Positions 1-64,000 of a stretch of 64,000 nucleotides of DNA are shown piece after piece. Position numbers and translations under genes: made by a program. This DNA comes from Natronococcus sp. A-GB1. GTDB lineage: Archaea > Halobacteriota > Halobacteria > Halobacteriales > Natrialbaceae. Where the stretch lies: assembly GCF_029688845.1 (NCBI RefSeq), contig NZ_JARUKW010000020.1:1-64000 (forward strand), written 5' to 3'. The notes below the pieces were generated by a model that saw only the letters and a program-made list of their open reading frames with translations, searched no databases and was not told where the DNA came from. The first letter of the stretch is position 1; every line of letters begins with the position of its first letter.

Positions 1-2
1 GC

Positions 3-761
3 CCCGCCGCCCCCCCCCCCCCCCGCCACCCCTTCCAGCTCGGGGGCTGTGGCGGGCTGGCGCCCGAGGAGTACTACGAGGGCAGCGAGCAGGTCGCCGA
101 CTTTCTTCGACTGCAGGGCGCGGACCGCCGCGAGTGGGACGTTCCCGAGCCCGACCGACGGGCACCGGAGGCCGAGTGGGGGTTCGACCCGGCCTTACGC
201 GAGGACCTCGAGCGGATCGCGGACGAACGCGACTACGAACTCCGTCGGCTCGCGTTCGACGATCCGCGGGAGCTGAGCCCGTTCGTCGCCGATCGCTACC
301 GCGAGCGCTACGAGGCCCGCGACCGATCGGTCGACCGCCTGCTCGTCCAGTCGTTCGCGCTGGTCGAGCCCTGGTGGACCCTTCGGACGGGATCGGTCCC
401 CTACTGGACCGCGTTCAACACCCGTTCGGATGTGGAGTACCTCGAGGAGTACCTTGACGACAGCGAGCCCTACGACGAGATCCGCTCGACGCTGTTCTCC
501 CACGGGATGGAGTCGGCGGGGTTAGCCTCCACTGCGGAGTGGAAGGGAGTCCTCTCGCGCGCCCGCGACGAGTACGGGTTCGTCGGCGTCGACGAGGCGG
601 AGTTCCCCTACGACGTCGAAACGCAGGTCAGGTACCACGACGACCTGCCCGAGGAGATCGACGCGCGCCATCCCCTCCCCCCGGCGATGGCGTTCGACCG
701 GTTCGAGTCGATTACCGAGGACGTCGCTCCGGAGTACGGGCTCGAGTGGAAGGCGGAGTGA
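3..761 (+). CDS. Hypothetical protein, 5' end outside the window
   Basis: The frame is open from the left edge to the TGA at 759-761, giving 252 visible residues with no start codon that must be used. A GTG at 432 opens a shorter version, but the reading upstream of it (for example WWTLRTGSVPYW and DRYRERYEARDRSVDRL) has the same acidic, high-GC3 character, so the gene extends further left. No family is recognised. The visible part is soluble and rich in Asp, Glu and Tyr, with no membrane segment. It converges with the YeiH-like gene, with one base between the two stops. The first 24 bases include a 15-C run and may be unreliable. Confidence 0.7.
   Translation, partial: PAAPPPPRHPFQLGGCGGLAPEEYYEGSEQVADFLRLQGADRREWDVPEPDRRAPEAEWGFDPALREDLERIADERDYELRRLAFDDPRELSPFVADRYRERYEARDRSVDRLLVQSFALVEPWWTLRTGSVPYWTAFNTRSDVEYLEEYLDDSEPYDEIRSTLFSHGMESAGLASTAEWKGVLSRARDEYGFVGVDEAEFPYDVETQVRYHDDLPEEIDARHPLPPAMAFDRFESITEDVAPEYGLEWKAE
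10..24. repeat. Run of 15 C at the window edge
   Basis: Positions 10-24 are all C. In frame they would encode prolines before the readable part of the partial gene. A homopolymer of this length at a sequence end is more likely an assembly or read-end artefact than biology. Confidence 0.6.
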
Positions 762-762
762 C

Positions 763-1746
763 TCAGAGGACGGCGAGCAACACCACGAGCGAGAGCGTGC
801 TGACGAGCACCAGCGCCGTCAGCACGACGACGGCGGGCAACAGTCCCGTCCGGCGGAGCTCGGCGAGTCGAATCTCCGTCCCGAGACCGACGAACGCGAG
901 CAGGAACAGCCAGCCGTACAGCTCCTCGATCGCCGCCCGCTGGGACGCCGAGAGCAGCCCCGCGCTCGCGACGACCATGAGCGCGAAGAAGCCGAGGACG
1001 AACGTCGGCACCTCCTCGAGGAGCGTCCTCGCCGAGGGGTGCGATCCCCCGCCGGATCGGGCGTAGTAGCTCGCGTACGCCAGCACGACGACGCCGATCA
1101 GGGCGTTCCGGGCGAGCTTCGTCATCGTCGCCCACTGGCCGGCGAGCTCCGAGTGGGTGAAGCCGACGGCGACGACTGGCCCTGTCGAGAACATGCTGAC
1201 GCCGGCCCAGACACCGAAGACGGTGCCCGAGAGGCCGAGCAGATCGCCGATTAGCGGGTAGACGACGATCGTCACGGCATCGAACAACAACACCGTCGCC
1301 GCGGCGTAGGCGATCTGGTTCTCCCGAGCCCGGATCGCACCGGCGACCGCGACGACCGCGGAGACGCCGCAGATCCCCGACCCCGCCGCCAGCAGCGAGC
1401 CGAGCCGGCCGGTGATCCCGAAGACGTTGCGCGCGAGCAACTCGACGACGAGGATCGTTCCCGCGGAGACACAGACGACGATCGCGAGGACGAGCGCGCC
1501 CGTCTCGAGGACAGTGCCGAGCGTCACCGACGCCCCCATGAGGACGATCCCGGCGGCCAGCCAGAAGCCGTGGGTCGCGATCCCCGCCTCGAGTCGCTTC
1601 GGGACGTCGACCGTGTTTGCGAGGACGAACCCGACCGCGATAGCGACGAGCAGGGCGTTGAAGCCGACGACTCCCTCGACGCCGCGAGCGAACGCGGCGC
1701 CGAGACAGAGCGCGAGCAGCCCGGGAAGACGGTCTCGTACGCTCAT
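763..1746 (-). CDS. YeiH/UPF0324-family membrane protein (putative sulfate exporter family), copy 1
   Basis: The 327-residue polytopic protein has about ten hydrophobic segments. It shows the family core LLAAGSGICGVSAVVAVAGA, in which the GSGICG stretch is nearly invariant, and a later SMFSTGPVVAVGF segment. These place it in the Cons_hypoth698 (YeiH) family, often labelled putative sulfate exporters although the substrate is unproven. The ATG at 1746 gives a sensible N-terminal membrane segment. A close paralogue lies at 5986-6975, so the two copies bracket the Pst-like operon. The family assignment is firm; the transported ion is unknown. Confidence 0.88.
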   Translation of the reverse strand: MSVRDRLPGLLALCLGAAFARGVEGVVGFNALLVAIAVGFVLANTVDVPKRLEAGIATHGFWLAAGIVLMGASVTLGTVLETGALVLAIVVCVSAGTILVVELLARNVFGITGRLGSLLAAGSGICGVSAVVAVAGAIRARENQIAYAAATVLLFDAVTIVVYPLIGDLLGLSGTVFGVWAGVSMFSTGPVVAVGFTHSELAGQWATMTKLARNALIGVVVLAYASYYARSGGGSHPSARTLLEEVPTFVLGFFALMVVASAGLLSASQRAAIEELYGWLFLLAFVGLGTEIRLAELRRTGLLPAVVVLTALVLVSTLSLVVLLAVL

Positions 1747-2023
1747 CGTGAGTAGCGCGCTCGAGGGCAGTGATCGCGGCGACGGTTAGGAGCACCGACA
1801 CCGACGCGTTTCGGTCGGCGCTCGAGGGGTGCCCGGCTGGAGCGGACGATCGTATCGGGCGGGAGCCACTGGCCGGACGTCATCTGTTCGGCGCTTCGAA
1901 GCGATGGTGGTAACCGCTGTCGATACTGCCCGCAGACGCTCGGCACCCGCGTCTCGCTCCCGTTTCCCTGGGAGGAGGCGCCGAGGCGAGACGCGACGAT
2001 CGAACCGAACTCGAGCCGACCGA

Positions 2024-2857
2024 CTAGCGGGTGGCGACGGGCTGTTGGTCCGTCACCGACTCCTCGTCAGGTTCGTCGTCGTAGTCGACCGCGGTGTGGC
2101 CCTTCACGAACTCCTGTGTCCGCTCGTGCTTGGGGTTCTCGAAGAACGAGCGCGTGTCGTTGGCCTCGACGAGCTCGCCCAGGTAGAGAAAGATCACGTC
2201 GTCGGCCAGTCGCTTGGCCTGGTCCATGCTGTGAGTGACCATGATGATCGTGTACTCCTCCTTGAGATCCTCGAGCGTCTCTTCGACCTGTTCGGCCGAG
2301 ATCGGGTCCAGCGCGGAGGTGACCTCGTCACAGAGCAACACCTCGGGTTCGACGGCCAGCGAGCGGGCGAGACAGAGCCGCTGGATCTGCCCCGTCGAGA
2401 GCTCGGCGCCGGGGTCGTCCAGACGATCTTTCACCTCGTCCCAGAGGTTGACTTTCCGGAGGTAGCTCTCGACGAGGTCGTCGAGCTCCTCGCTCGAGTA
2501 GTCGCCGTGGATCTTCGCGCCGTAGGCGACGTTGTTGTAGATCGACAGCGGCAGCGCCGTCGGCGTCTGCGGGACGTACCCTACTCGCCGCCTGATCTCG
2601 GGCAGCGGGTCGTCGGTGTCGTAGATCGCCTCGTCGCCGAGGTACACCTCGCCGGTGATCTCGGCGTTTGGCTGGATCTCGTGGAGGCGGTTCAGCGCCT
2701 TCAGCAGGGTGGACTTGCCACAGCCCGAGGGCCCGATGATGGCCGTCAGCTTGTTCTCGGCGAACTCGGTGCTGACGCCGTCGACCGCGGTTACTTCCCT
2801 GTTTCCGGTGTACGTTACCTCGAGATCGTCGGTGCGGAGTGCGATATCGTTACTCAT
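2024..2857 (-). CDS. pstB: PstB-like phosphate-type ABC transporter ATP-binding protein
   Basis: This 277-aa cytoplasmic ATPase would power the importer made by the three upstream genes. Walker A (GPSGCGKST) is at residues 42-50, the PstB-type Q-loop stretch PLSIYNNVAYG at about 103-113, Walker B (LLCDE) at 174-178, and a His switch in MVTHSMDQA. The ABC signature is LSTGQ (153-157) rather than LSGGQ, and the Q-loop lead-in is PQTPTAL rather than the usual FQKPNPF, so this is a divergent PstB. The ATG at 2857 overlaps the pstA stop as ATGA; the longer upstream frame is pstA antisense context. An acidic tail follows residue 250. Phosphate is the family substrate, but another oxyanion cannot be excluded. 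Confidence 0.85.
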   Translation of the reverse strand: MSNDIALRTDDLEVTYTGNREVTAVDGVSTEFAENKLTAIIGPSGCGKSTLLKALNRLHEIQPNAEITGEVYLGDEAIYDTDDPLPEIRRRVGYVPQTPTALPLSIYNNVAYGAKIHGDYSSEELDDLVESYLRKVNLWDEVKDRLDDPGAELSTGQIQRLCLARSLAVEPEVLLCDEVTSALDPISAEQVEETLEDLKEEYTIIMVTHSMDQAKRLADDVIFLYLGELVEANDTRSFFENPKHERTQEFVKGHTAVDYDDEPDEESVTDQQPVATR

Positions 2858-3714
2858 GAGTGTCTTCCTCCTGGTGCGAAGCGAGCGAACCTCCCGGCGA
2901 GGAGCTTCGAGGCCAGTATCAGTGCGAGCACGGCGACGATCAGGACGAACGACGCCGCGTAGGCGTGCGAGCGGACTTCGGCGTTGAACGACGCCGCCTG
3001 CTCGAAGATGAGGATCGGCAGCGTCGTCGCGGGATCGAACGGGCCGCCGGGCATCTGCGTGCTCCGCCCGGCCGTAAAGAGGACGGTGGCGGCGTCGCCG
3101 ATCCCGCGGGCGAAGCCCATGATGATCCCGGCGATGACACCCGGTAGGGCCGCGCGGACGGTCATCCGTGCGGTTTCGAACCGCGTCGCGCCCAGTCCGT
3201 AGGACGCCTCCTTGACCGCGTCCGGAGCCGCCCGCAGCGCCTCGTCGGCGTAGCGAGTCATGATCGGGTACTGGAAGATCGCGATCGCGATCGTCCCGAA
3301 GATCAGGCTCGTCTGGGCGCCGACGGCGATGATGATCGTCAGCACGAACACCCCGTAGACGATCGGCGGCGTCCCCCAAAGCACGTTCAGGAACATGTTG
3401 ATCACGTCCGACGTGCGCTCGCTCGAGTAGTCGCTCTGGAGGAACATGGCCGTCGAGATCGCCAGGATCGAGGCGACCACCGTCGCGGGGACGACGATGA
3501 AGATACTGCCCAGGACGGCGTGGAGGAACCCGCCGCCGCCGTCCAGCATGTACCGCGAACCCGGCGCCGTCACCATCACCGCGGGATCGGTGACGAAGAC
3601 GCGTCCGCCCCGCCAGAGGGTGACGCCGACGACCATCACCAGGACTCCGAGGATGAGCGCGGCGCTCGCGCGGGCGAGGAAGCCGAACAGTCGCTGCTCG
3701 GTGTAGCGGTCCAT
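2854..3714 (-). CDS. pstA: PstA-like phosphate-type ABC transporter permease
   Basis: The 286-aa inner-membrane permease has six predicted segments and the binding-protein-dependent EAA loop (EASYGLGATRFETARMTV, about residues 180-195). The later segment GFARGIGDAATVLFTAG corresponds to the GxxxGE region of PstA proteins. The ATG at 3714 overlaps the pstC stop as ATGA, the same coupling seen between pstA and pstB, and is preferred to an in-frame ATG at 3726. It should pair with the pstC product to form the membrane channel. Confidence 0.85.
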   Translation of the reverse strand: MDRYTEQRLFGFLARASAALILGVLVMVVGVTLWRGGRVFVTDPAVMVTAPGSRYMLDGGGGFLHAVLGSIFIVVPATVVASILAISTAMFLQSDYSSERTSDVINMFLNVLWGTPPIVYGVFVLTIIIAVGAQTSLIFGTIAIAIFQYPIMTRYADEALRAAPDAVKEASYGLGATRFETARMTVRAALPGVIAGIIMGFARGIGDAATVLFTAGRSTQMPGGPFDPATTLPILIFEQAASFNAEVRSHAYAASFVLIVAVLALILASKLLAGRFARFAPGGRHS

Positions 3715-4652
3715 CAGTACTGCCACCTCCGTTGCAGGCGGCGACGGACGAGCATCGCCCCGAAGTTAAAGATCCAGACGATGACGAGCAACATCAGCCC
3801 GACGAGGATCAGCGCCGACTGGGTCAGCGGGATCGACATCAGCTCGCCGAAGTCGTTGACGATCAGCGTCGGCAGCGTCTCGCCGGCGTCGAACGGGCTC
3901 TCGGGAATCGCCGTCTGGCCGCCGATCAGCATCGCGGGAACGATCGTCGCACCGAAGACGCGACCGAAGCCGAGCAGGATTGCGGAGAAGATCCCCGGTC
4001 CTGCGGCTCGCAGCAGGACGGTGCGAATCGTCTCCCACTTCGTCGCACCGACGCCCAGCGAGGACTCGCGGAGTTCGTCGGGTAGCGCCTCGAGCGATTC
4101 GACCGACAGCGAGATCATGAACGGAGTGACGATGATCGCCATCACGAGACTCACCGTCACGATGCCGAGTCCGATACTGTGGGCGCCGACGGCGGGCGCG
4201 AGGTAGTCGCCGACGAACGGGACGACGACGATCAGGCCGACGAGCCCGAAGATGACGCTCGGAATCGCCGCGAGCACGTCGATGAACGACGAGACGAGCA
4301 CCTTCGTCCGGCCCTCGGCGTACTCGGCGATGTAGATCGCCGCGAGGATCGCCAGCGGCGTCCCCATCGCCATCGAGAGGACGGTGACGTAGATCGTACC
4401 GACGATCGCCGGCAGGAAGCCGAACTCGTCGGCTGCGGGATCCCAGTTCGAGGACGTCATCATCTGGAACAGCGAGTACTCGGAGACGATCGGGATCGAC
4501 TGCTGGACGAGCGTCAGGACGATGAGCCCGAACAGCGCGACGGCGAAGAGGCCGGCGCCGACGAGCCAGTAACTGCTCAGGCGCTCGAGCAGGAGCCGTC
4601 GGTCGAGTCGGTTCGAACCGCCGGATCGGTCGGTTTCGGTTGCCGTGCCCAT
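3714..4652 (-). CDS. pstC: PstC-like phosphate-type ABC transporter permease
   Basis: The 312-aa permease has a short hydrophilic N-terminus followed by six membrane segments. FLPAIVGTIYVTVLSM and DVLAAIPSVIFGL are typical of PstC, and the EAA-type loop ESSLGVGATKWETIRTVLL is present. Where phosphate PstC usually reads GRALGETMAVTMVIGN, this protein has GRVFGATIVPAMLIGG, so a conserved Glu and Thr are replaced. It starts one base after the pstS stop (TGAGATG), which implies translational coupling. Substrate as for the operon: probably phosphate, not proven. Confidence 0.85.
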   Translation of the reverse strand: MGTATETDRSGGSNRLDRRLLLERLSSYWLVGAGLFAVALFGLIVLTLVQQSIPIVSEYSLFQMMTSSNWDPAADEFGFLPAIVGTIYVTVLSMAMGTPLAILAAIYIAEYAEGRTKVLVSSFIDVLAAIPSVIFGLVGLIVVVPFVGDYLAPAVGAHSIGLGIVTVSLVMAIIVTPFMISLSVESLEALPDELRESSLGVGATKWETIRTVLLRAAGPGIFSAILLGFGRVFGATIVPAMLIGGQTAIPESPFDAGETLPTLIVNDFGELMSIPLTQSALILVGLMLLVIVWIFNFGAMLVRRRLQRRWQY

Positions 4653-4653
4653 C

Positions 4654-5634
4654 TCAGGAAGCCTCCGCGAGGATCTCGCGCTGTTCCTCGAGCTGTTCGT
4701 CGCTGATCGGCGCGTAGCCGTTGTCGCGGACGTACTGCTGGCCCTCCGTGAGGACCCACTTGACGAAGTCGGCCGCCTCCTCGTCGAACTCGCCGTTGGC
4801 GGCCAGGTACATGTCCCGGGCCGGCGGGGAGGGGTAGCGGTCCTCCTCGACGGCGGTGAGGAACTCGTCGCGGGTCTCGTAGAACTCCTCCTCGGGAGAG
4901 AGTGTCCCGCTCTCGTCGCGGTCGAGCGGAACCGGGCGGATATTCATCTCGAGGTCGCCCGTATTGAAGTCGTAGACGTAGTTGATGTTGTTCAGCGAGA
5001 TGCCGTGGGAGTCGTTGTTGATCGCCTGAGCGACCTGCTGGTCCCCGTCGAAGTTGCCGTCGGCCATGTCCTCGAGTTCGTTCTCGGTGTAGCCGCCGAG
5101 GAACTCGCCCCACTGCTGGTAGGCCGCCGAGGAGTCCGAGCGCCCGTAGACGAAGATGGGTTCGTCGACGTCGCCGTCGACAAGCTCGCCCCAGTTCGTG
5201 ATTTCCTTGGAGAAGATGGCCGCGAGCTCGTCCTGCGTGAGGCCGTTTTCCCAGAGCTCGCCGAAGATCGGGTTGTCGACGTTGACCGTGCCGACGACGG
5301 TGTCGATGAGCATCGCGGTGGCGACCAGCCCCTGTTCGATCTCCTCCTCGTCGGGGTCGCGTCCCATCATCGCGATGTCGACCTGGTCGTTCATGACGTC
5401 GGAGACGCCGACACCGGTTCCGCCGCCGGAGACGTCGATGTCGACGTCGCGTTCGTCGGTGTAGATATCGGCCCAGACCTGTACCATCGGCAGCGGGCCG
5501 ACGCCGCCGGAGATGCGAATCGTCGACTCCGAGCCGGCATCGGAGTCCGACCCCGCCAGACAGCCCGAAAGCGCAACCGCAGAGCTGGCCCCGAGGGCAG
5601 CTAGTGCAGAACGACGCGAGTAACCCCGATTCAT
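4654..5634 (-). CDS. pstS: PstS-like substrate-binding lipoprotein
   Basis: The 326-aa exported binding protein starts with a Tat-type motif (YSRRSALAALG) and a lipobox ending LSGC, so it should be anchored outside the membrane by lipid. The PBP-like fold is indicated by SGGVGPLPMVQVWADIY, NWGELV and the RSDSSAAYQQW stretch, which lies where PstS proteins normally read RSDGSGT; the altered residues fall in the anion-binding loop. The ATG at 5634 is chosen because GGGAGG sits 5-6 nt upstream and the signal peptide begins there; the frame continues upstream without a plausible signal. First gene of the pst-like operon. Confidence 0.85.
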   Translation of the reverse strand: MNRGYSRRSALAALGASSAVALSGCLAGSDSDAGSESTIRISGGVGPLPMVQVWADIYTDERDVDIDVSGGGTGVGVSDVMNDQVDIAMMGRDPDEEEIEQGLVATAMLIDTVVGTVNVDNPIFGELWENGLTQDELAAIFSKEITNWGELVDGDVDEPIFVYGRSDSSAAYQQWGEFLGGYTENELEDMADGNFDGDQQVAQAINNDSHGISLNNINYVYDFNTGDLEMNIRPVPLDRDESGTLSPEEEFYETRDEFLTAVEEDRYPSPPARDMYLAANGEFDEEAADFVKWVLTEGQQYVRDNGYAPISDEQLEEQREILAEAS

Positions 5635-5985
5635 ACGTGCCTCCCTAAAGGCTAGACGCTTGTATCCCCTCGTGAGCCTGCAATTCTTTGGTTCTCCACC
5701 CGAAACCAGCAAAGCTCTCGGTGGAACGCGGTCCCGCCCCACGGTGCGTTCCTCGCCGCGCCGATCCCGCCACGGACGGCTCTGCGGGCGGTACGGCCGG
5801 ACAACGGCCCGTCCCGTGTGACGCTCCATACGCTACGGCCGTTCTCTGCGGCGGCTCCCGCAGCCCTCGGCGCTCCTGATTCCCGATATTCGACGGAACG
5901 AGCCCGGTACGCCGACCTCGCAAGTATTGCCTCGGACTTCGACGGTCGACCGACCGCACGGACGCTCGAGCGTCCGATCCGGTCG
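5635..5985. other. 351-nt intergenic region between pstS and the second YeiH gene
   Basis: Both flanking genes are on the minus strand, so the region holds the end of the yeiH-like transcript and the promoter of the pst-like operon. A strong ribosome-binding site (GGGAGG on the minus strand, near 5640-5645) precedes pstS. No convincing TATA element could be picked. The open frames here have no coding character and no coding gene is seen. Confidence 0.5.
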
Positions 5986-6975
5986 CTACGCGCCGAACAG
6001 CATCGAGAGGACGACGAGCGAGACCGTGCTGGCGACCACCAGTGCGAGCAGGACGACGAGCGCGGGCGTCAGTCCTGTGCTCCGAAGCTCCGCGAGCTGG
6101 ATCTCCGTGCCGAGCCCGACGAACGCGAGTACGAACAGCCAGTTGTAGGCGTTCTCGATGGACGCCTGCTGGGCCGACGAGAAGACCCCCGCACTCGCCA
6201 GCGCGACCAGAACGAGGAAGCCGAGCACGAACTTCGGGAACTCGTCCCAGAGGGTTCGCAGGGAGGGACGACCCGCGGATCCCGAGCGGGCGTAGTAGCT
6301 CGCGTAGGCGATGACGACGGCGCCGATCAGGGCGTTGCGCGAGAGCTTCGCCATCGTCGCCCACTGGCCGGCGACCTCCGAGTGGGCGAACCCCACGGCG
6401 ACGACGGGTCCCGTCGAGAACATGCTGACGCCGGCCCAGACCCCGAAGACGACGTCGGAGAGCCCGAGCAGATCGCCGACGATCGGGTAGACGACGATCG
6501 TGATCGCGTCGAACAGCAACACCGTCGCCGCCGCGTAGGCGATCTGCTCTTCCCGGGCCCGGATCGCGCCGGCGACCGCGACGACCGCGGAGACGCCACA
6601 GATCCCCGATCCCGCTGCGAGCAGCGAGCCGAGCTGGTCCGCCAGCCCGAAGACGTTGCGCGCGAGCAACTCGACGACGAGAATCGTCAGCGTCGTCACG
6701 GCGACGACGACCAGCAACACGAGTCCGCCGACCTCGAGGATCGTCTCGAGGGTCAGCGACGCGCCCATGAGGACGATCCCGGCACCCAGCCAGAGCTTGT
6801 GGGTGTTGATCCCCGGCTCGAGCCGGTCGGGAACGCCGACGGTGTTCGCCAGCACGAACCCGAGCGCGATGGCGACGAGCAGGTGGTTGAACCCGACGGT
6901 CAGCTCGACCGCTCGCGCGAGAACGGCGCCGAGAAGGAGTGCTGCCAGCCCCGGAAGAAACCGCGCGGCCGACAT
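5986..6975 (-). CDS. YeiH/UPF0324-family membrane protein (putative sulfate exporter family), copy 2
   Basis: The 329-aa polytopic protein is clearly paralogous to the one at 763-1746. They share long identical blocks, including the GSGICG core, the IAYAAATVLLFDA segment and GVWAGVSMFSTGPVVAVGF. The ATG at 6975 (MSAARFLPGL) matches the N-terminus of copy 1 in position. It follows the stop of the 46-aa gene by 4 nt, so the two are probably co-translated. The longer frame back to 7092 would overlap that small gene and is not used. Transported substrate unknown. Confidence 0.87.
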   Translation of the reverse strand: MSAARFLPGLAALLLGAVLARAVELTVGFNHLLVAIALGFVLANTVGVPDRLEPGINTHKLWLGAGIVLMGASLTLETILEVGGLVLLVVVAVTTLTILVVELLARNVFGLADQLGSLLAAGSGICGVSAVVAVAGAIRAREEQIAYAAATVLLFDAITIVVYPIVGDLLGLSDVVFGVWAGVSMFSTGPVVAVGFAHSEVAGQWATMAKLSRNALIGAVVIAYASYYARSGSAGRPSLRTLWDEFPKFVLGFLVLVALASAGVFSSAQQASIENAYNWLFVLAFVGLGTEIQLAELRSTGLTPALVVLLALVVASTVSLVVLSMLFGA

Positions 6976-6979
6976 CTCG

Positions 6980-7120
6980 CTACCAGGGGATCTGCAGCTC
7001 GAAGACGGCGATCGCCGCCACTGTCGTCGCGCCGACGGCGACGCTCTGCCAGTCGCGCTCGAGGTCCCTCCAGCGGGATCGAACGGCCGCAACGCCCCGG
7101 TGTAGTCGAGTACTACCCAT
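6980..7120 (-). CDS. Small 46-aa membrane-anchored protein upstream of the YeiH gene
   Basis: Reading down from the ATG at 7120 gives MGSTRLHRGVAAVRS, then a charged stretch RWRDLERDW, then one hydrophobic segment (VAVGATTVAAIAVFELQIPW), and a TAG at 6980-6982. Four bases separate this stop from the ATG of the YeiH-like gene. A TATA-like TTAAT lies about 30 nt upstream (7149-7153), consistent with a nearly leaderless message. The Arg/Trp-rich start with a single C-terminal membrane segment looks like a real small accessory protein, but no family is recognised. Confidence 0.6.
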   Translation of the reverse strand: MGSTRLHRGVAAVRSRWRDLERDWQSVAVGATTVAAIAVFELQIPW

Positions 7121-7146
7121 TCGTATTAGATCTGCGAACCTGCGCA

Positions 7147-7154
7147 CTTAATCC
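7147..7154 (-). promoter_or_regulatory. Candidate TATA element for the 46-aa gene and second YeiH gene
   Basis: The minus strand reads GGATTAAGTG here, about 30 nt before the ATG at 7120, in a locally AT-richer stretch. The spacing fits a haloarchaeal promoter with a very short leader. Confidence 0.35.
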
Positions 7155-7370
7155 TTGTCGATGCCGTCGGAGATAGGTGTGAAAATTGCCTCCATCTAGG
7201 ACGGTACTGTCGTAGGTGAGAGTAGATATTGCGACGGCTTGTGACACGAGGCATCCTTTTGCTGCTATCTGCGTCGACTTTCGAGCAAAATCGCCGCGTT
7301 CGCAGATCCGAACTCCCGACCAACACCGCCGGGTAGTTCCGCGGAGGCGAAGGGAGGACGACCTCGAGAG

Positions 7371-8447
7371 TCAGCGCGGCCGGTCGGCGAACTCCCGCCA
7401 CAGCGCGGCGGCGACGGTGAACTCCTCGGCGCTCGCGTACCCGCGTTTGACGTACGGCTCGCCCTCGAGCGTGAGTACCTCGAGGAAGGTGCCGTACGGC
7501 GCCATGACGCGCTCGATCCGTTCGACCTCCCGACGGGCCCGCTCCTCGAACCCGTACCGCTCGAGGCCGTTGGCGTACATGAGGCTGTTCCAGGGCCAGA
7601 CGTGGTAGTGGTAGTCCCGGTGGGGCGCGAAGAAGGGGTGGACCTCGCCGACCCCGAACGACCGCTCGCGCATACACAGCCCCGTCGGCGTCTCGAGGTC
7701 CTCGAGCGCGTCGGCGATCGATCGCGCGCGGTCGTCGCCGACGAGGCCGAAGTACAGCGGGACGACGTTCGCGTCGCAGGCGAGGATCCCCGACCCGCGG
7801 CGCTCGTCGAAGTGCCGGCCGTTCCACAGGGTCTCGAGCCCGTCTCGGATCCTCGACGAGTCCGCGCCGGCGGTCTCGAGCCCGCGTCCCTCGAGGGCCT
7901 CGACCGTCGCCAGCCACATCGCAGTGTTGTACGTCTCCCGCGGGGCCGCGGCCGAGTCCCACCAGGAGCTCCCGGATCCGGTGACGATCCCGCCCTCGAC
8001 GAACCGCTCGCGGTGGCGCGCGACGAGTTCGACGACGGCGTCGGCGTGCCCGCCGAGCCCTCCAACCGCGGCCAGCGCGAGCACGACCGCGGGGACGGTG
8101 TCGACGCCCTCGGCCGGCGTCGCGGCGCTGTAGCCGGGGTGGAAGTCGGTGTAGAAGACGTCCGAGGTCGAGAGCTCCGCGAGCAGCGCCGCTGCAGTGT
8201 CGGCGACGACGTCGTCGTATCCCGCCGCCACGAGCCCCGGTGCGGCGAAACAGAGATCCCGGGGCCAGACGCCGTGAAAGTGACCGCCGGACTCGAGGCC
8301 GCGCTCGGCCCGCATCGAGAGGATCCGGTCGGCGGCGCGCTCGAGCGCCCCCGCTCGCCGGTAACCGCGGCGACGCTTCTCGGCGTAGTGGGTGAGGCGT
8401 CGCCGGAGCTCCCGGGCGTAGTAGCGGAGGGTGATCGTGGTTGACAT
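7371..8447 (-). CDS. Six-hairpin glycosidase-like protein
   Basis: The 358-aa soluble protein resembles the (alpha/alpha)6 glycosidase superfamily (glucoamylase, trehalase and debranching-enzyme type). Evidence is the HFHGVWPRDLCFAAPGL stretch near residue 57, comparable with the WxRD motif of those enzymes, the regular Trp/Tyr-rich helical pattern, and HYHVWPWNSLMYANGLERYG near the C-terminus. There is no signal peptide, so it acts in the cytoplasm if active. The ATG at 8447 lies 28 nt after the stop of the acidic membrane protein upstream, suggesting one transcript. Substrate and catalytic residues cannot be assigned; a sugar or compatible-solute hydrolase is possible. Confidence 0.6.
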   Translation of the reverse strand: MSTTITLRYYARELRRRLTHYAEKRRRGYRRAGALERAADRILSMRAERGLESGGHFHGVWPRDLCFAAPGLVAAGYDDVVADTAAALLAELSTSDVFYTDFHPGYSAATPAEGVDTVPAVVLALAAVGGLGGHADAVVELVARHRERFVEGGIVTGSGSSWWDSAAAPRETYNTAMWLATVEALEGRGLETAGADSSRIRDGLETLWNGRHFDERRGSGILACDANVVPLYFGLVGDDRARSIADALEDLETPTGLCMRERSFGVGEVHPFFAPHRDYHYHVWPWNSLMYANGLERYGFEERARREVERIERVMAPYGTFLEVLTLEGEPYVKRGYASAEEFTVAAALWREFADRPR

Positions 8448-8475
8448 CGAATCGAAGAAGGAAACGGATCGCGTA

Positions 8476-9189
8476 TCAGTTGTTCTCGTCGTCCTCGTCG
8501 TCCTCGTCCGGCTCGACCTTCATGTCCGAGGCGTCCTCCTCGGGCGTTTCCTCGGGTTCCGTCGAGTCGGTCTGGGTCGGCTGAGCCTGTTCGGGGTCCG
8601 GCCCCGTTGCCTCGGCGGTCTCCTCGGCCATCGCGGTCTCGGAGACGTCGACCTCCGTCGTCTCGTCGTCGGTGGTTCTGCGGGGGTCCTCGTCGTCCTT
8701 GTCGGCGCTGGGTTTCGATCGTGGCTCATCCTCCTCGGGGTCGTCGGTGAACTCGATCTCGCCGCCATCGTCGTCATCGGCCTCGCCGAGCTGTGGTTCC
8801 TCGTCGACGTTGCCTTCGGCATCGATCTGTGACTCCTGGCCGGCGTCGGGCCGCTCGGCCGCCGCGGCGGCCTGATCGGACGTTTCTTTGTCCTCGGTCT
8901 CGCCGTCGACCTCGTCGAGATCGGGTTCGAACGTCGTCGGTTCCGACGTCCGACGCTGCCGGAGTCCGATGCCGATCAGCCCGGCGCCGACGGCCGCCTT
9001 CGGGAGCGCGCGAAGCTGGCCGCGAGCGACCGATCGCAGCGTCGACAGCAGCATGAGTCCGCCGCTGACGACGGCGAGGCGGCCGTCGCGGGCGCTCTCG
9101 CCCGCGATCTCCCGCGCCGCGTCCATCGGGTCGTCCGCCAGTTCCTCGAGCTCCTCGCCCTGTAGATCGTGATCGTATTCGTCTGTCAT
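8476..9189 (-). CDS. Acidic protein with membrane-associated segments, unknown function
   Basis: The 237-aa product has an N-terminal part with a hydrophobic stretch (LAVVSGGLMLLSTL, about residues 38-51) and an amphipathic Ala/Gly-rich segment after it. A very long Asp/Glu-rich low-complexity tail runs from about residue 80 to the end. The composition suggests a tail exposed in the high-salt cytoplasm. No catalytic motif is visible and no family is recognised. It is probably the first gene of a two-gene unit with the glycosidase-like gene. Confidence 0.7.
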   Translation of the reverse strand: MTDEYDHDLQGEELEELADDPMDAAREIAGESARDGRLAVVSGGLMLLSTLRSVARGQLRALPKAAVGAGLIGIGLRQRRTSEPTTFEPDLDEVDGETEDKETSDQAAAAAERPDAGQESQIDAEGNVDEEPQLGEADDDDGGEIEFTDDPEEDEPRSKPSADKDDEDPRRTTDDETTEVDVSETAMAEETAEATGPDPEQAQPTQTDSTEPEETPEEDASDMKVEPDEDDEDDENN

Positions 9190-9270
9190 AGATTGGCCTC
9201 GAGCACGCTGCGCTCACGACCAATACCGCGCCCCGACAGTTGAAGCTTGGACCGGCAGATGCGCCGCCGA

Positions 9271-11733
9271 CTACGGCTCGAAGCGGTCGGGATCGCGCGC
9301 CGCGAGCGCCGTTCGAACCGCGGCGACGTTCTCGGGGACGTCGTGAACTCTGACGAGGTCGGCACCGCGGTCGGCCGCGAGCGCGCTGGCCGCGACGGTC
9401 GGCTCGAGGCGCTCGCCGGACTCGCAGCCGATGTGTGCGAACATCGACTTGTGCGAGTGGCCGAAGAGGACTGGACAGCCAAGCGCCCGGAACTCCGCGA
9501 GCCGGTCGAGCAGCTCGAAGCTCTCGGGGGCCGACTTGGCGAACCCGATCCCGGGGTCGACGATGACGTTCTCACGCTCGAGGCCGGCCTTCTCGGCCAG
9601 CAGGATCCGTTCGCGGAGCTGGTCGACCACGTCCTCGACGACGTCGTCGTACTCGACCTCTCGATCGGGGACGACGGGTGCGTCGACGCTGTGCATTACG
9701 ATCAGCGTCGCGTCGTGGTCGGCGACGACGAAGCGCATCTCGGGATCCTCGAGGCCGGAGACGTCGTTGACGATGTCGGCGCCCGCCTCGAGGGCCGCGT
9801 CGGCGACGGCCGCCTTCCGCGTGTCGATCGAAAGTAGGGCGTCGAGGTCGCTGATCGCCTCGAGGACGGGGACGACCCGCTCGATCTCGGTTTCGACCGG
9901 GACGGGATCGGCGCCCGGTCGCGTCGACTCGCCGCCGACGTCGATCACGTCGGCGCCAGCCTCGACCATCGCCTCCGCCCGACTGACAGCATCCTCGAGC
10001 GCGTCGAACTCCCCGCCGTCGTGGAAGCTGTCGGGCGTGACGTTGAGAATGCCCATCACGGCGGTCCCGTCCGTCCATGGAGGCGACGACTCGTCGTCCT
10101 CCACTACCGTTGCTCCGTCCTCGAGGTCGAGCGTCGACTCGAGCTCCCGTCCGACCGCGGCCAGCCCGTCCGAGCGCTCCGCGAGCCGGTCGACGAGCCG
10201 CGCGAACTGCTCGAGCGTCCCCGAGAGGACGGCGTCGATCCGCTCGTCGTTCCGCCGGAGCCCCGAGAGGGTACACTCGCCGCCGATCCGGAGCAGCTCC
10301 TCCCGCAGGGTCGTCGCCTGTCGGTACCGGAGCGAGGTCTTGACGACCCGGTGGACGGTCGACTCGGCCGCGTCGTCGACGTCGCTCCCGGTCGCGTCCG
10401 TACTCGAGAGTACTTTTCGGGCGTCCTCGAGATCGCGAGCCCGCTTGGGAACCTGCAGCGAGGTCCACCGAGAGCGCGCCTCGGCGACCGCGAACAGGGA
10501 TCCGGTCACGAGCACGCAGTCGTCGTCGCCGCTCTCGGCGATCGCGTCCTCGAGGGCGTCTCGGACGTCCGGGATCGTCCGAACGTCGGGGACGCCGGTC
10601 CGCTCGAACACCGTCGCGAGGGTCTCGGGATCCTCGGCGCGCTCGAGGCCCGGCTCGGTCGCGACGACGGCGTCGGGGGTCGGCAACGCGTCGGCGATCC
10701 CCGTAACGTCCTTGTCGTGCATCACGCCGGCGACGAGGGTGAGGTCGTCGTACTCGTAGCTCGAGAGCGTCTCGGCCAGCCCCTCGCAGGCCCCCGGGTT
10801 GTGCGCGCCGTCGAGGACGACCAGCGGCTCGGTCTCGAGCACCTCGAACCGACCCGGCCAGTGGGCGTTTCGCAGCCCCCGCCGGAGCTCTCCATCCGAA
10901 ACGCTCGCGATCTGTCGGGCCAGCGTCGCCGCGATCCCCGCGTTCTCGGCCTGGTGGCGCCCGAGGAGTGGAATACGGGCCTCGAGCGGCCTGCCGTCGT
11001 CGATCGAGACGGCCGCCTCGGTGTGGTTCACCCGTCCCTCGTAGGCGACGCGGACGTCCGGCTGGCGGTCGTCCTCGCCGTCGAACCCCACGGTGACGAC
11101 CTCGCCCGCGACCTCGCGGACGCCCTCGAGGGCCTCGCCGGAGGCGCCGGTAACGAGCGGCGCGTCGGCGGGCGCGACGTGGGCCTTGTCGCGGGCGATT
11201 TCGGCCTCGGTGTCGCCGAGGATCCCCGTATGCTCCAGGGTGACGCTCGTCACCGCGCTCGCGACCGGATCGACGACGCTTGTGGCGTCGTAGCGCCCGC
11301 CGATCCCGACCTCGAGGACGGCGACGTCGACGTCGGCCCGGTCGAACTCCCTGATCGCCATCGCGGTCAGCACCTCGAAGAACGTCGGCGACTCCCCGTC
11401 GGCGGCCCGCTCGGTGACGTGCTCGCGAATCTCCGCGACGAAGGCGGACACCGACGACTTCGGGATCTTCCGCCCGTCGACACGGATCCGTTCGCGCAGA
11501 TTCTCGAGGTGTGGCGAGGTGTAGAGGCCGACCGACAGCCCCGCCTCCCGCAGCGTTCGCTCGACCATCCGCGCCGTGCTTCCCTTCCCGTTCGACCCCG
11601 CGATCTGGACGAAATCAACGTCTTCCTGGGGGTCCTCGAGGTGGGCGAGCAGCCGGGCCGTCGACTCCGTCCCTGGTTTCGGGCGGAACCGACGAAGCCC
11701 GAACAGGAACTCCGCCGCCTCGTGATACTCCAT
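9271..11733 (-). CDS. folCP: Bifunctional folylpolyglutamate synthase / dihydropteroate synthase
   Basis: The 820-aa fusion carries two folate enzymes. The N-terminal half is a Mur-ligase-type FolC with P-loop IAGSNGKGSTA near residue 43, LEVGIGGRYDATS and VLDGAHNPGA. The C-terminal part, from about residue 540, is FolP with GILNVTPDSFHDGG, DVGGESTRPG, SIDTRKAAV and DPGIGFAKS. A linker of about 100 residues (roughly 430-535) separates them. The fusion is known in haloarchaea and makes dihydropteroate and then adds glutates to folate. In the last FolP motif the usual SRK is SHK (LFGHSHKSMF). It is alone on its strand, with short gaps on both sides. Confidence 0.93.
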   Translation of the reverse strand: MEYHEAAEFLFGLRRFRPKPGTESTARLLAHLEDPQEDVDFVQIAGSNGKGSTARMVERTLREAGLSVGLYTSPHLENLRERIRVDGRKIPKSSVSAFVAEIREHVTERAADGESPTFFEVLTAMAIREFDRADVDVAVLEVGIGGRYDATSVVDPVASAVTSVTLEHTGILGDTEAEIARDKAHVAPADAPLVTGASGEALEGVREVAGEVVTVGFDGEDDRQPDVRVAYEGRVNHTEAAVSIDDGRPLEARIPLLGRHQAENAGIAATLARQIASVSDGELRRGLRNAHWPGRFEVLETEPLVVLDGAHNPGACEGLAETLSSYEYDDLTLVAGVMHDKDVTGIADALPTPDAVVATEPGLERAEDPETLATVFERTGVPDVRTIPDVRDALEDAIAESGDDDCVLVTGSLFAVAEARSRWTSLQVPKRARDLEDARKVLSSTDATGSDVDDAAESTVHRVVKTSLRYRQATTLREELLRIGGECTLSGLRRNDERIDAVLSGTLEQFARLVDRLAERSDGLAAVGRELESTLDLEDGATVVEDDESSPPWTDGTAVMGILNVTPDSFHDGGEFDALEDAVSRAEAMVEAGADVIDVGGESTRPGADPVPVETEIERVVPVLEAISDLDALLSIDTRKAAVADAALEAGADIVNDVSGLEDPEMRFVVADHDATLIVMHSVDAPVVPDREVEYDDVVEDVVDQLRERILLAEKAGLERENVIVDPGIGFAKSAPESFELLDRLAEFRALGCPVLFGHSHKSMFAHIGCESGERLEPTVAASALAADRGADLVRVHDVPENVAAVRTALAARDPDRFEP

Positions 11734-11799
11734 ACTGGAATCACAGAGTCCGCGCGCTTAGGGATGTCGGACCCGAGAAGCGGACGACGGGGAGTCCGG

Positions 11800-12678
11800 T
11801 CAGCGCGGCCGTTCGTCGGCGATCCGCTCGAGGTTGCGATACCTGTTCGCGAGGTAGACGACGGCAGTCAGCCAGAGCACAACGAGAAAACCGAACGTCG
11901 CGGGTGCGGACGGGCGCGGCGATCCGTAGAGGGTAGCGCCGACGTACGCAGCCGCGAACCCGAGAGCCGGGAGCCCGACGTACGCCCGCACGTTCGGAAG
12001 CCACGCCGACTCACACCGGGGAACGGTCGCGTCGACGAACACGCCGAGGGCGGCGGGTACCGAGAGAAGGACGGTGCCGACCAGCAGCAACGCGACCGCG
12101 AAGCCCGCACCGCCGTCTGGTTCGACTACCCCTTCCGCGAGCACGACCGCCGGCACCAGCAGGACGTACGCGACGACGGGGAGCCACCACCGCGACTCGA
12201 GCGCGTTCCGGCTTCCGCTGTCGGTCGCGTCTCGACTCCGAGACGCTCGAGCGCTCCGCCGTCGCATCCAGCCGACGACGACGGCGGTCGCCGCCGTCAC
12301 CAGCACGGTGAGTCCTACACCGACCGCGACGGCGATCGGCGTCAGGACGAGGGCGAGCACTGTCATCGTCGTCGACGCAGTTCCGATCGTCGACGCTGCG
12401 GTGGCGGCGTACAGCAACACTGTCGCGACCGAGGCGGCGAGTCCGGCCCAGATTCCGGCGCGGCGGGTTCGACTCGCACAGTCGCCGTAACGATAGCCGA
12501 CGAGTGTACCGGCCACCAGGAGGGGAACCCCCGAGACGGTTCCGCCGACGACGGTCGCCTCGTCGGGCGGCTGCCAGGAGAGCGCAACCGTGAACGGGAC
12601 CGTCGCGAGGCCGACGAGAACGGCGAACCGAAGGGGGTCGCCGGCTACCGTCTCCCGGTACCCTCGAAGCATATTCAT
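11800..12678 (-). CDS. Polytopic membrane protein of unknown function
   Basis: The 292-aa protein has about eight hydrophobic segments separated by a charged loop near residues 140-165, with a short basic C-terminus. The N-terminal half, with its GGTVSGVPLLVAGTLVGY segment and following Gly/Ala-rich helices, resembles small haloarchaeal membrane proteins, but no named family can be given with certainty. The start ATG at 12678 sits 29 nt downstream of a clear AATATATT box, and a purine-rich AGGAGAG also precedes it. A palindrome lies just above the TATA box. Confidence 0.7.
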   Translation of the reverse strand: MNMLRGYRETVAGDPLRFAVLVGLATVPFTVALSWQPPDEATVVGGTVSGVPLLVAGTLVGYRYGDCASRTRRAGIWAGLAASVATVLLYAATAASTIGTASTTMTVLALVLTPIAVAVGVGLTVLVTAATAVVVGWMRRRSARASRSRDATDSGSRNALESRWWLPVVAYVLLVPAVVLAEGVVEPDGGAGFAVALLLVGTVLLSVPAALGVFVDATVPRCESAWLPNVRAYVGLPALGFAAAYVGATLYGSPRPSAPATFGFLVVLWLTAVVYLANRYRNLERIADERPR

Positions 12679-12703
12679 ACTCTCCTATATTCTCCTCAGC
12701 ATG

Positions 12704-12711
12704 AATATATT
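12704..12711 (-). promoter_or_regulatory. TATA element for the membrane protein at 11800-12678
   Basis: The minus strand reads CAATATATTC, centred 29 nt before the ATG. It stands out from the GC-rich surroundings and gives a leaderless or nearly leaderless transcript. Confidence 0.55.
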
Positions 12712-12715
12712 GTGT

Positions 12716-12728
12716 TGATAACTTATCA
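12716..12728. promoter_or_regulatory. Palindrome TGATAA-C-TTATCA upstream of a TATA box
   Basis: Two perfect 6-bp arms around a single central base lie 4 nt upstream of the TATA element at 12704-12711, where an archaeal activator or repressor would contact the pre-initiation complex. It also lies 41 nt beyond the end of the upstream minus-strand ABC gene. Confidence 0.45.
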
Positions 12729-12769
12729 TGGAGGGTGAACAGTGGGGCCGAACGAACACGGTCACCCGC

Positions 12770-13555
12770 TCACTCGGAGGACGGAACCGGCGACTGATCG
12801 ATCTCCTCGGGCGTTTCCCGAGTGATCTCGAGGAAGGCGTCCTCGAGGCTGCGGGTCTCGCCCGTCTCGGCGCGGGACTTGAGCGTCTCGGGGTCGCCCT
12901 GGGCGACCTGTTCGCCGTCGTGGATCACGCCGATCTCGTCGGCCAGTTCGTCGACGACGGGGAGGATGTGCGTCGAGAGGACGATCGTCATCTCCCGGTC
13001 GGCGAGGTCGGCGATCGTCTCCCGCATCGTCCGGGCCGCGCGGGGATCGAGCCCGCTGGTGGGCTCGTCGAGGAAGGCGACCACGGGTTCGTGGAGCACG
13101 GCCTGGATGACACCCACCTTCTGACGCATTCCTTTCGAGTAGCCCTCGATCCGCCTATCGGCGTCGTCGAGCAGGGCGAAACGCTCGAGCAGCGATTCGA
13201 TCCGTTCGGCGGACTCGTCCTCGGGCAGATCCCGGAGCCCAGCGGCGTACTCGAGCTGTTCGCGACCGGTCAGCTCGTCGTAGATCGGCGGCTCCTCCGG
13301 CAGGTAACCGATGTGAGGGGTAACGGCCTCCCGATCTGTGATCGACTGGCCCGCAACCCGGGCGGACCCCGAGGTCGGCTTCGTCAGCGTCGTCAGCATC
13401 CGCATCGTCGTCGTCTTGCCCGCGCCGTTGGGACCCAGAAAGCCGTACACCGTTCCCCGGTCGACGGACATCGTCAGCCCGGCGACGGCCGTCGTCTCCC
13501 CGTAGCGTTTCGTCAGCGAGTCGGTCTCGATCGCGGGGCCGTCGCTCGGATGCAT
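12770..13555 (-). CDS. ABC-2 type transporter ATP-binding protein
   Basis: The 261-aa ATPase has Walker A GPNGAGKTT, signature YSKGMRQKVG (a common variant in ABC-2 exporters), Walker B VVAFLDEPTSGLDP, and the His switch in VLSTHILPVV. The ATG at 13555 (MHPSDGPAIE) is preferred over the frame start at 13606 because GGAGGGT directly precedes it and a TATA-like GTTTTACG lies 28 nt upstream. It is divergent from the large permease at 13776, its likely partner. Substrate unknown; the pair probably exports a drug, lipid or polysaccharide, or handles copper as related Nos-type systems do. Confidence 0.85.
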   Translation of the reverse strand: MHPSDGPAIETDSLTKRYGETTAVAGLTMSVDRGTVYGFLGPNGAGKTTTMRMLTTLTKPTSGSARVAGQSITDREAVTPHIGYLPEEPPIYDELTGREQLEYAAGLRDLPEDESAERIESLLERFALLDDADRRIEGYSKGMRQKVGVIQAVLHEPVVAFLDEPTSGLDPRAARTMRETIADLADREMTIVLSTHILPVVDELADEIGVIHDGEQVAQGDPETLKSRAETGETRSLEDAFLEITRETPEEIDQSPVPSSE

Positions 13556-13578
13556 ACCCTCCGTTTCGGTTTGCCGCA

Positions 13579-13587
13579 CGTAAAACC
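13579..13587 (-). promoter_or_regulatory. TATA-like element for the ABC ATPase
   Basis: GTTTTACG on the minus strand is centred 28 nt from the ATG at 13555 and supports that start over the upstream one. Confidence 0.45.
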
Positions 13588-13695
13588 GTACGTTCACGTT
13601 CGCCAACCGCTCCGGTCGGCCGCTCGAGTCGGTCCCGAGCGAGTGTCGACCTCGAGTTCCCGCTACTGACAGTCTCGTTGGCTGATCGGATCCGA

Positions 13696-13705
13696 ACCGT
13701 TTACT
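13696..13705 (+). promoter_or_regulatory. TATA-like element for the permease and its short upstream ORF
   Basis: ACCGTTTACT lies about 27 nt before an ATG at 13729, so transcription would begin at or near that codon rather than at the permease GTG 47 nt further on. Confidence 0.35.
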
Positions 13706-13728
13706 CGGTGGGGCTCCCGGTATCGGCT

Positions 13729-13779
13729 ATGACCCCGACGACGCGCGGCCTCCCGTTTTCCGGCGGTGATTCCTGGTGA
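13729..13779 (+). CDS. Possible 16-aa leader peptide overlapping the permease start
   Basis: The ATG at 13729 opens 16 codons (MTPTTRGLPFSGGDSW) whose TGA overlaps the permease GTG as GTGA. The TATA-like box at 13696-13705 has the spacing expected for a leaderless start at this ATG. It may exist only to couple translation to the permease. No similarity can be claimed for so short a sequence. Confidence 0.3.
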   Translation: MTPTTRGLPFSGGDSW

Positions 13780-15431
13780 GGCGTGCAGCGCTCCTCGTCG
13801 CCCGCACGGAGTTCCGGCGGACGATCCGTGCGGTGACGACCGAGCGGACGAAGCTCCTCCTGCTGGTCCTGCTCGGCGCCCTGATGCTCGGCTCGGTGAC
13901 GGTCGCCGGCGGTTACCTGCTTCCCTCCCTCGGCGAGCACTACGCCGGGGCGCCGGGTTCGGACCACGTCGCGCTCGCGACCGAAGCCGCCGCGGGCGGC
14001 GTCGCGGTCGCCTGGCTGTTCCTGGTCGGGATGAGCGCGATCCGGGCGTTCACCGCCGCGGCGAACCCCGACGAGCCCGCGTTCCTGCTCGTCTCGACGT
14101 CGACGCGAAACGCCGCGACCGGGATCGTGGCCGCCGAGATACTGCTGTTTGCCGTCTGGGTCCTTCCCCCGACGATCCTGCTGGCGAGTGCGTTCGCCGT
14201 CGGCACCGGCACGGCCCTTTCCGTCGGAGCCGCGGCGGCGACCGCGGCGCTCGCGTTGCTCACCGCGGTTCCGGTCGGATTCGTGGTCGGCATCTGGTTC
14301 AGACACCTGGTGACCGTCTACGAGCCGATCGCCCGCTACCGGTGGGTGCTGTTCGTCGGCTTCTGGGTGCTGTACTTCGGGGCGATCGCGACCGGCCGGC
14401 TCGACCTGGTCGTAAGCGAACTGTTCGTCGCCCTGCAGGACGGGCCGCTGGGCTGGCTCGGCCACCTCCTGCTGATCGGCGTGCCCAACGTCCCCCCATC
14501 GACGACGGCGATCCTCGGGGCGATCATCGGCACGGCCCTACTGGGATCGGTCGCGCTCGCGCTCGGCGTCGCCTCCGCGGGGATCCACTGGTTCGCCGAC
14601 CCCGCGAGATTCGACGATCGGCCGTCGTCGAGCGACTCCTCGAGCCGGCTCGCCGCTGCGCTCTCGCGCGGGTTCAGCCGCCCGACCCGAACCGTGACGC
14701 TCACCGCGATCCGGCGAACCCGACGGGCGCCGATCCGGCTGGCGTACGTCGGCTACCCCCTCTTCGGCGCGGTCGGATTCGTCCAGGTAATCCTCGAGAC
14801 CGGGACGGTCCCCGCCTACGTCGCGGCGATCCTCTCGCTGTACCTCGTCTGGGCCGCCGGCGCCCTCTTCACGCTCAACCCGCTGGGCGACCTGGGTTCG
14901 GCGCTCCCCGCGGTCGTGACCTCGACGCTGTCGGGCCGCCGGGCGATCGCCGGACTCGTCGTCGCCGGCGTCCTCGTCGCGGCACCGATCGGGCTGGCCG
15001 GCTCGCTCGCGCTCGGCTTCGTCAGTCCGCTCTCGCTCGAGCAGGCGGCACTGCTCGTCGCGGCGACGGTCGTCGGAACCGTCGCGACGCCCGCGCTGGC
15101 GACCGGGATCGGCACGGCGCTACCCCGATTCGGCAGCGTCAACGTCACGAACAGCCGCGAGGCGGTGATGCCGAGCAAGGCGGCGTTCGTCACCTACTCG
15201 GTCGCGGTCGTCCTCCCGGCGGCCGCTGCGGCCGTACTCTACACCGACGCGGCAGGGTCGATCGCCGACTTCCTCACGATGATGTCGGTCTGGGCGCCGA
15301 TGCCCGAACTCGCCGTGACCGGTACCCAGCTTACCGTCGTCGCCTGGACCGTTCTCGGGATCGGGCTTCTCGCCCCGCCGGTGTCGTTCCTCTACGCCTG
15401 CGAGACGTTCGATCTGTACACGCTCGAGTGA
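13776..15431 (+). CDS. Large ABC-2 type permease
   Basis: The 551-aa protein has about twelve hydrophobic segments, roughly double a standard ABC-2 permease, with a loop near residues 280-305 that is rich in Ser and Asp. The N-terminal LLVARTEFRRTIRAVTTERTK is typical of haloarchaeal ABC-2 permeases, a cytoplasmic lead-in before the first membrane helix. It starts at GTG 13776, in overlap with a possible leader peptide. The ATPase divergently transcribed at 12770-13555 is the natural partner. Function is export of an unknown substrate. Confidence 0.8.
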   Translation: MRRAALLVARTEFRRTIRAVTTERTKLLLLVLLGALMLGSVTVAGGYLLPSLGEHYAGAPGSDHVALATEAAAGGVAVAWLFLVGMSAIRAFTAAANPDEPAFLLVSTSTRNAATGIVAAEILLFAVWVLPPTILLASAFAVGTGTALSVGAAAATAALALLTAVPVGFVVGIWFRHLVTVYEPIARYRWVLFVGFWVLYFGAIATGRLDLVVSELFVALQDGPLGWLGHLLLIGVPNVPPSTTAILGAIIGTALLGSVALALGVASAGIHWFADPARFDDRPSSSDSSSRLAAALSRGFSRPTRTVTLTAIRRTRRAPIRLAYVGYPLFGAVGFVQVILETGTVPAYVAAILSLYLVWAAGALFTLNPLGDLGSALPAVVTSTLSGRRAIAGLVVAGVLVAAPIGLAGSLALGFVSPLSLEQAALLVAATVVGTVATPALATGIGTALPRFGSVNVTNSREAVMPSKAAFVTYSVAVVLPAAAAAVLYTDAAGSIADFLTMMSVWAPMPELAVTGTQLTVVAWTVLGIGLLAPPVSFLYACETFDLYTLE

Positions 15432-15520
15432 TCTTCGACCGGTTCGTTATATAGGGCTGCCTGTGAGACTCGCGTTCCGTACAGGCGAACGACGTCTCAG
15501 CTCGGTCCGACCATCCACCT

Positions 15521-15655
15521 GCGGTGGCGCGCGCTGTCGGCCGTCCGAACGTCAGAGGACGGTCGACGATGCTGTGCGAGGGATGAGCGAGGGAGCAACG
15601 CGACCGAGTGAATCGGCTGGGGAGGGCGTGGCAATCCCCTGTGTTCGTGCCAGCA
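15521..15655 (+). repeat. Dispersed repeat, copy A
   Basis: It begins GCGGTGGCGCGCGCTG (15521-15536) and continues to a GAATCGGCTGGGGAGGGCGTGG-type end (15610-15641 region). The copy at 38298-38485 shares the identical first 16 bases, and 28 of 36 bases in the 3' block. No protein is encoded. The copies differ in the middle, as expected for an old non-coding element. Confidence 0.65.
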
Positions 15656-15680
15656 GAATCTGCTCCTGTCGATATTACCA

Positions 15681-15849
15681 CGAAAGCCCCTGGCCCGCTC
15701 GAGGGCTGCGGCTCGCTGTCGTTCGAAAGGCGCGGAGCGCCTTTCGTGATGACGAGAGAGCTTTGCTCTCTCGAACCACGCTTCTCGGTCGCATCGCTCC
15801 CTGCGGTGCTTGCGTCCCCTCGCCCCTCGAGTCGGCCAGCCCCTTTCAG
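15681..15849. repeat. Inverted-repeat-bounded hairpin element
   Basis: The left arm (15681-15703) and the reverse complement of the right arm (15826-15849) share GAAAG, TGGCC and CTCGAG in order. Inside are two perfect stems: 15725-15745, with 9-bp arms GAAAGGCGC/GCGCCTTTC, and 15754-15772, with 8-bp arms GAGAGAGC/GCTCTCTC. It is about 170 bp without an ORF, like a small non-autonomous mobile or REP-like element. Confidence 0.6.
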
Positions 15850-15977
15850 TCCCACCCAGCGGTGGCTAATCAGGGGTGTAGACTCGACGCGGATGTTCCA
15901 TTCGCCGCTCTACGTAACGACTCGAGCGACTCAGCTCACCCTGTAAAACTACGTACAGAAAACCGTACTCGACTTCG

Positions 15978-19208
<3,231 letters not shown>

Positions 19209-19237
19209 TGGTCCTATCCGTCCGGAGTTCGCACATC

Positions 19238-19291
19238 GTAATAAGCCCCACGAAACGATACGATTCTCGTAATTCGATTTCGAATTTCGAA
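19238..19291 (-). promoter_or_regulatory. carB promoter region with TTCGAA repeats
   Basis: CTTATTAC (minus strand, 19238-19245) is a TATA candidate about 33 nt before the carB ATG. Just upstream, 19273-19291 holds one TTCGA and two TTCGAA units at about 7-bp spacing. A regulator of pyrimidine or arginine synthesis could bind here. Confidence 0.4.
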
Positions 19292-19334
19292 TATTGCCGG
19301 GGAACCGCGCCGCGGTCGAGTGTGACGACCGGGG

Positions 19335-19898
19335 TCAGTCGGTCGTCGGGACGGGACAGCGTACGTCGACGTCGTCCTCCCGGGCAACCTCGAGCAGTCG
19401 CTCGACGAACGCCGACTTTCCCTCCGAGTAGGCGACGAGGTCGTCGTGTGCGGCGGCTAAGTCGCGCTTCAGCCGCTCGTACTCCTCGCGGCGGTCGGGA
19501 CACGCGGCGAGAACGTCGCGCGTAGCCACGCTGACCTTCCAGCCGTCGCTCGAGACCGCGAAGACGTGATCGTTGAACCGCTGGCCGTCGTGCTCGCGGA
19601 AGACGGGGTGCCACTCTCCGGAGTTCTCGAGGCGGGTCCCGCCGAGTTCGTCGGCGAGCAGTTTCGACACCTCGCTTACGGCGTCGTCCGCGACGACGAT
19701 GTCGAGGTCGACGATATCCTTCGCGGCGAGATTCGGGACGGCCGTCGAGCCGACGTGCTCGATTCGCTCGTAGTCGTCCTCGAGTCCGGCCCTCGAGAGC
19801 GCGTCGCGAACGCGGTCGCGCTCGGCGACGAATCGCTCGTGCCACCTCTCGTGATCGGCGGGAACGAGTTCGATCGGATCCTGGTCGGCGTTGACCAT
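19335..19898 (-). CDS. GrpB family nucleotidyltransferase-like protein
   Basis: The 187-aa protein belongs to the GrpB/UPF0157 family, which has a nucleotidyltransferase fold. Diagnostic are EHVGSTAVPNLAAKDIVDLDIVV (residues about 46-68, with GS and DxD as the putative active site) and the late R-D-HP-like segment RREEYERLKRDLAAAH. The length is typical. Its cellular substrate is unknown. The ATG at 19898 has a TATA-like CTAAATAG about 25 nt upstream (19919-19926). Confidence 0.9.
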   Translation of the reverse strand: MVNADQDPIELVPADHERWHERFVAERDRVRDALSRAGLEDDYERIEHVGSTAVPNLAAKDIVDLDIVVADDAVSEVSKLLADELGGTRLENSGEWHPVFREHDGQRFNDHVFAVSSDGWKVSVATRDVLAACPDRREEYERLKRDLAAAHDDLVAYSEGKSAFVERLLEVAREDDVDVRCPVPTTD

Positions 19899-20009
19899 TG
19901 TTTTGCCAACTCGGAACGGCTATTTAGAACTTCTTCAGGCATGTCAGGAGTAACCAAGGTCACGAGACAAGTCGGTACACCCGTTGACGGTACGACACGT
20001 TCAGGTATG

Positions 20010-20038
20010 ATACTTCCAAGTATGATTATTGGAAGTAT
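20010..20038. promoter_or_regulatory. Perfect inverted repeat ATACTTCCAA-N9-TTGGAAGTAT
   Basis: Both 10-bp arms match perfectly around a 9-nt spacer, followed on the plus strand by TTTTT at 20038-20042. No plus-strand gene ends just before it, so a terminator role is doubtful. A dimeric regulator site about 110 nt upstream of grpB is an alternative. Confidence 0.5.
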
Positions 20039-20090
20039 TTTTCCAGCGGACGTCCTTCGCTGAAGCTCGACGTTCGACAGCCTCCGTTCG

Positions 20091-20285
20091 ATGCCGCGAC
20101 GAGTCCCCCCCGATATCAGAACTCGTCTGCGAACTACGGCGCTCTTCGGTCGCTGGAGGATCACGTCCGAGAGCTTCGGTGGACTCCACCGGAAGGAAGC
20201 GAGCCGTCGAATACGCGCTCTTCTCGCGGAGCGCGGGGATCTCCGCCCGGATACGGTAAACGACGTGGTGGCTGCGATCAGCTAG
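20091..20285 (+). CDS. Possible 64-aa hypothetical protein
   Basis: An ATG at 20091 opens 64 codons with a basic N-terminal half and a helical C-terminal end (ALLAERGDLRPDTVNDVVAAIS) that reads like a protein. Third-base GC is lower than in the neighbours, and no promoter or ribosome site is evident. It ends 10 nt before the convergent DUF5815 stop. It may be a remnant or chance frame. Confidence 0.25.
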   Translation: MPRRVPPDIRTRLRTTALFGRWRITSESFGGLHRKEASRRIRALLAERGDLRPDTVNDVVAAIS

Positions 20286-20294
20286 CGCTTCCCG

Positions 20295-20831
20295 TCAGAG
20301 CGCCCGGTCGTGCTCGCTCTCGAACTCCCGCTGGCGGCGGTACTGCTCGACGAACTCGCCGACGTCGAACTCGAGCATCTGCTCTTCGAACTCCGTGATC
20401 GCGGCGTCGTCCTCGGCGTGGCTGATCGCGTGCTCCATCAGCTCGACGACGAGTTCGACGATGATCTCGTGCAGTCGCCGGGAGTCGAAGTCGGTGACCC
20501 ACAGCATCGAGTAGCCGACCGCCCCGTCGTCGCTCGCGTCGTGGGTGACGACGGCCTCGGGAAACTCCTCCATGGTGACGCCGAGCAGGTGGGGGGTACC
20601 GAACTCGTCGAACTCGTCGTCGGTCTCGACCAGCTCCTGGAGGACGACCACGAACGACTCGGGAAAGAATCGGGACGGCGGGTGGACGTCCGTGACGACG
20701 GCGTGAGTCTCGCCACAGGAACAGGCGTACTCGCGCATGCCGAGGTCGATCTCGTGGGGGTCGAGGGTCTTCCCGCAGGGCAGCTCGAGGTGATCGTCGG
20801 GCTCGGAACCTGGGACGCGGGGCTCTGCCAT
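20295..20831 (-). CDS. DUF5815 family protein
   Basis: The 178-aa protein matches the haloarchaeal DUF5815 pattern: LPCGKTLDPHEIDLGMREYACSCGETHAVVTDVHPPSRFFP at the N-terminus, with Cys residues that could bind a metal, then GTPHLLGVTMEEFPEAVV, GYSMLWVTDFDSRRLHEI and VELMEHAISHAEDD. The ATG at 20831 begins MAEPRVPG, the usual family start, and is preferred over the frame start at 20900. Function is not known. No membrane segment. Confidence 0.85.
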   Translation of the reverse strand: MAEPRVPGSEPDDHLELPCGKTLDPHEIDLGMREYACSCGETHAVVTDVHPPSRFFPESFVVVLQELVETDDEFDEFGTPHLLGVTMEEFPEAVVTHDASDDGAVGYSMLWVTDFDSRRLHEIIVELVVELMEHAISHAEDDAAITEFEEQMLEFDVGEFVEQYRRQREFESEHDRAL

Positions 20832-20960
20832 TACGTGCGGTTGGGGCGTCGACAGTAAAAGGTCGACGACTCCACAGTCGTACGGACCGCTGTACGTCAT
20901 TGACTGCGAAACCGTGAGCCACCCTGGGGTTGCCCCCGTACGTCGGTACAGGGGACCGTA

Positions 20961-21833
20961 TCAGAGGTCCGACGAGTCGAACCGGTAGTAGCCGACGGCG
21001 AGGGGGACGACCAGCCACAGCGCGAGGACGACGAGTCCGATCTCGGGACTGGCGTAGAACGGCTCCGCGTTCGTGGCGCTCACCTCGACGCCGGCGCCCG
21101 CCTGACCCGGGTCGGCGCCGACCGTCTCCGCGAGGTCGGGCAGCAGCGCGACGACCGCCGAGAAGTACGCCGATGACGGCGAGAGCTGCGTGACCGTGAA
21201 CACCCAGTCGGGGATCGTCGCCGGAAACGAAAAGCCCTCCACGACGTACAGCACTCCCATCGGCACGACGTCCCACAGCAGTTCGAAGACGACGAAGAAG
21301 CCAAGCGCCAGCGTCGTCGCGCGCGAGGTCGATCCCGTCGTCGCCGAGATGCTAACGACGATGCTCGCGTAGACGGCCGCGAACGAAAGCGTGAGGAGGA
21401 CGAACGCCAGCACGGCGACGGGTTCGATCTCGCCGAGCAGCGCGGCGCCGAACCCAAGGCCGACGACCAGCCCGACGCCGAGGCCGAACGCGAGCACGGC
21501 GGCCCGGCCGAGAACTTTGCCGGCGAAGACCTGCCCCCGGGTGGTCGGCAGCGACAGCAGGAGCTTGATGCTCCCGAGTTCGCGCTCGCCCGCGAGGGAC
21601 TTGTAGCAGACGACGATCGCCGCGATCGGAACGAATAGCCCGACGAGGCCGATCGTGAAAAACAGTAACCCGCCGAACGTCGCCCCTGCAGGCGAGCCGA
21701 ACATCTCGGGCACCTCGACGTAGGCGTACGTCGAGACGAGCGAAAGGGCGACGAAGACGGCGACGAGCGCCCACAGCGCCCGCGACTGGACGGCGTCGCG
21801 GAAGTCCTTCTTCGCGACGGTGAGCCAGGTCAC
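20961..21833 (-). CDS. ABC-2 type transporter permease
   Basis: The 290-aa permease has six hydrophobic segments. The N-terminal WLTVAKKDFRDAVQSRALWALV is typical, as is CYKSLAGERELGSIKLLLSLPTTRGQVFAGKVLGR in the cytoplasmic loop. This resembles NosY-like permeases. It overlaps the ATPase gene by 4 nt (21830-21833), so the two are translationally coupled. It exports an unknown substrate. Confidence 0.87.
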   Translation of the reverse strand: MTWLTVAKKDFRDAVQSRALWALVAVFVALSLVSTYAYVEVPEMFGSPAGATFGGLLFFTIGLVGLFVPIAAIVVCYKSLAGERELGSIKLLLSLPTTRGQVFAGKVLGRAAVLAFGLGVGLVVGLGFGAALLGEIEPVAVLAFVLLTLSFAAVYASIVVSISATTGSTSRATTLALGFFVVFELLWDVVPMGVLYVVEGFSFPATIPDWVFTVTQLSPSSAYFSAVVALLPDLAETVGADPGQAGAGVEVSATNAEPFYASPEIGLVVLALWLVVPLAVGYYRFDSSDL

Positions 21834-22747
21834 GCTTCGACCTCCTGTGCGTCGTTCGTGTAGCGGACGAACAGGTCCTCGAGCGAGGACTCGACGACCG
21901 AGAAGTCCTGGACCGACGCGACGCGGTCGATCGCGTGCAAAGCAGCGAACTTCGAGACGCCGTCGATCGACACCCGAAGCCGACCGTCGTCGATCGCCGC
22001 GCTACCGATGCCGTCGAGGCTCCGAACCTGCTCGAGAACGCCCTCGTCGAGGTCGGTAACGTAGACGTACAGCGTCTCGCCCAGCTCCGTCGAATCCCGG
22101 AGGCCGTCGATCGTGTCGACGGCGACCAACTGCCCACGGTTGATGATTGCCACGCGGTCACAGACTGCCTCGACCTGCTCCATGACGTGACTCGAGAAGA
22201 ACACCGTCGTCCCGCGATCGTTCTCCTCGCGGATGATCTCGCGCATCTCGCGGGCGCCGTTCGGATCAAGGCCGGTCGAGGGCTCGTCCAGCACGAGCAG
22301 GTCGGGGTCGCCGACCAGCGCCATCGCCAGCACCAGCCGCTGGCGCATTCCTTTCGAGTAGCCGCCCGCCTTCCGGTCGGCCGCGTCGGCGATGCGCACT
22401 CGCTCGAGCAGCGCGTCCGGATCCTCGCTTACCCCTTTCATCTCGATCGCGAACTCGACGTGCTGGCGTCCCGTCAACCGATCGTAGACGTGGTAGCCGT
22501 CCGGAAGGACGCCGGTTCGACTGCGGACGAGCTGGCCCGCCTCCTGGGCGTCGTGGCCCAGAACGGTCGCGGTCCCCGCCGTCGGCCGGATGAAGTCGAG
22601 CAGGACGTCGATCGTCGTCGACTTGCCCGCGCCGTTAGGACCCAGGAAGCCGAAGATCTCCCCCTCCCTGATCGTGAGGTCGAGGCCGTCGACGGCGACG
22701 ACGTCGCCGAACCGCTTGGTCAGTCCCTCGAGTTCAATCGCCGCCAT
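21830..22747 (-). CDS. ABC transporter ATP-binding protein
   Basis: The 305-aa ATPase has Walker A GPNGAGKST, signature YSKGMRQRLV, Walker B LLVLDEPSTGLDP, and the His switch SSHVMEQV. A C-terminal domain of about 80 residues follows the core, as in haloarchaeal ABC-2 ATPases. The ATG at 22747 has GGAGAGGT a few bases upstream. A possible 29-aa leader peptide overlaps the start by 14 nt. The downstream gene is the permease, and the upstream gene on the same strand is a zinc-ribbon regulator that may control the pair. Confidence 0.88.
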   Translation of the reverse strand: MAAIELEGLTKRFGDVVAVDGLDLTIREGEIFGFLGPNGAGKSTTIDVLLDFIRPTAGTATVLGHDAQEAGQLVRSRTGVLPDGYHVYDRLTGRQHVEFAIEMKGVSEDPDALLERVRIADAADRKAGGYSKGMRQRLVLAMALVGDPDLLVLDEPSTGLDPNGAREMREIIREENDRGTTVFFSSHVMEQVEAVCDRVAIINRGQLVAVDTIDGLRDSTELGETLYVYVTDLDEGVLEQVRSLDGIGSAAIDDGRLRVSIDGVSKFAALHAIDRVASVQDFSVVESSLEDLFVRYTNDAQEVEA

Positions 22748-22823
22748 CTGAACCTCTCCGGGGAACGGACCGCGAACGTGGAAGGACCGGGACGCGTTCC
22801 GACTCCGCTACAATAGTGTCCAT
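22734..22823 (-). CDS. Possible 29-aa leader peptide overlapping the ABC ATPase start
   Basis: The ATG at 22823 opens MDTIVAESERVPVLPRS and twelve further residues, ending at a TGA at 22734-22736, 14 nt inside the ATPase gene. A TATTTATC box on the minus strand (22847-22854) is centred about 27 nt upstream, the spacing for a leaderless start at this very codon. GGGAGGT also precedes it. If the transcript starts here, ribosomes must traverse this ORF before the ATPase. Confidence 0.35.
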   Translation of the reverse strand: MDTIVAESERVPVLPRSRSVPRRGSDGGD

Positions 22824-22846
22824 ACCTCCCGATTGGCGTCGACCGA

Positions 22847-22854
22847 GATAAATA
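22847..22854 (-). promoter_or_regulatory. TATA element for the ABC ATPase-permease operon
   Basis: TATTTATC on the minus strand lies in a 60-nt AT-rich stretch between the regulator and the ATPase gene, about 27 nt before the short-ORF ATG at 22823. Confidence 0.45.
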
Positions 22855-22920
22855 CTGTAGTTTTGGTTACATATTGGCAGCACAACTACTCAAAATCAGT
22901 TGAGCAAGCGGATTCACACG

Positions 22921-23832
22921 TTAGGGGTCGTCTGCGTCGGGCTGCGCGACAGGGGTTACGATCAGTTCGTCGTCGATCTCGAATCGCCGCGTCTCGCCGT
23001 CGAGCGTGACCTCGACGGTCGCTGCGAGCGGATCGACGCTCTCGACGTCGGTCCGCACCGTCTTCGAGGCAATGTGTTCGAAAAACTCCCAGAGTGGGTG
23101 CTCCAGGACGGCACTTCCGTGTTCCCAGAAGAACCCTGCTACGGCGGGGTGGAGCACGGCGACCGCCTCGAGCGGAGCGTGGACCACGAGCCAGCACTCC
23201 CGACAGGTACCCTCGAGCGTGTACAGTGTCCGTCCGTCGTGGTGGTGTGCGTCGACGTCGGTGTCGATCGGCCCGTAACACTCCGGACAGACCCCGTCCC
23301 GGATCAGCGTGAACGATCCCCAGATCCGGGCCCCGACGCTGTCGACGATCTCCGACGCCGACCGGTGTCGCGTCTGGCTTTCGGGGAGGAGGTCGGTGAG
23401 CAACCCCGACTCGCAGGCGTCACAGCGGACGACGAACTGTTCTCGCTCGACCGTTGCGACGAGCGACTCGCCCTCGCAGAAGACGCAGACGCCGTCGACC
23501 TCGGTGTCGCCGAAGCTTCGGGCGTTCTCGTAAAACCCGGCGAGGAGTGTCCGGACGATCTTGTCGCCGCCGTAGGTGAGCCGATAGCCGTCGTCGGTCT
23601 CGGCGAGGAACGGACCGACGAGTCGATCGAGGTGGTAGGAAAACTGTGACGTACTCGAGACGTCGACGGCATCGTAGAGTTCCGTAAACGACATCCGAAG
23701 CCACTGTTCCTGTCGTTCCCGCTGCGCCTCCGCCAGGGCGAGAAGGATCTCGAGGCGGGTACGGTTCCCGAGTGCGCCGATCGCGTCGACGACGTCCTCG
23801 TCGATTCGCGCTTCGTCCTTCCTCGAAGTCAT
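22921..23832 (-). CDS. ArsR-like winged-helix regulator with zinc-ribbon C-terminal domain
   Basis: The 303-aa protein has an N-terminal winged helix: IGALGNRTRLEILLALAEA, then FSYHLDRLVGPFLAETDDGYRLTYGG, about residues 18-90. The C-terminal region carries four CxxC knuckles (CVFC, CDAC, CPEC, CREC), suggesting bound zinc. This combination is common in haloarchaeal regulators next to ABC-2 exporters. It lies upstream of and co-directional with the ATPase-permease operon, but with a 173-nt gap and a separate promoter, so it probably regulates that operon. Confidence 0.8.
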   Translation of the reverse strand: MTSRKDEARIDEDVVDAIGALGNRTRLEILLALAEAQRERQEQWLRMSFTELYDAVDVSSTSQFSYHLDRLVGPFLAETDDGYRLTYGGDKIVRTLLAGFYENARSFGDTEVDGVCVFCEGESLVATVEREQFVVRCDACESGLLTDLLPESQTRHRSASEIVDSVGARIWGSFTLIRDGVCPECYGPIDTDVDAHHHDGRTLYTLEGTCRECWLVVHAPLEAVAVLHPAVAGFFWEHGSAVLEHPLWEFFEHIASKTVRTDVESVDPLAATVEVTLDGETRRFEIDDELIVTPVAQPDADDP

Positions 23833-23941
23833 CGGTCGGTCTTTTGGGTGGGATTTTCACCGAAACGAGACAACCGTCTCGAGCCCGGGAGGAAGCCGCC
23901 CGTATCGCGTCGGTCGTGAGGTTTTCGCTCCCGCGATCGAT

Positions 23942-24352
23942 TCAGGGCCAGTCGTCCCGAACCGGCTCGGCGTCCGCCTCGTCGTCCTCGAGGTCGGTCG
24001 CGACGACCCAGTCGGCGGCCTCGGCCGCGTCCTCGACGGGGAGATATTCCCAGCCGACGTCCTCGGCCAGCTCCTCGTCGGCCTCGTCGTCGGCGATGAA
24101 GACGTATCGGTCGGTGTCGAACTGGTCCTTGACGGCCTCGAGGCTCTCCGCTTTCCCTCGAGGACCCGAGAAGAAGTCCTGCCGGATGCGGTTCTTGCGC
24201 GTGTAGTTCGTTACGACGTAGGTCGGTTTCTCCGAGACGACGCCGATGTACTCGCTCCAGCCTCTGGCGTCCTCGAAGACGCTCTCGGGCGACGCGAGCG
24301 CTTTCAGCGCTTCGAGCTCGAACGCCAGGGTCATGTCGCTACCGCCGTTCAT
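23942..24352 (-). CDS. DUF7124-type haloarchaeal protein
   Basis: The 136-aa soluble protein contains MTLAFELEALKAL at its start, followed by FEDARGWSEYIGVVSEKPTYVVTN and the basic TRKNRIRQDFFSGPRG, then an acidic tail. I place it in a conserved haloarchaeal family (DUF7124 as I recall it); no function is known. The ATG at 24352 is used; an internal ATG at 24334 is the alternative. Confidence 0.65.
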   Translation of the reverse strand: MNGGSDMTLAFELEALKALASPESVFEDARGWSEYIGVVSEKPTYVVTNYTRKNRIRQDFFSGPRGKAESLEAVKDQFDTDRYVFIADDEADEELAEDVGWEYLPVEDAAEAADWVVATDLEDDEADAEPVRDDWP

Positions 24353-24413
24353 ACGCTATCGAAGCGGCGCACGGGGGAAAACGGCTTCGATACTTCCAAC
24401 GAGGTCGGAACGA

Positions 24414-24635
24414 CTACGCCGCCTCGACCCGGTAGTAGTCCGTCGCGACGACGACGGTGCCAGGAACGAGGTCGGTACCAGTAGCGGTCAGCTGACAGCC
24501 ACCCTCGAGCGCCGCGTAGAACCGCTCGAGGGTTCGGTCGTCGAGCTGGTCGATGTGTCGAACGGTCGCGTCCGGCGCGACGGAGTCGACGCGTCTGAGC
24601 GTGAGCGACCGCCCTGTACTGGTAGTTGTTGCCAT
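24414..24635 (-). CDS. Small hypothetical protein (73 aa)
   Basis: It starts MATTTSTGRSLTLRRVDS and continues with HIDQLDDRTLERFYAALEGG and a beta-rich end (TVVVATDYYRVEAA). The shorter ATG at 24635 is preferred to 24650 because the first five residues (MVITP) seem extraneous. No family is recognised. It sits alone between the DUF7124-type gene and the flavoprotein reductase. The size and composition resemble small HalOD1-like output proteins, but the conserved motif is not clear. Confidence 0.55.
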   Translation of the reverse strand: MATTTSTGRSLTLRRVDSVAPDATVRHIDQLDDRTLERFYAALEGGCQLTATGTDLVPGTVVVATDYYRVEAA

Positions 24636-24784
24636 GGGTGTGATTACCAAACTCGTGCTATACCTTAACTGTTGTCACTGCACGGATTGGATCAATCGGT
24701 GAAGCGACGATCCGGAGTGGCCGCCGTTCGCCGCCCGCAGCGTCTCGGAACGACGGCCGCTTCAGGGGAAGCGACCCGGCGGAC

Positions 24785-26023
24785 CTACTGTTCCTGTGGC
24801 GGCGCGAGGTCGTCGAGGTCGACGGTCTCCTCGAGCAGGACCTCCTTCTGGTCGGCGACGTCGCGCTGTTCGCGCATCAGCTGTTTGAGCTTGCTCTGCG
24901 GGGAGAGGTCGCCGATGAGCACGCCGCCGACGACCTTGCCGTCCTTGAACGCGATCCGTCGCCACTCGGTGTCGCTGTACTTGCGCTCGGCGTGCTCGTC
25001 GCCGAGCGTCGGGTGACCGAAGGAGAGGAAGGGGAAGTCGAAGTGCGTGATCGAGTACGAGGAGACCCACTCGAACTCCTCGGCCTCGTCGTCGGCGGCC
25101 ATGTTGACTCCGGCGATCCGTCCCTGCTCCTTCGCCGACCCCCAGGAGCCGTTCTGGGCCTGTTCGCCCAGCAGGACGTCGTAAAATCGGGTGATGTCGC
25201 CCGCCGCGTACACGTCCTCGAGGTTCGTCTGCATGTACTGGTCGACGAGGATCCCGTTGTCCTGCTCGAGGTCGATGTCGCCGAGGTACTCGGTGTTGAA
25301 CGTGAGGCCGATGGCGACGCCGGCGAAATCACACTCGTAGCGCTCGCCGTCGGGGCCGATCGCCGCAACTACCTTTCCGTCGTCGTCGGTCTCGAAGCGG
25401 TCGACGCCGCTGTCGAAGACGGGCTCGACGCCGACCTCGCGCATGCCCTCGTGCATGATCTCCGCACCCTCGCCCGAGAGCGCGTAGCGCCACCAGCGGT
25501 CGCCTCGCATCAGGTACTTGCCCTCGACGCCCTGGGCGCCACAGACGGCGGCGAAGTCGATCCCCAGGAGCCCGGCGCCGACGATGACGCCCTTCTCGGC
25601 CGCCTCGGCGCTCTCGCGGATCTTGCGGGCGTCCTGGAACGTCCAGAAGTGGTGGATCCCCTCGGCGTCGCTGTCGTCGACGGGAAGCTGTGTCGGGGTG
25701 CCGCCGGTCGCGATCAGCAGCTTGTCGTAGCCGATCTCGTCGCCCTCGTGGGTGTGGACGACCTTCTCGTCGGTGTCGACGCCGGTAACGTGGGTGTTCA
25801 GCGAAAGCTCGATGTCGCGCTCCGCGTACCAGTCCTCCTCGTGGATCGAGATCGGCGCCTCGGGGAGTTTGCCCTTCGCGTGTTCCTTGATCAGGATCCG
25901 GTTGTACAGTGCCTCCCCCTCATCGGTGATGACGGTGATCGAAGACTCCGGGTCCTCTTCCCGAAGCGTCTCGGCAGCCGAGCTGCCCGAGATCCCGTCA
26001 CCGATGATGACGTACTCGGTCAT
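24785..26023 (-). CDS. NAD(P)/FAD-dependent oxidoreductase
   Basis: The 412-aa flavoprotein has the FAD-binding fingerprint YVIIGDGISGSSAAETL at the N-terminus, LLIATGGTP after residue 100, a second dinucleotide fold GVIVGAGLLGIDFAAV (NAD(P)H site), and DVYAAGDITRFYD for the FAD second motif. This is the pyridine nucleotide-disulfide oxidoreductase class II architecture, as in rubredoxin or nitrite reductase flavoprotein subunits. No CxxxxC redox disulfide is seen. Partner and substrate unknown. A short C-terminal domain of about 100 residues follows. Confidence 0.85.
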   Translation of the reverse strand: MTEYVIIGDGISGSSAAETLREEDPESSITVITDEGEALYNRILIKEHAKGKLPEAPISIHEEDWYAERDIELSLNTHVTGVDTDEKVVHTHEGDEIGYDKLLIATGGTPTQLPVDDSDAEGIHHFWTFQDARKIRESAEAAEKGVIVGAGLLGIDFAAVCGAQGVEGKYLMRGDRWWRYALSGEGAEIMHEGMREVGVEPVFDSGVDRFETDDDGKVVAAIGPDGERYECDFAGVAIGLTFNTEYLGDIDLEQDNGILVDQYMQTNLEDVYAAGDITRFYDVLLGEQAQNGSWGSAKEQGRIAGVNMAADDEAEEFEWVSSYSITHFDFPFLSFGHPTLGDEHAERKYSDTEWRRIAFKDGKVVGGVLIGDLSPQSKLKQLMREQRDVADQKEVLLEETVDLDDLAPPQEQ

Positions 26024-26266
26024 ACCGTGACCGTTCGTAATGCGGGTTAAAGGATATTGCTATCTCGTCTATTTTCTTCGCTCGGCCGGACAGCCACAAC
26101 AGTTGTCGACGAACGGGCCGTTGGACTCACGGAACGACAACTCTCCCACCCGAACCCGAGGTCGGCTTGCTGATCGTACAGAACCGAAGTCGCGACCAGC
26201 GTCGACCCGGATGAGCCTACGTACGTATCCGAACCGCTCTTCAAGGCGGCGTCCGTATCCGTTATC

Positions 26267-26863
26267 ATGAAAATCAGCCAGAACGTACGTCACTTCGCCT
26301 CTCGGAAGGCCCTCGAGACCCCAGTTATTCGGTCGGTCGCCAACTCCGGACTCGTCCGGATGCACACGAAAATCTTCACGAAGAAGGCCGATCCCGCTCA
26401 CGCCGAGGAGCGAACGGATCACCTCGACGACTTCTTCGACGCGACGATGGACACCTACCTCCGCGCGCTCCAGGAGGGATACTCGGAGGCCGAGGCCCGC
26501 GAGATCACCCACATCCAGGCCAACTTCGACTTCTACAACCACGGCTGGACGGAGATGATGGAGTTTCCAGTCGACGAACTCGGCGACCACTACGATCGGT
26601 ACCGCGAGTTCTTCGAGCGCTGGGACGTGACGATCGACGACCCGCTCGGCCAGTTCGCGCCCGTCGACGGCGTCGCCGAGGCGCCCTCGACGCCCGAGAA
26701 GCTCGAGGAACCCGAACACCCCTACGCCGAGGGCGGGTTCGCCGACGACGTCTACGTCGAGACCGACGACGGTGAGCTGATCGTCGGTGGGCAGGAAGAA
26801 CCCGAAGACGTCGACGTCTCGCAGGCGGTCGGCGTCGACGAGGAGATGGACGACACGCGGTGA
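26267..26863 (+). CDS. DUF6149 family protein
   Basis: The 198-aa soluble protein matches haloarchaeal DUF6149, with MKISQNVRHFASRKALETP at the start, MHTKIFTKKADPAHAEER, and the middle HIQANFDFYNHGWTEMMEFP. The C-terminal 50 residues are acidic and variable. Function unknown. It is divergent from the flavoprotein reductase, with a 243-nt gap. Confidence 0.85.
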   Translation: MKISQNVRHFASRKALETPVIRSVANSGLVRMHTKIFTKKADPAHAEERTDHLDDFFDATMDTYLRALQEGYSEAEAREITHIQANFDFYNHGWTEMMEFPVDELGDHYDRYREFFERWDVTIDDPLGQFAPVDGVAEAPSTPEKLEEPEHPYAEGGFADDVYVETDDGELIVGGQEEPEDVDVSQAVGVDEEMDDTR

Positions 26864-27000
26864 CGACACGTCGCTCGAGCGGGGGTCGAGAGCAGCCTCG
26901 AGTTGACCCGCTTCCGGCCTGCCGAACGTTCGCAGCGAACTCGCTGGGTCCGTAAGACGGCAAATTCCCGAGCGGGAAGGGCCCCTTCTTTATTTTGTAC

Positions 27001-27036
27001 GACAGGTTTATAAATATTGTCTGACAGGTATTTATG
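27001..27036 (+). promoter_or_regulatory. AT-rich double TATA region before the HalOD1 gene
   Basis: GACAGGTTTATAAATATT (27001-27018) is followed by GACAGGTATTTAT (27023-27035), so a similar block occurs twice, each copy with a TATA-like core (27007-27015 and 27029-27034). The ATG is at 27079, giving leaders of about 20-45 nt depending on which box is used. Confidence 0.45.
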
Positions 27037-27078
27037 AGATAGCTCCACATACAGGCCCACGTGCGAGGGACGAGAGCC

Positions 27079-27384
27079 ATGACGTCACGAAACTTCACTC
27101 CGGGGGATGCGGGTTCCGCGCCGACGAACACGGTCGTCTTCCGCCACGACTGGACGACTCGGGAGAACCTCGTGGAAAAGGTCGTTGCGGCGGTGGCCGA
27201 CGTCACCGGCAGCGACGAGACGGAGGTCGAACGGCTTCACGACCGCCTCGATCCCGAGTCGCTGAACCGCCTGTTCGACCGGCGTCGAACCGACCGTGAC
27301 CCGGGGAGCGCGCGGTTGATCTTCCCGCTCGAGATCTGCACGGTCACGGTGTACGGCTCCGGACTCGTCGTCGTCCAGGCGTAG
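27079..27384 (+). CDS. HalOD1 output domain-containing protein
   Basis: The 101-aa protein has the small HalOD1 domain of haloarchaea: ENLVEKVVAAVADVTGSDETEVERLHDRLDPESLNRLF, then a beta hairpin ending ICTVTVYGSGLVVVQA. Such domains appear alone or attached to response regulators and are thought to be signalling output modules. The ATG at 27079 is preferred over a GTG at 27061. An AT-rich promoter with two TATA-like boxes precedes it. No partner gene is nearby. Confidence 0.8.
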   Translation: MTSRNFTPGDAGSAPTNTVVFRHDWTTRENLVEKVVAAVADVTGSDETEVERLHDRLDPESLNRLFDRRRTDRDPGSARLIFPLEICTVTVYGSGLVVVQA

Positions 27385-27460
27385 GGCCGACAGACCGACT
27401 CCGCCGAGTCCATTCCAAGCCGCTAAGTACACGGCGCGTCGCCGTTCGAGTACTGACTCG

Positions 27461-28729
27461 ATGGCTCTGAACGCAAACGATCGATCGATCGCCGGCTTCA
27501 CGATGGCCGGTCACGCGCTGGTTCACTGGTTCGAGACGGCGATTCCGATCTTTCTGGTGGTCTGGCTCGCGGAGTTCGACGTGAGCATCGCCCTGCTCGG
27601 GCTGGTCGTCGCGCTCGGCTACGCTCCCTTCGGCATCGGCGCCCTGCCGGGCGGGATCCTGGCCGACCGCTACGGAACCAAACGGCTCATCGTGCTCTGT
27701 CTCGCGGGGATGAGCCTCGCCTTCCTCGTGCTCGCGACGAGTACGTCGATCTACGCGATCGCCGTCGGCCTCCTGCTCTGGGGCATCGCCGCCAGCATCT
27801 ACCACCCCGCCGGGCTCTCGCTGATCAGCACCGGCGTCGAGGAGCGCGGCACGGTGTTCGCCTGGCACGGGATCGCCGGCAACGCCGGGATCGCGCTCGG
27901 CCCGTTCGTCGCCGCGACGCTGCTGATCTTTCTCGACTGGCAGTACGTCGCCGCCATCCTCGCCGCTCCCGGGTTCCTGGCCGTGCTGTACGGCCTGACC
28001 GCGGAGTTCGATCCGACCGCCGCAGTCGAGGACGGCGTCGACGCGGGTGCCGACGAGGCGCTGTCGCTGTCGGATCTCCTCGACAACTCGAAGGCGCTGT
28101 TCGCGAGCGCGTTCGCCATCGTCTTCGTCATCGTCACCTTCGAAGGGCTGTACTACCGTGGGATGCTCACCTACCTCCCCGAGATCCTTCACGGGCTGCC
28201 CGCGATGGATGCCCTCGCACTGCCCGACGGGCTCGAGGGGATCGAGCCGGCCGACTACATCTACGTCGGTCTGCTGGTCGTCGGGATGGCTGGCCAGTAC
28301 GTCGGCGGAAAGCTCACGGATCGAATTGCGCCGGCACGGGGCCTGGCGGTCCTCTTCGCGGTTTTCGCCGTCCTCGCGTTGGCGTTTATTCCCGTTACGA
28401 CGATGGGACTGTGGGCGATCGTCGCCCTCTGTGGCGTCTTCGGGTTCTTCCTGTTCGCGATCCAGCCGTTCTACCAGAACGCCGTCGCGGTCTACACACC
28501 CGCCGACACTCGTGGGCTTTCCTACGGCTACACCTACCTCGGCGAGTTCGGCCTCGGGGCCGCAAGCATCGCGCTGGGCGGGTTCGTCCTCGACGTCTCG
28601 CTGGGCTGGTTCTTCGTGATGATCGCCGCGTTCGCGTTCGCCGGAATGGTGCTCTCTGCGGCCCTGGTGGCCGGTCTCGACTGGTTTGCCGACGCGAAGG
28701 CGACGCCCGAGACCGCTCCCGACGACTGA
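27461..28729 (+). CDS. Major facilitator superfamily transporter
   Basis: The 422-aa protein has twelve predicted membrane helices. It carries the MFS loop 2-3 motif GGILADRYGTKRLIVLCL and the second-half counterpart GGKLTDRIAPARGLAVLF, with a long central cytoplasmic loop near residues 185-205. The substrate cannot be deduced. It may be co-transcribed with homoserine kinase (66-nt gap), but a TATA-like CTTTTT at 28764-28770 suggests the latter has its own promoter. Confidence 0.88.
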   Translation: MALNANDRSIAGFTMAGHALVHWFETAIPIFLVVWLAEFDVSIALLGLVVALGYAPFGIGALPGGILADRYGTKRLIVLCLAGMSLAFLVLATSTSIYAIAVGLLLWGIAASIYHPAGLSLISTGVEERGTVFAWHGIAGNAGIALGPFVAATLLIFLDWQYVAAILAAPGFLAVLYGLTAEFDPTAAVEDGVDAGADEALSLSDLLDNSKALFASAFAIVFVIVTFEGLYYRGMLTYLPEILHGLPAMDALALPDGLEGIEPADYIYVGLLVVGMAGQYVGGKLTDRIAPARGLAVLFAVFAVLALAFIPVTTMGLWAIVALCGVFGFFLFAIQPFYQNAVAVYTPADTRGLSYGYTYLGEFGLGAASIALGGFVLDVSLGWFFVMIAAFAFAGMVLSAALVAGLDWFADAKATPETAPDD

Positions 28730-28795
28730 CGCGTCGTTCCGTCGATTCTCTCGTCGTTCGCTACCTTTTTGGCCGCTCTCTGGAAAGCACTCGGC

Positions 28796-29680
28796 ATGCT
28801 CACCGTGCGGGCTCCGGCGACCAGTGCGAACCTCGGGAGCGGCTTCGACATCTTCGGGGTCGCCCTCGGAGCGCCCGCCGACGTGATCCGGGTCGAGCGC
28901 GCCCCGGAGACGTCGATTTCGATCACCGGGGCCGGAAGCAACTACATCCCGACCGATCCGGAGAAAAACACTGTCGGCGCGGTCGCCGAGGCCCTCGACG
29001 CCCCGGCGACGATTCGGATCGACAAGGGGGTTCGTCCCTCCTCCGGCCTCGGTTCCTCGGCAGCTAGCGCAGCGGGGGCCGCGGTCGCCCTCAACGCCCT
29101 CTACGACCGGGGGCTCTCGAGGGAGGAACTCGTCCCCGTCGCCGCCAAGGGCGAGGCCCTGGTCTCGGGCGAGGCCCACCCCGACAACGTCGCCCCCTCG
29201 CTGCTGGGCGGCTTCACGATCGCAACCGACGACGGCGTCACTCAGGTCGACGCGTCGCTCCCGGTCGTCGCCTGCCTCCCCGAGACGAGCGTCTCGACGC
29301 GGGACGCCCGGGACGTCGTCCCGAAGACGGCCGCCCTTGAGGACGTCGTCGACACCGTCGGCCACGCCGCCACCCTCACCGTCGGGATGACCCGGGACGA
29401 CCCCGAACTCGTCGGCCAGGGGCTGAACGACGCCATCGTCACGCCGGAGCGCAGCGCCCTCATCGACGGCTACGACGCGGTTCGCGAGGCCGCCCTCGAG
29501 GCGGGCGCGACCGGTGTCACCGTCAGCGGTGCCGGCCCGGGCGTGCTCGCGGTCTGTTACGCCGCCGATCGGCGGGCGATCGCCGGCGCGATGATGGACG
29601 CCTTCGACGCCGAGGGGATCGAGAGCCGAGCGTACCAGACGACGATCGGCGAGGGAGCGCGGCTCTACTCGGACGGCTGA
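28796..29680 (+). CDS. thrB: Homoserine kinase
   Basis: The 294-aa GHMP kinase phosphorylates homoserine in threonine biosynthesis. Motif 1 is APATSANLGSGFDIFG at the N-terminus, the ATP-binding motif 2 is RPSSGLGSSAASAAGA near residue 80, and motif 3 is GVTVSGAGPGVLAVC near residue 240. The ATG at 28796 (MLTVRAPAT) is preferred over an upstream ATG at 28769. The length is normal. The downstream membrane-protein gene starts 11 nt later. Confidence 0.93.
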   Translation: MLTVRAPATSANLGSGFDIFGVALGAPADVIRVERAPETSISITGAGSNYIPTDPEKNTVGAVAEALDAPATIRIDKGVRPSSGLGSSAASAAGAAVALNALYDRGLSREELVPVAAKGEALVSGEAHPDNVAPSLLGGFTIATDDGVTQVDASLPVVACLPETSVSTRDARDVVPKTAALEDVVDTVGHAATLTVGMTRDDPELVGQGLNDAIVTPERSALIDGYDAVREAALEAGATGVTVSGAGPGVLAVCYAADRRAIAGAMMDAFDAEGIESRAYQTTIGEGARLYSDG

Positions 29681-29690
29681 TTCGTGTTCG

Positions 29691-30041
29691 ATGGGCACGC
29701 GAACCGACGCGGCGCTCTCGCTCGTCGCGCTCGCCGTCTTCGTCGCGTTCGCGGCTCTCGTCGACGCGTCGATCTCCCCGCTCTTTCTGGCAGTCGGCGG
29801 TCTCGGAGCGATCCTGTTCGAACTGGTTGCGTCCCGCGAGTACGACCTCGTCCGCCGGCACTGGGAGCGACGGGACGTTCAGGCCGCCTCGCTCGCCGCC
29901 GCGATCGGGCTCGCCGCCGTCGGCGCTCGAGTCGCGCCCGCGCCGGTACTGTCGCTGTGTTGTGGCGCGGTAGCGACCTATCTCGTGTTTCTCGGACTCG
30001 TCCGAGTCGGGGCTGTCCCGCCCCCTCGGACGTGGTGGTAG
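29691..30041 (+). CDS. Small membrane protein of unknown function
   Basis: The 116-aa product has about four hydrophobic segments with a basic linker (RRHWERRDVQA) in the middle. It starts 11 nt after the thrB stop and may be co-transcribed. No family is recognised. Confidence 0.65.
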   Translation: MGTRTDAALSLVALAVFVAFAALVDASISPLFLAVGGLGAILFELVASREYDLVRRHWERRDVQAASLAAAIGLAAVGARVAPAPVLSLCCGAVATYLVFLGLVRVGAVPPPRTWW

Positions 30042-30068
30042 GGCCGACCTGGCACTTTGCCCATGCCC

Positions 30069-30751
30069 TTAGTCGCGTCGGGCGCTCCGCCAGCGACGGC
30101 CGTACACGCGCGGGAACGTCTCGACCTTCGCGTGGCGAACGTCGGTCGGCACGGTCGAAACTCGCGTCGAGACGCTCGCAGGCAGCGGGCCGACGGGCAT
30201 CGAGGACACCGCCGTCGGGTTGTTCGACGACGGTCGTCGGCCCTCGTAGCCGGAGCCGCGCTGGTGGGACTCGTACAGCTCCTCGACCGTCGAGTGGGCG
30301 TCGATCACCGCCTCCCTGGCGGGCTCGAGTCGCTCCCTGACCTCCTGCTGAAACGCCGCGTTCGTGGCCTCCCCCTTCACGTCCTCGGCGAACGCCTCGA
30401 ACTCCTCGGCCGCCTCCGAATCGTCGTTCGAGTCGAACGCGTCGGAGCCGAGGACGTCCTCGAGTTCGGTCCGGAGCTCGCCGGACTCCCGTCCGAAGTC
30501 GGCGAGGTCGACGGCGTTCCAGAGCTCCCGCAGTTCGATCGCGCGTCGGAGGGCGTCGAGATCGAGCGCCAGCGTCGGATCCCGCTCCCGGATCGCCTCG
30601 GACAGCCGCTCGAGGTCGAGGACGTCGGGGAGCGCCTCGCCGTCGACGCCAGCGTCTCGTCCGAGGCCTCCTCGGCGACGGCTCGAAGCAGCCCCTCGAG
30701 GGCGTTCGTAAGGCGACCGAACAGCTGCTTCAGAGATGTCGACTGGCTCAT
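30069..30751 (-). pseudogene. Frameshifted hypothetical protein gene
   Basis: From the ATG at 30751 the frame reads MSQSTSLKQLFGRLTNALEG and continues to EEASDE, then becomes nonsense (Ser/Thr/Arg-rich). The other frame on the same strand resumes at once with DAGVDGEALPDVLDLER and runs to a stop at 30069. Adding one G between 30655 and 30656 joins them into 227 residues of consistent, acidic, helical protein. The restored protein has no membrane segment and a basic C-terminus. No family is recognised. It lies 97 nt downstream of pdxS on the same strand. A sequencing error or a real mutation could explain the break. Confidence 0.75.
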
Positions 30752-30848
30752 AGGGTCGGTACGCCCGGCACCGAAAAAACGGAGCTGCTTACCGATTCGT
30801 TCGAACGAAAACCGCCAGTATACGAGAACAGTCTCGATCGCTACCCGA

Positions 30849-31757
30849 TCAGACACCGCGACCTTGCAGCATCTCCTCCTCCTCGAGGTCGGCGTTGGCG
30901 TCGCCTTTCATTCCCTTCCCGAGGTTCGAGGCGATCTCGGCGAGGCGCTCGGGCTCGTCCCAGTTGTTGACCGCTTCGACGATCGCTTCGCCCATCTCGG
31001 TCGGGTTCTCGGCGCCGAAGATGCCGCTGCCGACGAAGATGCCGTCGCACTCGTGGTGCATCATGAGTGCGGCGTCGGCCGGCGTCGCGATACCGCCGGC
31101 GGCGAAGTTCACAACCGGAAGTCGGCCCATCTCGGCGGTCTCGTGGACCAGCTCGGCGGGCGCTTCGATATCGCGGGCGTAGGCCTCGCGCTCCTCGTGT
31201 TTCATTCCCTCGAGTTCGCGGATCGCGCCCTTGATCGTCCGCTGGTGGTGGACGGCCTGATTGACGTCGCCGGTGCCGGCCTCGCCCTTCGTGCGGATCA
31301 TCGCCGCGCCCTCCTCGATCCGGCGCAGGGCCTCGCCGAGGTTGCGGGCGCCACAGACGAACGGTGCGGTGAAGTCGCGCTTGTCGATGTGGTAGGCGTC
31401 GTCGGCCGGGGTGAGCACCTCGGACTCGTCGATCATGTCGACGCCGACAGCCTCGAGGATCTGGGCTTCCTTCGTGTGGCCGATTCGGGACTTGCCCATC
31501 ACCGGGATCGAGACCTCGTCGACGATCTCGGCGACGTCGGCGGGGTCGGCCATTCGGGCGACGCCGCCACGCTTGCGGATGTCTGCCGGAACGGCCTCGA
31601 GGGCCATGACGGCGACGGCGCCGGCGTCCTCGGCGATCCGAGCCTGTTCTTTGTCGACGACGTCCATGATAACGCCGCCCTTCTGCATCTGTGCGAAGCC
31701 GCGTTTCACGAGGTCCGTACCGCGTCGCAGCTCCTCGAGATTGGTAGTTTCGGCCAT
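30849..31757 (-). CDS. pdxS: Pyridoxal 5'-phosphate synthase lyase subunit PdxS
   Basis: The 302-aa (beta/alpha)8 protein makes pyridoxal phosphate from a pentose phosphate, a triose phosphate and ammonia from PdxT. Diagnostic stretches include [56 protein letters not shown], the [21 protein letters not shown] region, and [20 protein letters not shown]. The length is normal. pdxT is not in the window. The ATG at 31757 is well placed for the conserved start. Confidence 0.96.
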
Positions 31758-31835
31758 GTGGCGGCGTTAGGACGCACTGCACTTACGCGTGTCCTTTATC
31801 GAGTGAGGGTCGGACGCGTTCCTCGAACCGTCGGT

Positions 31836-32597
31836 TCACCGAGAGGAGACCGGTTCGCCTCGGCTCAGTCGCGCCCGGACTCGAGCGCCGTACAGCCGAG
31901 CCAGCGGCCGTTGCCGGAGTCCGAGCTCCGACGCCAGCTCCGGAGCGACCTCGAGGCGGGTTCCGAGCGGCGGGCCGACCGAGACCTCGCCGCGAAGCTG
32001 CATCCGCGCTCGAATCAGTCCGCCGTCGCGAGCGGTGAAACTCGAGCTCTCCACGTCCTGAACTGATACGTCACACCGAGGTCGGGAGACTTCGAGTCGG
32101 ATCGCGTCCCCCTTTTCATCGGGGCCGTCGACGACGGTCCGAAGCCCCCGCGGTCCGTCGGTCACGGTGATCTGAGTCCGTTCCTTGGGATACCCCCAGA
32201 GTTCGCGGCCGAGCGCGACCGACGCGTCGCTCGTCACGGGCAGCCAGTGGACGTACCCACCCGGCTCGCCGCCGAGGAGCCTTGCGAGCGGTCGGTCCGT
32301 TCGGCTCGCCCAAACCGCCGGGACGATCACCGCGAACTCGTTGTAGGGCTTGAATTCGTCGCCGTGACCGACCCAATGGTACTGAATCCCGACGAGCGCG
32401 ACGCAGCCGACGCGGGGGGCGATCGACAGCGGCGAGAGCCGGTCCGGCAGGATCCCCTCGAGGATCGTCCGACGAGCCGGCACGACGACCCCACCGAGTG
32501 TACACGAGAGCTCGAGGGGGAGCGAGACGATGTGTCCGGTCGAGAGCTGCCGTTGCTCTTGGCTGTCCCGGTCCAGAGTTCCGGCGTGTGAGTCCAT
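31836..32597 (-). CDS. Acetoacetate decarboxylase family protein
   Basis: The 253-aa soluble protein resembles acetoacetate decarboxylases: LVGIQYHWVGHGDEFKPYNEFAV in the first half and RELWGYPKERTQITV (residues 131-145), where Lys138 is in the position expected for the Schiff-base lysine. Many haloarchaeal family members have unknown substrates, so the assignment stops at family level. The ATG at 32597 faces the divergent DUF1405 gene 92 nt away. No signal peptide. Confidence 0.8.
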   Translation of the reverse strand: MDSHAGTLDRDSQEQRQLSTGHIVSLPLELSCTLGGVVVPARRTILEGILPDRLSPLSIAPRVGCVALVGIQYHWVGHGDEFKPYNEFAVIVPAVWASRTDRPLARLLGGEPGGYVHWLPVTSDASVALGRELWGYPKERTQITVTDGPRGLRTVVDGPDEKGDAIRLEVSRPRCDVSVQDVESSSFTARDGGLIRARMQLRGEVSVGPPLGTRLEVAPELASELGLRQRPLARLYGARVRARLSRGEPVSSR

Positions 32598-32688
32598 AGG
32601 CTAACCGACGGCGGCGAGCGAAGTAGTGCTGTGGCCGGCCCGGGCGCAACCGCTACCGTTTTGCGGGTTCCGTTCGTCGCGCCGAACG

Positions 32689-33399
32689 ATGACCGCGTCG
32701 ACCGGGCTGCCCGACCGCGATCCGTTGCCGAGCTACCTCGCTCCCGTCCCGAAGACGCTCGAGGACCTCGGGCTGCGGTTCGCGTGGGTCGTCGTCGCAA
32801 TTAACCTCGCGGGCACCGCCTTCGGGTTCTGGTACTACTCGGCCCAGCTCGCGGCGACGCCGACGGTGATGTGGCCGTGGGTTCCAGACAGCCCGTTGGC
32901 GACGCTGTTTATCGCGCTCGCCATCGCCGCCTGGAAGCTGGGCCACGAACTGCCCTGGCTGACCGCGCTGGCCTTCTTCGGAAACATCGTCCTCGGGCTG
33001 TGGACGCCGTACACCCTACTGGTGTTTTACGAGACCTACGCCGCCCAGACACATCCGTTGATGTACCAGTTCCTGTTCTGGAGCCACCTCGCGATGGTCG
33101 TCCAGGCGTTCGTCCTCCATCGGATCACCGACTTTCCGGTCTGGGGGGTCGCCGTCGCCCTCGTCTGGTATACGTTCAACCTGATCGTCGACTACTTCGT
33201 TCCGATACTCGAGGGTCCCCACGGCGTCCACCACACGACGATCCCCGTGGCCCAGGACGAACCGATGTTCCTCGGCGCCGACGCGCTGGGCGTCGTCGGG
33301 GCCGGCGAGACGACGTTCGTGCTGCTGGCACTGTTCTTCGCGCTCGCGACGCGGGTCAAGAAGTGCGAGCTCGCGTCCTCGGAGCGCCCGCGGAGCTGA
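32689..33399 (+). CDS. DUF1405 family membrane protein
   Basis: The 236-aa protein has six hydrophobic segments, with the DUF1405-type stretches NLAGTAFGFWYYSAQL near the N-terminus, VLGLWTPYTLL and DYFVPILEGPHGVHH, where the conserved polar and His residues may bind a ligand. The ATG at 32689 (MTASTGLPDRDP) is preferred over an upstream ATG. It ends 4 nt from the convergent Tat-protein gene. Function unknown. Confidence 0.82.
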   Translation: MTASTGLPDRDPLPSYLAPVPKTLEDLGLRFAWVVVAINLAGTAFGFWYYSAQLAATPTVMWPWVPDSPLATLFIALAIAAWKLGHELPWLTALAFFGNIVLGLWTPYTLLVFYETYAAQTHPLMYQFLFWSHLAMVVQAFVLHRITDFPVWGVAVALVWYTFNLIVDYFVPILEGPHGVHHTTIPVAQDEPMFLGADALGVVGAGETTFVLLALFFALATRVKKCELASSERPRS

Positions 33400-33402
33400 C
33401 GA

Positions 33403-34326
33403 TCACTCCTCGAGATCTCGGGACCCGAACCGGTACTCGATGCCATCGTACTCGAGGATGTCTCCGTTGTCGACCGTCCGCCCGAACCGGCTGCCGGTTT
33501 CGCGTCGATCCTCGAGACGGACGCGTCCCGCGCCGCGATTCTCGGCCAGCGCGAGCAGGGTTCGGAGCTGCTCGTCGCGAACGACTTGTTCGAAAATAAT
33601 GCGCTCGCCGGATCGCGACCCGTCAACTCGAACCAGTTCGTATGCCGTAGCCCGCTCGGCGCCGTTGAGCCGGTCGGTTCGTGCGACGAGCGTCTCCGAC
33701 CCGTCGTCCTCGCTCCACTCCACCGACGAAACCGTGGGTGCGGGCTCGAGCGACAGTGGCTCCGCGGTCAGTTCGAACGTCTCGACGAGCGCCGTCTTCG
33801 CGTCGGCGTCGTCGCTCGCCGACCAGCCGTCGATACCGAACGCGTAGATCCCGTCCCTGAGGCCCCGAAATCGAGCGTGGCTCCGGTCCGGCGAATCGAG
33901 TCGTCCGCCGTTCTCGAGGCCGTCGTTGTCGATCGAGAGCGTCCACTCCATCGAACCGCCGACGCGAAGCGAGTGAAGCGGCAGCGGAATCGTTCGACGA
34001 GCAACGTTGAACCACGTCCCGTCCTCGTACTTGTGGAGTCGCCAGCCGTACTGGTTCGTGTTGAACGTCCGTCCGGAGCGGTTCCTGAGCGCGAACGTGA
34101 TCGATCCGGGAGCGGTCATCGACGCCGTCGACGGCTCGAAAAGTAATCCCACTCGGCCGGCCTCGTTGCAAACTGTCGCGTCGATCCGATCGCCATAGTC
34201 GGGACAGTCGATTCGTGCGGCAGTCGGTCGGTCCGAATCGGCGTTCGTTGCTACTCCGAACCCGACGCCTGCGATACCCGTCCCACCGAGTGCGAGGAGG
34301 GCGCGGCGCGAAACGGGGCTGCGCAT
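33403..34326 (-). CDS. Tat-exported hypothetical protein
   Basis: The 307-aa protein begins MRSPVSRRALLALGGTGIAG, a clear twin-arginine signal followed by a hydrophobic stretch. No lipobox cysteine follows. The rest is soluble with beta-sandwich-like features (SITFALRNRSGRTFNTNQYGW and MEWTLSIDN). The ATG at 34326 is chosen because the signal starts there and a TATA box (CATTTAT) is centred 28 nt upstream. No family is recognised. Confidence 0.75.
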   Translation of the reverse strand: MRSPVSRRALLALGGTGIAGVGFGVATNADSDRPTAARIDCPDYGDRIDATVCNEAGRVGLLFEPSTASMTAPGSITFALRNRSGRTFNTNQYGWRLHKYEDGTWFNVARRTIPLPLHSLRVGGSMEWTLSIDNDGLENGGRLDSPDRSHARFRGLRDGIYAFGIDGWSASDDADAKTALVETFELTAEPLSLEPAPTVSSVEWSEDDGSETLVARTDRLNGAERATAYELVRVDGSRSGERIIFEQVVRDEQLRTLLALAENRGAGRVRLEDRRETGSRFGRTVDNGDILEYDGIEYRFGSRDLEE

Positions 34327-34350
34327 ATCAGATGTATCACAACTTCCAAC

Positions 34351-34357
34351 ATAAATG
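34351..34357 (-). promoter_or_regulatory. TATA element for the Tat-exported protein
   Basis: The minus strand reads CATTTAT, centred 28 nt before the ATG at 34326, predicting a leaderless transcript. The 286-nt gap to the divergent ABC gene holds separate promoters for both directions. Confidence 0.5.
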
Positions 34358-34532
34358 TCCGGCAAACTGAAACGCCAGTTTCGGGACGTCGAACGATGCT
34401 CGCCGGTAGCTTCGACGAGACCGCCACCCCGTCGTCAACGGTCGTGTTGTGTTACGACACAGTTTGCCGACGTCGTTCGGTGAGACCGATTCCGTCATCA
34501 CGAGAAGAGAGTGTTCGCTACTGTGAATACGA

Positions 34533-34540
34533 CTTTATAT
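34533..34540 (+). promoter_or_regulatory. TATA element for the ABC exporter operon
   Basis: CTTTATAT would place the transcript start near 34563, giving a leader of about 50 nt before the ATPase ATG at 34613. Confidence 0.45.
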
Positions 34541-34612
34541 TCGGGATCGGTGTCGAACGAGCTACAGCGGTCGTCGCGGCCGACCGCGAGTTCCCGACAC
34601 GAGTGGTCACGT

Positions 34613-35554
34613 ATGTGTGCCCAGACCGAAACCCTCGACACCGAACCGGACCGCGGCGCGTCACCGATCAGACTGGACGACCTCACCAAACGCTACGGCG
34701 AGGTCACCGCCAACGACACCGTTAGCTTCGAGGTCGGGGCCGGCGAGATCTTCGGCTATCTCGGCCCGAACGGCGCAGGCAAGACCACGACGATCCGGCT
34801 GCTGCTCGGTCTCATCAAACCGACCTCGGGCTCCGCGGAAGTGCTGGGTGCAGATATCCGAGATCGGCGGGCGCTCACCGACGTGAAAGCCGATATCGGC
34901 TATCTTCCCGACTCGCTCGGCTTCGAGGAGCGCCTGACGGGACGCCAGGTGCTCGACTACTTCGCCCGGATGCGCGGCGACGAGCGCCGCGAGGAGCTAC
35001 TCGAGCTGTTTCGCCCGCCGCTGGACAAGCGCGTCGAAACGTACTCCCACGGGAACAAACGGATGCTCGGCATCGTCCAGGCGTTCATGCACGATCCGGA
35101 CCTCGCGATTCTCGACGAGCCGACGTCCGGCCTCGACCCGCTCAAACAGGATCGGATGCACGCGTTTCTCGAGGCGGAACGCGACGCCGGCAAGACGATT
35201 TTCTTCTCCTCACACGTCCTCAGCGAAGTCCAACGCGTCTGTGATCGAGTCGGGATCATTCGGAACGGGGAACTGGTCGCGCTCGAGGAGATCGACGACC
35301 TGCTCAAACGCGGCGGCAAACGCGTCCGGGTGCAGCTGGCAGCGCCGGTGGACGAGTCGGCGTTCGTTACGTCGGAAATGATCAACGTCGAAATCATCGA
35401 TGCCACGGTCCGGTTCACCTACACCGGCAAGCCCGCCGAATTGCTGGAGTATCTCGTCCAGTTCGCGGTCGAGGACGTCGACATCAGCGATCCACAGCTC
35501 GACGACATCTTCAAACACTACTACGGAGACGATCCTCCGGCGGGTGCGGGATGA
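34613..35554 (+). CDS. ABC-2 type transporter ATP-binding protein
   Basis: The 313-aa ATPase has Walker A GPNGAGKTT, the variant signature YSHGNKRMLG, Walker B DLAILDEPTSGLDP, and the His switch SSHVLSEV. A C-terminal domain of about 80 residues follows. The ATG at 34613 (MCAQTETLDTE) is preferred to the upstream in-frame starts because it lies after the TATA box at 34533-34540 at a reasonable distance. It is followed by two tandem permeases with 4-nt overlaps, the likely exporter. Confidence 0.87.
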   Translation: MCAQTETLDTEPDRGASPIRLDDLTKRYGEVTANDTVSFEVGAGEIFGYLGPNGAGKTTTIRLLLGLIKPTSGSAEVLGADIRDRRALTDVKADIGYLPDSLGFEERLTGRQVLDYFARMRGDERREELLELFRPPLDKRVETYSHGNKRMLGIVQAFMHDPDLAILDEPTSGLDPLKQDRMHAFLEAERDAGKTIFFSSHVLSEVQRVCDRVGIIRNGELVALEEIDDLLKRGGKRVRVQLAAPVDESAFVTSEMINVEIIDATVRFTYTGKPAELLEYLVQFAVEDVDISDPQLDDIFKHYYGDDPPAGAG

Positions 35555-36333
35555 CGGCGATCCTGCGGGTCGAGTCGACGAAACTGTCTCGCAGCTCGCT
35601 CGTCCTTACGGGGCTGTTCGCTCTCCTCTCGGCGTTTTTCTTCGTGGTGTTTCCGGCATTCGCCGAGGAGGCGGAGCTCATCGAGGAGGCGTTTCCGGCG
35701 TTTCTCGTCGGCCTGCTCGGCATCGAGGAGTTACACACCATCGAGGGGTTCGTCGGCGGCTATATCTTCTCGGTCATCTGGGTCCTTTTCGCGGGGATCT
35801 ACTTCGCCTACGCCGCTGGTGGACTGATCGCCGGAGACGTTCGCGCGCGCCGGATGGATCTGTTGCTCTCGAACCCGGTTTCGCGCGAGTCGGTGGTGCT
35901 CCAGAAGGTCGCCGCGCTCTGGGTGCCGCTGGTGGCGCTGAATATCGGCCTATTCGTCGTCGTGTACGCTGCGGCAGCGGCAATCGGTGAGACGCTCGAC
36001 CTCGTCTCGCTCGGGGTGGCGCATCTCCTCACGGTCCCGTACCTGCTGGTCTGTGCCGGGATCGGCATCCTCTTCTCCGTCACTCTCGACCGCGTCGAGA
36101 GCGCGCAAGCCGGTGCGCTGGGACTCGTGTTCGTTCTCTGGCTGGTCGAGGGGCTCTCGGAGACGGCACCGGAGTACGACTGGATCGGTCTCGTCTCGCC
36201 GAGCCGGTACTACGATCCGTCCGCGATCCTCGTCCACGAGGAGTATGCGCTTGGAGACGCCGCGATCCTGCTGGTGGCGTTTCTCGCACTGCTCGGACTC
36301 GCACTCTTGGTGTTCGCGCGGAGGGATATCTGA
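35551..36333 (+). CDS. ABC-2 type permease, first of a tandem pair
   Basis: The 260-aa permease has six hydrophobic segments and begins MTAILRVESTKLSRSSLV, with the conserved loop RARRMDLLLSNPVSRESVVLQKVAALWVPL. It is closely paralogous to the next gene, sharing among others the AEEAELIEEAFPA and SRYYDPSAILVHEEYA stretches. It overlaps the ATPase stop by 4 nt. The two permeases probably form a heterodimer. Confidence 0.85.
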   Translation: MTAILRVESTKLSRSSLVLTGLFALLSAFFFVVFPAFAEEAELIEEAFPAFLVGLLGIEELHTIEGFVGGYIFSVIWVLFAGIYFAYAAGGLIAGDVRARRMDLLLSNPVSRESVVLQKVAALWVPLVALNIGLFVVVYAAAAAIGETLDLVSLGVAHLLTVPYLLVCAGIGILFSVTLDRVESAQAGALGLVFVLWLVEGLSETAPEYDWIGLVSPSRYYDPSAILVHEEYALGDAAILLVAFLALLGLALLVFARRDI

Positions 36334-37196
36334 TGGGGGCAAAACCGGAATCCGACGGCACTAACGCACGCCAGGCGTCGAAATTCGACATGCAATCCGC
36401 TATCGGCGGCGCCGCGACGGCCATCCTGCGCGTCGAATCCGGCAAGCGCGTCCGCAGTTCGGTCGTGCTGGTGGTCGTCTTCGCCCTGCTTGCCGCGATG
36501 TACTTCGCGATGTTTCCGAGCATCCAGGAGGAGGCGGAACTGCTCGAGGAGGCGTTTCCTGCGGTCTTTTTCGACATGTTCGGGATCGAAGCGCTGCACA
36601 CCATCGAGGGGTTCATCGCCGCGGAGATCTACTCGTTTTTCTGGATCGTTCTCGTCGGCATCTACTTCGCCTACGTCGGCGCCGGCATGATCGCGAAAGA
36701 CGTCGACGAGCGGAAGATGGACCTCACGCTCTCCAATCCCGTCTCGCGTGAATCGGTGGTACTCCAGAAGATTGCCGCCCTCTGGCTCCCGCTGGTCGTG
36801 CTGAACGTGGGCGTCGGCGGGATCGTCCTCCTCGGCGGGATCATCATCGGCGAACCGCTCGATCCGGTTGCCGTCGCGATGGTGCACCTGCTCTCGATCC
36901 CGTACCTGCTGGTCTGCGGTACGATCGGGTTGCTCGTCTCCGTCGTGATCGACCACGTCCGGACTGCCCGGGCAACCGCACTGACCGTCGTCTTCGTCCT
37001 GTGGCTGGTCGAGGGTATCTCCCGATTGGACGAAAACTACGAGTGGATCGGCGCGGTCGGTCCGAGCCGGTACTACGACGAGACGGCGATCCTCGTTCGC
37101 GAGGAGTACGCGTTCGCCGACGCCGGAATTCTCCTCGTGGCGTTTCTTGCGTTGCTCGGCGTCGCCGTTTTCGTCTTCGTGCGCCGGGACATCTGA
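36333..37196 (+). CDS. ABC-2 type permease, second of a tandem pair
   Basis: The 287-aa permease is a tandem duplicate of the preceding gene, with an N-terminal extension of about 27 residues. Shared signatures include QEEAELLEEAFPAVFF, LHTIEGF, VSRESVVLQKIAALWLPL and PSRYYDETAILVREEYA. Its ATG overlaps the previous stop as ATGA-type coupling at 36333. About six membrane segments. The duplicates differ in the loops, which suggests distinct roles in one heterodimeric transporter. Confidence 0.85.
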   Translation: MGAKPESDGTNARQASKFDMQSAIGGAATAILRVESGKRVRSSVVLVVVFALLAAMYFAMFPSIQEEAELLEEAFPAVFFDMFGIEALHTIEGFIAAEIYSFFWIVLVGIYFAYVGAGMIAKDVDERKMDLTLSNPVSRESVVLQKIAALWLPLVVLNVGVGGIVLLGGIIIGEPLDPVAVAMVHLLSIPYLLVCGTIGLLVSVVIDHVRTARATALTVVFVLWLVEGISRLDENYEWIGAVGPSRYYDETAILVREEYAFADAGILLVAFLALLGVAVFVFVRRDI

Positions 37197-37281
37197 GGCG
37201 GGTCGTCCCCTCGAGCGAACAGTCGGTCCGCGAGGAACGAAGGTCGGGGCTATATCGAAGCCGACGGCGTGTACCCTTCGT

Positions 37282-38268
37282 ATGACACCGGATCGACGAG
37301 ACGTACTGAAGCTCGCGGGTGCAACGGCGGCGGCCACCGTCGGAACGACGAGCATCGTCACGGTCACCGCACAGGAAGAGGACGACGAGCTTCCCGACTA
37401 CAGTCGGTGGCTCCCGATCACAGACGCACCCCTCGAGTTCGCCTTCCTCGACTGGGCCGCTCTCGAGGAGTTCGTGACGGACGAACTCGAGGCCGCCGAA
37501 CCCGACGAGGAGGTGCCACCGGAGTACGAGGCCGACCCGATGATCGCGCCCGTCTCGGAGGGGGCGCTCGGGACCTACTTCTACGTCGGACTGGACCTCG
37601 CGCAGTACCGCCTCGGCGGGCTCCTCGACGACGAGGCGTTCGACTCGAGCGTCGAGGGACTGCTCCGAACGCCCGAGGCGTTCGTCGCGCTCGGGACGAT
37701 CGACCCCGGAGAGATCGATGCCCGAGTCACCGCCGAACCCGAGGCCGAGTTCATCAGACAGCTCGAGCGAACGGACGGGATCGGCGCGTACGACGTCTAC
37801 ACTCCGGTCGACGCCGGCGACGCTGCGATCGCCGTCGGCGACGACGCCCTCGCGGTGGCTTCCGAAACCGACGATCCGATCGGGACGCTCGAGACGTTCG
37901 TCGGCGCCGCCGAGGGCGACGGCGCGCAGGCGACCGACGAGAGCGAGGCGTTCGCGTGGGTACTCTCGAGCGCTGGGGGCGCCGACGCCGTCGTCGGTCA
38001 GTACGGACCGAATGCGGGGGACGGGGGAGTCGTCGACTTCGACTACGAGGACCTCGAGGACGCCGAGACGGTCGTCTCCTCGCTTTCTATCGTAGACGCC
38101 GAGACCTCCACTGGCGAGTTCGCGGCGGTTATCGACGACCCCGACGAGGCCGCGCTCGAGGACCTTCTCGGGGCTTCCGGCGAGGATCGGTCGGTCGACG
38201 TCGACGGCGATCGGGTGACCGCGACGGCGACGTGGCGGGAAGAGGCCGTGACGGGCACTCGAGAGTAG
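37282..38268 (+). CDS. Tat-exported hypothetical protein, downstream of the ABC exporter
   Basis: The 328-aa protein begins MTPDRRDVLKLAGATAAAT, a Tat-type signal, and the mature part is highly acidic, with no lipobox. It starts 86 nt after the second permease, and may be a secreted partner or merely a neighbour. The region around LEDLLGASGEDRS repeats a domain of alpha/beta type that I cannot assign. The ATG at 37282 is chosen for its signal peptide. Confidence 0.72.
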   Translation: MTPDRRDVLKLAGATAAATVGTTSIVTVTAQEEDDELPDYSRWLPITDAPLEFAFLDWAALEEFVTDELEAAEPDEEVPPEYEADPMIAPVSEGALGTYFYVGLDLAQYRLGGLLDDEAFDSSVEGLLRTPEAFVALGTIDPGEIDARVTAEPEAEFIRQLERTDGIGAYDVYTPVDAGDAAIAVGDDALAVASETDDPIGTLETFVGAAEGDGAQATDESEAFAWVLSSAGGADAVVGQYGPNAGDGGVVDFDYEDLEDAETVVSSLSIVDAETSTGEFAAVIDDPDEAALEDLLGASGEDRSVDVDGDRVTATATWREEAVTGTRE

Positions 38269-38297
38269 TGAGGGGTGGCGGCGAGGACCGATCGATG

Positions 38298-38525
38298 TCG
38301 CGGTGGCGCGCGCTGAGCGAGGGCAAGTGGCAAGCGCCCCGTCGCTCGATTTCGTGCGAGGTCTTCGCGAACAGAGCGAGTAAAGCGTGAAAGGCGCTTC
38401 GTGCCTTCCTGTGGATGAGCCAACGAACGGAATGAGCGAGCGAATTAGCTGGAGAGGGCGTGGAAATTCACTGCTGCCAGTTTGAGGAGTCTGTCCGAGA
38501 CGGACACTGAGTTACGTACAGATCG
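38298..38525 (+). repeat. Dispersed repeat, copy B
   Basis: It begins GCGGTGGCGCGCGCTG-like at 38300 and contains a GAATTAGCTGGAGAGGGCG-type block (38440-38460) matching copy A at 15521-15655. An imperfect GAAAGGCGC / GTGCCTTCC hairpin at about 38388-38408 resembles the perfect one at 15725-15745. It ends near TTACGTACAGA (38512-38522), echoing ACTACGTACAGA at 15948-15959. Confidence 0.6.
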
Positions 38526-38795
38526 AGTAGCCAACAGAGTACCACTCGAGCTCACCGATAGTCGTCAAGGACGGCGTCCTAACTATAGAGCATATATGCA
38601 GCACGACCCCTTCATTTGTTCACACTGAAATAGCTAAACCGCGTATTCACTACACACGCTTGGTTCCTGCCGCGTTTTCTACCAGATACCACTACGTTAT
38701 TTGGTCACATGGATGCAGGACGCATATCCCTCACTGACCGATAGACCTGCACGTAGTAGTTCCTGCTCAACCCCTGCAGATCCGTCACAAAGTGG

Positions 38796-38803
38796 CTATA
38801 TGT
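38796..38803 (+). promoter_or_regulatory. TATA-like element for the FAD oxidoreductase and its short upstream ORF
   Basis: GGCTATATGTG is centred about 31 nt before the ATG of a 38-aa ORF at 38831, so that ORF could be leaderless. Confidence 0.4.
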
Positions 38804-38830
38804 GACTGTGTCGCATAGAGAAGCCATCAG

Positions 38831-38947
38831 ATGACAGACGAGAGTGATCAGTTCGAAACCGACGAGAAACAGATCAACAGGGGTTCTTCCGGCAGCAATC
38901 GCACTGAGCGTCTAACGACCGGGGTGGTTCGATATGGAGACGCTTGA
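38831..38947 (+). CDS. Possible 38-aa leader peptide overlapping the FAD oxidoreductase
   Basis: The ATG at 38831 opens MTDESDQFETDEKQINRGSS and 18 more residues. It stops at 38945-38947, 14 nt inside the oxidoreductase gene (ATG at 38934). The start is acidic like many haloarchaeal N-termini. It may be a translated leader or a remnant of a truncated upstream gene. Confidence 0.35.
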   Translation: MTDESDQFETDEKQINRGSSGSNRTERLTTGVVRYGDA

Positions 38948-40346
38948 GACGGATTACCTGGTAGTGGGTGCCGGGGCGTCGGGGATGGCGTTTACAGACA
39001 CGTTGATCGACGAGTCCGACGCCGATGTCGTGATGGTAGACCGGCGGGCGAATCCGGGTGGCCACTGGAACGACGCCTACCCGTTCGTACGGCTGCACAA
39101 TCCGTCTGCGGTCTACGGGGTCAACTCGCGGCGGCTCGGCACCGACGAGATCGACGAGGTCGGCCCGAACGCCGGCTTCTACGAGCGGGCGACCGGCGCG
39201 GAGATCTGTGACTACTATCGCCGCGTGCTCGAGAAGGACCTGCTCGCCTCGGGGCAGGTCCGCTTTTTCGGCACGTCCAACTACATCGGTCCCGATGAGG
39301 GCAGCCATCGATTCGAGTCCCGGCTGACCGGCGAGACGACCGCGGTGGCCGTCCGGCGCCGGGTCGTGGACGCCACTTACGTGGAATCGTCCACACCCAC
39401 GACCCACACGCCGCCGTTCGACGTCGACCCGGACACGCGGCTGGTCACCCCCAACGAACTCGTCGAGCTCGCCGACCCAGCCGACGGGTTCACCGTCATC
39501 GGTGCGGGGAAGACGGCCATGGACACCTGCAGCTGGCTGCTCAGCCAGGGTGTTCCACCGGGGGAGATCCGGTGGATTCGACCCCGTGACCCCTGGACCT
39601 TCCCCCGGGGCAGTTTTGAACCCCTGGAACACGTGCCGTTGTTCATGGAGTCGTTCTCGCTGTGGATGAAAGCAGCTGCGGTAGCTGAGGACGTTCACGA
39701 CTTTTTCCAACGACTAGAAAACAACGAGGTGCTGGTCCCGCTCGATCCCGAGATCGAACCTGAAACTCTTCGTGGGGCTACCCTCAGCCAGGATGAACGC
39801 GATAACCTACGCCGGATCCGCACCGTCATCCGCAAAGGATACGTCCAGCGTCTTGAGGCCGACCGCATCGTGCTTGACGACGGGTCCGTATCTACCGACC
39901 CACAGCACGTACACGTCGACTGCACCGCTCGCGGCGTCGAGACACCCCCGCCGCAGCCGATTTTCGCCCCCGACCGGATTACCATTCAGTATATTATCGC
40001 TCCCGGAACCATTCCCTTCAGCCCTGCTATCACCGCCTACGTCGAGGCGACCCGCGACGACGACGCGGAGAAAAACCGACTGTGCCCGCCCAACCCCGGG
40101 TTCGGCGACGCGGAGAAATTAGTCGGCCAAACCCTCGTCATGCTACGGGCCTTCGCCGCCTGGCAGGCAGAACCCGACATCGAGGACTGGCGACAACGTT
40201 GTCGACTCAGCTATACACGAGGAATGAACGAACACCTCGACGACCCACGCGTGCTGGGTGCACTCGAGCGGATCGGTGAGTACCAAGAATCGGCGATTGC
40301 AAACCTCGAGCGACTCTGGGAACCCGCCGAGCCTTCGACCGCCTGA
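38934..40346 (+). CDS. FAD/NAD(P)-binding oxidoreductase (monooxygenase-like)
   Basis: The 470-aa protein has an N-terminal FAD-binding fold YLVVGAGASGMAFTDTLI with DRRANPGGHWNDAYPFVRLHNP, which resembles flavin monooxygenases, and a second dinucleotide fold GFTVIGAGKTAMDTCSWLL near residue 184. No membrane segment. It sits alone in a stretch with altered base composition, flanked by repeat copy B, and family members in other phyla are likely closer than local neighbours (inferred from style, not tested). Substrate unknown. Confidence 0.75.
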   Translation: METLETDYLVVGAGASGMAFTDTLIDESDADVVMVDRRANPGGHWNDAYPFVRLHNPSAVYGVNSRRLGTDEIDEVGPNAGFYERATGAEICDYYRRVLEKDLLASGQVRFFGTSNYIGPDEGSHRFESRLTGETTAVAVRRRVVDATYVESSTPTTHTPPFDVDPDTRLVTPNELVELADPADGFTVIGAGKTAMDTCSWLLSQGVPPGEIRWIRPRDPWTFPRGSFEPLEHVPLFMESFSLWMKAAAVAEDVHDFFQRLENNEVLVPLDPEIEPETLRGATLSQDERDNLRRIRTVIRKGYVQRLEADRIVLDDGSVSTDPQHVHVDCTARGVETPPPQPIFAPDRITIQYIIAPGTIPFSPAITAYVEATRDDDAEKNRLCPPNPGFGDAEKLVGQTLVMLRAFAAWQAEPDIEDWRQRCRLSYTRGMNEHLDDPRVLGALERIGEYQESAIANLERLWEPAEPSTA

Positions 40347-40567
40347 ACGGTCTTGAGGGGGCGCCTGTCCCAACTTGCGTGGTGTCTCAGCCGTCCTTCG
40401 TGCAAGCCGGTACCCTGAGCGGCGTGCCGTGACCGATACGCGCCTTGTCTCTTGCGAAGGTGTAGCGGACAATCGATTGTCTCTCGGTAGGGGTATGCGA
40501 GATACGGAGACCACATATAGCAACCGTCGGTAGCAGATTGGAACTGCTTGCCAGCGTTAAGCGGTAG

Positions 40568-41599
40568 TCAAGGAACAGTGTCAGCGGCGTTCCGTGACGG
40601 TGTTGTCTGTCCTTCCATTCCGAGTTGTTCCATCTCCCACGCAAGATAGTCACGAAGCCCGTCTTCTATCGTGCGGTGTTCGATCCCGAGTTCCCGCTTT
40701 GCCTTGGAATTATCGACCAGGATTTCCGTCCCCCCAAAGGTTCGGAACGTTTCTGGTTCAAATCCTTCTGGGGGCGTCGTAACCCATTCGACCGGCGTCA
40801 GTATCTTCCCGAGAAGTTTGAACCATAACGGCGAGACGGTTCGTGGGGCAGAGACACCGGTAAGATCTTCTGCGATATCGAAGACTTCGATCACCTCACG
40901 GGACTCGCTCGAGATGATGTACTCTTCTCCAACGTCTCCCGATTCCATCGCAAGTAGAAGACCACGAACAGTATCGTCGACGTGATCGTACGGGAGAGCA
41001 AATCGTCGTGGGAACATCGGGAGGTCGCCCTGCAACCAGTTCACGAAGCCTTCGCGGAGTGACCCGTACTCCTTGTCTCCCGGGCCGTAGACCCCGCCAG
41101 GCTGGACGATAACCAGCGGCAACCCGTTGTCCATCATTGGCCCAGCGACCTCGTAGTGAGCACGCCACTTCGTGTCGAAGTAGACGGAGAGACCCGGCTT
41201 GTCAGGGCGATACGATTCGTCAACGATCTCGCCGTCAGTGTTGCCATAGACACCGACGGTGCTGGTGTAGACGCCTTTGGGGATGTCGAGTTCGTCCATC
41301 AGTTCGAGAACGTTACGAGTCCCCTCGACATTGATCCGCTGGGCCAGCCTACGTTCTTTGGGCCCCGGACCGATGAACCACCATGCAGCCATGTGAAAGA
41401 GACGATCGACCCCGGCCATCGGCTCGCGCATGCTCTCTTTGTCGGTGATATCTCCCTTGACTACGGTCACATCGTCGGGAAGATGGCCCGCGTTCGAACG
41501 GGACCGCGTTAACGCGGTGACGTCGTGACCATCGTCCACTAATCGTTCGACGAGTTTCGTCCCCATGAAGCCAGTCGCTCCTGTAACGAAGTACTCCAT
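40568..41599 (-). CDS. NAD(P)-dependent epimerase/dehydratase (SDR family)
   Basis: The 343-aa extended SDR has YFVTGATGFMGTKLVERLVDDG (GxxGxxG, residues 3-24), VKGDITDKES, and an active-site YFDTK where a YxxxK is expected at about residues 160-164. Similar proteins act on sugar nucleotides or steroid/dihydroflavonol-like substrates. Third-codon GC is visibly lower than for most genes here. It is convergent with the oxidoreductase upstream in the window, with a 221-nt gap, and may have arrived with it. Confidence 0.8.
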   Translation of the reverse strand: MEYFVTGATGFMGTKLVERLVDDGHDVTALTRSRSNAGHLPDDVTVVKGDITDKESMREPMAGVDRLFHMAAWWFIGPGPKERRLAQRINVEGTRNVLELMDELDIPKGVYTSTVGVYGNTDGEIVDESYRPDKPGLSVYFDTKWRAHYEVAGPMMDNGLPLVIVQPGGVYGPGDKEYGSLREGFVNWLQGDLPMFPRRFALPYDHVDDTVRGLLLAMESGDVGEEYIISSESREVIEVFDIAEDLTGVSAPRTVSPLWFKLLGKILTPVEWVTTPPEGFEPETFRTFGGTEILVDNSKAKRELGIEHRTIEDGLRDYLAWEMEQLGMEGQTTPSRNAADTVP

Positions 41600-41734
41600 T
41601 TCGTCTCACTATGTGGGTCAGTTTCAAAGCGTCACCCCATGACGAATCTGCAAGCGTCGAAAGAGCACCAGTCGACGAGAGATACGCACTCTATACGTAA
41701 CGCAGTATCGCAATCGAGATTCGAGCCCGGGCGC

Positions 41735-44440
<2,706 letters not shown>

Positions 44441-44681
44441 GCTCTCACCGCCCGAGGGGGGCGTCGTCGGTGCGTCGTCGTGGGGAGGATTCGATCGTAC
44501 ATACCGGTCGTTGTCGGTGAATGCTGGTCGGCTACAATACATCCGTCGATACGGGGTTGGCGTGTGGGGCTACGGAGCCCCTACGAAAACGACGTCGCGG
44601 AACGCGCCGGGTCCGACAGCGCGGATCATAGCACTACTTCTGCGCGGGCGCTGTTAGGTGTTTCGCGTCGCTCGAGTGGAG

Positions 44682-45320
44682 TTAGCCGGAAAGCCGAATC
44701 ACGGCTCGAGACGGCGTCGGTCGGCGAAGCTCGCCCTCGAGGTAGGTCGCCAGCCGCTCGAGGAACTGGTCGTCGACGTCCGCCTCGCCGCCGACGGCGA
44801 GGTCGATTCGGTCGTGCCTTCCGGGATCGTGTTCACCCTGCATCACGAGCGAGAACAGCTCCCGCGGGGTGACGGGGTCGCCGGCGTCGAGACGGTCGGC
44901 GACGCCCTCGAGGGTCGATTCGACGCTGGTTTCGACCTCAAAGGTGACGTCGACGGAGACGTTCGCGCCGCGTCTCGAGGCAGCACAGGCCTCCTCGGAG
45001 TGGCGGACGGCCGGCACCAGTACGTCCGCGAAGTCGACGCCCTGTTCATCGGTCCCGACGTAGGCGAACGCGAGCACGGCCTTGAGCCCGTCCAGCGTGT
45101 CCGCGTCGCTCGTCAGTTCCTCGAAGACCTGCCGGCGATCCTTCGCCGAGAGCGTGTGCAACAGCAGGTCGAAATCGAGGATCGCGTCGACGACGCGCCG
45201 ACGGACGCGCGCCTCGGCGTTTCGCCGGGACTGCTCGTGGCCCATTTCCCGTTCACCGAGCAGAAACGCCCGATCGGCCGGCGTCAACATCCCTCGGTCG
45301 CGGTCGATATCGGTGTTCAT
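44682..45320 (-). CDS. Conserved haloarchaeal protein of unknown function
   Basis: The 212-aa soluble protein has the recurrent haloarchaeal start LTPADRAFLLGEREMGHEQSRRNAEARVRRRVVDA and a helical, acidic remainder (LLLHTLSAKDRRQVFEEL). No family name can be given with confidence. The ATG at 45320 (MNTDIDRDRG) is preferred; an upstream ATG at 45344 is possible. A perfect palindrome (45319-45337) overlaps this start. Function unknown; helical content could fit a DNA- or RNA-associated role. Confidence 0.65.
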   Translation of the reverse strand: MNTDIDRDRGMLTPADRAFLLGEREMGHEQSRRNAEARVRRRVVDAILDFDLLLHTLSAKDRRQVFEELTSDADTLDGLKAVLAFAYVGTDEQGVDFADVLVPAVRHSEEACAASRRGANVSVDVTFEVETSVESTLEGVADRLDAGDPVTPRELFSLVMQGEHDPGRHDRIDLAVGGEADVDDQFLERLATYLEGELRRPTPSRAVIRLSG

Positions 45321-45337
45321 AATCGGTTTCCGATTAT
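45319..45337. promoter_or_regulatory. Perfect palindrome ATAATCGG-TTT-CCGATTAT over a start codon
   Basis: Two 8-bp arms around a 3-nt loop lie exactly at the start of the minus-strand gene (ATG at 45318-45320). The location is typical of an autoregulatory operator, and a small hairpin could also form in the message. Confidence 0.5.
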
Positions 45338-45523
45338 ACGACATTGGCTTCTATGCGAACCGATATGAACGCTTGGGTTCGAGGGATGTACATGATCGCC
45401 AGCGAACGGTCGAGCGTCGACGTTTCGGACTCGTCCCTCGAGGATCGAGCGTCGCCCGGCCCCCGACGAGCCGCTCGAAAGCCGGCTTCCGACGCATCAG
45501 TACACCGCAGGGGACGATAACGA

Positions 45524-48136
45524 ATGGGCGGGTCGATTGCCGACCGCTACGCCGACCTGATCGTCTCCCACAGCAAGCTGGTCGTTCTGCTCGTGCTCGT
45601 GCTCACCGCCGTCGTCGCCGCCGGCGCCGCGATCGGCGAGAGCGAGGACGGCGAGATCGGCCAGTTCGAGACCGACTCCGAGGAGACCGAGGCCCTCGAG
45701 GAGATCGACGAGACCTACGGAACGGACGACCGGGTCGTGGCCCAACTCGTCGTCCGGGACGAAGGCGGCGACGTGCTCACGCGCGAGTCGTTGCTCGAGG
45801 GCCTCTATCTGCAACAGGAGGTCCGCGAGAACGAGTCCCTGAACGAGACGCTCGCCGACGAAGGCTTCGTCGCTCTCGAGAACGTCGTCGCGACGGGGGC
45901 GGTGTTCGAGGACCGCGCGGCCGAAGCCGAGGGGCCCCCTGATACCAGCGAGCCCACGCTCGAGGAGCAGATCGAGGCGCTCGAGGACCGCTCGGACGAA
46001 GAGGTCGAGGAGCTGCTGGCCGACGTCCTCGACCCCGACGCGGACAACCAGGGTGAGGACCCATACGAGTTTCTGCCGAGCGACTACGAGCCGGGTTCGA
46101 CGACCGCCGAGTCACGGATCGCCTTCCTCTTCCAGGTCGACGACAGCGGCGAGGACGACGATCCGGAGGCCGCCTACGCGGCCCAGGTCGAGATCGACGG
46201 CCTCGTCGAGGACCGCTTCGACGACGCCTTCCTCTTCGGTCAGGGCGTCACCGACGAGGCCTCGAGCAACGCGGTCGGCGACAGCTTCGCGATAATCACC
46301 CCCGTCGCGCTCGTGCTCGTGTTGTTCGCGCTCGGGGTCGCCTACCGCGACGTCGTCGACGTGCTGGTCAGCCTGTTCGGAATCGGCGTCGTGATGGCCT
46401 GGCTCGCCGGCATCCTCGGGTGGCTCGAGATTCCCACGAGCCAGCTGCTGATCGCAGTTCCGTTCCTGCTGATCGGGCTCAGCATCGACTACTCGTTACA
46501 CGTTATCATGCGGTCACGGGAGGCGAGGGCTGGCGTTCTCGAGCGCGACACGCGCGGAGGCGCCGATCCGGAGACGGTCGAAGAACCGGCCGCTGACGGA
46601 GGAAGCGACGGGCGAACAGCCCGAAACGGAATGCGCCTCGGCCTGGCCGGCGTCGTCCTCGCGCTCGCGGCCGCGACGTTCTCGACCGGGGTCGGCTTCC
46701 TCTCGAACGTCGTCAGTCCGCTGCCCGCGATCCAGGACTTCGCGATCCTCTCGGCTGGCGGGATCCTCGCGACGTTCGTCGCCTTCGCAGTCCTCGTGCC
46801 CGCGCTGAAAGTTGAGGTGGACGACCTGCTCGAGGGACGGTTCGGAATCGATCGGCAGAAGGACCCCTTCGGCCGGAGCGCAGGTCCGGTTAACCGCGCG
46901 CTCTCGGGGGTCGTCTCGCTGGTCCAGCGCGCGCCGCTGGCCGTCGTCGCCGTCGCGCTGTTGCTCGCGATCGGCGGAGCGTACGGCGCCACGGGGATCG
47001 ACACCGAGTTCAACGAGGCCGACTTCCTGCCCGAGGACGCCCCCGACTGGGCGAAGTCGCTCCCGGGGCCACTGGCGCCCGACACGTACACGATCAGCGA
47101 CGACGCCGCCTACCTCGGCGACAACTTCCAGGAGCAAGGGGAGGGGAGTCAGGCCCAGATACTGATACGCGGCGACGTCACCGATCCCGCGACGCTGGCC
47201 GCGATCGAGAACGGGACCGCGGGAATCGACGGCGACTCGAGCGGCACGATCGCGACCGGTCCGGGCGGCGTCCCCTCGATTGAAAGTCCGGTTTCGGTGA
47301 TCCAGGAGGTCGCCGACGAGAACGAGTCCGTCGCCGCGGCTCTGGAGGAGCGCGACACGGACGGCGACGGGCTGCCCGACGAGGACCTCGAGGGGCTGTA
47401 CGACGAACTGTACGAGGCCGACGAGGACGCAGCCGCTACCGTGTTGTACCGCACCGACGACGGCGAGTACGAGACCGCGCGGATGCTCGTCGACGTGCGC
47501 GGCGACGCCTCCGCGCAGGCCGTCGCCGACGACACGCGCGCTCTCGCGAGCGTCATCGAGGGCGACGCCCCGGTGTCGGCGATCGCGACCGGCGGCCCCG
47601 TGACGAACGCCGTCGTTCAGGACGCGCTGCTCGAGACGCTCGTCCAGGCCTTCGCGGTCACGCTGGTCGTGATTCTGGTCTTCCTGACGGTGCTGTACTG
47701 GGTGCGCCACCGCGCACTCACGCTGGGGGCGATCACGCTCGCCCCGGTGGTCGCCGCGCTGGCGTGGCTGCTCGGGACGATGGCCCTGCTCGACGTCCCC
47801 TTCAACAGCGAGACGGCCGTCATCACGAGCCTCGCGATCGGGCTCGGCGTCGACTACAGCATCCACGTCGGCGAGCGGTTTCAGGACGAGTCGAACCGTC
47901 GCGACTCTCTGCAGGACGCCCTCGCCGCGACGGTCACCGGTACCGGCGGAGCGCTCCTGGGCAGCGCGCTGACCACGGCGGCCGGCTTCGGCGTGCTCGC
48001 GCTCGCGCTGGCGCCACCGCTCCAGCGGTTCGGGCTGGTGACGGGGCTGAGCATCATCTTCGCCTTTATCGCCTGCCTTACCGTGTTGCCGTGTCTGCTC
48101 GTGGTTCGCGAACGCGTCCTCGAGCGAGTCGCCTGA
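45524..48136 (+). CDS. RND/MMPL-type transporter
   Basis: The 870-aa protein has the twelve-helix RND architecture: a helix at residues 20-38, a large extracytoplasmic loop (about 40-255) that is highly acidic, a helix block from about 258, a second extracytoplasmic loop (about 500-715) and a final block ending in FIACLTVLPCLLVV. It has paired GLSIDYSLHVI and GLGVDYSIHVGE segments, the duplicated half-signature of this superfamily. It could export lipids, drugs or carotenoid-type molecules; the substrate is unknown. No partner gene is adjacent. Confidence 0.85.
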   Translation: MGGSIADRYADLIVSHSKLVVLLVLVLTAVVAAGAAIGESEDGEIGQFETDSEETEALEEIDETYGTDDRVVAQLVVRDEGGDVLTRESLLEGLYLQQEVRENESLNETLADEGFVALENVVATGAVFEDRAAEAEGPPDTSEPTLEEQIEALEDRSDEEVEELLADVLDPDADNQGEDPYEFLPSDYEPGSTTAESRIAFLFQVDDSGEDDDPEAAYAAQVEIDGLVEDRFDDAFLFGQGVTDEASSNAVGDSFAIITPVALVLVLFALGVAYRDVVDVLVSLFGIGVVMAWLAGILGWLEIPTSQLLIAVPFLLIGLSIDYSLHVIMRSREARAGVLERDTRGGADPETVEEPAADGGSDGRTARNGMRLGLAGVVLALAAATFSTGVGFLSNVVSPLPAIQDFAILSAGGILATFVAFAVLVPALKVEVDDLLEGRFGIDRQKDPFGRSAGPVNRALSGVVSLVQRAPLAVVAVALLLAIGGAYGATGIDTEFNEADFLPEDAPDWAKSLPGPLAPDTYTISDDAAYLGDNFQEQGEGSQAQILIRGDVTDPATLAAIENGTAGIDGDSSGTIATGPGGVPSIESPVSVIQEVADENESVAAALEERDTDGDGLPDEDLEGLYDELYEADEDAAATVLYRTDDGEYETARMLVDVRGDASAQAVADDTRALASVIEGDAPVSAIATGGPVTNAVVQDALLETLVQAFAVTLVVILVFLTVLYWVRHRALTLGAITLAPVVAALAWLLGTMALLDVPFNSETAVITSLAIGLGVDYSIHVGERFQDESNRRDSLQDALAATVTGTGGALLGSALTTAAGFGVLALALAPPLQRFGLVTGLSIIFAFIACLTVLPCLLVVRERVLERVA

Positions 48137-48448
48137 TACGGATTGCTGTACCGATATCCCGGCGTAACCGCGACCCGTGGGGCGGGTGCGCCGGTCATGA
48201 CGTACAGTAAACCGTATGAGACACGGTCTCGGAGACAGTTTTCGATAGCTGCTCTCGGTTGCTGCCAGCTACGCCAGTAGCTCGAATGTTATTGTGTGAA
48301 ATGCACAAAACATGTCGTCGCCTGAAGTGGCAATAGAACGTATTTGGTGCGATAAATGCACTGCATCCCAGATCTGCCCGGGAACTATTGTTTGAAATTG
48401 GGTTGTTTGAGCAATACTTATTACACTGGGGGACGGAGGTAGTATTGT
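48137..48448. other. 312-nt intergenic region upstream of the VKOR-like gene
   Basis: The region has no coding frame. It becomes AT-rich toward the right and contains the promoter of the VKOR-like gene (TATA at 48417-48423, ribosome site GGAGG at about 48434-48438). A weak inverted repeat TTGTG/CACAA lies near 48291-48308. Nothing else is recognised. Confidence 0.55.
48417..48423 (+). promoter_or_regulatory. TATA element for the VKOR-like gene
   Basis: CTTATTA is centred 29 nt before the ATG at 48449. GGAGG also precedes the ATG by about 10 nt, so both leaderless and led initiation signals are present. Confidence 0.5.
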
Positions 48449-49084
48449 ATGTCGGCTGAAAACCCTCGACGACTACCGTTCGACTACGAGTGGGAGTACT
48501 CCCCGAAGGTGACGAGCCTGTTTGGCGCGTTCACGATCGTTGCCGTAGTCGGGTGGCTGGTGACGGTCATGCTGACGGCGATCCACCTGTTCGCACTTCC
48601 AGCAATACCTCCTGACGCACCGGTCCAGGGAAGCATCGAAGTGATCACGAGTCCATGGGCGTACGTCTTCGGTGTTCCGCTCGCGACGCTCGGCGGGTTC
48701 TACTACCTGACGACGATCGGACTCGCGCTCTGGTGGTTCGACACCCGCCATCCGCTGGTGATCAAGATCCTGACGCCGATCACCGCGAGCGGCGTGGTCT
48801 TCTCGTCGTACTTCGTCTACCTGCAGCTGGGCGTGATCGGCGAGATCTGCCCGTTCTGTATGGTGTCCGCCGGCGCGACCGTCGCCCTGTTCGGCCTCGA
48901 GCTGGCGATCCTGCGAACGAGTTCGACGCCCTCGCTCTCGAGTATGACCGGCGATCTCGGAAGCCTGCTCGGACGAACGAACGTCCCGCTGATCATGGTG
49001 ACGGTCCTCGTCGGACTCGCCACGCTCACCGGGCTGTTCGCGGTTCCGCTCCTGCCGCTCCCGGACGCGGTTTCGTTCGTCTAA
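48449..49084 (+). CDS. Vitamin K epoxide reductase (VKOR) family protein
   Basis: The 211-aa membrane protein has about five hydrophobic segments and the VKOR stretch TSPWAYVFGVPLATLGGFYY. The redox CPFC motif is at residues 134-137 in GEICPFCMVSAG. VKOR homologues pass electrons from a thioredoxin-like partner to quinones and so form disulfides in exported proteins. Here the loop that usually holds a second cysteine pair reads VQGSIEV with no cysteine, and the protein has only the two cysteines. No thioredoxin domain is fused or adjacent. Confidence 0.8.
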   Translation: MSAENPRRLPFDYEWEYSPKVTSLFGAFTIVAVVGWLVTVMLTAIHLFALPAIPPDAPVQGSIEVITSPWAYVFGVPLATLGGFYYLTTIGLALWWFDTRHPLVIKILTPITASGVVFSSYFVYLQLGVIGEICPFCMVSAGATVALFGLELAILRTSSTPSLSSMTGDLGSLLGRTNVPLIMVTVLVGLATLTGLFAVPLLPLPDAVSFV

Positions 49085-49201
49085 CTCTTCGACCGAGTCG
49101 TTCGTTGTCGTTTTCGAAGGATGCACTCGATCCGAGACCGGGTCGAACCACCCGCCCGTGCCGTCCGATGAGTTATGATCGTTCACGTGGGTGTTTCGTG
49201 C

Positions 49202-50566
49202 ATGGAGACGGCACCGAACCTGGCCGACTACGAGGGGCTCTCGGAGGTTTTCGAGTGGGACAGCATCTACGCCGACGCCGACTGGGGCGCGCCCGACGAG
49301 ATCAACGTCGCCCACGAGGTCTGTGACCGCTACCGGACCGACCGCGGCACCGTCGCGCTGTACTTCGTCGGGGACGACGGCGAGCGCGAGCGGATCACGT
49401 TCTGGGAGCTCGCGCAGTGGTCGAACGGGTTCGCGAACGTCCTCGAGACCCTCGGGGTCGAGCGGGGCGACCGCGTCTTCGGCTACACGCCCCGAATCCC
49501 CGAGCAGTACGTCGCGATGCTTGGCTCCCTGAAGGCCGGCTGCGTCTACGGCGGGATCGAGCCGCAGCTCGGCCCCGAGGAGGTCGCCTACCGGCTCGCC
49601 GATGCCGAAGCGAGCGTCGTCGTCACGACGCCCGAGAACCGCGATACCCTCGAGACGGCCCTCGAGGACGTCCCCTCGGTCGAGCACGTGATCGTCGTCA
49701 GCGACGACGGCGTCGGCGTTCGCCGGGGCGACGTCAGCTACTACGAAGCGATGGACCGGGCCGAAAACGAGTACGAGACCGTCCGGACCGAGGGCTCGGA
49801 CCCCGCGTTGCTGTACTACACCAGCGGTGCCACGGGGTCGGCGAAGGGAATCGTCCACGGCCACCGCTGGATCGTCGGCGTCGCCGCGGCCCAGCTGTAC
49901 GCTGCGGACCTCCAGCAACACGAGACTGACCTTTACTGGGGGGCCGGCGACCGGGGGTGGCTCACCGCGCCCGTCAACGCGCTGGGCGTCTGGTTCTGGG
50001 GCCACAGCATTCTCGCCTACGGCGGTGGGTTCGATCCCGACACCTGGACCGCCCTGCTCGAGGAGTTCCCCGTCACCGTGCTCTCGGGAGTTCCCGTCCA
50101 CTACCGTCGGCTGCGCGAGGAGGCCGACGACCTCGAGCCCGACGATCTGGACCTCCATCGGGCGATGAGCACCGGCGACCCCCTCGAGGCCGAGCTGATC
50201 GAGTGGGGCGAGCAGGCGCTGGGAACGCCGATCGCCGACAGCTACGGCCAGGCCGAGACGGGGAACATGCTGATCAACACCTACCCCTCGATCGAGACCA
50301 GACCGGGCAGCATGGGGAAACCGCTGCCCGGCGTCGAGGCCAGCGTGGTCGATCCCGACACCGGCGACGAACTCGAGGTCGGTGAAACCGGCGAGATAGC
50401 CGTCAAAGGGGAGTTCCCATCCTTTTTCCTGGGGTACTGGGAGGACCCCGAGCGCACCGACGAGGCGTTCGTCGGCGACTGGTACCTGACTGGCGACCTC
50501 GGACGGATCGACGAGGACGGCTACTTCTGGTTCGAGGGCCGGGCCGACGACGCCGGCGAACGGTAA
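49202..50566 (+). CDS. Truncated acyl-CoA synthetase (AMP-binding enzyme)
   Basis: The 454-aa protein has the N-terminal adenylation domain: the P-loop-like LLYYTSGATGSAKGIVHGH, YGQAETGNM (A5), and WYLTGDLGRIDEDGYFWFEGRADD (A7-A8 hinge). It stops within the hinge, at DAGER, whereas members of the family continue for about 100 residues with a C-terminal domain carrying the catalytic lysine. The missing domain is not found downstream in any frame. The ATG at 49202 (METAPNLADY) is preferred to the upstream frame start; a TATA-like box (GTTATGAT) lies about 30 nt before it. Confidence 0.82.
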   Translation: METAPNLADYEGLSEVFEWDSIYADADWGAPDEINVAHEVCDRYRTDRGTVALYFVGDDGERERITFWELAQWSNGFANVLETLGVERGDRVFGYTPRIPEQYVAMLGSLKAGCVYGGIEPQLGPEEVAYRLADAEASVVVTTPENRDTLETALEDVPSVEHVIVVSDDGVGVRRGDVSYYEAMDRAENEYETVRTEGSDPALLYYTSGATGSAKGIVHGHRWIVGVAAAQLYAADLQQHETDLYWGAGDRGWLTAPVNALGVWFWGHSILAYGGGFDPDTWTALLEEFPVTVLSGVPVHYRRLREEADDLEPDDLDLHRAMSTGDPLEAELIEWGEQALGTPIADSYGQAETGNMLINTYPSIETRPGSMGKPLPGVEASVVDPDTGDELEVGETGEIAVKGEFPSFFLGYWEDPERTDEAFVGDWYLTGDLGRIDEDGYFWFEGRADDAGER

Positions 50567-50670
50567 CGCATGTCGGCTGATTCGTAGGGGCCTACTCTCG
50601 GGAACGCGATCGCCAGCGGCGGTTTTCGAGTCGGTACCGACACACTCGAAGCACGCGCTCCCGACTTCAG

Positions 50671-51573
50671 TCAGTCCTCTCCGGTCGAGTTCGAGTGCGC
50701 CCGCACCCACAGCTCGCCGATTCGCGAGAGTCGTGTCCGATACGATTTCCCGTGTTCCTCGCGCTCGATGTACCCCTTCCCGCCGGGGCCGAGCCGATCG
50801 ACGTTGTAGATCACCTTCGAGCGGAAGCTGTCGGTGTACTCCTCGTTCAACTCGCGGGCCAGCGCCTCAGCGAGCTCGGAAACCGAGGCGAACTCGCCGT
50901 CCTCGCCGAGCTTGTACAGGATGAGCTCCTCGAACGGCTTGACGTTCGAGAAGGAGGCGACCGGCAGCTCGACGACGTGGTGGCCGTCGATCTCCTTGGC
51001 GCCGATCGTCGTCCCGCGCTCGTCGAACTCCGCGAGCAGCGAGCGGGCGCTCTCGAGGCGTCTCTCGATCCGTTCGTCCTCGAGATCGCCCTCGCGCTCG
51101 AGATCCCGGAGCAGGTCGATCCCCTCGCGCAGCTCCTCGGCGAGTTCCGTCTCCAGGTACTTCTCCGGGGCGGTGTAGTAGGTGTGGATCGACTCGCGAT
51201 CCTCCTGGCGTTCGACCATCAGCGAGTTGGCTGCGGTCGCGAACGCGAAGCTGACCGTGCGGGGCATCGCAGCGACGTTGACCCAGACCTCGTGGCCTCG
51301 ATCGAGTTCGGCGCTGATTAGGTTGTACGCCTGCTCGAACGCCTCGTCGTAGTCGTAGACGTCCTCGAGGACGAACCGTTCTGTCTCGGCGCCCAGCAGG
51401 TTTCGGAAGTCGGTCTCGAGCTTCTCCGAGAGGTGTCTGGAGTACTCGACGTTTGCCTCGCTGCCGACGGCGCCCTCGAGCAGGATGACGCGGTCGACGT
51501 CGATCTGATCGCGGACCAGCGGCGCGATCAGCCGGTCGTAGTCGAAGCCGACCGGGACGATGTGCGTTTGCAT
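50671..51573 (-). CDS. DUF6293 / HFX_2341-type transcriptional regulator
   Basis: The 300-aa protein begins MQTHIVPVGFDYDRLIAPLV and continues with a CARF-like alpha/beta region (VILLEGAVG, WVNVAAMPRTVSFAFATAAN), followed by a winged-helix region near the C-terminus (LILYKLGEDGEFASVSELAEAL, KVIYNVDRLGPGG). This fits the haloarchaeal DUF6293 family, an HTH regulator with a Rossmann-like sensor. The ATG at 51573 is preferred over the longer frame start because the fold begins there. It is downstream of the bacterio-opsin-type regulator (54-nt gap). Confidence 0.8.
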   Translation of the reverse strand: MQTHIVPVGFDYDRLIAPLVRDQIDVDRVILLEGAVGSEANVEYSRHLSEKLETDFRNLLGAETERFVLEDVYDYDEAFEQAYNLISAELDRGHEVWVNVAAMPRTVSFAFATAANSLMVERQEDRESIHTYYTAPEKYLETELAEELREGIDLLRDLEREGDLEDERIERRLESARSLLAEFDERGTTIGAKEIDGHHVVELPVASFSNVKPFEELILYKLGEDGEFASVSELAEALARELNEEYTDSFRSKVIYNVDRLGPGGKGYIEREEHGKSYRTRLSRIGELWVRAHSNSTGED

Positions 51574-51626
51574 GGCCGATACTTCGTCGGCGTCGTAATG
51601 AAACCAGTGAGAACCGTCGTGATCGA

Positions 51627-53258
51627 TCACCTCGAGTCGTCCGTCGACGGGCGGGCGGATTCGACGTCGGTTCGCGTCGTATCGGGTTCGTCGACGACCG
51701 CCGCGGCGATCTTCTGCTGGGCCGAGCGGAGGTGTTCGTGGAAGGTCGCGGGCGTGATGCCGAGCGTCTCGGAAATATCCTCGCCGGAGCTGTGTCGGGG
51801 CCACTCGAAGAAACCGGCGTAGTAGGCCGTCTCGAGCACGGTGCGCTGGCGGTCGGTCAGGACGCCGTAGAGGTGGTCCTGGATCTGCGCGATCGACTCG
51901 TTCGAGGGCGTCACCTGCCGCCGGGCGACGTTCGTCGCGTCCGGGTACACGTCCTGGATCGCCTCGGTCGCGGCCCGGATGTCCGCGCTCTCGGGCAGGT
52001 GGATCGTCATCCGGTAGTCGCCGCCGTCGATGGCGGCGGACTCGACGTAGCCGCCGTGGGAGGCGACGACCGAGAACAGCGGCGGCGACGTGATCGTGAG
52101 CTCGAACGTGATCTCGCCCGCCGATTCGTCGAGGACGGTCACGTCCTCCCAGTGGGGGACCCGCTCGACCAGCGTCTCGACCTCCGGGAACGCCTCGACG
52201 CTCGTCACGCCGTACTCGAGAAACTGCTCGTCGTCGACCCGAACGACCCGTTCGAACGAGACGTGTCGGTCGGTCATCTCCGGGCCGTCGAACATGTCGA
52301 CCGCGTTCTTGATCTCGTACTCGAGCTCGATCAGCTGATCGCCCATCAGGGCGCGCTTGCGCTCGATGGCGGCGATCGCGTGGCCGAGGATCTCGCCGAG
52401 CTGACCGATCCCCTCGCCGACCTCTTCGGTGAAGGCATGTCGGTGTGCGCTCGTCACGCCGAGGACGCCGTAGAGGCCGCCGCCGTGGACGATCGGGATC
52501 GCGGCGGCCGATCGGTAGCCGAGCTCGCGGGCGTCCTCGCGCCAGGGCTCGAAATCGGGGTCGGTGAGAACGTCGTTCGACACCTGCAGCCGCTGCGTTC
52601 GGATCGCCCGCCCGGCCGGTCCCCGACCCGACGGCTCGTCGGGATCGGTCGAGAGCGGAATGCGTTCGACGTAGCCCTCGATGCCGGCCTCGATCCGCTG
52701 GGTTATCTCCCCTGTCGCCGAGTCGACGCCGGCCACGAACGCGAACTCGTACCCCGGCGTGTCCGCCAGCGTCTCGCAGGTCGTCCGCTCGAGCTCCGCC
52801 CGGCTCGCGTCGGTAACGACCACGTCGTTGATCGCCCGCATGACCTCGTAGACGCCGTTCAGCGCCTCCATTCGTTCGCGCTGGCGCTCGAAGCGCCGCT
52901 CGCGTTCCCTCCGTCTACTCACGTCCCGGAGACAGCCCGTCAGACCCGAGCCGGTGGGCTCGAGGCGCACCTCGAGCCAGGTCTCGGCGGGCTCGTGGTA
53001 GGTGTCGGCCGTGATCGACTCCCCGTTCTCGAGTGCCCGTTCGTGTGCGTCGTCGAACCGCGAACGAAGCCGTTCCGCGATCGGCGTCTCCGTTCGGTCG
53101 GTGTCGAGAAACTCGCCGACCCGATCGTTGGCGAAGACGCACTCGAGGTCGGCGTCGAGTACGTATACGCCGACCGGGAGCCGGTCGAGAAGCGCCTCCG
53201 CGCTCTCGCCGTCGCCGCTCTCGAGGAGGGCTGTGACCTCGCGGAAGTCCTCGTCCAT
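51627..53258 (-). CDS. Bacterio-opsin activator-like regulator (PAS-GAF-HTH_10)
   Basis: The 543-aa soluble regulator has a PAS-like domain (RLPVGVYVLDADLECVFAN), a GAF-type domain (RERMEALNGVYEVMRAINDVV to DVSNDV, about residues 140-300), then a bacterio-opsin activator region and a C-terminal helix-turn-helix (LTDRQRTVLETAYYAGFF to EDISETLGITPATFHEHLRSAQQKI), which is the HTH_10 pattern. Such proteins sense small molecules, redox or light indirectly and bind DNA. The ATG at 53258 is chosen; a GTG two codons upstream is possible. Confidence 0.88.
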   Translation of the reverse strand: MDEDFREVTALLESGDGESAEALLDRLPVGVYVLDADLECVFANDRVGEFLDTDRTETPIAERLRSRFDDAHERALENGESITADTYHEPAETWLEVRLEPTGSGLTGCLRDVSRRRERERRFERQRERMEALNGVYEVMRAINDVVVTDASRAELERTTCETLADTPGYEFAFVAGVDSATGEITQRIEAGIEGYVERIPLSTDPDEPSGRGPAGRAIRTQRLQVSNDVLTDPDFEPWREDARELGYRSAAAIPIVHGGGLYGVLGVTSAHRHAFTEEVGEGIGQLGEILGHAIAAIERKRALMGDQLIELEYEIKNAVDMFDGPEMTDRHVSFERVVRVDDEQFLEYGVTSVEAFPEVETLVERVPHWEDVTVLDESAGEITFELTITSPPLFSVVASHGGYVESAAIDGGDYRMTIHLPESADIRAATEAIQDVYPDATNVARRQVTPSNESIAQIQDHLYGVLTDRQRTVLETAYYAGFFEWPRHSSGEDISETLGITPATFHEHLRSAQQKIAAAVVDEPDTTRTDVESARPSTDDSR

Positions 53259-53378
53259 AGCCACAGAGTGTTGCTCAGCACAATAAGGGTACTACATTAT
53301 TGAACAGGAAACTGCTGATGAACGGTACAGTATCGTTTCAGACGTTAGTATATACTCCGGTCGACCGCTCCTCGTCCC

Positions 53379-53993
53379 CTACTCGGATGCTCTGTCGGGA
53401 TCGACCGACCGAATCAGCGCCGCGATCGTCTCGCGATCGCGCTCGGGATCGACCTCGAGCCCGTCGAGGGTCTCCGCGACGCCGTCGGGTAGTTCGAGTG
53501 GGAGGGTTCCGCCGGCCATCCCGTAGGCGTCGTCGGTCGGCCAGATTGCGATGTTCGTCTCGGCAGGGATCGTCGCTCGGTCGGTCTCGAGGTCGGGCGA
53601 GAGCGGATAGGAGACGTCGAGGACGTACCAGCGTCCCGCCGTTCCGTCGGGGCGCTCGAACGAGAGCGTCTCGCGGGTGTCCTCGACGACGACCCCCTCG
53701 TCCTCGACGATGTCGACGAACTGGCGCCTCGCCTTCGGCGCTGCGGTCGACAGGACGCTCTTGGGCGAGACGCCGACGACCGACAGCGACGGTGAAAACT
53801 GCATATCGACGGTGAACAGCGACCGGACGGGGACGTCGCTCGCACCGAGTGCCGCGAGGGACGCTGCCTCCTCGGCGGGTTCGTAGACGGTCGTTTCAGC
53901 GGTGATCGTCGCGATCAGGACGTTCGACTTCCCCGTCCGGGTTCCGGCGCGGTGCCACGTTCCGGGGACGGCTTCCGGCAGCGCAGACGTCAT
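53379..53993 (-). CDS. Hypothetical protein (204 aa)
   Basis: The protein begins MTSALPEAVPGTWHRAGTRTG and is mixed alpha/beta without a membrane segment (TAETTVYEPAEEAASLAAL, FTVDMQFSPSLSVVG). No family is recognised, but a conserved haloarchaeal protein is likely from its composition. The ATG at 53993 is preferred over the longer frame start at 54092. It lies between the regulator (divergently spaced, same strand) and the symporter. Confidence 0.65.
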   Translation of the reverse strand: MTSALPEAVPGTWHRAGTRTGKSNVLIATITAETTVYEPAEEAASLAALGASDVPVRSLFTVDMQFSPSLSVVGVSPKSVLSTAAPKARRQFVDIVEDEGVVVEDTRETLSFERPDGTAGRWYVLDVSYPLSPDLETDRATIPAETNIAIWPTDDAYGMAGGTLPLELPDGVAETLDGLEVDPERDRETIAALIRSVDPDRASE

Positions 53994-54134
53994 GACGAGC
54001 GGTACGCAGTCACCCCCTTTCGGTGTGTTGCTCTCGTGTGCCGCCGCGCCGTCGTACGGAATGCTGTGACGATTTGCCGGCGCGACCGCCACGCGTTCTT
54101 CGGTCGCACCGGAAACGACGTACAGCGGTCGGTA

Positions 54135-55604
54135 TCAGTCCGCCTCGAGCCCGTCGAAGTAGATCGTCCGCCGCTCGTCGGCCGCGGGCGTCGTCAGCAG
54201 CGAGACGCCGACGGTGACGACGAGCCCGAGTCCCATCCCGACGAGACCTGCCGTCCAGCCGGCGTACGCGCTCGGAACGACGGCGGTGAAGAGACTCGAG
54301 AGGTAGAACGCCTGGCTGGCGAGGATCCCTGCCGTGATCCCGGCCCGGGTCGTCTTCCGCCAGTAGAGCGCAACCATCACGGGGAGGGCCAGCTGGGCAA
54401 AGCCGCTGAAGGCGGCGTCGCCGAGTTCGAACAGCGTGGCGGGGTTCCAGAGGCTCGCGAGGAAGGAAGCGGTTGCGAAGCCGACGACGCCGATCCGAGC
54501 CAGCAGGTCCTCGCGGCGCTCGGAGAGGTCGCTCTCGACGAACGGGCGGTACAGATCCCGCGTGAAGTACGACGAGCCCGACAGCAGCATCGAGTCCGAC
54601 GAGGACATCATCGCGGCCATCGCGCCGGCGATGACCAGCGCGGCGAACCAGACTGGTGTGAACTCGGCGAGGATCACGGGGAGGACGTTCTCGCCTTCGG
54701 AAATCGTGACGTCGAGCCCGCGGGCCCACGCGCCGAGTAAGAACGAGGGGACGAACAACAACACGCACAGCAGCGGCCAGAGCGCGAACGATCGTTTGAG
54801 CACCGTCTTCGAGCCCGCGGCGAAGAAGCGCTGGTTCACCTGCGGGAACATCGCGACGCCGAAGCCGATCGTGATCGCCGTCGAGAGCATCCACTGGACG
54901 GTGTAGAAGTCGCTTCCCAGCGCGAGGTGGTGGGCCGCTTCGGCCTCGAGCGCGCTCGAGGCCGCGCTCGGGCCGCCGACGACGGCGAGCACCCAGACGA
55001 GCGCGATCCAGGTGGTGACGAGCATGAACGCGCCCTGGAGGGTGTCCGTCCAGGCGATCCCCCGGAAGCCGGCGACGACGACGTAGAGGATCATGAAGGC
55101 GGTGATCAGTCCGGCGCCGACGGCGTACGGGACCGTCCCCTCGGTCAGCGCCTGTAAGGCGGTGCCGGCGCCGACCTGCTGGAGCATCACGTACGGAAAC
55201 AGCCAGAGCAGGCTGACGCCCGCGACGAGTCCCCTGAGTCGGCGGGAGGCGAACCGATCGCCGAGCATCTCGCCGAGGGTGACGTAGTCGTACTGTCGGC
55301 CGAGCAGCCACTGTTTGTAGCCGATCACGTACCAGAGGATCGCGAAGATGATTCCGTCCATCAGCCCCATGACCAGCACCCACTCGGGACCCTGCTCGTA
55401 GGCGACGTTCGGTCCCGCGAAGAACGTAAACGCCGACAGCAGCGTCGCGAACGTCGTAAACAGTAGGACGATCGTCCCCACCGTACGGCTCGCGAGGTAG
55501 AAGTCCTCGGCCGTCCGATCGGTCAGACGGTAGGCGACCAGCCCGATCGCGAGCGCCAGCAGGAGGTAGCCGACGATGATCCCGAGCTGGATCGCGACCG
55601 TCAC
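54135..55604 (-). CDS. Sodium:solute symporter family protein
   Basis: The 489-aa protein has about thirteen hydrophobic segments. It carries TLLSAFTFFAGPNVAYEQG, the central GFRGIAWTDTLQGAFML that is near-invariant in SSS-family (SLC5) transporters, and MSSSDSMLLSGSSYFTRD. It imports an organic solute, probably a carboxylate, amino acid or vitamin, coupled to sodium. The start overlaps the stop of the DUF3311-like gene by 4 nt, the usual order of this pair. Confidence 0.9.
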   Translation of the reverse strand: MTVAIQLGIIVGYLLLALAIGLVAYRLTDRTAEDFYLASRTVGTIVLLFTTFATLLSAFTFFAGPNVAYEQGPEWVLVMGLMDGIIFAILWYVIGYKQWLLGRQYDYVTLGEMLGDRFASRRLRGLVAGVSLLWLFPYVMLQQVGAGTALQALTEGTVPYAVGAGLITAFMILYVVVAGFRGIAWTDTLQGAFMLVTTWIALVWVLAVVGGPSAASSALEAEAAHHLALGSDFYTVQWMLSTAITIGFGVAMFPQVNQRFFAAGSKTVLKRSFALWPLLCVLLFVPSFLLGAWARGLDVTISEGENVLPVILAEFTPVWFAALVIAGAMAAMMSSSDSMLLSGSSYFTRDLYRPFVESDLSERREDLLARIGVVGFATASFLASLWNPATLFELGDAAFSGFAQLALPVMVALYWRKTTRAGITAGILASQAFYLSSLFTAVVPSAYAGWTAGLVGMGLGLVVTVGVSLLTTPAADERRTIYFDGLEAD

Positions 55605-55870
55605 CGCCGCTCACCCCCGGCGTCGACCCTCGAGCCCGAACCTGGAGAACCGCCGCTCGAGTCGCCGTCGGATTCGATCCCGAGCCCCCAGAACCGGCGG
55701 GCGAACAGCCAGAAGACGAGCGAGGCCAGCCCCATCCAGCCGACATGCCACCAGAGCCAGAGCGGAACCCCCGCGACGAGCGTCGCGTCGCCCCAGAGAA
55801 ACCACGGGATCGTGAGCGCACTCAGTCCGATCGCAACGGCGATCCATCCCCACAGCGCCGGGCGTGACAT
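55601..55870 (-). CDS. DUF3311-like small membrane protein, symporter partner
   Basis: The 89-aa protein has two hydrophobic segments (WGWIAVAIGLSALTIPWFLW and WHVGWMGLASLVFWLFARRFW), then a Gly/Ser/Asp-rich tail. The two-helix pattern and position directly upstream of an SSS transporter match DUF3311, which precedes such transporters in many prokaryotes. The ATG at 55870 overlaps nothing upstream. Confidence 0.75.
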   Translation of the reverse strand: MSRPALWGWIAVAIGLSALTIPWFLWGDATLVAGVPLWLWWHVGWMGLASLVFWLFARRFWGLGIESDGDSSGGSPGSGSRVDAGGERR

Positions 55871-56011
55871 ACGTCGCCGTTCGTCTCTACGTGTGTAACT
55901 GTTTCTGTTCGATACCGACTATTGAATAACTTTTTTCCATCGGTCGGTCAGTTCCCGTCACGTCCGGCGACTGTTGTTGGGTGAAACCGGCATTTCAGCG
56001 AGGAAAAGGGG

Positions 56012-56017
56012 TATATG
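56012..56017 (+). promoter_or_regulatory. TATA element for the HTH membrane protein
   Basis: GGTATATGTG is centred 30 nt before the ATG at 56044 and supports that start for the next gene. Confidence 0.5.
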
Positions 56018-56043
56018 TGTCGGGAATCGAATGGGTACAACAC

Positions 56044-56811
56044 ATGGCTCGGCTGTTTCCCTTCCGGTCGGAGCCGGAGTCCGAGGAGGGACAGCCCCGA
56101 ATCGTCGACCTCGAGGGGGAGGACGCCGACGCGGTGTTCGGCGCCCTCTCGTCGACGACCGCCCGCCGGATCTACGCGCAGGTCGACGACGAACCGAGCA
56201 CGCCAAGCGATATCGCGGAGGCGATCGACTCGTCGATTCAGAACGTCCGCTACCACCTCGAGAACCTCGAGGAAGCCGGGTTAGTGACGGTCGTCGACAC
56301 CTGGTACTCCTCGCGGGGCAACGAGATGAGCGTGTACGCGGCGACCGACGGTCCGCTGATCGTCACCAGCGACGAGTCGAAAGCCTCGCAGCTTCGGGCG
56401 GCCCTCTCACGGTTCGTCGGCGGGCTCACCGCGCTGGCCGGTGCGAGTCTGCTCGTTCAGTACAGCGTCACCCGCTGGTTCGGCGCGGCCGCGGGAACGG
56501 CGCCGGGGGCCGATGACGGGGACACAGCCGACACCGCGGGTGATGAGGTCACGACCGAGGATACGGAGACCGAAGACGAGGACGTAGGTATCGCCGGCGA
56601 GGACGCCGACGAGCCGGATCAGGCGGACGACCCCGGCACGCGCGACCCGAACGGGGACGGCGCCGAGGGAGGGGATGCGATCCTCGGGGGCGGCGAGACC
56701 GCGGAGGCGGTGTTCGCAACCGTGCCGCCCGGACTGCTGTTCTTTCTGGGTGGGCTGGCGGTGTTGCTCGCGGTCACGTGCTACTGGTACTGGTCTCGGC
56801 CCGCCTACTGA
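56044..56811 (+). CDS. ArsR-type HTH protein with C-terminal membrane anchor
   Basis: The 255-aa protein has an N-terminal winged helix (VFGALSSTTARRIYAQVDDEPSTPSDIAEAIDSS with SIQNVRYHLENLEEAGLVTVV, about residues 32-80), a hydrophobic segment near 127-150, an acidic linker, and a C-terminal membrane segment (LLFFLGGLAVLLAVTCYWYW). Membrane-bound transcription factors of this layout occur in haloarchaea. The ATG at 56044 is preferred over the longer frame, given the TATA box 30 nt upstream. Confidence 0.78.
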   Translation: MARLFPFRSEPESEEGQPRIVDLEGEDADAVFGALSSTTARRIYAQVDDEPSTPSDIAEAIDSSIQNVRYHLENLEEAGLVTVVDTWYSSRGNEMSVYAATDGPLIVTSDESKASQLRAALSRFVGGLTALAGASLLVQYSVTRWFGAAAGTAPGADDGDTADTAGDEVTTEDTETEDEDVGIAGEDADEPDQADDPGTRDPNGDGAEGGDAILGGGETAEAVFATVPPGLLFFLGGLAVLLAVTCYWYWSRPAY

Positions 56812-56940
56812 GCCCGACTGTTTTCCCGTTCGGCCGTCTCCAGGTCAACAGCTATTTGCGTCTCACTGCCCTCTCTCTAGGTAACTTCCCGGACGCGCGG
56901 TCTCGTCTCGGCGTCCCCGGACCGTCGGGGGCAGATCTCC

Positions 56941-58302
56941 ATGGAAGACACCTCGAAATATCACATCCACGCGAACGTGACGGCTGACGGGGTGGTCGAG
57001 CGAAGCGACGTCGTCGGTGCGATCTTTGGCCAGACGGAGGGCCTGCTGGGCGACGAACTCGACCTCCGCGACCTTCGTCAGTCACAGAAAGTCGGCCGTA
57101 TCGACGTCGAAATAACCAGCACCAAGGGTCAGTCACACGGAACCCTCACCATCGCGACCAGTCTCGACAAAGTCGAGACGGCCACGCTTGCGGCCTCGCT
57201 CGAGACGATCACCCGAGTCGGTCCCTGCCGGGCCTCCCTCGAGGTGCGCGAGATCGAGGACGTCCGCACGGCCAAACGAAAGGAGGTCGTCGATCGGGCG
57301 AAGGAGCTGCTCCGAACCGGATTCGACGACTCGATGATGAGCTCCGAGGAGATCCTCGCGGAGGTTCGCCAGCACGTCCGCGTCGAGGATATCACCGAGT
57401 ACGAGGGGTTGCCCGCCGGTCCGCGAGTCACCGACAGCGACGCGATCATCGTCGTCGAGGGGCGCTCGGACGTGCTGACGCTGCTGAAGTACGGCGTCAA
57501 GAACGCTATCGCCGTCGAGGGGACGAACGTTCCCGACGCGGTCGCCGAGCTGACCCGCCATCGCACTGTCACCGTCTTCCTCGACGGTGATCGGGGCGGC
57601 GACCTGATCTTCGAGGAGCTCTCCCAGGTCGGCGACATCGACTACGTCGCCTTTGCCCCCGCGGGCGAATCCGTCGAGGAACTCGACCACCACCAGCTGT
57701 TCGCCGCGCTGCGAAACAAGGTCCCCTACGACAGCGTCTCCGGACTCAGCGAGCCCCGGGAGGCGGTCGCCGCAACGGACGGGAGCGCAACGCCGGCACC
57801 GCCGGCGTCGTCGCCCCGCACGATCGATGAGGAGTCCTCGAGCGACCCCCAGACCGGGTCGAACCGCCAGGCTGACGCGACCCGTTCGTCCGGAGCGGAC
57901 TCGAGCGCTGCCGGGGAAACCGAGTCGGCGACTGAGACGAGTTCCTCGAACGCCGAAACGACGACGGCCGAATCGTCCGTCGACGAGGGCCCGCAGACCG
58001 TCTACGGTCACGGGACCGTCGTGATCGCCGGCGACACCGATCAGGTTCGGTTCCTCGACGCCGACGGCGACGTCCTCGAGGAGGCGCCCGCGGGCGACGT
58101 CTACGACGTGCTCGAGGCGGCCGAGACGGTGCCGGCGACGATCGTCCTCGACGAGATCCTCGACCAGCGGCTGCTGGACCTCGCCGCCGACCGCGGCGTC
58201 GACAGGATCGTCGCCCGCTCCCTGGGCCAGTTCACCAAGCGACCGACGGCGGTACAGGTCCACGCGGTCGACGACGTCGCCGACGCGCCGCCGACGGAGT
58301 AA
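56941..58302 (+). CDS. dnaG: DNA primase DnaG (archaeal, exosome-associated type)
   Basis: The 453-aa protein carries a TOPRIM domain, with DAIIVVEGRSDVLTLLKYGVK (Glu173 in the metal site) and VFLDGDRGG (Asp215, Asp217). The N-terminal region of about 165 residues is conserved in archaeal DnaG. In archaea DnaG is found in the exosome and has primase activity in vitro. A Ser/Glu/Thr-rich linker (about 275-355) separates the core from the C-terminal domain (VYGHGTVVIAGDTDQVRFL onwards), making it slightly longer than some homologues. Confidence 0.93.
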   Translation: MEDTSKYHIHANVTADGVVERSDVVGAIFGQTEGLLGDELDLRDLRQSQKVGRIDVEITSTKGQSHGTLTIATSLDKVETATLAASLETITRVGPCRASLEVREIEDVRTAKRKEVVDRAKELLRTGFDDSMMSSEEILAEVRQHVRVEDITEYEGLPAGPRVTDSDAIIVVEGRSDVLTLLKYGVKNAIAVEGTNVPDAVAELTRHRTVTVFLDGDRGGDLIFEELSQVGDIDYVAFAPAGESVEELDHHQLFAALRNKVPYDSVSGLSEPREAVAATDGSATPAPPASSPRTIDEESSSDPQTGSNRQADATRSSGADSSAAGETESATETSSSNAETTTAESSVDEGPQTVYGHGTVVIAGDTDQVRFLDADGDVLEEAPAGDVYDVLEAAETVPATIVLDEILDQRLLDLAADRGVDRIVARSLGQFTKRPTAVQVHAVDDVADAPPTE

Positions 58303-58388
58303 CCCCTTCTCTCTGTGGTTGTGAGTGGCTCGCAGCGCCCTCGCCGTCCGAGGAGTTGATACCCGAGCGGAACCGAGCCCGGACGATC

Positions 58389-58547
58389 ATGTCCCCGTCC
58401 GCATTCGCCGCGATCGCCCTGCTCGGCGTCTGGGTGCTGATGATGTTCGCCGTCACCGCCGCCACCGGCGAGGATCAGCTCCGCGCCACGGCGTGGTTCG
58501 ACGACTCGACCGCCGACCGTCGCGAAGGCTCGAAACAGAAAAATTAG
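58389..58547 (+). CDS. Small 52-aa membrane protein
   Basis: It starts MSPSAFAAIALLGVWVLMMF, with one hydrophobic helix and an acidic/basic tail (RATAWFDDSTADRREGSKQKN). It lies 87 nt after dnaG and is convergent with DUF92, overlapping its end by 4 nt. No family is recognised; it may be a real short membrane protein, given the hydrophobic segment and reading-frame quality. Confidence 0.5.
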   Translation: MSPSAFAAIALLGVWVLMMFAVTAATGEDQLRATAWFDDSTADRREGSKQKN

Positions 58548-59869
58548 CCGAGAATCGCGAACGAGAGCCCGAGCAGCGCGCAGACGATCGCGCCCGATAA
58601 CGTCGCCAGAAAGTTGACACCCTGGTTGCCCAGCAGCGGCCCCTCGAGGGTCGCCCCGAGGAGGCTGTCGACCGTCATCCCGATGAAGCCGGCCGCGACG
58701 ATAATCGCCGCGCCGACGACGCCGACCTCGGCGAACAGCGCGTAGGAGATGGCCGCGACGATCGTCGCGCCGACGACGCCGGCGATCTCCCCCTGCCAGG
58801 TGACGCCACCGTCGGTACCGGGCTCGACGGGCTCAAGCGTGGTGATCAGCCGCGGCTGCTCGAAGACGCTGCCGATCTCGCTCGAGAGGGTGTCGCTCAT
58901 CGCGGTCGCGACCGAGCCGGCGAACGCGAACAGAAACAGCTCGGCGTCGATTGGGAGGAAGGCCGCCTCGCTGGCGGCGTACCCCAGTACGGCGACGAGC
59001 CCGACGGCCGCGTTGCCGAGGACGTTGCCGGTGCCGCGGGCGCCGTTGTTGTCCTCGGCGACGCCAAGATCCTCCTTGCGGTCGTAGCGGAACTTCGTCG
59101 AGAGCCCGCCGATCGCGAAGAAGGAGATGAGAACGACGAACCAGCCGTAGCCACCGAGAACGATCGTCAACAGGCCGAGCAGGACACCGGTGAGCATGCC
59201 GGCGATCGACGCCGTCTCGAGAGCGTAGGAGGCGTAGCCGAGCGCGGCGGTGATCGCCAGCGCAATCGCGATCTCGGCGGCGCCGAGGGCCGGATCGAGC
59301 TCCGCGAGCAGCCAGAGCAACAGTCCGACCGACAGCATGACGACGGGATCGTCGTAGAGCAACAGGACGTCACGGAGGAGCGCGGCGAGCAGCGCGCCGC
59401 TGGCGGCGAGAAACAGGATCATCGGCAGGGCAGACGGGATCGAGTCGCCGGTAACGGCGACCGTCGCCGCCTGGCCGACGACGGCCGCGACGGTCGCGAC
59501 GAGACAGAACCCCGCGGCGTGGACGACGTCGCTGTCGCTTCGCGTTCGGACGAGACGCTCGCCGAAGTTCCCGTAGCCGATCAGAAACACCGTCCCGACG
59601 AATATCGCGCTCGTCATCGAGGACTGGACGGCGAGCAAGCCGAGCGCGACGCCAGCGAGGACGAACGCGATGAGCCCGTAGAGGCGCCCCTCCTCGTAGT
59701 CGTCGGGATAGGCGAGCAGGTCGAAGATCGGTCCGTCCGTAACGGCAACCGCTCCGAGCAGGACGACTGCGGCCAGCGCCGCCGCGATCTCGGGGCCGAG
59801 AAGCGGTACGGCGAGCGAGAGCGTACACAGCAGCGCGAAGACGCCGGCTCGCCGGACGGGTTCTGTCAC
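58544..59869 (-). CDS. DUF92 domain-containing integral membrane protein
   Basis: The 441-aa protein has about twelve membrane segments. The C-terminal half matches DUF92, a family that includes VTE6 phytyl-phosphate kinase. Signature stretches are TKFRYDRKEDLGVAEDNNGARGTGNVLGNA, AGSVATAMSDTLSSEIG, and VTWQGEIAGVVGA. It may phosphorylate a polyprenyl or phytyl phosphate. The N-terminal half has dolichol kinase-like hydrophobic character. It begins at GTG 59869. It is divergent, 121 nt away, from the RxG-type cis-prenyltransferase homologue. Confidence 0.82.
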   Translation of the reverse strand: MTEPVRRAGVFALLCTLSLAVPLLGPEIAAALAAVVLLGAVAVTDGPIFDLLAYPDDYEEGRLYGLIAFVLAGVALGLLAVQSSMTSAIFVGTVFLIGYGNFGERLVRTRSDSDVVHAAGFCLVATVAAVVGQAATVAVTGDSIPSALPMILFLAASGALLAALLRDVLLLYDDPVVMLSVGLLLWLLAELDPALGAAEIAIALAITAALGYASYALETASIAGMLTGVLLGLLTIVLGGYGWFVVLISFFAIGGLSTKFRYDRKEDLGVAEDNNGARGTGNVLGNAAVGLVAVLGYAASEAAFLPIDAELFLFAFAGSVATAMSDTLSSEIGSVFEQPRLITTLEPVEPGTDGGVTWQGEIAGVVGATIVAAISYALFAEVGVVGAAIIVAAGFIGMTVDSLLGATLEGPLLGNQGVNFLATLSGAIVCALLGLSFAILG

Positions 59870-59990
59870 GGTAATCGGACCTTTCTGTGGGGATTACTTG
59901 AACCTTCGTGAACCGGCTCGAGCCCGATTTGTGGCAGGTAGCGGGGCTGAATCGGGCGTCTGACTGACCCGGATCGAACCCGTAACCGGT

Positions 59991-60623
59991 ATGCCACCGG
60001 CCCGGAAACGGGAGGGCGTGGGTCTGTACGAGCGCTACCTCTCCGTTCGCATCGGTCGTCACGACGCCGACAGCCCCGACCACGTCGCGCTCGTGATCAC
60101 CGAACGCGACCTGCTCGAGCGCGGGGCCTACGAGACGCTCTCGGCGTTTTTCGACTGGGCGTTCGAGTACGCCACCCGCGTGACGGTCTACGTCAGCGTC
60201 CTCGACGCCGCTGCCATCCCCGCCCTGCGGCGGGAGCTCGAGGCCGTCGACGCTCCTCGCGAGGTCGCCGTTCGCACGCCCGACGATCCCAGCCGGGCCG
60301 ACGCCCCGATCCAGATCGGGATCGGTCTCGGCGGGAAACACGAGTTCACGAGCGCCGTTCGAACGCTGGCCGAGAGCGTCGACGCCGGCGAACTCGAGCC
60401 CGACGAGATCGACGACGAGCGCGTCGAAGACCACCTCGTCTTCCCCGCCGAGCCCGACCTGGTGATCAAAACGGGCGCCGAACGGCTCTCGGATTTCATG
60501 ATCTGGCAGTCGGTCTACTCCGAGCTCTACTTCACCGACGTCAACTGGCGGGACTTCCGCAAGCGGGACTTCCTGCGGGCGGTCCGGGAGTACTGTAACC
60601 GCTCGAGGCGGTTCGGCCGGTAG
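59991..60623 (+). CDS. Cis-prenyltransferase homologue lacking the catalytic Asp (NgBR/Nus1-like)
   Basis: The 210-aa soluble protein belongs to the undecaprenyl-diphosphate synthase family. The C-terminal half is well conserved: PDLVIKTGAERLSDFMIWQSVYSELYFTDVNWRDF, ending SRRFGR with RxG at residues 207-209. The N-terminal catalytic HxAxxMDGNxRWA segment is replaced by HVALVITERDLLERGA (from His31), so the catalytic Asp position is Thr37. It cannot make a full active site alone but could complete that of a partner. The likely partner is UppS at 62484-63416. It is divergent from DUF92. Confidence 0.82.
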   Translation: MPPARKREGVGLYERYLSVRIGRHDADSPDHVALVITERDLLERGAYETLSAFFDWAFEYATRVTVYVSVLDAAAIPALRRELEAVDAPREVAVRTPDDPSRADAPIQIGIGLGGKHEFTSAVRTLAESVDAGELEPDEIDDERVEDHLVFPAEPDLVIKTGAERLSDFMIWQSVYSELYFTDVNWRDFRKRDFLRAVREYCNRSRRFGR

Positions 60624-60645
60624 TTCGGACGGACTTCCATCCGTC

Positions 60646-61470
60646 TCACTCGTCGATCGCGTCGACGACCGCCTCGTCGAGCTGTTTCGCGTCGGTGAAC
60701 ACCCGACGGCTGAGCAGGACGGTGTTGGCGACGACGGTGAGCCCGCCGGCGGCGAACAGCATCAGCATGATGGCGAACTGGTACTGCGCGGCGTAGATCG
60801 GGTTCTCGCCGGCGATGATCATCCCCGCCATCAATCCCGGAATCTTGACGACGCCGAGGCTCTTGATCCCGTCGATCGTCGGGATCAGCGCCGCGTAAAC
60901 GCTGGTCGAGACGTACTCGGTGACGGCCTCGTCCGGAGAGGCGCCGACGCTCAACAGCGCCTCGATCTCCGCCCGGTTCGAGGCGATCTCTCCGGTGAAC
61001 CGGTCGAGCGCGAGCGAGTTCGTCTGCATCGCGTTGGCGATGACCATGCTTCCGATGACCAGCAGATCACGCATCGTCATCTCGATGGCGCCGGCGGCGG
61101 CCATCGCCACGATCGTGAGCCCCGCGCCGAACCCGATCGAGGCCAGCGACGTCCCGAACACGCCCGGTAGCGCCGTTCCCCGCTTGTAGGAAATGTAGGC
61201 GGCGACGACGATCATAAAGGCGAGAACGACGGCCGCCCAGGCGAGATGCGCCGCCAGCAGCAGGCTGATCACCGCGCCGGCGGCCACCACCTGGACCAGC
61301 CCGCGGACGGCCATCGCGACGATCTCCCGCTCGAACCCGAGCTGACGGGCGTAGATGATCCCCAGAACGACCGCCGTCAGCGCCGCCGCGATCGCGATCT
61401 GGACGAACCCCGTGACGATGACCGGATCGGCCGCGTGCTCGAGGACCCGCTCGAGACCCGGGTCGGTCAC
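60646..61470 (-). CDS. fetB: FetB-type ABC transporter permease
   Basis: The 274-aa protein has about six or seven hydrophobic segments and the UPF0014/FetB stretches AVRGLVQVVAAGAVI, YKRGTALPGVFG, and IGSMVIANAMQTNSLALDRF. FetAB exports iron in E. coli and gives resistance to oxidative stress; metal specificity here is inferred. It overlaps fetA by 4 nt. Confidence 0.85.
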   Translation of the reverse strand: MTDPGLERVLEHAADPVIVTGFVQIAIAAALTAVVLGIIYARQLGFEREIVAMAVRGLVQVVAAGAVISLLLAAHLAWAAVVLAFMIVVAAYISYKRGTALPGVFGTSLASIGFGAGLTIVAMAAAGAIEMTMRDLLVIGSMVIANAMQTNSLALDRFTGEIASNRAEIEALLSVGASPDEAVTEYVSTSVYAALIPTIDGIKSLGVVKIPGLMAGMIIAGENPIYAAQYQFAIMLMLFAAGGLTVVANTVLLSRRVFTDAKQLDEAVVDAIDE

Positions 61471-62138
61471 GCGAGGACCTCCTCGGGACGTCCCTCGGCA
61501 ACCACCCGTCCGTCCTCGAACTCGGCGACGTGGTCGCCGAGGCGCTCGGCCTGGGCGGTGTCGTGGGTGACGAGCACGCAGGTCAGCCCCTCCGTTCGGA
61601 TCAGGTCGCCGAGGAGCTCCTCGACCCGCGCTTCCGTCTCCGAATCGAGGTGGGAGGTCGGCTCGTCGAGCAGGAGGACCTCGGGATCCACGTAGAGGGT
61701 CCGGGCAACTGCGACGCGCTGTTGCTGGCCGCCGGAGAGGTCCTCGACGTCCCGTTCCGCGGCGTTCGGTAGCTGCACCCGCTCGAGGAGCTTTGCGACG
61801 CGTTCGTCGTCGACCGGTTGGTCCCGAATCAGATCGCTCGCGGCGACGTTCTCCCGGACGGTTCCGGGACGGAGCGCCGACTCTTGGGGGACGAGGCCGA
61901 TCCGTCGCCGCAGCTCCTGGGGATCGACCTCGCGGTAGTCGACCCCATCGAGGTACACCGTCCCGGCGGTCGGTTCGTCCAGACGGTTGAGCAGCCGCAA
62001 AAACGAGGACTTCCCGGCTCCCGAGGAGCCGACGACCGCGAGAACCGTCGACGTCGCGACGCGAAGCGAGACGTCCTCGACGATCGGTTCACCGCCGACG
62101 ACCCTCGTGAGCGACGCGGTCTCGAGCTTCGAATCCAT
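61467..62138 (-). CDS. fetA: FetA-type ABC transporter ATP-binding protein
   Basis: The 223-aa ATPase has Walker A GSSGAGKSS (residues 37-45), signature LSGGQQQRV, Walker B VLLLDEPTSHLD, and the His switch VTHDTAQAERL. The ATG at 62138 (MDSKLETASL) is preferred over the frame start at 62165 because the beta strand begins there. It forms an operon with fetB. Probable iron exporter. Confidence 0.85.
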   Translation of the reverse strand: MDSKLETASLTRVVGGEPIVEDVSLRVATSTVLAVVGSSGAGKSSFLRLLNRLDEPTAGTVYLDGVDYREVDPQELRRRIGLVPQESALRPGTVRENVAASDLIRDQPVDDERVAKLLERVQLPNAAERDVEDLSGGQQQRVAVARTLYVDPEVLLLDEPTSHLDSETEARVEELLGDLIRTEGLTCVLVTHDTAQAERLGDHVAEFEDGRVVAEGRPEEVLA

Positions 62139-62209
62139 TGTACGAGGGTCGCTCCGGGCGGGCAAAAGTCGCTGCGGTCGGTCCGGGCGGCAACTCCGTT
62201 CGCAACGGG

Positions 62210-62434
62210 CTACGGCTCGAGGTCGGGGTCCGGAAACTCGACGTAGGCGAACAGCGTCACGAGGATTCCGACGGTCAGCAGGAAGAAGCCGCCGCCGATC
62301 GCGAGAAACTCCGCGGGCTGGGTGTAGTCGGCGGCCGTCTGGGGGTGGCGAAGCACGCCAGCGGCTCCGAGTGCCAAAAACGACGCGAGTCCGGCCCCCG
62401 TCGCGGCGAGTCCGACCGCGAGCTGGCGGTCCAT
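62210..62434 (-). CDS. Small two-helix membrane protein
   Basis: The 74-aa protein starts MDRQLAVGLAATGAGLASFL and has two hydrophobic helices (the second around EFLAIGGGFFLLTVGILVTLF), ending in an acidic tail. It is downstream of uppS in the same direction. A GTG at 62476, 7 nt after the uppS stop, would give an 88-aa form; either start is possible. No family is recognised. Confidence 0.6.
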   Translation of the reverse strand: MDRQLAVGLAATGAGLASFLALGAAGVLRHPQTAADYTQPAEFLAIGGGFFLLTVGILVTLFAYVEFPDPDLEP

Positions 62435-62483
62435 ATCCGACGTTGGGGTCCCGTCCGATTGTAGGTTTCGAGACACGGCGGAC

Positions 62484-63416
62484 TCAGTCCGCGGCGGGAC
62501 CGCTCGAGTCGACTCCCTCGAGTTCGTCCTCGTCGGGCTGTTCGGCGGTCGGCAGCGAGTCGCGGAACCGGTCGACGATCGAGCGGGCCTCCGCGAGTTC
62601 GGGATCGCTCATCGCCCCGAGCAGGGCCAGCGCCCGGCGGGCGCGGGTCCGGCGCCAGGACTCCTGGCGGTGTTCGTACGTCCGGATTCCGCGCAGGAAG
62701 TCGGGCTTCGAGAACTCGGGCCAGTAGGGAGTACAGAAAAAGACGGCGGCCTCGTTGCCGTTGGCGTGCCAGGGCAAGAAGTTCGAGGTCCGCTCGTCGC
62801 CCCCGGTTCGGATGATAAGATCGACGTCCCGAACCGGCTCGTCGTACAGCCGGCGTTCGATCGCCTCGACGTCGATCTCCTCGGGGTCGACCTCGCCTTC
62901 CTCGACGTCTTTCGCGACGCCGCGGGCTGCCTCGAGGAGTTCCGAGCGGCCGCCGTAGGCCAGCGCGACGTTGAGCACGAACTGGTCGTAGTCGGCGGTT
63001 CGCTCCTCGGCGTAGTCGACGGTTTCCTGGACCCGGTCGGGAAGTCGGTCGACCGCGCCGAGCGCGCGGATCTTGACGCCGTTGTCGTGGACGCGCTCGG
63101 CGTCGGCGAACTCCCGGAGCTTCTCACAGAGCAGGTCGTACAGCGCCTCGCGCTCCTCGGCCGGGCGATCGAAGTTCTCCGTCGAGAACGCGTAGAGGGT
63201 GAGTTCCTCGACGCCGACCTCCTGACACCACTCGAGGACGCGCTCGGTCGTCTCGGCGCCCGCGCGGTGGCCGTCAGTCGCGTCCGCTCCCTGCCGGCGT
63301 GCGTACCGACGGTTTCCATCCTGAATCACGGCGACGTGGGTCGGCACACCGTCGATCTCCCTCGAGAGGAGCTGCTCGTACGCCGCGTCCACGCGCTCAC
63401 GGAGCCACCGATTCAT
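62484..63416 (-). CDS. uppS: Cis-prenyltransferase (polyprenyl diphosphate synthase), catalytic subunit type
   Basis: The 310-aa protein has the catalytic motif HVAVIQDGNRRYARRQGAD with Asp33, then GHRAGAETTERVLEWC, LTLYAFSTENFDRP, NVALAYGGRSE, and DLIIRTGGDERTSNFLPW. It condenses isoprenyl units into a long chain, most likely the dolichol used for glycan transfer in haloarchaea. The RRFG-type RxG motif expected soon after the ELYF region is absent; instead the sequence reads AVFFCTPYWPEFSKPDFLRGIRTYEHRQESWRR, then a tail of about 60 residues. The ATG at 63416 is preferred to upstream in-frame starts. Heterodimer with 59991-60623 is proposed. Confidence 0.92.
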   Translation of the reverse strand: MNRWLRERVDAAYEQLLSREIDGVPTHVAVIQDGNRRYARRQGADATDGHRAGAETTERVLEWCQEVGVEELTLYAFSTENFDRPAEEREALYDLLCEKLREFADAERVHDNGVKIRALGAVDRLPDRVQETVDYAEERTADYDQFVLNVALAYGGRSELLEAARGVAKDVEEGEVDPEEIDVEAIERRLYDEPVRDVDLIIRTGGDERTSNFLPWHANGNEAAVFFCTPYWPEFSKPDFLRGIRTYEHRQESWRRTRARRALALLGAMSDPELAEARSIVDRFRDSLPTAEQPDEDELEGVDSSGPAAD

Positions 63417-63536
63417 CACTCGACGTGACGAGGACCAGAAGTATGTGTCTTGTGTGTTACTCAGCGGTATCGATACGCACTGACACACAGAAAGCAATCG
63501 TGACCGCTATCAGGTCGGAGGTTCTCGTCTCGGCCG

Positions 63537-63941
63537 ATGAGCGACACACTCGACGACGATCTCTACCGGCGAACGAAGGCGTTGCTCGAGCCCGGCGAGG
63601 TCGAACTCAACGGCGCGATCGTCCACACCGACTACGACGGCAGCGAGGACGTGCGGATGATGCAGGCGACGATCGACGTCGGCGACATCATCGCCGAGCA
63701 CTCGGGGCACGACCCGAAGGACTGCTACGTCTACTCGGGCAACGACGACCCCGACTTCTCCTCGAACCAGCACCAGGGGCTCACGCTCGAGGACGAGGAG
63801 TTCGTCTGGGAGTGCCAGCAGCTGCTCCGGGAGGGGAGTTTCGACATCGTCATCTACTACGAGGCGGACGCCGACCACGAGGCAATCCTCGAGGACATTC
63901 GGGAACTCGGCCACGACGTCACCGGCGTCGAGGGCGAGTAG
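63537..63941 (+). CDS. DUF5778 family protein
   Basis: The 134-aa acidic soluble protein matches DUF5778: LYRRTKALLEPGEVELNGAIVHTDY, a central MMQATIDVGDIIAEHSGHDPKDCYVYSG, and FVWECQQLLREGSFDIVIYYEAD. Function unknown. It is divergent from uppS. The remaining 59 bases of the window are GC-rich and without recognisable features. Confidence 0.85.
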   Translation: MSDTLDDDLYRRTKALLEPGEVELNGAIVHTDYDGSEDVRMMQATIDVGDIIAEHSGHDPKDCYVYSGNDDPDFSSNQHQGLTLEDEEFVWECQQLLREGSFDIVIYYEADADHEAILEDIRELGHDVTGVEGE

Positions 63942-64000
63942 GCGACTGGACGGCGCGCCGTCGCCGCGACCGGCCCGGGTTCGCCCGCCGCCGGGACCGG

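Follow-up and report, generated by a model that had tools for sequence, protein, structure and literature searches.

A dispersed non-coding repeat family of haloarchaea, apparently transposase-free, with a fold kept on one strand

Introduction

The window, i.e. the whole stretch of 64,000 nucleotides analysed here (contig NZ_JARUKW010000020.1 of Natronococcus sp. A-GB1), carries two similar intergenic sequences and raises the question of what kind of element they are. The initial annotation had proposed a family of non-autonomous elements or a conserved structured RNA. REP and REPIN sequences, which are associated with RAYT transposases, are intergenic, high-copy hairpin repeats of 20–40 nt that also occur as inverted pairs. 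Integron attC sites and the ends of IS200/IS605 elements are recognised as folded single-stranded DNA; their structure is kep­t and their sequence varies. For Haloquadratum, PATEs are described in the consulted part of the source as transposase-free and divergent, free of terminal inverted repeats and target duplication, and with small mobile repeat (SMR) insertions in their palindromes (PMC3119063). Literature searches covering open-licence papers showed no description of the family presented here.

Results

Both copies contain the 16-base head GCGGTGGCGCGCGCTG without mismatch (15521–15536 and 38300–38315) as well as the block GGRGAGGGCGTGG (15619–15631 in copy 1 and 38451–38463 in copy 2). 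In the window alone, both motifs are near chance level, with five heads at up to three mismatches (4.76 expected) and eleven blocks at up to two mismatches (8.45 expected), and the reality of the repeat is decided by the whole genome. Throughout the genome (4.50 Mb, 57 contigs), nine exact heads and ten with one mismatch were found versus one match of the reversed control pattern, and blastn with 15515–15665 returned 44 pieces. The two repeats are members of a large dispersed family, and the observation made from the window holds. The second copy, previously placed at 38298–38525, exists, but its head begins at 38300. Four words were said to be shared by the copies, and head and block are indeed homologous; GAAAGGCGC and TACGTACAGA occur in both copies but are not homologous. 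In copy 1, the former belongs to a hairpin inserted into a second element (15725–15733), and in copy 2 to a junction hairpin within the core (38389–38397). The latter starts at 15950 in copy 1, approx. 320 nt 3' of the block, and at 38513 in copy 2, 50 nt 3' of it. At site 1, TACGTACAGA is not conserved in the sister species G148; at site 2, TACGTACAG is conserved in G148 and G147.

In its extended form, copy 1 is enlarged by inserts and covers 15482–15905 on the plus strand, as delimited by homology to the near-identical pair L012/L019 of the same genome (from -39 of the head to GTTCCATTCGC). Its conserved core at 15521–15640 (+) was matched by the covariance model R1 with 136 bits and an E-value of 5.6e-26, the copy itself being among the eight sequences of the model. 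In the core, helix P1 (15528–15533 with 15573–15578) closes hairpin 1 (15537–15546 with 15557–15566), both together spanning 15528–15578 (+). Hairpin 2 follows at 15582–15614 (+) as a GA zipper, GAT-GA-GC-GA-GG-GA-GC-(AAC)-GC-GA-CC-GA-GT-GA-ATC, and the 3' block GGCTGGGGAGGGCGTGGCAATCCCC forms a third hairpin with a GG mismatch at 15615–15639 (+). The right part of copy 1 harbours a nested second repeat, type B (GGTGGGACTGAAAGGGGCTGGCC...GGCCAGGGGCTTTC), at 15682–15857 on the minus strand, into which two perfect hairpins (GAAAGGCGC/GCGCCTTTC and GAGAGAGC/GCTCTCTC) are inserted at 15720–15781, with no strand assigned. Copy 2 consists of the core without outer parts at 38300–38471 (+; 41 bits, E-value 1.4e-5) and has a same-site unit in G148 and G147. 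Its junction hairpin module (TCTTCGCGAA...TTCCTGTG) at 38362–38413 (+) is present at the site in all three species compared. The strict GA-zipper motif occurs only once in the window, in copy 1.

No credible protein is encoded by either copy, in line with the initial annotation. Long frames across both copies resemble the chance frames of a GC-rich genome and none is a credible protein; coding is also unlikely because same-site copies elsewhere differ by entire hairpins. Copy 1 is neighboured by a frame of 551 amino acids without Pfam match and by a carbamoyl-phosphate synthase large subunit gene. Copy 2 comes after a frame with a TAT-signal match slightly under the Pfam cut-off. Long chance frames that could be annotated as hypothetical proteins also run across units in locus L152 (3277–3567 on the minus and 4739–5632 on the plus strand). 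Elsewhere in the window, 782–1351 and 6011–6580 are direct repeats of 74–87% identity, 5229 bases apart, and perhaps represent duplicated genes.

The nested sequences also occur on their own. The B stretch matched without the core (query approx. 237–419) in plasmids of Natribaculum and Halomontanus (places H2–H4), and a B-like sequence in opposite orientation was seen beside the unit of L100. The hairpin pair at 15720–15781 (62 nt) recurs alone with 81–93% identity in plasmids of Natrarchaeobaculum, Natribaculum, Natrinema, Haladaptatus and Haloterrigena, and is a small hairpin element found within other repeats.

Model R1 was built from eight copies of the core of this genome and comprises 122 positions with 27 pairs. 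In the same genome it gave 25 rows at E ≤ 4.6e-4, corresponding to 24 places, since an element on contig C7 accounts for two of the rows. Across the order, matches at E ≤ 1e-3 were obtained for 66 of the 146 genomes sampled and for 32 of the 57 genera; 24 candidates were scored per genome, so that copy numbers are lower bounds. Rescoring with 150 candidates at E ≤ 0.01 led to 43 matches in G055, 25 in G024, 31 in G053 and 49 in G074. On the chromosome of G055, units are sparse between approx. 0.62 and 2.2 Mb and denser elsewhere. Within a phylum sample, ten of 196 genomes matched, all from the same order. An exact-pattern scan of named genomes yielded at least 117 stretches (L109–L225), and the genera among the matches listed include Natrinema, Natronococcus, Halopiger, Halosimplex, Halococcus, Halorussus, Natronorubrum, Haloterrigena and others. 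On plasmid records, 29 of 30 listed matches had no annotated feature beneath them and one record was unannotated, the gene table being incomplete and free of RNA genes. The exact-pattern scan of viral contigs gave no match, and distant blastn with copy 1 found none in phages. Rfam had no match to the family at gathering threshold and none in the window; copy 1 gave two hits far below threshold (E 0.95 and 2.9), and 19 loci gave two tRNAs only. The search of this and related genomes thus revealed a large family and excluded that just two copies exist whose similarity is confined to short GC-rich words.

According to the model, the core of approx. 120–145 nt is folded on one strand into P1 with hairpin 1, the GA-zipper hairpin 2 and a 3' hairpin. 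Covariation, which the initial annotation had proposed to check, was strong in the 122-position core. In alignment A3, consisting of 50 model-found matches (20 own and 30 from other genomes) and fitted to the model structure like A4 and A5, 93.5% of the cells were paired versus 74.4% in shuffles. Changes on both sides were seen for 24 of 27 pairs (14.6 in shuffles) and in 221 cells (55.4 in shuffles; at most 28 in slid controls). Alignment A4 draws on the first 80 of the at least 117 stretches, contains 95 matches and has one unit in common with A3. Here, 92.5% were paired, 24 of 27 pairs changed on both sides and 450 cells did so versus 139.5. Since the exact pattern used to select A4 prescribes head, mid linker and the 5' arm of hairpin 2, linker conservation is built into that set, and the linkers were assessed in A3. 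In the 30 A3 sequences from other genomes, the head was exact in 18 and had at most one mismatch in 27, the mid linker was kept in 25 and the block in 27. The linkers GGCGCGCGC, GYGCGAGGGATGA and TCGGYTGGGGAGG are largely kept; in the stems of hairpins 1 and 2, a change on one side is compensated on the other, and the sequence of hairpin 1 varies freely among copies. Helix P1 (CGCGCG of the head with YGYGCG before AGG) was paired to 98% in 50 sequences with A-U, U-A and G-C types, and changed on both sides in only one of its six pairs.

Hairpin 2 is a zipper in which steps of two base pairs alternate with GA/GA. The four GA/GA positions were occupied in 17, 28, 27 and 26 of the 30 sequences from other genomes. 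The strict motif was found 28 times in units and five times elsewhere in 46 model-selected loci (143,163 bases), and 56 versus nine times in 79 pattern-selected loci (622,589 bases), the latter partly by selection. A kink-turn interpretation was rejected, given the covariation of the two pairs that lie above the GA/GA loop. Taken together, selection on a strand-specific fold is very well supported.

At shared sites, comparisons that have species in common and are thus not independent gave 14 both-side and 33 one-side changes in hairpins 1 and 2 that kept the pairing, versus 22 and 5 that broke it, with one replaced hairpin 1 left out. For hairpin 3, 15 changes broke pairing, seven stayed paired and none was compensated. 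At some shared sites, hairpin 1 was replaced wholesale.

Within the stems, G·T outnumbered A·C with 166:22 and 147:36 in two counts, which argues for folding of the modelled strand and not for a cruciform. The share of G·U among the standard pairs of A3 is approx. 11%. For copy 1, the fold z-score was -2.05 as RNA (-0.83 on the opposite strand) and -1.65 as DNA (-0.60 on the opposite strand).

The hairpin tips were counted in 144 distinct units, from which 29 and 44 units without an assigned closing pair were excluded. Four-base loops of hairpin 1 were GNNA in 58 of 82 cases, and only 17 of these 58 were GNRA. The GNNA loops were closed by C-G in 51 of 58 cases and had Y as third base in 41 of 58 (p 0.002). 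Three-base loops of hairpin 2 were GNA in 59 of 84 cases, 53 of them closed by C-G. In hairpin 1, most of the GNNA loops were contributed by Natrinema and the genome analysed here; the GNA type of hairpin 2 is found in many genera and in only four of 12 counted tips of this genome. GA/GA loops had a YGAR context on both strands in 322 of 421 cases. Tandem G·A in YGAR context is known to be specially stable in DNA. GNA and GNNA loops on at least two G-C pairs are described as extraordinarily stable DNA mini-hairpins in the part of PMC4686876 consulted, and an excerpt of PMC8373063 sets GNNA in DNA beside GNRA in RNA. The tip type points to DNA; the preference is statistical, and protein-bound RNA could also use such loops.

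In each of the 15-nt windows with starts between -40 and -20, at most one of 92 upstream regions had a TATA-like TTWWAW motif, and there was no peak. Based on our own simple gene calls, the neighbour contexts relative to the unit were +- 24, -- 21, ++ 18 and -+ 16 (79 units with both neighbours called), and two units lay inside a called frame. Convergent regions were slightly in excess (30% versus 22% of all neighbouring gene pairs). Overall, single-stranded DNA as the folding molecule, rather than RNA, is moderately supported.

Copies were compared at the same site in part of the cases. Within unrelated flanks, L012 and L019 of the own genome share 96.9% identity over 322 nt, and at the site of L012, G148 has the same flanks with a different repeat inside. 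This third repeat (GGCCTTTTTAGCG...GCAAAAAGG; L253, approx. 1373–1500) holds the site where the own genome has the core element and was also seen by eye in L093, L096 and L102. At the site of copy 1, the gap between the matched flanks is 41 bp in G152 and 198 bp in G149; G148 keeps the outermost parts around a different interior. G148 and G147 also have copy 2 at its site, and no unit was seen within 260 nt 3' of the gene in G150, G152, G149 and G146. Other DNA occupies the site of L013 in G147. The units of L002, L008, L015, L017, L018 and L024 have a same-site counterpart in at least one sister species (33 fetched regions and search hits), and hairpin modules were gained or lost within loops or junctions at such sites, including L015, L017 and L024. 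Since several copies are found at the same site in sister species, turnover is not only due to fresh insertion.

Most units are single, and oriented close pairs occur. Opposite pairs closer than approx. 600 nt were convergent in nine of nine cases in loci of Natrinema, Natronococcus and Haloterrigena, and those within 1.5 kb in five of five cases in G055 and G024; in G074, from the genus Halorussus, five of six opposite pairs were divergent. The pair in L157 is divergent and that in L094 convergent. In L152, convergent units 1.3 kb apart flank a methyltransferase-like gene, as read from the frames, and not a transposase. Orientation domains according to the replication strand were not detected along four genomes (runs p 0.32, 0.76, 0.98 and 0.57). 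An apparently shared position next to a helicase gene, noted for three genera, was not upheld by flank alignment.

The proposed check for terminal repeats and target duplication did not reveal inverted termini with duplication. Candidate terminal inverted repeats of own copies were rejected as they differ from copy to copy; none was consistent, with a weak GTGGC/GCCAC end match seen by eye in Natrinema only. Target duplication or sharp common ends were not seen at the few clean junctions (own pair L012/L019).

Among the recurrent neighbours of the units (25 largest clusters), no transposase was recognised by eye, and the genes looked ordinary. A Y1 (IS200/RAYT-type) transposase was present in six of ten copy-bearing genomes (G053, G074, G132, G070, G112, G117), absent in four (G055, G024, G140, G031) and present in eight of ten copy-free genomes. 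The own genome has a single Y1 match, on a contig without units. When 320 loci were scanned for the IS605 right-end motif (up to five substitutions), it was found near two own units, approx. 210 nt after the head in L008 (1714–1738, +) and approx. 80 nt before the head in L019 (approx. 1422–1446, -). Other motif-bearing loci had been fetched via transposon flanks or had the motif away from units, and none of the at least 117 named stretches among the matches listed contained it. The flank of L019 matches several loci of sister genomes, as a transposon would. Mobilisation by IS200/RAYT as a general route was rejected after the own genome, the 20 genomes and the IS605 motif had given no general link. 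The Y1 and IS605 results argue against such transposition as the way in which units generally move today, though enzymes of the past may have disappeared.

Discussion

The alternative offered by the initial annotation is answered in part. Dispersed, non-autonomous and structured elements are borne out by copies throughout the order, covariation, presence and absence between species and the lack of visible coding capacity, and there is good support for a mobile repeat family of haloarchaea that lacks a transposase. The RNA half of the proposal did not find the same backing, given the missing TATA box, the lack of a clear gene-direction bias and the DNA-type hairpin tips. As the letters vary while the same one-strand hairpins are kept, the family looks like a mobile element recognised by its folded shape. 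The explanation we favour, at close to even confidence, is a transposase-free mobile family selected for a strand-specific single-strand fold, most likely of single-stranded DNA. A strand exposed in replication, repair or transfer would fold, a putative trans-acting enzyme might recognise hairpins and linkers and would copy or insert the element into intergenic DNA, and the loops of the element may accept further hairpin modules. Counterpoints to this reading are the four Y1-free genomes among the copy-bearing ones, the lack of the orientation domains that use of one replication strand might produce, the lack of target duplication and of sharp common ends, the same-site copies in sister species and the uncompensated breaks in hairpin 3. 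More tentatively, the units could form an order-wide class of extraordinarily stable single-stranded DNA mini-hairpins with GA-zipper stems and GNA/GNNA caps that is served by a putative shape-reading, possibly non-HUH enzyme.

The next reading, possible and clearly less probable, is a structured non-coding RNA, with the folded strand transcribed from an own promoter or by read-through, selection acting on the RNA fold and spread as a by-product. Covariation with kept linkers is typical of such RNAs, the compensatory changes were found, the G·U share would fit, and hairpins 1 and 2 keep their pairing at the same sites more often than they break. Still, the 92 upstream regions offered no promoter, neighbour directions are nearly even, Rfam gave nothing beyond the two sub-threshold hits for copy 1, and the four-base loops are mostly non-GNRA. 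A one-strand fold with DNA-stable loops, as expected of a folding single-stranded DNA element, was found.

The units are unlikely to be PATEs in the sense of TnpA-mobilised remnants of transposons of the IS200/IS605 type that carry palindromes near their ends. The resemblance to the PATEs, SMRs and 'SwitchRepeats' of Haloquadratum walsbyi, as far as the available part of the source describes them, is considerable, for both are haloarchaeal, non-coding, transposase-free, dispersed and palindromic without target duplication, have inserts nested in palindromes, and can hold one site with different repeats in two strains (PMC3119063). The units are also too short to code and, at the few clean junctions, free of target duplication, their hairpins gain and lose modules, two of them lie near an IS605 right end, and six of the ten copy-bearing genomes have Y1. 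However, terminal palindromes common with IS200/IS605 were not found, the IS605 link is restricted to these two own units and missing from the at least 117 named stretches among the matches listed, and no transposase was recognised among the recurrent neighbour families. Y1 is absent from G055 and G024 with their 43 and 25 matches as well as from G140 and G031, is frequent in copy-free genomes, and in the own genome lies apart from the units; it is thus not a regular feature of copy-rich genomes, although G074 with 49 matches has it. Unlike PATEs, the family keeps one multi-hairpin core structurally over many genera and has the GA zipper and the GNA/GNNA tips.

Old neutral debris that stays foldable through gene conversion and through template-switch repair acting on quasi-palindromes, with the fold itself under no selection, could explain the wholesale replacement of hairpin 1 and the many one-sided breaks at shared sites, hairpin 3 foremost, but is very improbable, as palindrome correction would erase the GA/GA mismatches, which persist, and the linkers are largely kept across genera.

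The family acts like REPINs, PATEs and other elements read as single-stranded DNA, yet each of these comparisons breaks down at the enzyme or at the termini. With REP/REPIN it shares intergenic, high-copy hairpin repeats and the occurrence of some inverted pairs, most units being single; it differs by a length of approx. 120–145 instead of 20–40 nt, three hairpins, the four genomes without Y1 out of ten copy-bearing ones tested, and pairs that are convergent in Natrinema, Natronococcus and Haloterrigena and mostly divergent in a Halorussus genome. As in integron attC sites and IS200/IS605 ends, structure is kept while sequence varies; in contrast to these, no partner enzyme was found and attC-like arrays were not seen. 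The hallmarks of MITEs, i.e. inverted termini plus a target duplication that match a transposon, were not observed. The tips resemble DNA mini-hairpins such as d(GCGAAGC), with two pairs and a GNA or GNNA loop; those in the consulted part of PMC4686876 are short synthetic aptamer fragments, whereas the element described here is genomic and occurs in many genera.

For annotation, the units call for caution, since chance frames across them could be called hypothetical proteins. If the folded molecule is RNA, a structured family that is absent from the Rfam copy searched would be present in 32 of 57 sampled genera. If it is DNA, haloarchaeal chromosomes would carry dozens of natural sites able to form unusually stable single-stranded DNA structures in molar KCl, shape-directed mobility would become testable in culturable archaea, and the family would point to an enzyme yet to be found.
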